Source of the DNA: a virus
DNA length: 30,826 nt
IMG/VR virus record: IMGVR_UViG_3300044622_000658
Coordinates: 1-30,826 of that record
Strand: one strand, 5' to 3'
Made by a program: the position numbers and the translations under genes. Numbering within the stretch: the stretch's first letter is position 1; each line of letters starts with the position of its first letter. Below the pieces are notes generated by a model. It made no database searches and was not told where the DNA came from. It saw only the letters and a program-made list of their open reading frames with translations. Of this stretch, positions 1 through 30,826 are shown piece after piece.

Positions 1-914
1 GCGAAGTAGCCTCGCACCCACTCGACGAGTTGCGGCGGTGCCGAGTCCGTCCAGCGGAGCAGCCCGTTCTCGTCCACCTCGACGTGCGTCGCCGGGTCAT
101 ATCCGCCGTTCACGACCGGATACCACCGGGAGTGGTACTGCCGATCGGCGAGGCTTCCGTGGTGCAGGTGCATCGCGTCACCGGGCAGGCACGCGATCTC
201 GCCTCGGACCTTCGCGTACGCGAGTTCCGACCACTCGCGGAAGTGCCGCGCCATCGGCTCGTTCATCAGTCGCAGACAGCGTTTCACTTGGTGGTTCGTC
301 CATCCCTCGACCATCATCGAATCGCCGCTGCCGACGATGTGGCGATCGTAGAGCGGCCAGATGTCGCGTCGTGCCGCCCACGCACCGCCAGGGCAGCAGT
401 TCTGTTCGCTGAGATACCTTTCGCAGCGATGTCCGACGCAAAGTTTCTTACTTTCGATCTGCCCGTCCGGCCCGGCGCAGTGCCACTCGTTCCAGCACTG
501 CACCACAGGCCACTCTTCGAGTGTGCGGCACAGCCGCTCGGGCCACTGGTGGTCGAGGAAGACCATATCGGCGTCGATCCATGCGATCTTGTCGAACCGA
601 TCCGGCAGTCTCTCGACCGCGAGGTTGATCAGCCGCTCCTTCTGCCACAGGACGTTTCGGTCGCCGCCTCGGACTTGGAGCCACGCGTCGTCGCACGTGA
701 ACGCCTGCCCTTCGTAGGCGAGCTCGACGTTGAACGTCGGCACGCCCCACCACCGCATCTCGTGGAGGAACCGGAGGTAGTTCCGCCGCAGCGATCGCCA
801 CCCAGCCGGATTCCAGAACACGCAGACGACGGCGAGCTCACCGGGTAGCGGCACCCGCTCGCGTCGCTCGCGCTGCGGTTCGTCGCGACGCAGGATCGAC
901 GATAGGACGACCAT
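1..914 (-). CDS. Glycosyltransferase-like protein, 3' end beyond the window
   Basis: The frame is open from ATG at 914 to the left edge (about 304 codons), so the C-terminus is missing. After a basic N-terminus (residues 1-25) comes a GT-A-like core: AVVCVFWNP near residue 28, and WIDADMVF at 112-119 with a DxD metal/nucleotide-sugar motif (D114, D116). A cysteine-rich stretch follows (C140, C146, C159, C164, C173, C174), then GGAWAARRDIW (177-186) and GDSMMVEGW (198-205), the segment that normally closes the acceptor site. The start lies 1 bp past the upstream stop, so it is cotranslated with the tail-fibre genes. Donor and acceptor are unknown. The cysteine cluster could bind metal. The family call is by motif only. 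Confidence 0.72.
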   Translation of the reverse strand, partial: MVVLSSILRRDEPQRERRERVPLPGELAVVCVFWNPAGWRSLRRNYLRFLHEMRWWGVPTFNVELAYEGQAFTCDDAWLQVRGGDRNVLWQKERLINLAVERLPDRFDKIAWIDADMVFLDHQWPERLCRTLEEWPVVQCWNEWHCAGPDGQIESKKLCVGHRCERYLSEQNCCPGGAWAARRDIWPLYDRHIVGSGDSMMVEGWTNHQVKRCLRLMNEPMARHFREWSELAYAKVRGEIACLPGDAMHLHHGSLADRQYHSRWYPVVNGGYDPATHVEVDENGLLRWTDSAPPQLVEWVRGYF

Positions 915-915
915 C

Positions 916-1227
916 TCACTCGCCCGCCGCGACGACGCCCTGCTCGATGCCCACCTTCGCGACATATGCCATCAACGCCCCCACCGCCGCCGCGAGGTCC
1001 GCGTCGGCCTCCGCTCCCGCGAGCAGGTCGCGCACGTGCAGCCGCACCGGCTCGGCTGGCGCCTCTTCGACGCCGGTCTCGGTGGTGCGGAAACGGACCA
1101 GCGTCACGCGGGCTTCGGCGTCGCCGCCTGTCGGGCTGGACACTACGATCTCGCGGACCCACAGGCGGTCGTACGTGGCTGCGTAAGACAGCGGCTCGGC
1201 AGCGTACAGCGTGGGGATGTCAGCCAT
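916..1227 (-). CDS. Hypothetical 103-aa protein downstream of the S74 fibre gene
   Basis: ATG at 1227 overlaps the end of the fibre gene by 8 bp (AATGGCTGA), and AGAGGA lies just upstream, so it is translationally coupled. The acidic product begins MADIPTLYAAEP and has a predicted beta-rich middle followed by a helical, alanine-rich C-terminus (residues 68-103). I recognise no family. Small genes directly after self-cleaving fibres are often fibre chaperones or tail accessory proteins, and that is only a positional inference. Confidence 0.7.
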   Translation of the reverse strand: MADIPTLYAAEPLSYAATYDRLWVREIVVSSPTGGDAEARVTLVRFRTTETGVEEAPAEPVRLHVRDLLAGAEADADLAAAVGALMAYVAKVGIEQGVVAAGE

Positions 1228-3544
1228 TGATCCTCTCCTCTAGTGCGGCGATGCGTGCGTTGGACTCTTGCAGTGCCTTGATCAACACCGGCACCAACTT
1301 CTCATACGCCAGCCCAAGATGGTCGCCGCACTGTGCGACCACGCTGTCGGCGTAGTCGATGCCAGCGAGTGCCGCCTCAGCCTCTTGGGCGATGAGTCCG
1401 ACCTGACGCTCGGTGGCGAAGTTGCGGTCTTCCTGCGGTATGAAGTCGAACGCAACGGGCCGCAGCGATTCGATGACGCTAGTGGCGTCGGTCAGTGATT
1501 CAATGTTGGTCTTGAACCGTGCGTCGGAGGTGGCAATGGTCGCGTTGGTGGCGTAAATCTGGGAGTTGACTTGGAGGAGGTAGGCACCGTTGTCGGTTGT
1601 GGTGCCGATCAAGAGTTCCGCCCCGCCCGTCAGCCGCATCTTCCCTGAACCACCGATCTGCCATTCATGGTAGCCGCTGTTTGGATTGTCGTAGTACACG
1701 CCCGCCGATGCCGTCACTCCGATGTCCAGCGTCTGCGTGGAGTTGTCGGTGAACCGCGCGGCTATGCCGGTGCCAGAACGTACTACGTGGAGTCGCTGCG
1801 TCGGTGTAACCCCAATCCCCACATTCCCCGACGCATCAATCAGCATCCGCTCGGTTGGCGTCGCCGTCGCGGACCCGGTGGCCGACGTGCGGAACGACAG
1901 GATGCCACCGAAGTTTCCAGTGTCCACGCACAGTATGTCTGCACCCCACCCAGTGGTGAACACATTGTGCGAAAACCTAATGCCCGCAAAACTTTGGCCT
2001 GAACCCACAGTGCCGGACAGCAACAGCGTGGCCTTGTTGGCGTCGCTCGTTGCAAACGAAAACGCACTCAGCGGCAACGATGTAGGAGTCATCCCAATGC
2101 CAACAGCGCCGCTCGCATCCACTCGCACCCGCTCATTACCTGCCGTCACAAGCGACAGCGTATTAGCGCCGCCGGATGTCGTCTGCATCAGGCCGGTATC
2201 GTCGTCCCCGCTGATCGCCATGCCCGGCTTGTAGGAGCCGCTGCTGCCGCTGCCTGTGTTGACGAGGACTTGCGACTCAAACGTGACGACGCCCGTCGCC
2301 CGTGCGATGGAGATCGGCGTGCCGAGAAACACGCCAGAGTCCGACCATCGCGTGATCCAGAGCGTGGAGCCGACGTTGCTGCCGCTCTCCGCGTCGAATC
2401 CTGGCCCAACCTCCCAGCGAGTGCTGCCGCTGGTCTGCATCCGCAGTTGACGGACGTTGCCCGCGACGGTACCGGTGAGGACGAGCGGCGACGTGACGGT
2501 GACCGCGCCGCCGGATATCGCCGCCCCCGCCTGCCCGACAATCTGCCCCGCGAACGTGGCGGTTTGGCTTGTGCTGACCGTGATAGCAGATGTACCGCCA
2601 TTGCTCTGGATGGTAACCGTCGATCCGTTGATGATCAGCGGTTGATAGGAACCAGTGCCGGTGCTGTCTACGCCTTCGATCGCAGTTGCGGTGCTGCTGG
2701 TTGCAAATCGCACGCCTTTGGTAGCGCCATTGACGAGAAGCGACGTAGCGGAATCGCTGCTGTTTACCCGCGCGTTGCCCGTAAACGTAGGGCTCGCCGT
2801 CGGCTGCACGCCGAGCGTGGTGCGTGCCGCAGCGGAGTCGGCTGACGAAATCACGGAACGACCGAACGAGGTGCAGGTGATCTCCTCCACGTCGCCTGCA
2901 CCCGCAGACGAGCGACCGAGCAGGCGGTCGGTGGCGGAGACGTTTTGAATTTTGGCATACGTGACGGCGTCGTTCTGAATCTTCGCCGTGCTGACGGTGT
3001 TGTCCGTCGGCGTGCGGGTGTCGCTCAGGCGGGCGTCATTGCCCTCGCAGAATGACGACGCCGACGTACCGAAGGTTCCCGTCGTCAGCACGCCCGACGT
3101 GGTGGTGATGACAGGCAAGTTCGCCGTCGCTCCGATCGCACCGGCGTTGCTGATGTTGCCGTGGGCGTGCGATGTCGGCGTCCTCGCGTCAGAGAGCCGC
3201 GAGTCATTGCCCTGACAAGCCGTGCCGCTGGTCGTCCCGTACGTCACGCTCACCGTGCCAGACGACACGCCGAGCCCCGTGCCGACGATCACCGCACCGG
3301 CGGCCAGCGTCGTCGCGAGGGGCAGGCGGGCGGCGTCCAGCGTGCCGGATGTGATGTCCGAGGCGGCGTGGGTGTGCGACGCGAGCGCGTAGGACTGGAA
3401 CGTGAACGACTGGATGACGTTCGAGGCGTCCTTGAAATACAGAACTTTGTCGGCGTAGTTCAGTGCCAACTCGCCGTGAGCCAGCGACGACGGCGCTGAT
3501 GCAGCCGTTCCGCTGCGCTTGATTTGGATTGGATACGTCGGCAT
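1220..3544 (-). CDS. Tail fibre with Mtd-like N-terminus and C-terminal S74 intramolecular chaperone
   Basis: The product has 774 aa. Residues 1-45 (IQIKRSG, SSLAHGELALNYADK) match the short N-terminal module of phage receptor-binding proteins of the major-tropism-determinant type, which anchors to the tail tip. The middle is a long Ser/Thr/Gly-rich beta-repeat shaft with repeated GxVGIGxTPT motifs near 480 and 575. The last ~102 residues are a peptidase S74 / endosialidase chaperone domain: SDARFKTNI starts at 673, with the self-cleavage Ser673 and Lys678 in the canonical S+5 spacing. GLIAQEAE and LVPVLIKAL follow, then a terminal coiled coil. In this family the domain trimerises the fibre and then cuts itself off. 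ATG at 3544 sits 3 bp past the upstream stop. Confidence 0.9.
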   Translation of the reverse strand: MPTYPIQIKRSGTAASAPSSLAHGELALNYADKVLYFKDASNVIQSFTFQSYALASHTHAASDITSGTLDAARLPLATTLAAGAVIVGTGLGVSSGTVSVTYGTTSGTACQGNDSRLSDARTPTSHAHGNISNAGAIGATANLPVITTTSGVLTTGTFGTSASSFCEGNDARLSDTRTPTDNTVSTAKIQNDAVTYAKIQNVSATDRLLGRSSAGAGDVEEITCTSFGRSVISSADSAAARTTLGVQPTASPTFTGNARVNSSDSATSLLVNGATKGVRFATSSTATAIEGVDSTGTGSYQPLIINGSTVTIQSNGGTSAITVSTSQTATFAGQIVGQAGAAISGGAVTVTSPLVLTGTVAGNVRQLRMQTSGSTRWEVGPGFDAESGSNVGSTLWITRWSDSGVFLGTPISIARATGVVTFESQVLVNTGSGSSGSYKPGMAISGDDDTGLMQTTSGGANTLSLVTAGNERVRVDASGAVGIGMTPTSLPLSAFSFATSDANKATLLLSGTVGSGQSFAGIRFSHNVFTTGWGADILCVDTGNFGGILSFRTSATGSATATPTERMLIDASGNVGIGVTPTQRLHVVRSGTGIAARFTDNSTQTLDIGVTASAGVYYDNPNSGYHEWQIGGSGKMRLTGGAELLIGTTTDNGAYLLQVNSQIYATNATIATSDARFKTNIESLTDATSVIESLRPVAFDFIPQEDRNFATERQVGLIAQEAEAALAGIDYADSVVAQCGDHLGLAYEKLVPVLIKALQESNARIAALEERING

Positions 3545-3547
3545 ACG

Positions 3548-4624
3548 TCAGAACGTCCCGCCGTCGATGCTCGTCGCCCAAGCGATCGTGTCGCTCGATG
3601 CCGTGTAGGCGAGGAGTCCATCGTTACTACCGCCGCCGTCAAGCGCGGTGATCGTGTTGGTGTCGTTCGCCACGAGCACCGTGCCCTTCGCCACGCTGGT
3701 CAGTCCGGTGCCGCCCTTGGTCACGGCGATCTCGGTGGCAGACCACGTGCCCGTGGTGATCGTGCCCACGCTCGTGAGCGATGACGACACGACCGTGGAG
3801 CCCAACGTCGTCTTGCTGAGCACCGAGACGCCGTCGATCCGGTAGGCGTAGCCCGAGGTGAGCTCGATGTTCTGGTTGTAGGTCCACGAGTCGGTCGAGT
3901 TGAGCCAGAGGATCGTCTTGTCAGTCGTTCCGCGAAGTGTGATGCCACCGGCATCGGCGGTCGTGTCAGTCGGCGAGTAGACCGACCCGAGCTCGATGTT
4001 CTTGTCATCCACGGTCACTGTCGTCGAGTTGACCGTGGTGACCGTGCCGTTGACCGTGAGGTTGCCGGTCACCGTCAGATCGCCGCCGACCGTCGCGTTG
4101 CCGCTGGTCGTGACCGTCGTCGCCGCGATCTGCCCGGCCGATCCGTAGATCACTGCCTTCGAGTTCACGACCGTGTTCGCGATCGAGCCATCCACGAGGT
4201 TCAACTCGGCCGCCGATGACGTGACGGTCGTCGAGCCGACCTGGAACGTGCCCGTGACGTTTACCGTGCCCGAGAACGTGTACGTCCCGGTCGGCGTCGC
4301 CGTGCCCGACATCGGGATGTAGACGCCCGACAGCGACGGGATGTCGTCGGCGGTCAGCGCCCGGAACGTCGGCGCAGCGGCGGCACCGCTCGTCGGTCCA
4401 GCGAGGACCGTGTTCGCAGCGCGGACCTCGGTGATCGAGACGAACGCACCCGATCCCGCGATCGCGATCACGCTAGTGGCCGAGCCAGAAGCACCGCCGG
4501 TGCCTGTACCGTAGTAGAGGATGTTCGAGTTTTCATTGAACGCGAGCTCGGCGTTGGCGAGCGAGCTCGGCGCTCCTGCGCCACCGGATGACGCGCGACG
4601 CTTGATTCTGATGACGTTCGGCAT
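3548..4624 (-). CDS. Tail fibre / receptor-binding protein with Mtd-like N-terminus
   Basis: The product has 358 aa. Residues 1-45 (VIRIKRRAS, APSSLANAELAFNE) form the same N-terminal module as the S74 fibre downstream, so the two are probably paralogous at the attachment end. The rest is low-complexity Thr/Val/Gly beta-repeat (VTVTGNLTVNGTVTTVNS type) typical of fibre shafts. There is no S74 domain; it ends in SIDGGTF, resembling the TDGGNF end of the next protein upstream. The start at 4624 is supported by GGAGGT lying inside the last codons of the preceding gene. It may form a shorter fibre or a homologous tip of the same appendage. Confidence 0.82.
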   Translation of the reverse strand: MPNVIRIKRRASSGGAGAPSSLANAELAFNENSNILYYGTGTGGASGSATSVIAIAGSGAFVSITEVRAANTVLAGPTSGAAAAPTFRALTADDIPSLSGVYIPMSGTATPTGTYTFSGTVNVTGTFQVGSTTVTSSAAELNLVDGSIANTVVNSKAVIYGSAGQIAATTVTTSGNATVGGDLTVTGNLTVNGTVTTVNSTTVTVDDKNIELGSVYSPTDTTADAGGITLRGTTDKTILWLNSTDSWTYNQNIELTSGYAYRIDGVSVLSKTTLGSTVVSSSLTSVGTITTGTWSATEIAVTKGGTGLTSVAKGTVLVANDTNTITALDGGGSNDGLLAYTASSDTIAWATSIDGGTF

Positions 4625-4626
4625 GG

Positions 4627-4908
4627 CTAGAAATTACCTCCATCGGTCAGGTTCACTTCGGCGTAGTCGGCCCACTTCGAGCCGTTGTATCGAAGGACAT
4701 CACCCTCGGCGGCAGCGGTGATCTGCACATCAGTGAGCCCGGCGAGCGTCGATGATCCGACATCGCCGCCAGCGCCCGCCGGTCCCTGCGGCCCGATGCC
4801 CGCGAGCACGGTCGCGGAGATCGCCACGGGCGACACCGCGACGCTCGCGCCGCTTTCGGTCACGCTCGCTGTGATCGGTGATCCCGAGACGCTCGCCGTG
4901 ATGCTCAC
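4627..4908 (-). CDS. Short collagen-like tail-fibre protein (93 aa)
   Basis: I chose GTG at 4908 because it overlaps the upstream TGA as GTGA; a longer reading in the same frame has a basic, non-viral-looking N-terminus inside the preceding gene. The product starts with a Ser/Thr/Val repeat (residues 1-37), then a brief collagen-like GPQGPAGAGG (39-48). Its C-terminus, LAGLTDVQI...LRYNGSKW, is a segment very common in tail fibres, where it precedes or forms a trimerisation knob. The last residues, DGGNF, also encode the ribosome-binding site of the next gene. It is probably a tail-fibre connector. Confidence 0.78.
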   Translation of the reverse strand: MSITASVSGSPITASVTESGASVAVSPVAISATVLAGIGPQGPAGAGGDVGSSTLAGLTDVQITAAAEGDVLRYNGSKWADYAEVNLTDGGNF

Positions 4909-5240
4909 CGCGTCACCTCCAGTACGCCCGACAGCGCGGTGCGAGTGACCGCGCCCGGCGCGATCCACCGCAACGACCAAGCATACGAACCCGATGCAAG
5001 CGCCGAGGTCTCGTTCTCCTGTAGCGAGATCGAGACGGTGCCCGCAGTTGCCGAGACGACCGAGCACGTGAAGTCGTCCACGCTCGTGCCGTCCACGAGC
5101 GACGTGATGCCTGCCGTGACGGTGTATCCCGTGAGTGAGAACGCCGCCGTGCCCTGCGAGAGCGTGACGGTCGCCGAGAACTCGTCGCCTTGGCGTGTTT
5201 TCAGGGCAAGCTGCCCGGGAAGCAGGCTGAACTCTGCCAT
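4905..5240 (-). CDS. Phage structural protein with immunoglobulin-like beta-sandwich
   Basis: The product has 111 aa and an all-beta pattern: GDEFSATVTLSQG, then SLTGYTVTAGI, GTVSISLQENETSAL, GSYAWSLRW and GVLEVTR. This order of strands matches small virion proteins that sit next to fibre genes in many siphophages (BppU-N or Ig-like type); the family assignment is from memory of the pattern. It is the first gene of the fibre block in transcription order and overlaps the next gene by four bases. Fibre attachment or baseplate decoration is the likely role. Confidence 0.68.
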   Translation of the reverse strand: MAEFSLLPGQLALKTRQGDEFSATVTLSQGTAAFSLTGYTVTAGITSLVDGTSVDDFTCSVVSATAGTVSISLQENETSALASGSYAWSLRWIAPGAVTRTALSGVLEVTR

Positions 5241-5244
5241 TTCG

Positions 5245-5511
5245 CTACTCCTTCACCGGGGCGCTGACCTTGTACTGCGTCTCGCGTGCGCCCGGCTGGA
5301 GCGCGTAGAGCAGGCGGGTTTGCTCCTGTACCGCACCGGCGATCTCGATCTGCGTCTGCGCGAGTTTTTCGAGGAACTGAGAGTGCGCCTTCACGAGGGG
5401 TAACAGGACATCCTGTCTGCCGACGTAGAGGCACGCTAACGCCACGACAGTTGCGAAACCGTAGTCTCGGATCATCGTGAGGAACGTGCTCTGCACTTGC
5501 TCGCTGGTCAT
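5245..5511 (-). CDS. Holin-like single-span membrane protein (88 aa)
   Basis: The start ATG at 5511 overlaps the upstream stop as ATGA. The protein has a short polar N-terminus and one hydrophobic segment at about 17-34 (GFATVVALACLYVG). An amphipathic, Gln/Glu-rich helix (40-70) likely to form a coiled coil follows, then a short basic tail. This layout resembles small BhlA/UviB-type holins. It sits at the end of a run of small membrane proteins beside a papain-like protease, which supports a lysis role. It could equally be an accessory membrane protein. Confidence 0.62.
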   Translation of the reverse strand: MTSEQVQSTFLTMIRDYGFATVVALACLYVGRQDVLLPLVKAHSQFLEKLAQTQIEIAGAVQEQTRLLYALQPGARETQYKVSAPVKE

Positions 5512-5867
5512 CGAGTCAACTCCTGTTGCCACGCCGCCATGAGAACGCGATTGACACTGCGTTCGAGCCACCATTTCACGATGATCTGCACGATCGCATT
5601 GACGATCGCACCGAGCATCAGCGTCCAGAAGAACCCGTACTCCTGCGGTTCGCGGCCCGACTGCCACTGGTGGGCTCGCTTGACCTTCCCGGCGATCGAC
5701 ATCGCCACGATGTCGCGGCCCTCTTCGCTCTCGGCGTGGCCCAGGTACTCGCCCTCCCAGTTCTCGATCGCCAGCGTCGTCAGGTCATGGACGGTCTCGC
5801 GGCCCACCATGTATTTCCGCATGGGGAGGCGCTTCCAGACATGCTCATAGAGTTCGTCGCGGGTCAT
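5508..5867 (-). CDS. Small membrane protein with C-terminal transmembrane segment (119 aa)
   Basis: ATG at 5867 overlaps the stop of the upstream lipoprotein gene (ATGA), which fixes the start; seven extra residues upstream in frame are not needed. Residues 1-75 are polar with many charged residues (MTRDELYEHVW, HAESEEGRDIVAMSIAGK). Residues 78-100 form one hydrophobic helix (FFWTLMLGAIVNAIVQIIV), followed by a basic tail. I recognise no family. Its place between the lipoprotein and the holin-like protein suggests an inner-membrane part of the lysis cassette, such as an antiholin or pinholin. Confidence 0.6.
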   Translation of the reverse strand: MTRDELYEHVWKRLPMRKYMVGRETVHDLTTLAIENWEGEYLGHAESEEGRDIVAMSIAGKVKRAHQWQSGREPQEYGFFWTLMLGAIVNAIVQIIVKWWLERSVNRVLMAAWQQELTR

Positions 5868-6112
5868 CGCTTGCCGGTGCCTCCGCATTCAGGGCACTGC
5901 ATCACGATCCTCCCGTCGCCGATCTTCCCGGTGCCGTTGCAGTTCGAGCACCGCTCATCGACCGGCTTCGGTGCCGGGCCGATCTCGCTCCGCATCTTGA
6001 CCACCATGCGTGCGGCCTCGGCGGCGAGGTCGGCGGATACGGTCACGTCATCCGGCGGCAGCGATGCCACGCAGCCGATCGCGACGACGACGAATACGAT
6101 GAGCCAACGCAT
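5864..6112 (-). CDS. Putative lipoprotein with DnaJ-type CxxCxGxG zinc knuckle (82 aa)
   Basis: ATG at 6112 overlaps the stop of the protease gene by one base (TGATG). Residues 1-14 are a signal sequence ending in AIGC, a plausible lipobox with the lipidated cysteine at 14. A short helical stretch (28-45) is followed by two CxxCxGxG motifs, CSNCNGTG (55-62) and CPECGGTG (73-80), spaced as in one DnaJ zinc-binding unit. The expected picture is a membrane-tethered protein with a folded Zn knuckle outside the cytoplasm. In spanin systems the small lipoprotein is the outer-membrane partner, and whether this one acts so is inference from position. Confidence 0.66.
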   Translation of the reverse strand: MRWLIVFVVVAIGCVASLPPDDVTVSADLAAEAARMVVKMRSEIGPAPKPVDERCSNCNGTGKIGDGRIVMQCPECGGTGKR

Positions 6113-7050
6113 CAGAGAATCCCCCGCAGCCACCCGGTCGGCATCACAGTCGGCTCGAAGCCGGTGAACCCGGCGAGCGCGTAGGAGTCGCCGCCACGGC
6201 ACATATCGTCGATGACCTCGGCATCTACCCATCCGCTCGTGCGCTGGAACGCCTCGGGCAGTCGCTCGTCCACCGTCCCCGAGTAGCAGTTGCCCCACGA
6301 GTTGGGCACGAGCAGGGCAGGGCGATCGACACGCAGAGCGCAAGCCATCATGCAGTGCGCCCACGACCCGGCTGGCGTGAGCCAGCCACCACCGAGCGAG
6401 CCGCGATCCGCGAATCGCATCGAGAACCCACGCATCGAGCACAGTGCGACGGGGTATCCGTTGCTGATCGCTTTCGCACAGTCGTCGAACGACCGCACAA
6501 GCGTCACCTCGGTGCAGCGTCGCTTCTTCGCGTAGGGTTCCAGCACGTCGGGCAGACCGTCGCGGCCCCACGCCTTCTCCTCGGTGCCGGTGAACTGACG
6601 ATCGAACCGCACGTCGCCGTACTGCTGACCGTAGTGCAGCACGCCCCAATCTCGGACAGCCTTGGCGGCGTGAAATCCCGTCGAGCCGTCGCCGCCCGGC
6701 GCGGACGATCGCCCGCGAGCCTCGACGCGAGACAGCCCGTAGACGCTCGCCTCGATCGTGCGACCGCCGAATACCTCTGGCTCGCGACGCACGACGACAT
6801 CGCACGCGGCGAGTACGTCCACGCACATCGCGAAGCCCCAGCCCACGCACGAGCCGATAGGCTGCGAGCCACGCTTCCACGCAGGCATGCAGGCAAGCAG
6901 GTGTTGTCCGAGGAACACGTCCTCGTTCGCCGCCTGGAGGTTCGGCCCGGCCTCGGCGAGCGTCGGGCGCGGCAGTGACGACACGAACGCCGCCGCCCCA
7001 TCCGGGTCGGGTGTGTAGCCGAAGAGCGGCACGAATGCGTCGGCGGTCAT
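6112..7050 (-). CDS. Papain-like (C1-type) cysteine protease
   Basis: The product has 312 aa. The start ATG at 7050 lies 2 bp past the upstream stop. The catalytic triad of the papain fold is readable in order: QPIGSCVGWGFA with C68 (compare QGxCGSCWAF), GSWAHCM with H232, and PNSWGNCYSG with N250 (compare NSWG). W252 and G253 are the usual neighbours of the Asn. No signal peptide is visible, so the enzyme would act in the cytoplasm, in the virion or after holin-mediated release. No muramidase or amidase is present nearby. This protease, flanked by membrane proteins and a lipoprotein, is a candidate endolysin; alternatives are a virion-maturation protease or a virion-associated lysin. Confidence 0.8.
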   Translation of the reverse strand: MTADAFVPLFGYTPDPDGAAAFVSSLPRPTLAEAGPNLQAANEDVFLGQHLLACMPAWKRGSQPIGSCVGWGFAMCVDVLAACDVVVRREPEVFGGRTIEASVYGLSRVEARGRSSAPGGDGSTGFHAAKAVRDWGVLHYGQQYGDVRFDRQFTGTEEKAWGRDGLPDVLEPYAKKRRCTEVTLVRSFDDCAKAISNGYPVALCSMRGFSMRFADRGSLGGGWLTPAGSWAHCMMACALRVDRPALLVPNSWGNCYSGTVDERLPEAFQRTSGWVDAEVIDDMCRGGDSYALAGFTGFEPTVMPTGWLRGIL

Positions 7051-7052
7051 GC

Positions 7053-7673
7053 TCACCCCCCGGCTGGCATGGCCGCCCAAGCGACCGCTCGGCAGAACGC
7101 CACGTACCGCTCGCGGACGCTGGCATCCACTGGCACGATCGCGTCACCGACCGCCGACGCGTACGCCGCCTCGACGGCAGAGCGAAGCGGTTCGTTGCCC
7201 GGCTTGTGGCCGCCGATACGTCGCCACGCGATGTCGAGGCTGAGCGCCGTGTACATCCGCAGGGCACGGGTATCGGAGAACACGACCTCGGTCGTCGCCA
7301 CGTCACCTGCCGCTACGATCGCGACCTTCGACCACGTCGCCGCCCAGAGCATCCGATCCGAGATGCTCATGCCCCTGAGTTGCTTTGCGATCGGCTCGAC
7401 GGTCTCACGCATGGCGGCACTCGGCTCCTCGACGGCGAGCCCCGGAGCGACCACGCCACCGCCAACGGCGGGCAGCGTCGGCATCGGCACCTTGCCCCAC
7501 GCGGCGGCGATGAGCAGGCTCGCAGCGATCAGACGCCCGATGATCCCGCTGTGCTGCCGGATGGCTTCGGCGGCTGCGGCGGCCGCAGCGCGGATTTGCC
7601 CTGCGTACGGCGCAGCGATGAGAGCAACCGCAGCAGCGACGGCTGTGATGCGTAGGAGTGCATCGGTCGTCAT
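7053..7673 (-). CDS. Hypothetical protein with two N-terminal membrane helices (206 aa)
   Basis: Hydrophobic helices occupy about residues 5-24 and 44-60, separated by an alanine-rich helical linker (AAAAAAAEAI). The remaining ~145 residues are soluble, mostly helical and without recognised motifs. It opens the run of membrane proteins around the papain-like protease. TGAGATG joins it to the preceding gene. A holin or a membrane anchor for the protease are possible roles; neither can be shown from the sequence. Confidence 0.65.
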   Translation of the reverse strand: MTTDALLRITAVAAAVALIAAPYAGQIRAAAAAAAEAIRQHSGIIGRLIAASLLIAAAWGKVPMPTLPAVGGGVVAPGLAVEEPSAAMRETVEPIAKQLRGMSISDRMLWAATWSKVAIVAAGDVATTEVVFSDTRALRMYTALSLDIAWRRIGGHKPGNEPLRSAVEAAYASAVGDAIVPVDASVRERYVAFCRAVAWAAMPAGG

Positions 7674-7674
7674 C

Positions 7675-7980
7675 TCACTTCACCCCGACCTGGAAGAGGC
7701 AGAACCGGACCAGCGCCTCGCCCTCGGCGGTCTTCAGCACCGCCGCAACGTGCCGCACGAGCTCGTCGTCGAGCCGCGCGTCGGTCTGCTGGGCGATCCA
7801 CTCGCACGCATCGGCGACGACCAAGCCCTTTTTGTACGGGTCGATCTCGCCGATGAACGCACGGGCGTAGTTCACGACCGGCGAATACTTCTGGAGCAAC
7901 CGCAGTGCATCCCAGAACGACAGCGTCGCGCCGTACTGCGTGATCTCGTCGGGCGTGGCACCGAGCTCGCGGGCGTCCAT
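7675..7980 (-). CDS. Hypothetical 101-aa protein
   Basis: ATG at 7980 follows a 44-bp gap containing a GC-rich palindrome (7988-8008), so this is likely the first gene of the next translational block. The product is mostly helical with acidic patches (EIDPYKKGLVVADACEWI) and has no membrane segment. I recognise no family. In tail modules, small helical proteins of this size can be tail-assembly chaperones, but no frameshift site was found here. Confidence 0.62.
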   Translation of the reverse strand: MDARELGATPDEITQYGATLSFWDALRLLQKYSPVVNYARAFIGEIDPYKKGLVVADACEWIAQQTDARLDDELVRHVAAVLKTAEGEALVRFCLFQVGVK

Positions 7981-7987
7981 GGCACGT

Positions 7988-8008
7988 ACTCCGGGGGATT
8001 CCCCGAGT
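7988..8008. repeat. GC-rich inverted repeat between the HTH gene and the next gene
   Basis: A near-perfect palindrome (arms ACTCCGGGG and CCCCGAGT, one bulged base) fills half of the 44-bp gap between the stop at 8025 and the start at 7980. No T-run follows on either strand. It could be an operator for the HTH protein encoded just upstream, or a processing/termination hairpin. Confidence 0.5.
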
Positions 8009-8024
8009 CTGCCACGCTATCCCC

Positions 8025-8420
8025 CTAGCCTTGCAGTTCGTCATCGGCGAACCGCTGGACGATGTCCTTCGCGTTGATCCACCGCAGCATCCCTCCGCTC
8101 GGCGTGGTCGCCATCGTGCGATCGCGGCGTTGCTGCTCAGTCCAGAGTGCCTGCACGCACGTCGCACGGGCGGCGATCTGCGGAGCCAGCGACAGGCTCT
8201 CGCGGCTCGCCCGTTCCTCCTCGTCATCGGGGCCAGGATCACGAGGCGGCTTGTAGCGCAGGCTGCGGTCGTGACGCTTCGGCAGATGCCACACGTCGCG
8301 CAGGCGTATCAATTGGTCCTTAGCGATCGTCCAGTGCGTGCAGATTTCAGCCATCGGCATCTGCGATTCCCACTGCACGCGGAGGATCGCGGCGTCAATT
8401 GTCGCCGTGTTGCCGGGCAT
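8025..8420 (-). CDS. Helix-turn-helix DNA-binding protein (GcrA-like pattern), 131 aa
   Basis: Residues 7-50 show a trihelical DNA-binding pattern: AAILRVQWESQMPMAEIC, then an IAKDQLIRLRDVWHLPKR recognition part. The closing R-x-L-P-K-R resembles GcrA-type and small-terminase-type HTH proteins. A charged linker (DPGPDDEEERASRE, 61-74) and a helical tail follow. Start ATG at 8420 overlaps the preceding glycosyltransferase by 26 bp; no later start exists before residue 15. Likely roles are late-gene regulator or small terminase subunit. The large terminase is not in this window. Confidence 0.66.
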   Translation of the reverse strand: MPGNTATIDAAILRVQWESQMPMAEICTHWTIAKDQLIRLRDVWHLPKRHDRSLRYKPPRDPGPDDEEERASRESLSLAPQIAARATCVQALWTEQQRRDRTMATTPSGGMLRWINAKDIVQRFADDELQG

Positions 8421-9255
8421 CGCGTGGTGTCCAGTAGGAGACGCACCGGCTCGACGGGTTGAGATACAACCGCCCCGGCATCGTGCGATGAGCACACACG
8501 TGCTCGCAGTCCTCGCCGCTGTACCGCATGGCGAGGTAGGCGTCCCTCCGGTAGAGCGCCAGCTGTCCGAAGGCGCTGTTAAATCGCAGAGGCAGCGAGC
8601 CGACAGGCGGGTGCCAGTGGTGGAACCACGTCTGGTCGCGACGCCGCCAGAGATTCCACCGTGCCGCGAATGCGTCGTAGTGGATCGCGTACCCGTTGTG
8701 CTCCGCCCACGAATAGCTCGCCATGCACGACGCCTCGCGAGCAGCCTCGATATGTGCCACGCTCGTCGCCACGCCGTCAACGCTCCAACCTCCCCAAGCA
8801 TCTGAGTCGAACACGATGACGTAGTCGCACGGCTCGCCGTGCCGCACCCACCACTGGCACTGCGTGCGGTACTCGGCGAGGGCAATCGTCCGCTCGGTGG
8901 CGATCGTGTGCGAGAGGTGCGGCCGGTGGTTGACGTTGAGCGACACCTGCCGCTGCGTGCCGTCGGTCCACGCCGCGAGCACGTCCTTCGTCTCGTCTTC
9001 CGAGTCGTTCTCGAAGATGAACGCCGACCACGATCGGAACATCGCACCCGTCTCCTCGACGAGCGAGAGCGTCTGCGGAAGCCATGGCATCGAGTTGCGA
9101 GCGATGGCAACCAGGGCCACCGTGCGCTCAGCGGCGATCTCGCGACCGATGCGAACGTCGGCTGCGTATGCCGCAGCGAACTCCTCGTCGGGCGGGAGCA
9201 GCACGTCGGGGCGGTGAGCCTCGATGTCGGCGGCGGTGATGGTGTAGGTCGTCAT
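8395..9255 (-). CDS. Glycosyltransferase, GT-A fold, CMT1/GT69-like
   Basis: The product has 286 aa. After about 45 helical residues the core begins at TVALVAIARNS. FENDSEDET (81-89) and VIVFDSDAWGGW (146-157) with DxD at 150-152 form the donor and metal site. Later HHWHPP, FNSAFGQLALYRRDAYL and GEDCEHV form the acceptor end. This combination resembles the cryptococcal mannosyltransferase 1 family, an assignment from motif memory. It overlaps the next gene by 4 bp in a polycistronic glycosylation block. Confidence 0.78.
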   Translation of the reverse strand: MTTYTITAADIEAHRPDVLLPPDEEFAAAYAADVRIGREIAAERTVALVAIARNSMPWLPQTLSLVEETGAMFRSWSAFIFENDSEDETKDVLAAWTDGTQRQVSLNVNHRPHLSHTIATERTIALAEYRTQCQWWVRHGEPCDYVIVFDSDAWGGWSVDGVATSVAHIEAAREASCMASYSWAEHNGYAIHYDAFAARWNLWRRRDQTWFHHWHPPVGSLPLRFNSAFGQLALYRRDAYLAMRYSGEDCEHVCAHRTMPGRLYLNPSSRCVSYWTPRDARQHGDN

Positions 9256-10025
9256 ATCCCCACGTCATCCGCTGTCGCCCCGATGGCGAACGGAAAGAAC
9301 TCTTGAAGATTCACCGGTCCGCTCGTCGCCTGGAGCCGATGCCACGCATCGACCAGCCCCGTGTAGCCGTAGTAGTCCTGCTTCATGGCGATCTGCTGCT
9401 CGGTCGTGTACGCGTAGTGATCGAACACGAGCCCCGCCGCTTCGGTGTTTTCGATGCTCACGCATCGGTCAAATCCAGTGACGATCGGCGGCTCGTGTCG
9501 GAGGAACCGCATGCCCGGCCCCCATCGCCACGCTCGCAGCCATTCGAGGTCACCGCGAGCCCAGCCCGTAGTCGATGTCAGGATCTTCGAGGGTCCGACC
9601 CAGTAGCGGCACGCGAACCGTGCGGCTGTCGCCACGGGCTGCTGAAGCATCAGCCAGTAGATCCGCTCCAGTTGCCACGCCTGCCAGAGCTCGTCGCTGT
9701 CCACCTGCATGACGACGCCGCCTTCGACGCCTTCGAGAGCGCGGGCGATCATCGAAATCTTGCCGTCCCACGGTGAGTGACGCCACGAGCAGGTCACGTT
9801 CGGCGTGTTGTTCACCGCACGCACGTACTCGTGCGTCCCGTCCACGCTGACGAAGTCCCGGTGCCACTTGTCGGGCATCGTCTGGCACCACGCCGTGCAG
9901 TGCGTCGGTGCCGCGACGCCCTCGACGATCCGCCACTGCCACGGGATCGTGAGCTGGCGAAACGTCGCGAGGTGCTGCTCGATGTACGGCTCGCCGTTGA
10001 GCACGAGCGTGAAGAGCGTCAGCAT
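9252..10025 (-). CDS. Glycosyltransferase, GT2-like
   Basis: The product has 257 aa. ATG at 10025 overlaps the end of the preceding glycosyltransferase gene; longer in-frame readings are shadow sequence of that gene. The opening LTLFTLVLNGEPYIEQHLAT is the classic first beta strand and NGE loop of family 2 enzymes. The DxD-type motif is MQVDSDELW (106-114). RAWRWGPGMRF and FDHYAYTTEQQIAMKQDYYGY near the C-terminus resemble proteins that act on sugar acceptors. Substrate unknown. Confidence 0.78.
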   Translation of the reverse strand: MLTLFTLVLNGEPYIEQHLATFRQLTIPWQWRIVEGVAAPTHCTAWCQTMPDKWHRDFVSVDGTHEYVRAVNNTPNVTCSWRHSPWDGKISMIARALEGVEGGVVMQVDSDELWQAWQLERIYWLMLQQPVATAARFACRYWVGPSKILTSTTGWARGDLEWLRAWRWGPGMRFLRHEPPIVTGFDRCVSIENTEAAGLVFDHYAYTTEQQIAMKQDYYGYTGLVDAWHRLQATSGPVNLQEFFPFAIGATADDVGI

Positions 10026-10624
10026 TTCCAGAGCGGCGACCGCCGCCCCTCCCAGTTGACCGCCTCGACGCCGCAGTGACCGACGGTCATCGGCAGCACG
10101 ACGCACGACGCAAACTGCGTCGCGAACGACAGGTCGCAGAGCTCGGCCGTGCGTGACCACTCGGGGTAGAGGACGTGCCGCCGGTAGAGTTGGAAGAATC
10201 CGGCGAACATCGAGGCGTACGCCTTGTTCGGCTTGCCGTCGGCGAGCCGCTCGGGCGAGTGGAAATCGACCCGCCTCGCTCCGTAGAGCGTCTCGGGACT
10301 GGTCGCGTCCTGCTCGATGATCTCGCGTGCGTTCGTCGGCACCATCACGTCGGCGTCGATCAGCAGATACCACGCATCCGGGTACGCGGCGTGCAAATGC
10401 TCTTGGGCGAATCGAACCGCACCTGCCTTGTTGAACGCTGCCCCGTCGGCGTGCCACCCGTCATAGATCAGAGGCGTCGCCTCGAATCGCTGGGCCACGT
10501 CAACGCTGGCGTCGTTCGCCTCGGTGACGACGCAGACGCCCGACACCTGACCGGCGAGGCAGTGCAGGCAGTGAGGCAGGTAGTCCGCGTAGTTGACGCT
10601 CGTCGTGATCGCGTAGATGTCCAT
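10019..10624 (-). CDS. Glycosyltransferase, GT-A fold (201 aa)
   Basis: It starts MDIYAITTSVNYADYLPHCL, the N-terminal strand and loop of GT2-like enzymes. LLIDADVMVP holds the DxD at 90-92. ASMFAGFFQLYRR is the usual closing segment. It is short for the family, so it is a minimal catalytic domain without an extra acceptor domain. ATG at 10624 directly abuts the TGA of the methyltransferase gene. Confidence 0.78.
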   Translation of the reverse strand: MDIYAITTSVNYADYLPHCLHCLAGQVSGVCVVTEANDASVDVAQRFEATPLIYDGWHADGAAFNKAGAVRFAQEHLHAAYPDAWYLLIDADVMVPTNAREIIEQDATSPETLYGARRVDFHSPERLADGKPNKAYASMFAGFFQLYRRHVLYPEWSRTAELCDLSFATQFASCVVLPMTVGHCGVEAVNWEGRRSPLWKC

Positions 10625-11194
10625 TCACTCGCCCCGCTTCACGGCGATGACTTGCCACTCACGGTAGAGCACCTCGACGCACTCGCCGTAGAGCGAGAGG
10701 AACGCATCGATCGCGGGCTCCGGCGTCGGTAGGTGCTGCCGGTGCGGGTGCGGATCACGCCACTCGTAGTCGTCCCACACGATGACAGCGCCGACCTTGA
10801 GCAGCCGCCACGCGAGCACCGTGTCTTCGAGCACCGTGCGGCCCTCGTGCCCGCCGTCGATGTAGATGCCATCGAACATCCGATGCTCGGCGAGGGCGCG
10901 GGCGAGAAAGACGTGCGAGCGTCCGCGAAACTTTTCGGCACGCCCGGCGAGGTTGGCGTCGAACCGCGCCTCGGGATTTTCTGCCGAGAACCCGTCAAAC
11001 GGCCCACCCCAGGTATCGACGCACGTGATCGTGTCGCCGTGCTTCAGTGCTTCATCGAGCATCCAGCACGCAGAGCGGCCCTCGTGCGATCCGATCTCCA
11101 GCCAGCGGCACGGGTGCGGCAGGCGAGGCAGCACGTGCTCACGCCAGGCGTTCGTTCGCATCGAGAACCAGTCGTGCGTGAACTGGTAGCTCAT
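10625..11194 (-). CDS. Class I SAM-dependent methyltransferase
   Basis: The product has 189 aa. Motif I is WLEIGSHEGRSACWML (31-46), the SAM-binding glycine loop. TCVDTWGG (57-64) is the acidic motif II region. IYIDGGHEGRTVLEDT (110-125) and GAVIVWDDY (135-143) are the later strands, in the pattern of the Methyltransf_24 family often found beside sugar-transfer genes. ATG at 11194 overlaps the previous stop (ATGA). Position between glycosyltransferases points to methylation of a sugar or glycan precursor (inference). Confidence 0.82.
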   Translation of the reverse strand: MSYQFTHDWFSMRTNAWREHVLPRLPHPCRWLEIGSHEGRSACWMLDEALKHGDTITCVDTWGGPFDGFSAENPEARFDANLAGRAEKFRGRSHVFLARALAEHRMFDGIYIDGGHEGRTVLEDTVLAWRLLKVGAVIVWDDYEWRDPHPHRQHLPTPEPAIDAFLSLYGECVEVLYREWQVIAVKRGE

Positions 11195-11787
11195 GTGACC
11201 ACCCGGCCCAGGTGCTCGCGGATCAGCTCGCATCGGATGTCGGGCGGATTGCCGCACGGGTGATAGACGAGGTCGCCGTTCTGCCAGTGGTTCGTCTGTC
11301 CGAGATGCACCGAATTGAACGTCCGCTTCGGCGCGATCGTCATGCGATCCGCCAGCCGCTCGCGGTGCTTCATCAGCCACTGCTGGACGTTCCACTCCAT
11401 GCCTCGCCACTCGTCCTCTGCGGCGACGATGTCGGCGAGCAGCGACAGCGTGCCTTGAGTTGCACGCCACACGATCGACCCGCCGTTCACCAGGGCGTGA
11501 GCGCCGATACCCTCCTCGCAGATCGTCATGTGCGGCCCGAGCTCGGGCACGTCCTCGATCCGGGTCGTCAGGTTCGTGATCACGCAGTCGGCGTCGAGCG
11601 TCCACACGAGGTCATGGTGTTCGAGCAGTTGCCCGATCCGCCAGAAGTTCGCCAGCGCCTGTGAGTACGGCTCGCATCGCCACACCATCGTGTAGTCGTG
11701 CCTCACGCAGTACGCGAGACGGTTCGCAACGGTGAGCTCTGCCCACGGCGTGCCGACACCCGCGCTCGTGAAGATCGCGACGTTCAT
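11191..11787 (-). CDS. Glycosyltransferase, GMA12/MNN10 (GT34)-like
   Basis: The product has 198 aa from ATG at 11787, which overlaps the RusA stop. VWTLDADCVITN (61-72) contains the DxD (65-67). NGGSIVWR and EDEWRGMEWNVQQW follow, then KRTFNSVHLG and GDLVYHPCG, in the order seen in GT34 galactosyl/mannosyltransferases. It is the first gene of the glycosylation block in transcription order, translated directly after the resolvase. Confidence 0.76.
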   Translation of the reverse strand: MNVAIFTSAGVGTPWAELTVANRLAYCVRHDYTMVWRCEPYSQALANFWRIGQLLEHHDLVWTLDADCVITNLTTRIEDVPELGPHMTICEEGIGAHALVNGGSIVWRATQGTLSLLADIVAAEDEWRGMEWNVQQWLMKHRERLADRMTIAPKRTFNSVHLGQTNHWQNGDLVYHPCGNPPDIRCELIREHLGRVVT

Positions 11788-12182
11788 GTGATCCGCACCG
11801 TCGTGCGACCCTCGCTGCCCCACGATTTCTCGACGACGAGACGAGCCACGTTCGTATCATCGCCCATCACGTCCTGCAGCGCGTCGAGGACCGCCTTGCC
11901 CAGGTTGTCCACGTCGGGACGCGGCAGCGCCGGTGCGGTCGGCTTCACGCCTGACTTCGTGAGGTGCGACTTGGGTCGTGCGAACACGGCGTCAATGACG
12001 ACGCTGACTGGTTTCGCCTGCTCGCGGAGCCCGGCGACGCTTGCCGCTAATGCGATCGCCTGTCGGTAGGCGTGAACTGGATGGCTCTTCGGTACGTACG
12101 CGCGAGCGAACCCGCCCTGCGTTGACACTCGCGGGCGCGGCTGCGGCACCGGATCGCCGGGGATGGAGAGCGTGATGGTCAC
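11784..12182 (-). CDS. rusA: RusA-family Holliday-junction resolvase
   Basis: I chose GTG at 12182 because it forms GTGA with the upstream stop and gives 132 aa, close to the 120 aa of E. coli RusA. PGDPVPQPRPR near the N-terminus is the family signature. RPDVDNLGKAVLDAL (88-102) and MGDDTNV (106-112) supply the catalytic acids D90, D92 and D108/D109, with the conserved K96. The enzyme cuts four-way junctions symmetrically so that branched phage DNA can be resolved before packaging. It closes the recombination block. Confidence 0.9.
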   Translation of the reverse strand: MTITLSIPGDPVPQPRPRVSTQGGFARAYVPKSHPVHAYRQAIALAASVAGLREQAKPVSVVIDAVFARPKSHLTKSGVKPTAPALPRPDVDNLGKAVLDALQDVMGDDTNVARLVVEKSWGSEGRTTVRIT

Positions 12183-12400
12183 AGCAAGTCGAGCCCGTGC
12201 TCCGCACACTGACTCCGCAGCCACTCGCGGAGCTCCTGGTACGCCACCTCGACATCGTGGCCGAGCTCGCCGCCCTTGATCTCGGTCGCGAGGTGGTCGT
12301 CGAGCAGGATGACGATCGACTTCGCCCGCGAGCCCTCGACGCAGTCGCGGAACTCGCCCTCGTCCTCGGGCAATCGGAATCTCAGCGTGGCGGTTGGCAT
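12179..12400 (-). CDS. Small conserved phage-type protein beginning MPTATLRFRLPEDEGEF (73 aa)
   Basis: ATG at 12400 is preferred over one five codons upstream because the protein then begins with the pattern ATLRF-LPEDEGEF, which I know from small phage proteins of unknown function (mKATLTFNLPEE type). It has a charged helical middle and C-terminus. It overlaps the protease gene by 19 bp and the resolvase by 4 bp. No catalytic motif was seen. Its place beside RusA suggests a helper in recombination or early replication. Confidence 0.66.
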   Translation of the reverse strand: MPTATLRFRLPEDEGEFRDCVEGSRAKSIVILLDDHLATEIKGGELGHDVEVAYQELREWLRSQCAEHGLDLL

Positions 12401-13173
12401 CCCGGCATCGTGCATGGCTCGTCAAGTTCGCCGACCACGCTCCGAATCCAATCGAGGTAGAGCACCACGCGGGTGTGACCCGACTCTTCGCCGAGGACGT
12501 ATCGCGTTTTTCCACCAACGCGGGCGACGTATGAGTTCACGCCGACAAGCCTCGTGCTGCCGTCGATCGCCGTTGCCCATAGCGGCCCGCCCGAGTCGCC
12601 CGGCGCGATGCACGCCGGGAGCGGGCCAGCGTCAGGCGTCCTGCGGATCGGGCAGACGTACACGCCGTGCTCGATCGACCCGAGGAAGCACGTCCCGGCT
12701 CGCAGCCGCTGGTCGCCGCCCGTGAGCCCGCGTGTGAGCGTGCCTGTCATTCCGTACCCAGCGGCGGCGGCGACGCTCCCGAGCCGCTCGGTGCCGTCAG
12801 CGAGCCGTGGATACACGTCGGCGTGCCGATGCTGTCCGAGCCGCACCAGGGCGATGTCGTGCCACCCGTGAACGCCGGTCCATTCGGGATGCCGCACGAC
12901 GCGGTCGCACGCGAGTCGCTCGCCGCCGAGGACGACCGTGACAGCCGTCATCTCGTGCGGGACGTGGGCCGCCGTCAACACCCAGTGCGGCGAGATGAGC
13001 GTGCCAGAGCCCGCGAGCGGAACGCCTTCGGCGTTGTTGCCGACGACCCGCACGACGTAGCCCGAGAACGTCGCACCGTAGTCGAGGTAGCGGCCGTCGC
13101 CCTTCGACTCGTCAATCGTGGCGGCAGACGCCGCGAGGGCCGACACGGCGATGAGAGTCGCCAGGAGTCGCAT
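12382..13173 (-). CDS. Secreted trypsin-like serine protease (S1 family)
   Basis: The product has 263 aa. Residues 1-17 (MRLLATLIAVSALAASA) are a clear signal peptide. The catalytic triad is complete: WVLTAAH with H70, HDIALVRL with D106, and PGDSGGPLW with S194. Four cysteines in the mature part (C89, C162, C174, C188) can form disulfides. The ends (C254, C259) are cysteine-rich as well. A short N-terminal propeptide (18-38) precedes the first strand. An exported S1 protease is unusual in a phage and may be a lysogenic-conversion gene or help breach a proteinaceous envelope. It follows a 205-bp gap and so may have its own promoter. Confidence 0.88.
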   Translation of the reverse strand: MRLLATLIAVSALAASAATIDESKGDGRYLDYGATFSGYVVRVVGNNAEGVPLAGSGTLISPHWVLTAAHVPHEMTAVTVVLGGERLACDRVVRHPEWTGVHGWHDIALVRLGQHRHADVYPRLADGTERLGSVAAAAGYGMTGTLTRGLTGGDQRLRAGTCFLGSIEHGVYVCPIRRTPDAGPLPACIAPGDSGGPLWATAIDGSTRLVGVNSYVARVGGKTRYVLGEESGHTRVVLYLDWIRSVVGELDEPCTMPGCQPPR

Positions 13174-13378
13174 GCCCGATCATGGCACGCGAGGCTAGTG
13201 GCCTTGCAGTTAGCGGAGGCGTGATACACGGACAGTATAAACACTGGTTCTCAACACACCGTTTCGCGCCCGTGTAGTGTCCTGTTTCGCAGTTCTCGAA
13301 TTGCGAACAGACGACCCCGGCGGGTTCGGCCGCGCGGTTTATCCTTCCGCCGCCTGCCCGCCGGGATCGCTGTTCTGC
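13174..13378. other. 205-bp non-coding gap with two inverted repeats and a possible promoter
   Basis: No convincing gene is present. From the upstream side it holds a 9-bp GC hairpin (13316-13324 with 13357-13365), which may terminate the small membrane gene although no T-run follows. Next comes an inverted repeat at 13282-13310 (CTGTTTCGCA / TGCGAACAG, one bulge). Last is an AT-rich patch around 13231-13240 that reads TATACT on the minus strand, a possible -10 box for the protease gene with no good -35. Confidence 0.4.
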
Positions 13379-13522
13379 TCACCTCGTCATCCACATCAGC
13401 CCCCAGTTCGCCGCGCCGTAGCTCGCCCACACGACGAATCCGGCGGGGGAGCCCTTCCACCACTGCTCGATCGCGACAGCCCAGTAAAGCAGAGAGACGA
13501 ACAGCAGAAGCGGTGCACTCAT
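13379..13522 (-). CDS. Small two-helix membrane protein (47 aa)
   Basis: ATG at 13522 overlaps the previous stop (ATGA) and has GAGG close upstream. Residues 3-20 (APLLLFVSLLYWAVAIEQ) and 26-44 (PAGFVVWASYGAANWGLMW) are hydrophobic with a short charged loop (WWKGS). The size and topology fit a small holin or a superinfection-exclusion protein. It stands at the end of the recombination block, before a hairpin. Confidence 0.62.
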   Translation of the reverse strand: MSAPLLLFVSLLYWAVAIEQWWKGSPAGFVVWASYGAANWGLMWMTR

Positions 13523-13764
13523 AAATCCTCCACGAGCGAAGCGGCGCACGGGTCCGGCACTGTCGGCGGTGTCCAGCCGCGCACGAGCCTGCCAGACAAC
13601 CGCAGTTTTTTGATTCTCGATTGCACCCACGGTGCGCTTTCCAAAAACATGACTGACATGACTTCATCCAGCGGCGTCGGAGCCGGTGGCTCGCGATCAA
13701 CAGGAATCTTGAAGCCTAGGACAGAGCGGCCATCGCCTCCTCGCGACACGTAACGACCTTGCAT
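13519..13764 (-). CDS. Hypothetical basic 81-aa protein
   Basis: Start ATG at 13764 is backed by a strong ribosome-binding site (GGGAGG, six bases away), although it lies 49 bp inside the VRR-NUC gene. The product has a Pro-rich linker (VDREPPAPTPLDEV) and a helical, basic part (SRIKKLRLSGRLVRGW). I recognise no family. Confidence 0.58.
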   Translation of the reverse strand: MQGRYVSRGGDGRSVLGFKIPVDREPPAPTPLDEVMSVMFLESAPWVQSRIKKLRLSGRLVRGWTPPTVPDPCAASLVEDL

Positions 13765-13991
13765 GGTGCGCCTCCCTGCGTCTCGATCTCCCTCATGCGT
13801 GCGACCTGCAGCGGCGTGGCTTTCTTGCCCGGCTGCTTCACTTCCAGGAACACCGCCTTGCCGCGTCGAAGACAGAGCAGGTCGGGGACGCCAGCCAACT
13901 GATGCGGACCGCCGTGGATCTTCATGACCCACCACCCTGCTTGTTTGGCTTCCCGAACTATCGCGGCGACGATGTTGGATTCCCGTGGCAT
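13716..13991 (-). CDS. VRR-NUC domain nuclease (91 aa)
   Basis: The protein is a minimal PD-(D/E)xK nuclease of the VRR-NUC family: E4 in the first helix, GVPDLLCLRRGKAVFLEVK (34-52) with D37, E50 and K52, and TPLQ with Q62. Stand-alone phage VRR-NUC enzymes act on branched or Holliday-junction-like DNA. ATG at 13991 has AAGGGG eight bases upstream and overlaps the Gp88-like gene by 34 bp. With RusA this gives the phage two structure-selective nucleases. Confidence 0.86.
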   Translation of the reverse strand: MPRESNIVAAIVREAKQAGWWVMKIHGGPHQLAGVPDLLCLRRGKAVFLEVKQPGKKATPLQVARMREIETQGGAPCKVVTCREEAMAALS

Positions 13992-14704
13992 TCCGTTGCC
14001 CCTTGAACAGCGTCGCCGTTGAAGCAGCGACGGCATGATTCACATACCCGAACAATCGACTCGCTCAGGTTGAGCGGGCAGTCTCTCGCAATCGGCTGCG
14101 ATCCGTCAAGGTCATAGCCATGCCGAAACACGACAGGAGCAACGTCGTCGCTTGGAGCCTCTCCTCGATCGCACTGGTAAGACCAGAACCACTTCAAGCC
14201 GCGAGGAGCCACCACGCGAAACTCTTCCAGCCTTGCCCACGATGCCCGATCTACCGAAAAGTGAACGTAGACGTTGTCGCGAGGCTGAATCGTTGAAGCG
14301 ATCTCAGGCTTGCGCGTGACGACCCACTGAGGCACACCTGGAAGCATCAAGGCTACGGCGTCGATGCAGGCTGGCGTCTCTGCTACGAGGTCGCCGCCGC
14401 CGCACCAACGGATGAACGTGAGCCGCAGCCGCGTTGACCAGTGCGCGATGCGACCGGCGAGCGACTGCGGATCGGCACGCAATGAGTTCAAGAGCCGATG
14501 CTGCTTTGCCAAGCTCGCCGTCCAAGTCGCGGGGCCACGGGCGAAGTAGCACGTATCGGAACACACGAGCGTTGGCGTACACGTCCCGATGATCGGAAAG
14601 TTCAGCGAATGCCCGGTGACCTTGTTGGTCGAGAATGGATTCTCCGACGGGCCGAGAGGCTCATCGTGCCACTGCGGCTTTCGTGCCAGCGTAGCGACGC
14701 TCAT
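13958..14704 (-). CDS. Gp88 / DUF5131-like cysteine-rich phage protein
   Basis: The product has 248 aa. Features are STNKVTGHS (25-33), the cluster C42-x5-C48-x3-C52, RWCGGGDLVAE (99-109) and VVTRKPE (128-134). A C-terminal set C209, C221, C224, C227 follows. The pattern is that of the mycobacteriophage Gp88-like family, whose cysteine layout is reminiscent of Fe-S or radical-SAM-like proteins; its biochemical role is unknown. A perfect palindrome (14712-14730) ends 8 bp before the start. A GC hairpin upstream (14735-14769) makes this a likely new transcription unit. Confidence 0.72.
   Translation of the reverse strand: MSVATLARKPQWHDEPLGPSENPFSTNKVTGHSLNFPIIGTCTPTLVCSDTCYFARGPATWTASLAKQHRLLNSLRADPQSLAGRIAHWSTRLRLTFIRWCGGGDLVAETPACIDAVALMLPGVPQWVVTRKPEIASTIQPRDNVYVHFSVDRASWARLEEFRVVAPRGLKWFWSYQCDRGEAPSDDVAPVVFRHGYDLDGSQPIARDCPLNLSESIVRVCESCRRCFNGDAVQGATECHGNPTSSPR
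14045..14057 (-). promoter_or_regulatory. GATTGTTCGGGTA motif (copy inside the Gp88-like gene)
   Basis: This is an exact copy of the motif found at 19947-19960, here within codons of the Gp88-like gene and 54 bases before the VRR-NUC start. Because it is coding (Ser-Ile-Val-Arg-Val), chance cannot be excluded. Confidence 0.3.
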
Positions 14705-14711
14705 GCCGCCA

Positions 14712-14730
14712 CTTGACAGTCGCTGTCAAG
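14712..14730. promoter_or_regulatory. Perfect palindrome CTTGACAG-TCG-CTGTCAAG, candidate operator
   Basis: Eight-base arms around a 3-base centre, 8 bp upstream of the Gp88-like start. Each arm contains TTGACA, but no -10 box lies at a workable distance on either strand, so an operator is likelier than a promoter. Confidence 0.5.
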
Positions 14731-14734
14731 CAAA

Positions 14735-14769
14735 CCGCCCCGCCGTGCTGGAGATTCACGGCGGGGCGG
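14735..14769 (-). terminator. Perfect 13-bp GC hairpin, terminator or attenuator
   Basis: Arms 14735-14747 and 14757-14769 pair perfectly around a 9-base loop. On the minus strand the stem is followed by TTTGCTT, a weak T-tract. It lies 67 bp after the stop of the zinc-ribbon gene and before the palindrome at 14712, so it probably separates two transcripts. Confidence 0.55.
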
Positions 14770-14836
14770 CTACTGGGTTCCGTGGATACGTCGCCTCTCA
14801 CGGTTTGGCGATCCATGCGGCCGATGACTGCAGCCG

Positions 14837-15178
14837 CTACGCCGAGGACGCGGCGAGGTATTCCTCGATGCGTGTCTTCAACTTCTCGTTCGTGTCACGA
14901 AGGTGCTCCAGATACCGACGCCCGTTCGGCTCGGCGTCCGCCTCGGCGATCGTCATTCCCTTGAACCGCCCGTACTGGAAACGGAACTCGGTCCAGTCGG
15001 CTCGCGGCTCAGCCACGGCAGACCGGGCTGCGGCATCAACCCGCATCCGTACGCCGCAGAACGCGCACGCCAGAACGTCCTGCCTCGGCCCTTTCATCGG
15101 GACGAACTCGCCGACGTGTTCCCACGACGACGCCGAGCAGCGGTAGCAGACGAGCGTGGTTTCGTAGAGGTCAATCAT
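14837..15178 (-). CDS. Zinc-ribbon protein with ExoX-type C-terminal domain (113 aa)
   Basis: Residues 11-41 contain CYRC and CAFC, a treble-clef or ribbon zinc site (C11, C14, C38, C41). Residues 66-108 (RFQYGRFKGMTIAEA, RRYLEHL) match the small domain found at the end of exodeoxyribonuclease X and in DUF3820-type proteins, thought to help in DNA binding. The exonuclease domain itself is absent. ATG at 15178 overlaps the previous stop and has GGAGG upstream. A DNA-binding accessory factor in repair or recombination is the likely role. Confidence 0.68.
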   Translation of the reverse strand: MIDLYETTLVCYRCSASSWEHVGEFVPMKGPRQDVLACAFCGVRMRVDAAARSAVAEPRADWTEFRFQYGRFKGMTIAEADAEPNGRRYLEHLRDTNEKLKTRIEEYLAASSA

Positions 15179-15531
15179 TTCACTGCCTCCAATAGAGCGG
15201 CGATGTTTGCTTCAAGCCTTCTTGCGTTTTCATCGCAAGACACCAGAGACAGGCCTTGCTCTTCTAGCGAGTCGTCTTGCGAACACCTTGTCCAGCGGTC
15301 AACGGACTCAAAGTAGATAGCGCAGTTGTTTTCCTTCGCTTCTTGGATCGCACGTTGCCTGTTTTTGAGTTTGCGAGGCCGTGTTGCGCTAGCGATGTCA
15401 ACGTAAACGCTGCGCACCCATGCGCCGTCTTCTTTTGCCTTCCAAGAGCAGCATTCGATTTGTCTTGCAAGCCCGTGGCCCCATGCTTGTTGCCGCGTGC
15501 TAACTCTCGCGTAGATGATGCACTGGGCCAT
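15175..15531 (-). CDS. Stand-alone serine recombinase catalytic domain (118 aa)
   Basis: YARVST at 7-12 gives the nucleophile S11 and R9. ESVDRWTRC (residues ~74-82) gives the Arg pair of the SxDRxxR active-site motif. The protein stops after about 118 residues, so the long E-helix and DNA-binding domain of resolvases and large serine integrases are missing. Base composition is visibly AT-richer than the neighbours, which suggests recent acquisition. Start ATG overlaps the helicase stop (TAATG). It could be a working small resolvase-like factor that needs a partner for DNA binding, or a decaying remnant; the frame is clean. Confidence 0.8.
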   Translation of the reverse strand: MAQCIIYARVSTRQQAWGHGLARQIECCSWKAKEDGAWVRSVYVDIASATRPRKLKNRQRAIQEAKENNCAIYFESVDRWTRCSQDDSLEEQGLSLVSCDENARRLEANIAALLEAVK

Positions 15532-17180
15532 TACAACACCTCCATGCGCGGCACACGCCTTCCGGCCTTGCCCTCGTTCACGACGTACAGATTCCGTCTC
15601 GCACGCGTCACGGCGACGTAGGCGATGCGGTGCTCCTCGTCTGCTTGGTCAGGGTTCTCCATGCCCTGCTCGACGCGGGAGCCGATCGTGGTCAGCACGG
15701 CGACGTTGTCGGCCTCGGCACCTTTGACCGAATGAATCGTTCCGACGCGGATGCGAGGGTTCGCCGCGAGTTCGGCCCCCCACGCCACTGCCTGCCGCCG
15801 CCACTGATCGCCGCGATCAACCAGCGAGCACCACGAGCCAGACCGGATCGCATCGATGCCAGCCTCGGCGACTCCGACGCTGGAAAGGTCGGACGCGAAG
15901 ATCGTGTCCCAATCGTCGCAGTGTTCCTTCGCCCAGCGCGTCTTTGTGCCTCGTGTCAGGATCGGCTGCTTGTCCTTGTTCGTCGTCGGCAGAAGTTCGA
16001 GAGCGTGCGCCCACTGCTTGCCGCTGATTGGCTCGTCTCGCTCCAGCGCAAAGAGCGCCTTGAGCCCGTCGCCTCGGTTCGTCGCACCGTCTGGCGACTT
16101 CACCCAGCGGCACGGCTTTCCGGCCACGTGCAGGGCCGCGATCATGCGTTTTGCGTGGTAGTTAGTACGCGCTAAAAAAAGCCAGTCCTCATTCGGATTG
16201 GCGATGCTGATCGGTTTTTCGAGGTCATCGGCCTCGAAAACGCACCCGACATGATCCGCTGGCGCGACGCCGCGATCGAAGTAGCCACGCTTCATCCTCC
16301 GCAAGCACCGCTCGCCGAGCTCAAGAATCGGAGCAGGGCAGCGGTAGGACTTCGGCATGGTCCGTTCCTTCGCGGCGGGCCAGCCGAGGAAGCAATCCGC
16401 CGACGATCCTGCGAAGCCGTAGATCGCCTGGAACGGATCGCCGACGACGTAGCACCACTTCACGCTCGGTGCCGTCACGAGACGCTTGCACACGATGTCG
16501 AGCAGCGGGCTCGCGTCCTGCTGCTCGTCGAACAGCCACGCCTCGACGGGCGGCAAGTAGCCTTCCGGCTCGACGCGGGAGATGCCGCTGGAAGGATCGA
16601 CACGAAGTCCAGCGAATCGCGTCAGCAGGTCGGTGAAGTCGAGCCGATCTTCGACGCGCTTCGCCATCTCGTACCGTTCGGATATGCGAACAATCGCCGC
16701 ATAGTCGGGAACGTCGTCATCCACGGATCGCATCCGCCTCACGACCTCGTCCAGCGGCATCAGCGACGACCGGCACAGCGACCAGCAGTTGAGCGAGGCA
16801 GAGACGACCGGATCGCCGATGAACCGCTGCCTTCCGACCTCGTCGTCCAACTCCGTCGAGAGCCGCACGCCGAGCACGTTGCTGATCCACTCCAGGTCTT
16901 TCTGCGTGTCGCCGATCAGTTGCCCCGGCTGCACCTCCAAGCATCGCTTGCAGGTCGAATGCACGGTGCGGAACCACCCCCGGCCCTCCAGCAGGCTCGG
17001 ATCGACGCCCCACGCCACGCTCGCCCGCCCGACCGCCTCGGCCCGCGCCGCCCGCGTGAAGCTCGCGAATCCAAGGCGAAGAGGGTCGTTGCCTAACTGC
17101 GGCAGGGCTCCCTCCATGATCCGCAACAACTCGGTCGTCTTTCCGCTGCCAGCGGCACCGATCAGTCTCGCTATCTTCAC
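15531..17180 (-). CDS. UvrD/Rep-type superfamily 1 DNA helicase (549 aa)
   Basis: I chose GTG at 17180: GAGGGG lies about six bases upstream and the protein then opens KIARLIGAAGSGKTT. Motifs in order are Walker A (8-15), Ia ASFTRAARAEA (39-49), RTVHS (71-75), LDFTDLL (180-186) and motif II FDEQQD (217-222). Motif III GDPFQAIYGFAG (248-259) and SYRCP (278-282) follow. Near the C-terminus are GTIHSVKGAEADNV (motif V) and YVAVTRARRNLY (motif VI). All ATPase motifs are intact. It is shorter than UvrD (about 720 aa), with reduced accessory subdomains. It probably unwinds DNA 3' to 5' at the phage fork or in recombination, next to the primase-polymerase. Confidence 0.9.
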   Translation of the reverse strand: MKIARLIGAAGSGKTTELLRIMEGALPQLGNDPLRLGFASFTRAARAEAVGRASVAWGVDPSLLEGRGWFRTVHSTCKRCLEVQPGQLIGDTQKDLEWISNVLGVRLSTELDDEVGRQRFIGDPVVSASLNCWSLCRSSLMPLDEVVRRMRSVDDDVPDYAAIVRISERYEMAKRVEDRLDFTDLLTRFAGLRVDPSSGISRVEPEGYLPPVEAWLFDEQQDASPLLDIVCKRLVTAPSVKWCYVVGDPFQAIYGFAGSSADCFLGWPAAKERTMPKSYRCPAPILELGERCLRRMKRGYFDRGVAPADHVGCVFEADDLEKPISIANPNEDWLFLARTNYHAKRMIAALHVAGKPCRWVKSPDGATNRGDGLKALFALERDEPISGKQWAHALELLPTTNKDKQPILTRGTKTRWAKEHCDDWDTIFASDLSSVGVAEAGIDAIRSGSWCSLVDRGDQWRRQAVAWGAELAANPRIRVGTIHSVKGAEADNVAVLTTIGSRVEQGMENPDQADEEHRIAYVAVTRARRNLYVVNEGKAGRRVPRMEVL

Positions 17181-17235
17181 GGGCACCCCCTCGCAGGAGT
17201 CATACAAAAAGTTGACACGATCTTTTTTTGGTTCC

Positions 17236-17366
17236 AAAAACCGTTTTCTCGCGGTTTTTCACGGCACGTTTGGTGCCGCGTTTTACGGCACCAAACGCAC
17301 GTTGACGGGAAAAACGAACTGCCGCGAAGCCTCAGGGGGTATGTATTTTTTTCCTATACAACGCCC
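17236..17366. other. Structured element A after the primase-polymerase gene
   Basis: The element is AT-rich against the local background and lies between the stop of the primase-polymerase and the helicase start. On the plus strand it holds an 8-bp hairpin (17236-17243 with 17252-17259) and a perfect 12-bp hairpin (17267-17278 with 17286-17297, loop CGTTTTA). An end box (17310-17366) with GAAAAACG, GCCGCGAAGCCT, a T-run and CTATA...ACGCCC follows and includes the primase stop codon. Element B at 26175-26303 has the same parts in the same order and spacing. Candidates are a replication origin, a structured RNA or terminator, or a recombination site. Confidence 0.6.
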
Positions 17367-19072
17367 TCGGCACGCTCCGTAGCCGCCATCTCCTCCAGCA
17401 CAGCGAACTCCCTCCGAGACCACACCACGTACGATTTGCGGGCTCCTCCGAGATGACGGTGTTCCCGGTGGGTGAAGTCCCGATCGCCTCCGATACGGGC
17501 CAGCAGACGCCTCTTGAGGGCAATCCGCTCACCGTCGTTCACCCGGTGCTGCCGCTCGATGTCCTCCCAGACTTTTCCCCACGCGAACCAGAGCGTGCCG
17601 TCCTGCCGCCACGACGCCCGTCCGGTCGGATCGGGTACGTCGTCGTCCGACGGCTGCGACGCCTGCGACAGCCGGTCGTAAAGCCATGTAGCCAGGAGCA
17701 CGTACCGCAGGCTCGATGCTCCTGGCTGCTCGTGGGACGGGTTGTCCAAGAGCTTCGCCTTGACGCCGCGAGCCGTGTGGCTCGTGCGTGCCTTGCCGTC
17801 GTCGTCGCGGGAGTCCACGACCTTGTAGCCGCCGTCCCAAATTTTCTTCCACCGCTTCGGATCATCGTCGAGCATCACCGTACCCGTCGCGGCCAGCACC
17901 TGCGCCGCCGTCTTCGTAGCAGAGCGGTACTGATCCACCGTCAGTGACACGTTGCCCGTGCCGTCGGCTGTGTGCTGACGCCACGCGGGAACGTGCAGCC
18001 GGTACTCCAGTGGGTCGGAGTGGACGACCGTCAGCCGCCATTCGCCCGGCCCCCACTCGGGATCGCTGCCGGAATCCGGCACGAGCGGTGCGAACGAAAG
18101 CCCGATCTCCGTGAACACCCGCTGCCATCCCTGCGTCGGAATCGCAGCCCCGGTGTTGCGCGGAGTAGGCGCGATCGTCGCCGCCGCAGCGATCGCGGCC
18201 CGCTCGTCCACGCCTGCCGATCGGTTCTTTCGCACCCACGAGATCGCCGAGCGATAGACCGCCACAATCTCGGAGTCTTCGAGCGGCGGCTTGCACATCA
18301 CGACGTTGACGGCACGCAACTTGAGCAGCAGGTCTTGCTGCTCGCGCTCGTCGTCGAGGTTCGGACCCGCACGAAACGCCTCCGAGACGGCGAAGCGGTG
18401 CAGTTCGTTGTTCCGCTCTCCGGTCTTCACGTCGCGGTGCAGCACCTCGCGCGCTGGCGACCTCGCGACGCTCGTCCGCAGTTGCCCGCTTCCGTCGTCA
18501 TTCCAGAGCAGGGCGACCAACTTCTCAGGAAGCGGCGCCAACTCTACGTCGTCCGGCGACAGTCCCGGAACCCACTCGTAGTAGACGCCGGTATGGTGCC
18601 GACTCGGCGGCAGCACCGACTGCGCCGCCTTGCCTCCGTTGCCGATACGAACCTCGATGCCGAGCGGCTTGCGAACCTGCACCGCAGGCAGACCCTCGTC
18701 CCAGCGGAACAACCGATGCGGACCACGACCGGCGCGATACGTCGGCGTCCAGACTTCACCCAGGCCGAGAGACTCCCACGCCGCCTTCGCATCGTCGTCG
18801 TCGAGCTCAACGTCAACGACGCCGGACGCAGGCCCGAGCAGAATTCCGATGTTGACCGGCTTGTTGCCCTGGAACCACGACAGGATCGTCTCCTCGTCGT
18901 CCGATGCGTGCAGTTGCCAGCCGTCTCCTCCAGCCGGATGCTTGCCCGGCGTCCCGCAGTCCTTGCCTTTCCAGCAGGTGCAGACCTTTGGCTCGGTGAC
19001 GCCGTAGAGCGGCACCAACTTCCATCCGCGCGCCGCATACGAGAGCGCGACGTTCACAATCGACGTGGTCAT
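17354..19072 (-). CDS. Bifunctional primase-polymerase (PrimPol, AEP superfamily)
   Basis: The product has 572 aa from ATG at 19072 (GGAGGA upstream). The N-terminal Prim-Pol domain spans about 5-190. It has a zinc-type insert (C31, C33, C39, PGKHP at 42-46), catalytic acids in VVDVELDD (D87, E89), GPHRLFRW (118-125), LGIEVR (137-142) and LPPSRHHTGVYYEW (154-167). Residues ~215-290 resemble the PriCT-1 region (LKLRAVNVVMCKPPLEDSEI). The last ~280 residues match no motif I know, and there is no Walker A, so no helicase is fused. The enzyme should make primers and extend them; unwinding would come from the separate SF1 and SNF2 proteins. Its stop codon lies inside structured element A. Confidence 0.88.
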   Translation of the reverse strand: MTTSIVNVALSYAARGWKLVPLYGVTEPKVCTCWKGKDCGTPGKHPAGGDGWQLHASDDEETILSWFQGNKPVNIGILLGPASGVVDVELDDDDAKAAWESLGLGEVWTPTYRAGRGPHRLFRWDEGLPAVQVRKPLGIEVRIGNGGKAAQSVLPPSRHHTGVYYEWVPGLSPDDVELAPLPEKLVALLWNDDGSGQLRTSVARSPAREVLHRDVKTGERNNELHRFAVSEAFRAGPNLDDEREQQDLLLKLRAVNVVMCKPPLEDSEIVAVYRSAISWVRKNRSAGVDERAAIAAAATIAPTPRNTGAAIPTQGWQRVFTEIGLSFAPLVPDSGSDPEWGPGEWRLTVVHSDPLEYRLHVPAWRQHTADGTGNVSLTVDQYRSATKTAAQVLAATGTVMLDDDPKRWKKIWDGGYKVVDSRDDDGKARTSHTARGVKAKLLDNPSHEQPGASSLRYVLLATWLYDRLSQASQPSDDDVPDPTGRASWRQDGTLWFAWGKVWEDIERQHRVNDGERIALKRRLLARIGGDRDFTHREHRHLGGARKSYVVWSRREFAVLEEMAATERAEGVV

Positions 19073-19094
19073 GATTCCTCCGTGTGATGAGAGC

Positions 19095-19124
19095 CCCCCC
19101 GCCGCGTCTCCACGCGGCGGGGGG
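19095..19124. terminator. Perfect 13-bp GC hairpin before the primase-polymerase gene
   Basis: Arms 19095-19107 and 19112-19124 pair perfectly with a 4-base loop (CTCC). The hairpin sits between the stop of the 253-aa gene at 19153 and the primase ribosome-binding site. No T-run follows, so attenuation or mRNA processing is likelier than classic termination. Confidence 0.5.
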
Positions 19125-19152
19125 TACATGCGACCGACGAGTCAATCCGTGA

Positions 19153-19914
19153 CTACGCCGCATCCTGCGGCACGTCGATCTGAGTCGCCACGCGGGACAG
19201 CGGCACCGTGTAGAGCCGCTTCACGATCTCGCCCTCCTCCTTCGAGAGCGTGCCGGTGAGCTTCGGCACGATCTGCGAGTAGGGCTGGCCGCCCGCGTTT
19301 TCAACCCGGTCGAGCGTCAGGCTGACCACCGCGCGGAAGTGCGGCACCGGAAGCCGCTTCACGAACGGCGTCACAGTCTTCAGCGACCCCGGCCCAGCCG
19401 TGACCAGCAGCGGCCACGCCTCGTCCTGCCGCAGCACGGCGAGCAGCCTGCTCTCCTTGCACCGCTTGCCGCGACCGGACTTGCTCGTGCCGTACTGGTT
19501 GTACGGAAGCCTCGTCCAGTCATAGAGCCGGTCGCCCACGCGACACGACTCCAACGCATCCTCGTCGAGGTCGCCGATGTCGTCGTTGACCCTGACCGCA
19601 GTCATGAGGTCATACGAGACGAGCACCGGAGACACCTTGCCCTGCGGCTCCTCGCTTCCCCACAGCGTGCCACGCACGCCGTAGTAGACGAGCACGCCGT
19701 CGATGGACTTGGCACTCTGCTCGTTGTTGCCGCTGTCCATCCACGACCAGACCTTGCCGCCGCCAGCGGGCGTCGGCACGCGGGGAAGGTCCGACGCATT
19801 GAGCGTCTCGCCCGGCCCCAGGTTCGCCATCAGAGCCTCGCGCACGTCCGAGTCAGGACGCAGTGCGAGAAACTTGGAGTCAGTCCCAGTAATCAACTCA
19901 CCTGTCGGTGCCAT
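19153..19914 (-). CDS. Phage replication-module protein, candidate ssDNA-binding protein (253 aa)
   Basis: ATG at 19914 is preceded by AAAGGAG; the longer in-frame reading covers only intergenic sequence. The protein is mixed alpha/beta with a tryptophan- and glycine-containing core (GGGKVWSWMDSG, VRGTLWGSEEPQG, LLVTAGPGSLKTVTPF, FRAVVSLTLDRV). It lacks enzymatic motifs. Placement between the coiled-coil protein and the primase-polymerase, and the beta-rich pattern, make a single-stranded DNA-binding role plausible. That is inference; no family was recognised with certainty. Confidence 0.6.
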   Translation of the reverse strand: MAPTGELITGTDSKFLALRPDSDVREALMANLGPGETLNASDLPRVPTPAGGGKVWSWMDSGNNEQSAKSIDGVLVYYGVRGTLWGSEEPQGKVSPVLVSYDLMTAVRVNDDIGDLDEDALESCRVGDRLYDWTRLPYNQYGTSKSGRGKRCKESRLLAVLRQDEAWPLLVTAGPGSLKTVTPFVKRLPVPHFRAVVSLTLDRVENAGGQPYSQIVPKLTGTLSKEEGEIVKRLYTVPLSRVATQIDVPQDAA

Positions 19915-19946
19915 CGTGGCACTCCTTTCTTTGAGGATAGAAACGA

Positions 19947-19960
19947 TACCCGAACAATCA
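19947..19960 (-). promoter_or_regulatory. TGATTGTTCGGGTA motif
   Basis: It overlaps the stop codon of the coiled-coil gene and lies 33 bases before the next start. Related copies occur in front of other early genes (23530, 23586, 25057). It could be a protein-binding site or a transcript signal. No -10 box follows at a normal distance. Confidence 0.45.
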
Positions 19961-20416
19961 ACCGAGCGTGCGATGCGACAGCCGCATCTCACGGAACTCC
20001 GAAATCAAACCCTCGAACGGCGTGCCCTCGGCCAGCCCGCCTTCGGTGCCGTCCTGTCCGCGCCGCTCCTCCAGCAACCAACTCTTCAAGCTCGCCGTGT
20101 TGACCGACACGAGCTCGGGGCAGGCTTCGCTGGCGATCTCCAGCACCCTCTCCTTGTTCTCGGTCGGAATCGACACCGCGAAGAACTCCCGCACGAACCA
20201 CGACTTGCCCGCCGCCCGCACGCCGTCGAGGCCCGAAAGCGACAACTGCTCGACGGCGAGCGACTCCACTCCTTTCAGTTCCTTGCTCACCTTCGCCAGT
20301 TCCGCCGAGATGCGGTCCTTGGCGTCCTGCAACTCGGCCACGCGCTCCAGCAGTTTCGACAACTGCATGGATTGTTCGTGCTGTCCGTCGATCTCGTCTT
20401 CAAATCTAGTGCTCAT
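19958..20416 (-). CDS. Coiled-coil phage protein next to recombination genes (152 aa)
   Basis: Residues 8-50 form a heptad-rich helix (QLSKLLERVAELQDAKDRIS, ELAKVSKELKG). The C-terminal half is mixed alpha/beta (VSIPTENKERVLEIA, SVNTASLKSWLLEER). This layout occurs in small phage proteins beside exonuclease or helicase genes, some of them host-nuclease inhibitors; I cannot assign a family. ATG at 20416 overlaps the SNF2 stop. Confidence 0.6.
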   Translation of the reverse strand: MSTRFEDEIDGQHEQSMQLSKLLERVAELQDAKDRISAELAKVSKELKGVESLAVEQLSLSGLDGVRAAGKSWFVREFFAVSIPTENKERVLEIASEACPELVSVNTASLKSWLLEERRGQDGTEGGLAEGTPFEGLISEFREMRLSHRTLG

Positions 20417-21825
20417 GCCACCGACTCCTGTCTCGGCGTCAACCGTTGCAGCACCGCCTCGACGACGTGCCGACGCTCCCGTAGTGCCGCATACACCTGT
20501 GCGTCCACCGTGCCCTCGCAGACGAGGTGGTAGTACCGCACGCATCGCGTCTGCCCAGGCCGCCGCAGCCGTGCCAGACTCTGCTCGTAGTCGCCTAGGC
20601 TGAAGCCGAGCGAGTAGTAGAAGGCGTAAGCGGCACGCGAGCAGTCGATGCCGACGCCGCCTGACTGCATCTGCACGCCGAGAATGACCGCGTCGCCTCG
20701 CTGCCACCGTTCGAGGTCTTTCCGCTCGCCGGATACCTCGGCGTACTCGCGGCCCAACTCGCGTGCCACGGCGGCAACGTCTTCGAGGTCGGAGCGAAAC
20801 CGGCAGAACACGACCACCGGCTCGGTCACCGGCAGGTCTTCAAGACGATCGGCCAGCACCATCCGCTTCGCTGGCGTGCCGTCGATCGGCACGACCTCGG
20901 CACTGCCGTCGATGCGGGCATATCCGCCGGTCGCCTGCTGCATCCGCAGGAGCTTCGTGAGCGCGTTCGCCGCCGTGACCGTCCCAGACTCGATCTCCGC
21001 GACCATCTCCGATTCGAGCGACCGATAGAACCGCTGAACCTTCGGCGACAACTCGACCGGCAGCGTCTCATGAATCGCCTCGGGCAGGTCGAGCACCTCG
21101 TCTGCCGTGACGCGGAACGAGTGTGCGTCGAGCTTCACCGTCAACTCGTCTTGGTTTTTCCAGTACTTCACCTTCGATGGAAACCTCGTGTCGCACTCTG
21201 CGAATCGAGCCCGCATCCTCGCGAACGAAGTGCCGTACACCTGCGGATCGAGGAACCGAAACTGCCCGTACAGGTCGAGCGGCGAGTGCGGCATCGGCGT
21301 CCCGGTGAGGCACAGCCTCCTCGCATGCGGCTGTTTCGCAGCAAGCCTCGCGAGATATCGACTCGCGGCACCGCCCGGTGCCTTGATCCGATGCGACTCG
21401 TCCAGCACGATCGCCGCCCACTTGACTGACTCGATCGTCGGAGCCAGAGCCGAACGCCAGATCGACTCGTAGTTCGTCACGGCGACGAGGCACTTTCCGC
21501 CCGCGACCGATAAAGCAGACTGCAGCCGCTCGGCTCGCTGCTTGCCGGTGCCACGGGACAGGTCGAGAAAGACCAGCGGATGCCGCATCGCGTCGAGGGC
21601 CAGCAGGGCCGCGAACGTCTTGCCGGTGCCCATGTCCATCGCGAGCATTCCGGCGTGCCGCTCGGCGTACCATGCCGCCGCCTGCGACTGATGCGACCAC
21701 GCGGCCAACTCACCTCGCGTCGCGGCCTCGACGACGCGCCCCCAGGCCGGTGCGACGGCCTGGGGGCAGACAACGAGCAGATGCGGACGCCGCTTCATGC
21801 GATCGAACGAGTCGTGCCAACTCAT
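20413..21825 (-). CDS. SNF2/SF2-type DNA helicase with a displaced N-terminal block (470 aa)
   Basis: ATG at 21825 has AGGAGA seven bases upstream. Core motifs are HQ (45-46), Walker A LAMDMGTGKT (61-70), TNYESIW (117-123), motif II LDESH (141-145), motif III LTGTP (173-177) and the C-terminal QSLARLRRPGQ, so both RecA lobes are complete. Oddly, LLVVCPQAVAPAW (16-28), the strand and loop that in this family follow Walker A, lies before the HQ motif. After Walker A only a short HPLVFLDLSRGTGKQRAERL links to the NYE motif. A perfect 11-bp inverted repeat (21739-21766) sits inside the displaced block. The likely role is remodelling or unwinding at forks or recombination intermediates. Confidence 0.86.
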   Translation of the reverse strand: MSWHDSFDRMKRRPHLLVVCPQAVAPAWGRVVEAATRGELAAWSHQSQAAAWYAERHAGMLAMDMGTGKTFAALLALDAMRHPLVFLDLSRGTGKQRAERLQSALSVAGGKCLVAVTNYESIWRSALAPTIESVKWAAIVLDESHRIKAPGGAASRYLARLAAKQPHARRLCLTGTPMPHSPLDLYGQFRFLDPQVYGTSFARMRARFAECDTRFPSKVKYWKNQDELTVKLDAHSFRVTADEVLDLPEAIHETLPVELSPKVQRFYRSLESEMVAEIESGTVTAANALTKLLRMQQATGGYARIDGSAEVVPIDGTPAKRMVLADRLEDLPVTEPVVVFCRFRSDLEDVAAVARELGREYAEVSGERKDLERWQRGDAVILGVQMQSGGVGIDCSRAAYAFYYSLGFSLGDYEQSLARLRRPGQTRCVRYYHLVCEGTVDAQVYAALRERRHVVEAVLQRLTPRQESVA

Positions 21826-21841
21826 TGGTCTTCTCCTGTTT

Positions 21842-22126
21842 TCAACCGTCGCTCATCGGTCCAGCCTTGCCACCAGCGCGAAGCACCTGCCGACTCTGCG
21901 ACTCGATGCTCCCGTCGCACGTCCACTGCTTGAGCTCTACCTTCGGCTCGTGCTCGCGAATCCACCCGCGCAGCAACCTCGCGTACTCGATCGCTTCGCC
22001 GAGCAGCTTCTCTTGGTTGCACCGACTGCCGTGTTGGGCGAGGTACTCCAATCGCCCGACGACGATGTCGATCGCCGAGCCGACGCCGAGAACCGAACGC
22101 TCGCCGGTCTTGACATGCCAGTTCAC
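21842..22126 (-). CDS. Hypothetical 94-aa protein
   Basis: GTG at 22126 forms GTGA with the upstream stop, and GGAGG in the last codons of that gene is the ribosome-binding site. The longer in-frame reading is shadow of the upstream gene. The product is largely helical (AIDIVVGRLEYLAQHG, KLLGEAIEYARLLRGWI) with a short polar tail. I recognise no family. Confidence 0.62.
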   Translation of the reverse strand: MNWHVKTGERSVLGVGSAIDIVVGRLEYLAQHGSRCNQEKLLGEAIEYARLLRGWIREHEPKVELKQWTCDGSIESQSRQVLRAGGKAGPMSDG

Positions 22127-22398
22127 GCTGCCACCTCCATCTGCAACTCGTCGATCTTTCTGCGGCACATCGCCGCGAACTGCTCTTCGAGACGCCCGAG
22201 CCCTGCGATCGCTTCGGCAACGGCTTCCTCTCTCGTGGCGAACACGGGCTCGTCCTCACGCCCGTAGTTCGGATCGACCCTGCCAGTGGCGAGATCCCGA
22301 TACATCGTCTTGCCCTGCCACTCGACCGGCTCGACTTCTTGAATGCTGGCCACCACCCTCTGGTCGTAAGACGACACGAACACGTAGACCCGAAACAT
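22123..22398 (-). CDS. Hypothetical 91-aa protein
   Basis: ATG at 22398 has GGAG upstream and follows the terminator hairpin, so this is the first gene after a transcript end. The N-terminus is a small beta sheet (FRVYVFVSSYDQRVV, PVEWQGKTMYRDL). The C-terminus is helical and acidic (TREEAVAEAIAGLGRLEEQF). The C-terminal EVAA is written with GGAGGTGGC, doubling as the next ribosome-binding site. Function unknown. Confidence 0.62.
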   Translation of the reverse strand: MFRVYVFVSSYDQRVVASIQEVEPVEWQGKTMYRDLATGRVDPNYGREDEPVFATREEAVAEAIAGLGRLEEQFAAMCRRKIDELQMEVAA

Positions 22399-22425
22399 GA
22401 CTCGCACTCCATGCGTCCGTTCGTT

Positions 22426-22479
22426 TGAAAAAAGAGCCCGGCGGGGCGGGAGAACGGAGGAAACCCGCTCCCGCCGGGC
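22426..22479 (-). terminator. Rho-independent terminator after the DUF932 gene
   Basis: On the minus strand a 15-bp stem (22464-22479 with 22436-22450, one bulge) is followed by CTTTTTT. This is the clearest intrinsic terminator in the window and closes the early transcript ending with the DUF932 gene. Confidence 0.8.
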
Positions 22480-22510
22480 GAGCCGCCTTGCGGCGACGTC
22501 TGGCGGAGGA

Positions 22511-23509
22511 CTAGACCGCCATCTCGACTGCACTGGCCCATGCCCGCTCCTTAAAGGAGTGAGCCGAACCAAAGAGGCACGAGCGGAACTTCCGCTCCAT
22601 CCGCTGCTCACCGCGACCCGTCACGCGGAGCTCGTGGTCGGCCCACTCGCTCGCCGCGTTGTAGGCCGTCCACACGTTTGCCTTGAATCCGCCCTCGTTC
22701 GTCGGCAACGCGAACCGATCCCACAATTGGCCAAGAACCTTCTCGCGATTCTTGTCGCTGCGGTTTTCGACCAGTCCGCCGAAGTAGTCGCTAACCTGTT
22801 GCGTGTTGAGCGACTTCGCCAGCATCGACCGAGCCGCTTGCGCGAACTCGTCGTGGCTCTTGCCGATCACGCCGAGCAACTCCTTCGCCTTCTGCACACG
22901 CTTGCCGAGGCTTCCGGCTGTGTGGAACAGCTTGAGGCCGAGCGGCAGGCCCGCGTCGGACTTGTTGCTGTCCACCTCGCTGATCGCCAGCCGCAGAGTA
23001 TTAGCACAGACGACCCGCACCGAGGTCGGAAACAGCCGCACAGCTCCGGTGCCCGCGTGGTTGTTCGTGATCAGCACGTACCTGTCGAGAACGTCGCGGT
23101 CGCAGACTTCAAGGTTGCCGGGGAGCTTCGCGAGCATCCACACGTCCTTCCCGCCACGCAGCGAGCCGCACGTGTGCCAGATCGCCAACTGCTCACCAAC
23201 CACCTCGTCCATCCACGCGAACGCGTCGCGGTTCTGCAACGGCTGATATCGCAGCCCCACCGCGCCGAGAGCCTTGCCAGTGTCCGTCCGCATCGTCGCC
23301 CGGTGCTTGTCGATGAGCTGATGCGTTCCGTCGGGCATGATCGCCGCGAGGTCGGTCAGGGCCACCGCCCAGTCGAGCCCGGCGATCCGCAGGGCATCGG
23401 CCGAGGTCTGCGCCTCGCTGACGACCGTGCCGAACCCGTGCCACGCTGGCTGGTAGGCGAACATCGCCGATCCCTGGGCCTGCGTCGTAAAGTCGATTTC
23501 GTGAGCCAC
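22511..23509 (-). CDS. DUF932 phage/plasmid-like protein (332 aa)
   Basis: GTG at 23509 with GGAGGG eight bases upstream. The order of motifs fits DUF932: WHGFGTVVSE (23-32), DWAVALTDL, VGLRYQPLQNRDAFAWMDEVV, DRYVLITNNHAGTGAVRLFPTSVRVVC split by short loops, then a helical C-terminal half. Members are common in phages and plasmids beside replication and recombination genes; their function is not established. Two copies of the GATTGTT motif lie directly upstream and a strong terminator lies downstream. Confidence 0.86.
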   Translation of the reverse strand: MAHEIDFTTQAQGSAMFAYQPAWHGFGTVVSEAQTSADALRIAGLDWAVALTDLAAIMPDGTHQLIDKHRATMRTDTGKALGAVGLRYQPLQNRDAFAWMDEVVGEQLAIWHTCGSLRGGKDVWMLAKLPGNLEVCDRDVLDRYVLITNNHAGTGAVRLFPTSVRVVCANTLRLAISEVDSNKSDAGLPLGLKLFHTAGSLGKRVQKAKELLGVIGKSHDEFAQAARSMLAKSLNTQQVSDYFGGLVENRSDKNREKVLGQLWDRFALPTNEGGFKANVWTAYNAASEWADHELRVTGRGEQRMERKFRSCLFGSAHSFKERAWASAVEMAV

Positions 23510-23529
23510 AGTCAGAGCCCTCCGTTAGT

Positions 23530-23548
23530 TACCGAACCTAAACAATCA
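23530..23548 (-). promoter_or_regulatory. Variant GATTGTT motif before the DUF932 gene
   Basis: It reads TGATTGTTTAGGTTCGGTA, i.e. the common motif with a short insertion between TGATTGTT and TTCGG. It ends 21 bases before the DUF932 start and is not coding. Confidence 0.4.
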
Positions 23549-23585
23549 GTCCAGCGGCACGGCCGACGAGGCCGGGCCGATTACG

Positions 23586-23599
23586 TATCCGAACAATCA
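23586..23599 (-). promoter_or_regulatory. TGATTGTTCGGATA motif
   Basis: It overlaps the stop codon of the 67-aa gene exactly as the copy at 19947-19960 overlaps the stop of its upstream gene. One base differs from that copy. Confidence 0.42.
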
Positions 23600-23800
23600 G
23601 CCGACCGTGATCTCCTCGACCACAAGTCCTTCCTGCTGCCGGATCACGGCACACAGGTTTTCGATCAGCGTGAGCGTGGCGTCTACGTTGGCCGGGTTGT
23701 CTCCGACCTTGGTTGTGAGCCGCGTCCGCATATCGTCGCGGCCCAGGAAGTTGATCGCGTCCTTGATCTTCTTGAAGTCCATCTTGCTGGTCGGGGTCAT
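23597..23800 (-). CDS. Small protein under early promoter P1 (67 aa)
   Basis: ATG at 23800 with GGAGACACGACG upstream. The product is helical and charged (MDFKKIKDAINFLG, VDATLTLIENLCAVIRQQ). It is the first gene after promoter P1, ~45 bases from the expected transcript start. No family was recognised. Short first genes of this kind are often host-takeover or regulatory proteins. Confidence 0.65.
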   Translation of the reverse strand: MTPTSKMDFKKIKDAINFLGRDDMRTRLTTKVGDNPANVDATLTLIENLCAVIRQQEGLVVEEITVG

Positions 23801-23825
23801 CGTCGTGTCTCCGTTTCGTCGTCTG

Positions 23826-23883
23826 TCGCGGTGTCCGCCGCGAACTCCCTCATCATACCCTATCGGCTGTCGCCGTCAATAGG
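23826..23883 (-). promoter_or_regulatory. Early promoter P1 with palindromic operator and conserved leader
   Basis: On the minus strand: -35 TTGACG (23874-23879), 16-base spacer, -10 TATGAT (23852-23857). The 25-bp stretch 23859-23883 has the half-sites CCTATCGGC and, inverted, CCTATTGAC, covering the spacer and -35, so a repressor or activator could bind there. An AT-rich patch lies upstream of the -35. The first leader bases (23826-23842) match those of P2 at 16 of 17 positions. Confidence 0.72.
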
Positions 23884-23930
23884 CTTTCCAAAATAATTTT
23901 TGCCTCGTTTTGCCCAGTGTTTTCGGGGGT

Positions 23931-24158
23931 TCACCGGACCACCCCCAGGGCCGCGTCGGCCAGATCGAGCGTGGCCCGCCCGAACCTGGCCAGCGGGCGA
24001 GGCTCCGGTGCGGCCTGCGGCGCGTAGCCGTACGTGACCGGCTGCATCCGCACCGCCATGTCAAGCACCGCGAGCCGCTCGCGGACTTCGACCACGAGCG
24101 CCGCAGCGACGACCATGACGAGCACGACGCACGCGGTGCGGACGAGGTCGCGGATCAT
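23931..24158 (-). CDS. Small single-span membrane protein (75 aa)
   Basis: ATG at 24158 overlaps the previous stop (ATGA). Residues 8-24 (TACVVLVMVVAAALVVE) form the only transmembrane helix. The rest is a soluble tail with a Pro-rich section (YAPQAAPEPRPLARFG) and a short amphipathic helix. Function unknown. Confidence 0.6.
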   Translation of the reverse strand: MIRDLVRTACVVLVMVVAAALVVEVRERLAVLDMAVRMQPVTYGYAPQAAPEPRPLARFGRATLDLADAALGVVR

Positions 24159-24439
24159 GACTGCGCCTCCTTCGCCTCGAGCTTCGCCGCCTTGCGTGCC
24201 GCAGCACGCGCCGCCTTCGCCATCAAGTGCTCGGCGCTTTCCGACAACCACGACGCCACGGCCATCGCCTCCTGCGGTGTGAGGAAGATCAAGGCCGGAA
24301 GCCGCTCGTGCGGATCGGTCGCGTCACGTGCGGGCCAGACTCCGATGCCGACTACGTCTTCGTGACGCCGCATCTCGATCTCTGCAGGCCGTCGAACGAA
24401 CTTCGTCTGCCGTTTGTAGAAGAACGCCTGCCGTTTCAT
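24155..24439 (-). CDS. Hypothetical 94-aa protein
   Basis: ATG at 24439 overlaps the previous stop. A basic start (MKRQAFFYKRQTKF) is followed by a small beta region (DVVGIGVWPA, LPALIFLTPQEAM) and a long alanine- and lysine-rich helix (66-92). I recognise no family. Confidence 0.6.
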   Translation of the reverse strand: MKRQAFFYKRQTKFVRRPAEIEMRRHEDVVGIGVWPARDATDPHERLPALIFLTPQEAMAVASWLSESAEHLMAKAARAAARKAAKLEAKEAQS

Positions 24440-24585
24440 TTCTTTCTCCTTCTTGCCTTCGCCTTGCGGGCCTTTTCCAATTCGACCATAGCGTCAGCCA
24501 CAATCTTTGCCGCCTCGGGGTTCCACCGAGCGAGCGCGGCACCGAGCATCATCATCCGCATCTCCAGGTCGCTCGGCTTGCTCAC
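24436..24585 (-). CDS. Short helical protein (49 aa)
   Basis: GTG at 24585 forms GTGA with the upstream stop and has GGAGG in the preceding codons. Longer in-frame readings begin inside the upstream gene. The product has one acidic-to-basic helix ending in KARKAKARRRKK, which could bind nucleic acid. Confidence 0.58.
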   Translation of the reverse strand: MSKPSDLEMRMMMLGAALARWNPEAAKIVADAMVELEKARKAKARRRKK

Positions 24586-25037
24586 GCCGCCACCTCCTTG
24601 TCCACAGGCCACCAGTACGGAAGGTCGGCTGGCTCCTGCCATCCGAACTGACCGTAGTGACGAGCGTACTTCCGAAGCAGATTGCTGCGGTGCGAGGCGT
24701 GAAGCCGGTCGTAGCCGATCCAGTTAGGCGACGGCGTATACGGCAGGCGGCAGACAGCGTCGTGGAACTGATCCCGCAGCGTGTCCTTGAATCCGCGTTT
24801 CCGCCACGCCACGCACATGATCTCGGCGTACTCGGCCAGAGCAAGCTCGTGGCCCCGCCACATCCGCACCGCCGGATGATTCCGCCAACGCGACGCCGGG
24901 TTGCCGCGATGCTCGCCAACGTCGACGCCGAGGGCGATGAGAATCTGCTTGCATTCAACTCGCTGCTTTCCGAGTCGCTTGTCATCGAGGCACCGAGCCG
25001 AGGCCCAGATGTTGGGGTAGGGGAGGAAGGTTTGCAC
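24582..25037 (-). CDS. Pyrimidine-dimer DNA glycosylase / endonuclease V-like protein (151 aa)
   Basis: GTG at 25037 with GGAGACACGAC upstream. The N-terminus MQTFLPYPNI, LDDKRLGKQRVE (17-28), NHPAVRMWRG (53-62), RLHASHRSNLLRK and PYWWP match proteins often annotated as Pyr_excise-type in actinophages. T4 endonuclease V uses the amine of its second residue (Thr), whereas here the second residue is Gln and Thr is third. Activity is therefore not assured. The repair role is inferred from family resemblance. Confidence 0.68.
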   Translation of the reverse strand: MQTFLPYPNIWASARCLDDKRLGKQRVECKQILIALGVDVGEHRGNPASRWRNHPAVRMWRGHELALAEYAEIMCVAWRKRGFKDTLRDQFHDAVCRLPYTPSPNWIGYDRLHASHRSNLLRKYARHYGQFGWQEPADLPYWWPVDKEVAA

Positions 25038-25056
25038 GTCGTGTCTCCGTTGTTTG

Positions 25057-25071
25057 CAGTCCCGAACAATC
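25057..25071 (-). promoter_or_regulatory. GATTGTTCGGGACTG motif before the glycosylase-like gene
   Basis: The core GATTGTTCGGG matches the other copies, while the last bases differ. It ends 20 bases before the start. GGGACTGCA is present twice around it, at the two sides of the motif. Confidence 0.42.
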
Positions 25072-25124
25072 GTTGCTTACTGCAGTCCCTGACCGGCGAC
25101 GTGCCGATCAGTTGTCGCTTCGGG

Positions 25125-25472
25125 TCACAGTGCTGCGATCAGATCGTCCACGCTGATGTCGCCATCGCACAAAGCGTAGATGGGGCAGTCCTCGGCCCGG
25201 CGAGTGCGCCATCGCACAACGATCGCCGACGATCTTATCTTCGCGGCAATGTCGCAGAGTCGCTGCGGCGAGATGTGGGCGGCTTGCAATGCGGCGGCGA
25301 CTCGCGGCTCCCAGACGTTTGCCATGCACCAGCCGTTCACGGCGTCGAGGTCGGTGACGCCAGCCTCAACCCACTCAGCGGCGACTTCTTCGGGTCGGCC
25401 TCCGTGGAACAGCTCGCCGTAAGCCTTGAGGATGTCCGCGATCTCGGTCACGGTCTCGTTGTCAGTCGTCAT
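25125..25472 (-). CDS. Hypothetical 115-aa protein
   Basis: ATG at 25472 with GGAGGAGA upstream; the longer in-frame reading crosses a separate upstream gene. The product is mostly helical (TEIADILKAYGELFHGG, EEVAAEWVEAGVTDLDAV) with a C-terminal stretch SVDDLIAAL. No motif was recognised. Confidence 0.6.
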   Translation of the reverse strand: MTTDNETVTEIADILKAYGELFHGGRPEEVAAEWVEAGVTDLDAVNGWCMANVWEPRVAAALQAAHISPQRLCDIAAKIRSSAIVVRWRTRRAEDCPIYALCDGDISVDDLIAAL

Positions 25473-25531
25473 CGGTCGTCTCCTCCGGGTTGTGCCCCTC
25501 GCGGGGCGGGGTGTCGAGTCTATCTCTGCGC

Positions 25532-25702
25532 TCAGACGGTCGCCGCTCGAATCTGGGCGATAGCCTCGCGGGCCTCGTCCCGTGTGTCGTAGGTGCCCAC
25601 GCTCCAGCGGTCGTCGCCACGCTGGGCGAGGATCTCGAACCAGTAGCACGTGCCACGGCTGCGAGGGTCGGAGATCTTCTTGATGCGGTAAGTGGTGGTC
25701 AC
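25532..25702 (-). CDS. Short GTG-started protein (56 aa)
   Basis: GTG at 25702 has AAGGA upstream. The product starts MTTTYRIKKISDPRS, has a compact beta sheet (CYWFEILAQRG, DRWSVGTYDT) and ends in a helix (RDEAREAIAQIRAATV). This looks like a small stand-alone beta-beta-alpha domain. No other frame in this stretch is convincing, and the codon use is as in the neighbours. Function unknown. Confidence 0.62.
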   Translation of the reverse strand: MTTTYRIKKISDPRSRGTCYWFEILAQRGDDRWSVGTYDTRDEAREAIAQIRAATV

Positions 25703-25731
25703 GGCGTCGTCCTTGTGTTCGTGGTGGCGTT

Positions 25732-25757
25732 GCCCGTCGGCCCGATTGCCGACGGGC
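25732..25757. repeat. Perfect 10-bp hairpin after the P2 transcript's first gene
   Basis: Arms 25732-25741 and 25748-25757 (GCCCGTCGGC / GCCGACGGGC) around a 6-base loop. It lies 13 bases after the stop of the 71-aa gene. No T-run follows, so it is a weak terminator or attenuator. Confidence 0.45.
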
Positions 25758-25769
25758 GGGGGTGGTGGG

Positions 25770-25985
25770 TCAGTTTTGGAGCGACTGCACTAGTGCAGCA
25801 GCAGCAGACTTGCAACTGCGAAATCGACGCTCGCTGCGACTGTGCCTCCAGGAGCCAGTCAGGCGATTGCATGAGCCGACGATGCCGTAGACCTGGCCGA
25901 GCACCTCGCCAGACACTCGGTCTACTAGCTCGTACTGGCGAGGCACCACCATACGCCAACGCACCGTTTCATTCGTGATCATCAT
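25770..25985 (-). CDS. Small basic protein under early promoter P2 (71 aa)
   Basis: Start MMITNETVRW at 25985 (or the next ATG), with AAGGGA upstream. After a short beta part (RYELVDRVSGEVLG-like pattern at 13-31) the protein becomes strongly basic (WRHSRSERRFRSCK). It ends in a short helix. It is the first gene of the P2 transcript, ~40 bases from the expected transcript start. Function unknown. Confidence 0.6.
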   Translation of the reverse strand: MMITNETVRWRMVVPRQYELVDRVSGEVLGQVYGIVGSCNRLTGSWRHSRSERRFRSCKSAAAALVQSLQN

Positions 25986-26013
25986 CGTGTCGTCCCTTTC
26001 GTCTCGTGGTGTC

Positions 26014-26063
26014 CGCCGCGTTGACCCCTGCATTATAACCTATCGGCTTTCCGCGTCAATAGG
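26014..26063 (-). promoter_or_regulatory. Early promoter P2 with palindromic operator and conserved leader
   Basis: On the minus strand: -35 TTGACG (26054-26059), 16-base spacer, perfect -10 TATAAT (26032-26037). The operator 26039-26063 matches that of P1 at 22 of 25 positions and keeps both CCTAT/ATAGG half-sites. The leader 26014-26030 matches P1's. An A-tract lies upstream of the -35. Confidence 0.78.
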
Positions 26064-26174
26064 CTTTCAAAAAAATCGTGGGAGGGCCGTTTTTCCCTAT
26101 TAGAAGGGGCTTTTCGGATTGGGGCGGCGTCCAAAAAGTCGATGCTGATCCGTAGACGCAAGAGTTTTCGCGTC

Positions 26175-26303
26175 AAAACCCGTTTTCGCGGGCGTTTTAT
26201 CGGGCCGTAATCCTTTGCGCCGCAAGGGATTAGGAGCCGCCCAGCGAAAAACGCGACGCCGCGAAGCCTTTCTGGCCCTGCGTTTTTCTTCTCTATAACG
26301 CCT
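26175..26303. other. Structured element B after the HTH gene
   Basis: This is a second copy of the architecture at 17236-17366. It has an inner hairpin (26175-26182 with 26189-26198), an inverted repeat with unrelated arm sequence (26208-26219 with 26221-26232, one mismatch) and the end box 26246-26303. The box includes GAAAAACG, GCCGCGAAGCCT, a T-run and CTATAACGCC. Distances between parts differ from element A by at most two bases. With promoter P2 it fills most of the gap 25986-26301; the rest (26072-26174) shows only an imperfect short repeat. Confidence 0.6.
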
Positions 26304-26541
26304 AGGACCGCTTCCGCTTCGTCTTGCCCTTGGAGGCGATCCAGACCGGATTGCCGCTCGTCTCGTGGATGAACGGCCTGAGCAGGGCGAGCTCGTGCTC
26401 GGCGACCGCGACGATGCGGGTGCCGTCAGCGAGGATTCCGACGCCGCGCGACTTCGCGATGCGCCGCACGGTCGGCGACGAGCAGCCGAGTCGCTTCGCG
26501 GCAGTTTCCATCGACAGGTAAACCACTTCCTTTTCTCCCAT
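26302..26541 (-). CDS. Helix-turn-helix DNA-binding protein (79 aa)
   Basis: ATG at 26541 is preferred over one six codons upstream because only it has GGAGG in front. Residues 9-40 (SMETAAKRLGCSSPTVRRIAK) form a MerR/excisionase-type HTH, followed by a wing (ILADGTRIVAVAEHEL) and a basic tail (SKGKTKRKRS). It lies between the excisionase and the P2 region and could control P1/P2 or int/xis. Its stop codon lies in element B. Confidence 0.72.
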   Translation of the reverse strand: MGEKEVVYLSMETAAKRLGCSSPTVRRIAKSRGVGILADGTRIVAVAEHELALLRPFIHETSGNPVWIASKGKTKRKRS

Positions 26542-26596
26542 CTGCCCGTTCACCTCCATTCGTAGTCTCGATGACGCGTCGAGTCAATACGCCGAG

Positions 26597-26815
26597 TCAC
26601 GCGCGTGACCGCTTTCTTCCCGAGAGGGTGGGGTCTCGCTTGAGGTACTCCTCGTGGTTCTTCGCCACCGACGCTCGACTCACCGCCCACGCGCGGCCAG
26701 AGAGCCGGAAGCCTTCGAGCTCTCCGCGTTCGATCATCCGAATGACCCAAACGTCCGAGCATCCGAGGATTTCTGCCGCCTTCGGAACCGAAATGTAGTC
26801 CGGTTGCTTGACCAT
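26597..26815 (-). CDS. xis: Excisionase-type HTH_17 protein (72 aa)
   Basis: ATG at 26815. Residues 7-50 (YISVPKAAEILGCSDVWVIR, MIERGELEGFRLSGRAWAV) fit the winged HTH_17 excisionase family almost end to end. A basic tail follows (RDPTLSGRKRSRA). Divergent from the integrase 180 bp away, as expected of a recombination directionality factor. A role as lysogeny regulator is also possible. Confidence 0.78.
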   Translation of the reverse strand: MVKQPDYISVPKAAEILGCSDVWVIRMIERGELEGFRLSGRAWAVSRASVAKNHEEYLKRDPTLSGRKRSRA

Positions 26816-26848
26816 TGTTCGCGATCCTGTAGTTTCGTTCGAAGCAAG

Positions 26849-26884
26849 GCACGCCCGCCAATCCCCTCGGACTGGCGGGCGTGC
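26849..26884. repeat. Perfect 12-bp inverted repeat between excisionase and integrase
   Basis: Arms GCACGCCCGCCA (26849-26860) and TGGCGGGCGTGC (26873-26884), loop 12 bases, in the divergent gap. It could be an arm-type integrase or excisionase site, part of attP, or a transcription barrier. No T-run follows. Confidence 0.55.
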
Positions 26885-26995
26885 AATGGCGGGGACAGGA
26901 TTCGCGGACGGCCGACTAATCGTTTCAACCCCTACAGGCAGGAGCCGACTTGCGACGCTTGGATGCGTGACCTATCCCCTACGAGGAGGCACGCG

Positions 26996-27853
26996 ATGAC
27001 GCTGCAGAATCTGTTCGATGACTACTACCGTCCGCTGCGGCTGCGCGGACGATCAGCAAACACGAGCCGCCTGTACGGATGCACGATTCGCTCGTTCTGG
27101 AAGTGGCTGCGGCACGAGCCGACGATTGACGACCTGACCGACCTGACGATCAGCCGGTTTCTTGAGCACCGTGGCAGCACGCGCAGTCCATACACGGCCG
27201 AGAAGGAACGCACGCAGCTCATCGCGCTCTGGCGGTTCGCCGCTGATCGCGGATTCGTTCGGGACCGGCCGTGCGTGCCGCCCGCTCCGCTGCCAGACCG
27301 CATTCCAGAGGCGTGGAGCGTCGATCAGTTGCGGTCCCTCGTGCGTGCCGCCGTGGCGACACCTGGACGCGTCGGCACGGTGCCAGCGGGCATCTGGTAC
27401 GCCGCGCTCGTGAACGTGCTGTGGGAAACAGCCGAGCGTATCGGAGCCGTGCTGGCATGTCGGCCAGAGGACTTGGCCTCGCCGTTTCTCAGCGTGCGAG
27501 CCGAGTATCGGAAGGGCGGCAAGCGAGACCGTGCGTACCGGCTCACTCCGGTGACGTATGACCTCGTCGCCAGAGCGTGCGGCAAAAACCGCGTGTTCGA
27601 GTGGCCTGGCTCGCGAGAGTACCTCTGGACGAAGTACCGCGATGTCGTGCGTCGTGGCGGATTGCCGACGGGCCGCAAGTGCGGCTTTCACCAGTTGCGA
27701 CGCTCTGCGGCATCGCACTACGCCGCCCTCGGAGGCGACGCCGTCAAGCTGCTAGATCACTCCAGCCCGCGAATCACGCACCGCTGGTATCTCGATCGCC
27801 GCCTGACTGATCGCGATCCGCCGCCTTGCGAGGTGCTACCGGGAATCAACTGA
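26996..27853 (+). CDS. int: Tyrosine recombinase (phage integrase), 285 aa
   Basis: This is the only plus-strand gene. ATG at 26996 has GAGGAGG six bases upstream. An N-terminal SAM-like core-binding domain (1-100) precedes the catalytic domain with all key residues: R148 (ETAERIGA), K176 region (YRKGGKRD), H232 and R235 (FHQLRRSAASH), H255 (LLDHSS) and nucleophile Y265 (THRWYLD). It lacks a long arm-binding N-terminal domain, like XerD-sized integrases. It ends 5 bp from the convergent gene at 27859. It should catalyse site-specific integration. Confidence 0.93.
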   Translation: MTLQNLFDDYYRPLRLRGRSANTSRLYGCTIRSFWKWLRHEPTIDDLTDLTISRFLEHRGSTRSPYTAEKERTQLIALWRFAADRGFVRDRPCVPPAPLPDRIPEAWSVDQLRSLVRAAVATPGRVGTVPAGIWYAALVNVLWETAERIGAVLACRPEDLASPFLSVRAEYRKGGKRDRAYRLTPVTYDLVARACGKNRVFEWPGSREYLWTKYRDVVRRGGLPTGRKCGFHQLRRSAASHYAALGGDAVKLLDHSSPRITHRWYLDRRLTDRDPPPCEVLPGIN

Positions 27854-27858
27854 CCGGG

Positions 27859-28083
27859 TCACTCTCGCCACCAATCGTCGCTGGCGTCCTCGGCGAGCCG
27901 ATCGACGATCTGCTGCAACGACGCGACGATGCTCGTGAAATTGCGGTTGCAGTGGTCAGCGTTCGCGTTGGCGCTCTCGACGACCGTCCGCAGCGCCTCA
28001 GCCATCGACCGCTGGTTCCTCGCCATCACAGCGACGATGGACGCCAACTCATCGACGCGCTGGCGTAGGTCGCTGCCGAACAT
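27859..28083 (-). CDS. Small coiled-coil protein (74 aa)
   Basis: ATG at 28083 overlaps the previous stop by one base (TGATG). The product is almost entirely helical (LRQRVDELASIVAVMARNQ, SIVASLQQIVDRLAED), ending DDWWRE. No family. It is the last gene of the rightmost block, convergent with the integrase. Confidence 0.6.
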   Translation of the reverse strand: MFGSDLRQRVDELASIVAVMARNQRSMAEALRTVVESANANADHCNRNFTSIVASLQQIVDRLAEDASDDWWRE

Positions 28084-28271
28084 CACGCGTCCTCGCTCTG
28101 GAGCACGGCGATGATCGCGAGCAGGCGAGCTCGCTCCGCGAGCAGGCGGATCACGTCGCCCGCGAGCGTGCCGCTCGTGCCGGTGTAGGCACCGCTGAAC
28201 CGACGGGCGCGGTGCTCGATCTGGGCGAGGTCGTCCTCGGTGAGCGGAGGGTGCTGCATGCGGATGGGCAT
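28083..28271 (-). CDS. Small helical phage protein (62 aa)
   Basis: ATG at 28271; GGGAG upstream lies in the end of the previous gene. The pattern LTEDDLAQIEHRARRF and GDVIRLLAERARLLAIIAVL resembles the small DLDAIEARA...LLAE proteins common in phage early regions, of unknown function. Confidence 0.6.
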   Translation of the reverse strand: MPIRMQHPPLTEDDLAQIEHRARRFSGAYTGTSGTLAGDVIRLLAERARLLAIIAVLQSEDA

Positions 28272-28274
28272 CGG

Positions 28275-28538
28275 TCAAGGCTCCCGACCACAGAGCTTCC
28301 GTATGGCGCGTGATTGCTTTCTGACTTGCTCCATGAGCATGCCAGTCTCAATCTTGCCGAGGTCGTCTTTTATTCCTAGCAGCGAAAGAGCAGCCTTCAT
28401 CATCCGCCCCCTACGCCTCAGTTGCCCTTGAGCGTTAGCACGCGACGCGACGCCTTCAGGCATCTCCATTGACTCTCTGACGAGAGCCAAGAGTTCCGGC
28501 ACGCTCAATTCTTTTCGTCGCCTATTTCGCGATGGCAT
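28275..28538 (-). CDS. Hypothetical basic 87-aa protein
   Basis: ATG at 28538 with GGAGG six bases upstream; the frame upstream is shadow of the next gene. Somewhat AT-richer than its neighbours. Helical and basic (SRNRRRKELSVPELLALVR, QLRRRGRMMKAALSLLGI, RKQSRAIRKLCGREP). A nucleic-acid-binding role is possible; no family recognised. Confidence 0.58.
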   Translation of the reverse strand: MPSRNRRRKELSVPELLALVRESMEMPEGVASRANAQGQLRRRGRMMKAALSLLGIKDDLGKIETGMLMEQVRKQSRAIRKLCGREP

Positions 28539-29172
28539 TGCGGGCCTCCGCTGGGAGCCTGCACCCAGGCTGACGCAGGTGACCGTCGTTGAGATGCGGC
28601 CACAACTCGTGCGAGTGGATTGCCGACAGCAGGTTCCACGCCGCGTGGCCGAGGTGCTGCTCGCTGCGGTCACCGCTCAGGAACGCGTAGACGTGGGCGA
28701 TCGCGTGGTTGAGCAGATCGTGAACGGGCATCCCGTTCTCCCAGTTCCAATCGCCGTACTTCGCGGCACCCTCGGCGCATGCACGAGCAACCTCGCGAAG
28801 CCCGATCGGCGACACGAGGTCATACCGAAACTCTTCGACAGCATCCGAGCGAACCGCTCCAGTGCCGAACTTCTCCGTGACGCCGGGCCGGGGCTCCCTC
28901 GCGACCCGCGCGGGCCTTGACTCCTCGACGAGCCGGGCGAAACCCTTCACGGCCTCGACCCGCGTGGCGTATTCGGGCGGCGTCCACTCGGAGTACGGGT
29001 CGTGCGACGACTCATCTGCACTTGCGGCCCCGTCGCTCAGCGCCCTCGTCGCCGCCTCCAGTGCAGGCTGGCACCCCTCTAGGCTTGCCGCCATCGGTGA
29101 GCGTCCAGCCAGGCGTGACTCGACGGCGTTGCGGAGGGCGGCGTTGGCGGATTCGAGGGTGGCTTCGGTCAC
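28522..29172 (-). CDS. dATP/dGTP diphosphohydrolase, DUF5664/MazZ-type (216 aa)
   Basis: Residues 102-195 follow the family well: FGTGAVRSD (102-110), YDLVSPIGLREVARACAEG, AAKYGDWNWENGMPV (136-150), LLNHAIAHVYAFLSGD, EQHLGHAAWNLLSAIH (171-186). Helical acid/His residues in the last two segments would bind the metal. Members hydrolyse dATP/dGTP to monophosphates; the cyanophage S-2L protein does so in the 2-aminoadenine pathway. Residues 1-95 are an alanine/glutamate-rich extension not needed for the fold. No purZ or datZ is in the window, so nucleotide-pool control is the safer reading. Confidence 0.76.
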   Translation of the reverse strand: MTEATLESANAALRNAVESRLAGRSPMAASLEGCQPALEAATRALSDGAASADESSHDPYSEWTPPEYATRVEAVKGFARLVEESRPARVAREPRPGVTEKFGTGAVRSDAVEEFRYDLVSPIGLREVARACAEGAAKYGDWNWENGMPVHDLLNHAIAHVYAFLSGDRSEQHLGHAAWNLLSAIHSHELWPHLNDGHLRQPGCRLPAEARNAIAK

Positions 29173-30245
29173 GTCTTTCCTCTCAGGTCTCTGTCACAGA
29201 ACACGGGATAGGCTCGCGTCACTTCGCGTCGATGGTGATCGACGACGAACGCCGCTTGGCACGGCGGCTCATAGGACGCCTTGATTCGCACAGAGTAGGC
29301 GCTCGGTCCAATCACGCTTCCGTTCGTGACGTACCGCCCGGCGCGGCTCCACGAGAACTGGTGCCAGTGCCCGAGGCACGTGAGGTCCGCACGTCGCGTC
29401 GAGTCCCACGCGGCGATCGCCTTGTTGAGCGGGACGTGAATCCCGCCGATGCCGCCCTGGTACCGAACGGCGTGTCCGTGCATGAACCGGATGGTGAACC
29501 CGTCGAGATCGACGTAGTTGAGATGTCCTTCACCTACTCGCCACGCGACGTTCTTCCTCGACTCCGCAGCCGCCATCGTCACGTAGAGGTGGTGCTCGTA
29601 GCTCGTGTCTGCCTCGTTCGTGCGGAGCTTCTCGGTCGTCCTGCCGTGGTTCCCGCACGACGTGACGACCAGCACCTCGCTTGCCGTGTCGCTCACGGCG
29701 TCGAGAAACCCACGCAGCCGCTCACCGATCCATCGCAGCGCCGCGAGCGGGTGCAGAGAGTTCTCCTCCGCGAGCTCGGGATGGATCATGCCTGAGATGA
29801 GATCGCCGCCCAGCCAGACGACGACCCTGTCGATCTTGCACAGTTGTCGCTCGTGTTCGAGCAGAGCGAAGAATCGCTCCGAGAGTTCGGAGAGCCGGGC
29901 GTCGCACACGTCCAGGTCGAAGGCGTTGAGCCCGTTGACCGTCTCCGGCCGCACGGTCTCTTCGCAGTGGATGTCCGAGAGCAGCACGACCATCGACGCG
30001 GGGTGCCGCTTGCTCTTCGTCGGCTTCGACGACGGCCGCTTCGCCTCGATTCCCTTGAGCCCGACGAACGCGTCAGCACGCTCCCGCTCGCGGTCGATCT
30101 GAGCGAGTGCGGATCGGTAGCGGCCCTTCAGTGCCGCAACTTCGGCACGCAGCCGCGCGACCTCGGCGTCGGCTGCGAGTTGCTCGGCCGTCGCGGCAGC
30201 AGCGATGACGCTGTCGGTTAGCGACGCTTGTTTGCGCACAGCCAA
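29169..30245 (-). CDS. Calcineurin-like metallophosphoesterase (358 aa)
   Basis: Translation from TTG at 30245 (AAGGAG seven bases upstream); GTG two codons later is the alternative. Residues 20-65 form a coiled coil. The metal-site motifs are complete: LLSDIHC (D91, H93), WLGGDLI (D148), CGNHGR (N199, H200), FMHGHAV (H256, H258) and LGHWHQF (H293, H295). Phage enzymes of this type may act on nucleic acid ends or cyclic nucleotides; the substrate is unknown. Its end overlaps the MazZ-like gene by 4 bp. Confidence 0.85.
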   Translation of the reverse strand: MAVRKQASLTDSVIAAAATAEQLAADAEVARLRAEVAALKGRYRSALAQIDRERERADAFVGLKGIEAKRPSSKPTKSKRHPASMVVLLSDIHCEETVRPETVNGLNAFDLDVCDARLSELSERFFALLEHERQLCKIDRVVVWLGGDLISGMIHPELAEENSLHPLAALRWIGERLRGFLDAVSDTASEVLVVTSCGNHGRTTEKLRTNEADTSYEHHLYVTMAAAESRKNVAWRVGEGHLNYVDLDGFTIRFMHGHAVRYQGGIGGIHVPLNKAIAAWDSTRRADLTCLGHWHQFSWSRAGRYVTNGSVIGPSAYSVRIKASYEPPCQAAFVVDHHRREVTRAYPVFCDRDLRGKT

Positions 30246-30490
30246 TGCTCAACTCCTTGAACGCCGCTCACTGGTAGCCCGCGATCCTTCAGCGACTGAA
30301 TGATGGATCGAGCGAGCGCCCGCTTTTGCAGCCCGAGCTCACCGCTCACCCACCGCTCGCGAAGCGCCTCCAGTTCCGCGAGCACGTCGGCTGGCAAATC
30401 GCAGTGCCAGGCGTTGAAACCGGGCTTGTAGTTCTTCACCCGCGCCACGATCTCGTCGGCGATCGACGCAGGCTTCTGCTTACTCGCCAC
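30218..30490 (-). CDS. Hypothetical 90-aa protein
   Basis: GTG at 30490 lies in the last codons of the previous gene (overlap 11 bp). The product has a helical pattern (ADEIVARVKNY, PADVLAELEALRERW, KRALARSIIQSLKDRG) and ends HWLCANKRR. It may bind DNA. It overlaps the phosphoesterase gene by 28 bp. Confidence 0.6.
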   Translation of the reverse strand: MASKQKPASIADEIVARVKNYKPGFNAWHCDLPADVLAELEALRERWVSGELGLQKRALARSIIQSLKDRGLPVSGVQGVEHWLCANKRR

Positions 30491-30767
30491 GCGGCACCTC
30501 GCGATATCGGAGGATCTGCCAGAGGACACGACGCTGGACGCGGGCCAGCTCGGTCACCGTCTCCTCGCTGATTGTGGAGCCGAGCACCGCATGGGCGATC
30601 TCGTGGAGGACGGTTTCGAGACGCTGCCCGCCGGTCAAACGCTCATCGACGAGCATCTTCGGCGGGCGCTCGTCGTAGCACGTCCAGCCGTCGGCGCGAC
30701 CTTTCAGCCGCGTGAAACGCAAGAGCCATCGCTGGCCCGCGATCGTGATGTCGTGATCATCCGCCAC
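30480..30767 (-). CDS. Small HExxH-containing protein (95 aa)
   Basis: GTG at 30767 with GGAGGA upstream. ETVLHEIAHAVLG (51-63) carries HExxH (55-59), and a following acidic helix (EETVTELARVQ) could offer the third zinc ligand, as in ImmA/IrrE- or SprT-type peptidase cores. At 95 aa it is a minimal domain. Peptidase activity is unproved; ImmA-like proteins cut phage repressors, which would fit a temperate phage. Bases 30768-30826 beyond it show no start of another gene; TTGACA there lacks a -10 box. Confidence 0.68.
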   Translation of the reverse strand: MADDHDITIAGQRWLLRFTRLKGRADGWTCYDERPPKMLVDERLTGGQRLETVLHEIAHAVLGSTISEETVTELARVQRRVLWQILRYREVPRGE

Positions 30768-30826
30768 GGCACCCGTCCTCCTGCGTCCATGGTGGATAGG
30801 TTGTCAATTCAGCCGAGTCACGAGCC

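Follow-up and report, generated by a model that had tools for sequence, protein, structure and literature searches.

The stretch of DNA analysed here, referred to as the window, is a 30,826-nucleotide IMG/VR virus record without an attached host genome. On its minus strand, at 12382..13173, lies a gene with an ATG start that encodes a 263-amino-acid serine protease of the S1 family, predicted to be exported. The protein matched the Pfam Trypsin family (PF00089) at 5.9e-14 (52.8 bits; cut-off 20.6), its top PDB sequence match was pancreatic elastase (phmmer, 3.9e-10), and its sole PHROG match was to an unnamed family, phrog_11383 (2.1e-5). The codons of the catalytic residues lie on the same strand at 12964-12966 (H70), 12856-12858 (D106) and 12592-12594 (S194). 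Identity as an HtrA/DegP protease was rejected, given a score of 27.8 bits (cut-off 416.2), a length of 263 residues and the lack of a PDZ hit.

The 3' end of the protease gene is overlapped by a conserved open reading frame of 78 codons (12179..12415, minus strand), which shared 86-100% identity with its counterparts in the other 14 carriers and had neither Pfam nor PHROG matches. It is followed by a RusA-like Holliday junction resolvase gene (11784..12178, minus strand, start not fixed; PF05866, 2.7e-21; phrog_140, 4.7e-23). Upstream of the protease lies a small hydrophobic open reading frame of approximately 47 codons (about 13379..13522, minus strand), which was recognised by tblastn synteny, had no Pfam match and preceded the protease gene at a variable distance in most carriers. 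Beyond it is a VRR-NUC-like endonuclease gene (13716..14036, minus strand; phrog_93 'endonuclease', 4.3e-22), the product of which scored 19.1 against the VRR_NUC Pfam family, under the cut-off of 23.8. The preliminary description had set the protease between RusA and VRR-NUC genes; both are nearby, but its direct neighbours are the 78-codon frame and the small hydrophobic frame. Elsewhere in the window, genes with Methyltransf_24 (2.4e-20) and Glyco_transf_34 (3.6e-7) matches were seen downstream of RusA at 10625-11823, and a dATP/dGTP diphosphohydrolase N-terminal domain (7.7e-18), possibly part of a nucleotide-pool enzyme, was encoded near an exonuclease gene at 28522-29172 on the minus strand.

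A complete and intact copy of the protease gene, 94-100% identical to that of the window, was found in 14 other IMG/VR contigs, all of which had the order protease, 78-codon frame, RusA. Two of the 14 copies were identical to the window gene; the remaining 12 differed from it with pN/pS values of 0.084-0.186, which excludes a chance open reading frame. The gene is under strong purifying selection and is real and maintained.

The catalytic triad H70-D106-S194, reported in the preliminary description as complete, was invariant in all 52 aligned homologues, as was the GDSGG motif (G192-G196); Asp193 was also conserved in this alignment. An AF2 model built from the 52 sequences predicted a double beta-barrel chymotrypsin fold (pLDDT 89.7, pTM 0.86) and was confident except for residues 1-15 (AF2 confidence <50) and the last five residues; an earlier model from 10 near-identical rows (pLDDT 39.3) was set aside. 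The VIA comparison gave Z scores of 25.4 (granzyme H) and 25.2 (elastase), the alignments covering 199-210 residues. The fold therefore agreed with the earlier term trypsin-like; the predicted specificity did not. The residues lining the pocket, numbered by phmmer alignment to elastase and extended by eye, were Cys188 (position 189), Ile189 (190), Val216 (216) and Ser231 (226). In the 42 viral rows, position 189 was C, L, M, G or A and never Asp, position 190 was nearly always I, position 216 was V, T or L, and position 226 was S, T or C. Since Asp189 was missing and V, T or L occupied position 216 in every viral row, an elastase-like rather than a trypsin-like specificity is predicted from these sequences. 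Trypsin proper (S1A, Arg/Lys specificity) was rejected because the equivalent of Asp189 in the window protease is Cys188.

The several cysteines to which attention had been drawn are present, six in number, but make a weak argument. C162 varied even in close relatives, and in the 42 viral rows C89 was found in 4, C254/C259 in 12 and C174 in 40, so that only C174 is general. The presence of C174 is a difference from the PEP-CTERM-tailed cellular S1 proteases discussed below.

Export, also claimed previously, was supported by a rule-based check. The N terminus of the window protein, MRLLATLIAVSALAASA|A, was compatible with a signal peptide, and the check placed a predicted Sec signal peptide at residues 1-17 (13123..13173, minus strand), with cleavage at ASA|A. 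Under the same type of check, 36 of 40 viral rows, the window included, passed the -3/-1 rule with a mature end of the form [GA]T[ITV][DE]. Three of the four rows outside this signature had Ser before GTID; the fourth (L036), which has no GTID-type N terminus, was the one true exception. In S1 proteases, zymogen cleavage yields a mature N terminus at residue 16 that pairs with Asp194; the phage protein has no IVGG motif there, although its Asp193 is conserved. In the VIA rows, residue 18 of the model was aligned with chain residue 16 or with the residue that opens the mature chain. Cleavage at the predicted signal-peptidase site would leave a protein whose first residue is equivalent to chymotrypsin residue 16, which suggests that removal of the signal peptide creates the activating N terminus and that export may itself activate the protease; for this geometry the model is weak evidence, residues 1-15 having a confidence below 50.

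Directly upstream of the protease, approximately 80-100 bp were kept in most carriers, and the flanks further upstream differed. In the window this conserved non-coding element, a candidate promoter or operator, occupies 13174..13250 on the minus strand. Its 20-nucleotide core occurred once in the window (expected, 0.03), and a 19-nucleotide form was present in 22 of 217 loci, every time just upstream of the protease. The element was missing from one locus (L004), two others (L010 and L013) had no exact match to the core, and one contig (L002) was cut too near the gene to be compared. Scans for sigma-70 promoters and for terminators, which are not informative for a GC-rich phage, each returned zero hits. 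The element is, on this distribution, private to the protease.

The genes upstream of the protease were less constant. Synteny in GC-rich loci was assessed by tblastn because the greedy gene caller was unreliable there, and the replication genes differed among carriers, with a UvrD/Prim-Pol module in some and other DNA elsewhere. Among 37 loci related through the UvrD helicase, seven (one of which is truncated by the contig end) carried the protease; the protease is accessory and dispensable. This patchy presence and the private upstream element, a candidate promoter, may point to a gene of the moron type. In 17 of 22 hand-picked protease-less loci (20 contigs), a small exported cysteine-containing protein was encoded a few kb at most beyond the VRR gene. 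Thirteen of 49 carrier loci encoded such a protein close to the protease as well, and the window group lacked it. The site has the look of a slot that takes exported proteins, export being scored here by a heuristic of our own. The slot proteins (for example L062:14459-14773, L039:12119-12448 and L050:13723-14001) form a family of approximately 90-130 residues with the core motifs SAQxxA, EGIGxxST, CCFxG and RRGWFAVIRY and no Pfam match. In L217, which comes from a close relative of the window phage, GDP-mannose dehydratase-type proteins and a Tet/JBP oxygenase were encoded at 5559-7456 and 8609-9526, a hint that glycans and DNA bases may be modified.

Exported S1 proteases had been described beforehand as rare in phages. 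For uncultured phages this view was not borne out by a scan of IMG/VR, run with an alignment that also contained the distant phage copies L036 and L025: 525 stretches were matched, of which 432 encoded a relative of the protease. Yet tblastn searches of 50,697 GenBank phage records with the window protein and two of its relatives (L109 and L096) gave no matches. Against GTDB, the window protein alone confirmed none of 74 stretches as relatives, and the alignment recovered at least 98; the best cellular relatives among the matches listed were from Planctomycetota, at 33-35% identity.

Phylogeny, proposed together with structure prediction in the preliminary description, was carried out on 67 rows drawn from the best 80 of the 432 IMG/VR relatives, reduced to representatives at 92% identity, and from the cellular sequences. 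A fragment (L093) and a sequence identical to that of the window (L002) were dropped beforehand. Forty viral rows and one row filed as bacterial (L133) formed a single clade with support of 100/99, in a tree sampled by similarity to the query, so that viral S1 proteins beyond this sample might group differently. The bacterial row comes from a contig filed under a Flavobacteriales metagenome-assembled genome (NZWA01000021.1), which shared 17 gene families in collinear order with the GC-poor phage contigs; by this gene content it is a contig of phage DNA that was placed in a bacterial bin, and the clade is effectively viral. Within the clade, a GC-rich branch of temperate phages that included the window (18 rows, support 100/97) was separated from a second, almost entirely GC-poor branch (23 rows, 98/94). 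The rows nearest to the viral clade were cellular S1 proteases of Planctomycetota and Verrucomicrobiota, mostly PEP-CTERM-tailed. The best explanation of these sequence relationships is that the window gene belongs to a family of secreted S1 proteases specific to viruses, which either derives from the PEP-CTERM S1 proteases or is their sister group.

Contigs of the GC-poor branch reached 244 kb. In 18 of 22 GC-poor viral representatives the S1 gene adjoined a subtilase gene, which lay downstream in 16 and upstream in two. The subtilase genes are of an intracellular type (L115:8744-9670, L108:8744-9670 and L124:7320-8240); the L108 copy matched Pfam at 3.7e-58 and begins without a signal peptide, and the L115 copy was similar to intracellular subtilisins among others. 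Subtilase was not found in the window. The genes that precede S1 in this branch include those for an HNH protein, a volactin-type actin, a RuvB-like ATPase and RIIB. The actin of this block (L119:6557-7555 and homologues; PF25216, 1.9e-63) was found in only two GenBank phage records, both uncultured phages of 485-595 kb. The pairing of S1 with an adjacent intracellular-type subtilase suggests a module for proteolysis in two compartments in this branch of large phages.

The host was approached through the replication genes. At E < 1e-30 the window helicase matched one of 392 planctomycete genomes, with 37% identity. The contig concerned, of 7.77 Mb, encoded homologues of the helicase, g19153, Prim-Pol, UvrD and VRR in the order of the window, at 32-46% identity, within a prophage-like module of the planctomycete chromosome collinear with the window replication genes (L213/L214; G310:C1:1373001-1412999). 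No S1 match was present within 40 kb in that region. From this collinear module, a single prophage-like region in one of the 392 genomes, it was inferred that the region is a related prophage and that the host of the window phage is probably a planctomycete.

The reading we favour, with a confidence that is about even, is that the gene encodes an accessory exported protease of the virus-specific S1 family, matured by signal peptidase and acting on envelope or surface proteins of the host. The host, probably a planctomycete, would export the precursor; signal peptidase would make its cut at the equivalent of chymotrypsin residue 16, and active enzyme would arise only outside the cytoplasm. The soluble mature enzyme would then cleave proteins of the host envelope or surface at small aliphatic residues. 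The phage would most probably profit from modification of the host envelope, either for superinfection blocking or for host takeover, with help in cell breakdown a close second. Envelope modification is preferred over lysis because relatives do without the protease and because the gene lies with recombination genes. A point against the favoured reading is that in the window group the gene stands beside the recombination gene RusA and not in a surface-modification operon.

Among the alternatives, a helper in envelope lysis ranks first, although we consider it fairly unlikely. A protease made late in infection would cut the planctomycete envelope, partly replacing or assisting an endolysin. Planctomycete walls are protein-rich, the protease is predicted to be exported and is free of a PEP-CTERM anchor, and Amidase_2, Phage_lysozyme and Peptidase_M15_3 were each found in none of the eight carrier contigs searched. 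However, this lysin negative covers three families, the GH108 control was silent and the contigs may be fragments; ten hand-chosen open reading frames of L215/L217, of 36 listed, likewise gave no lysin against Pfam. Moreover, the relatives among the 37 helicase-related contigs that do not carry the protease achieve release without it, and the gene lies among recombination and replication genes rather than in a recognised lysis cassette.

Next, and unlikely in our estimation, is a virus-specific weapon activated by export, which would be silent in the cytoplasm, be switched on by the signal peptidase of the host and work together with the cytoplasmic subtilase in very large phages. If this were true, the very large phages would digest host protein in two compartments at once.

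Slightly less credit is given to a lysogenic conversion gene, which would aid the host while the prophage is silent, through nutrition on extracellular proteins, a surface change or competition. The window encodes an integrase (phrog_1), the distribution of the protease is accessory, its upstream element is private, as in moron genes, and it is akin to secreted proteases of cells. Against this, family members also occur on large contigs that may not come from integrating phages, with RIIB, RuvB-like, HNH and IMPDH-type genes and the subtilase as neighbours, and no antibacterial or transport partner was found; action against competitors, one of the earlier suggestions, gained no support.

A role in virion maturation or structure is very improbable: phages use serine proteases in capsid maturation, but the predicted signal peptide would export this one, and a distinct prohead protease (Peptidase_S78, 6.6e-36) is encoded by a close carrier. 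Least probable is a recent accidental pick-up of a host gene with no function in the phage, a scenario to which the cellular relatives in Planctomycetota lend some colour and for which absence from related phages and identity to a host gene had been named as the signs; instead, 14 close contigs carry the gene, viral relatives number in the hundreds, cellular identity reaches only the 33-35% given above among the matches listed, and recent capture was ruled out by the tree and the selection test.

The favoured reading, an accessory enzyme acting on the host envelope, would make this family an example of a little-known way for phages to act on the envelope, through exported enzymes of their own. 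The family, little noticed so far, is widespread among uncultured phages and extends to very large ones; in the part of the literature that was available to us no description of a virus-specific S1 protease family was found, and one may nonetheless be in print. For phages of barely cultured bacteria it provides a defined enzyme with which superinfection exclusion and release could be tested in planctomycetes, and it offers a simple, testable idea of activation by signal peptidase.

Compared with known systems, the phage protease resembles in structure the elastase/granzyme-chymase group of S1 proteases (PDB 1b0e, 1hax, 3tk9 and 3rp2; VIA Z 25.2-25.4 over approximately 200 residues, 2.0-2.9 A), and with pancreatic elastase it has in common the Val/Thr216 pocket. 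It differs from this group in its low identity (20-26%), in having no IVGG N terminus and, by alignment, in lacking the positions of the C42-C58 and C191-C220 disulfides. Trypsin-like proteases of insect nudiviruses and giant viruses (BFVD) likewise place an S1 fold in a virus, but they are mostly from viruses of eukaryotes and are only ~11-23% identical to the phage protease, so a separate acquisition is likely. The subtilase of the GC-poor branch has relatives in phage intracellular subtilisins, such as those of Bacillus phages including vB_BsuM-Goe3 (~40% identity). The S8 fold sets these subtilases apart from the S1 protease, as does the missing signal peptide in the L108 copy of the GC-poor branch; subtilase relatives are represented in GenBank phages, whereas S1 relatives are not by the tblastn searches described. 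The PEP-CTERM S1 proteases of Planctomycetota, Verrucomicrobiota and others (L131, L132, L134-L140 and L142-L146) have the same fold and triad and share with the phage proteins a pattern after the signal peptide, roughly [AG][TVI]IRxDxxDxxYxxLG. In contrast to these cellular relatives, the phage proteins have no C-terminal PEP-CTERM tail; the window protein ends in CTMPGCQPPR, with no PEP motif, transmembrane segment or basic tail. Position 21 was Asp or Glu in 42 of 42 viral rows and Arg in eight of nine cellular rows, the ninth having a gap. The S1 fold and family are already known, and the apparently new part is a virus-specific branch, predicted to be coupled to export and elastase-like, that spans temperate and very large phages.
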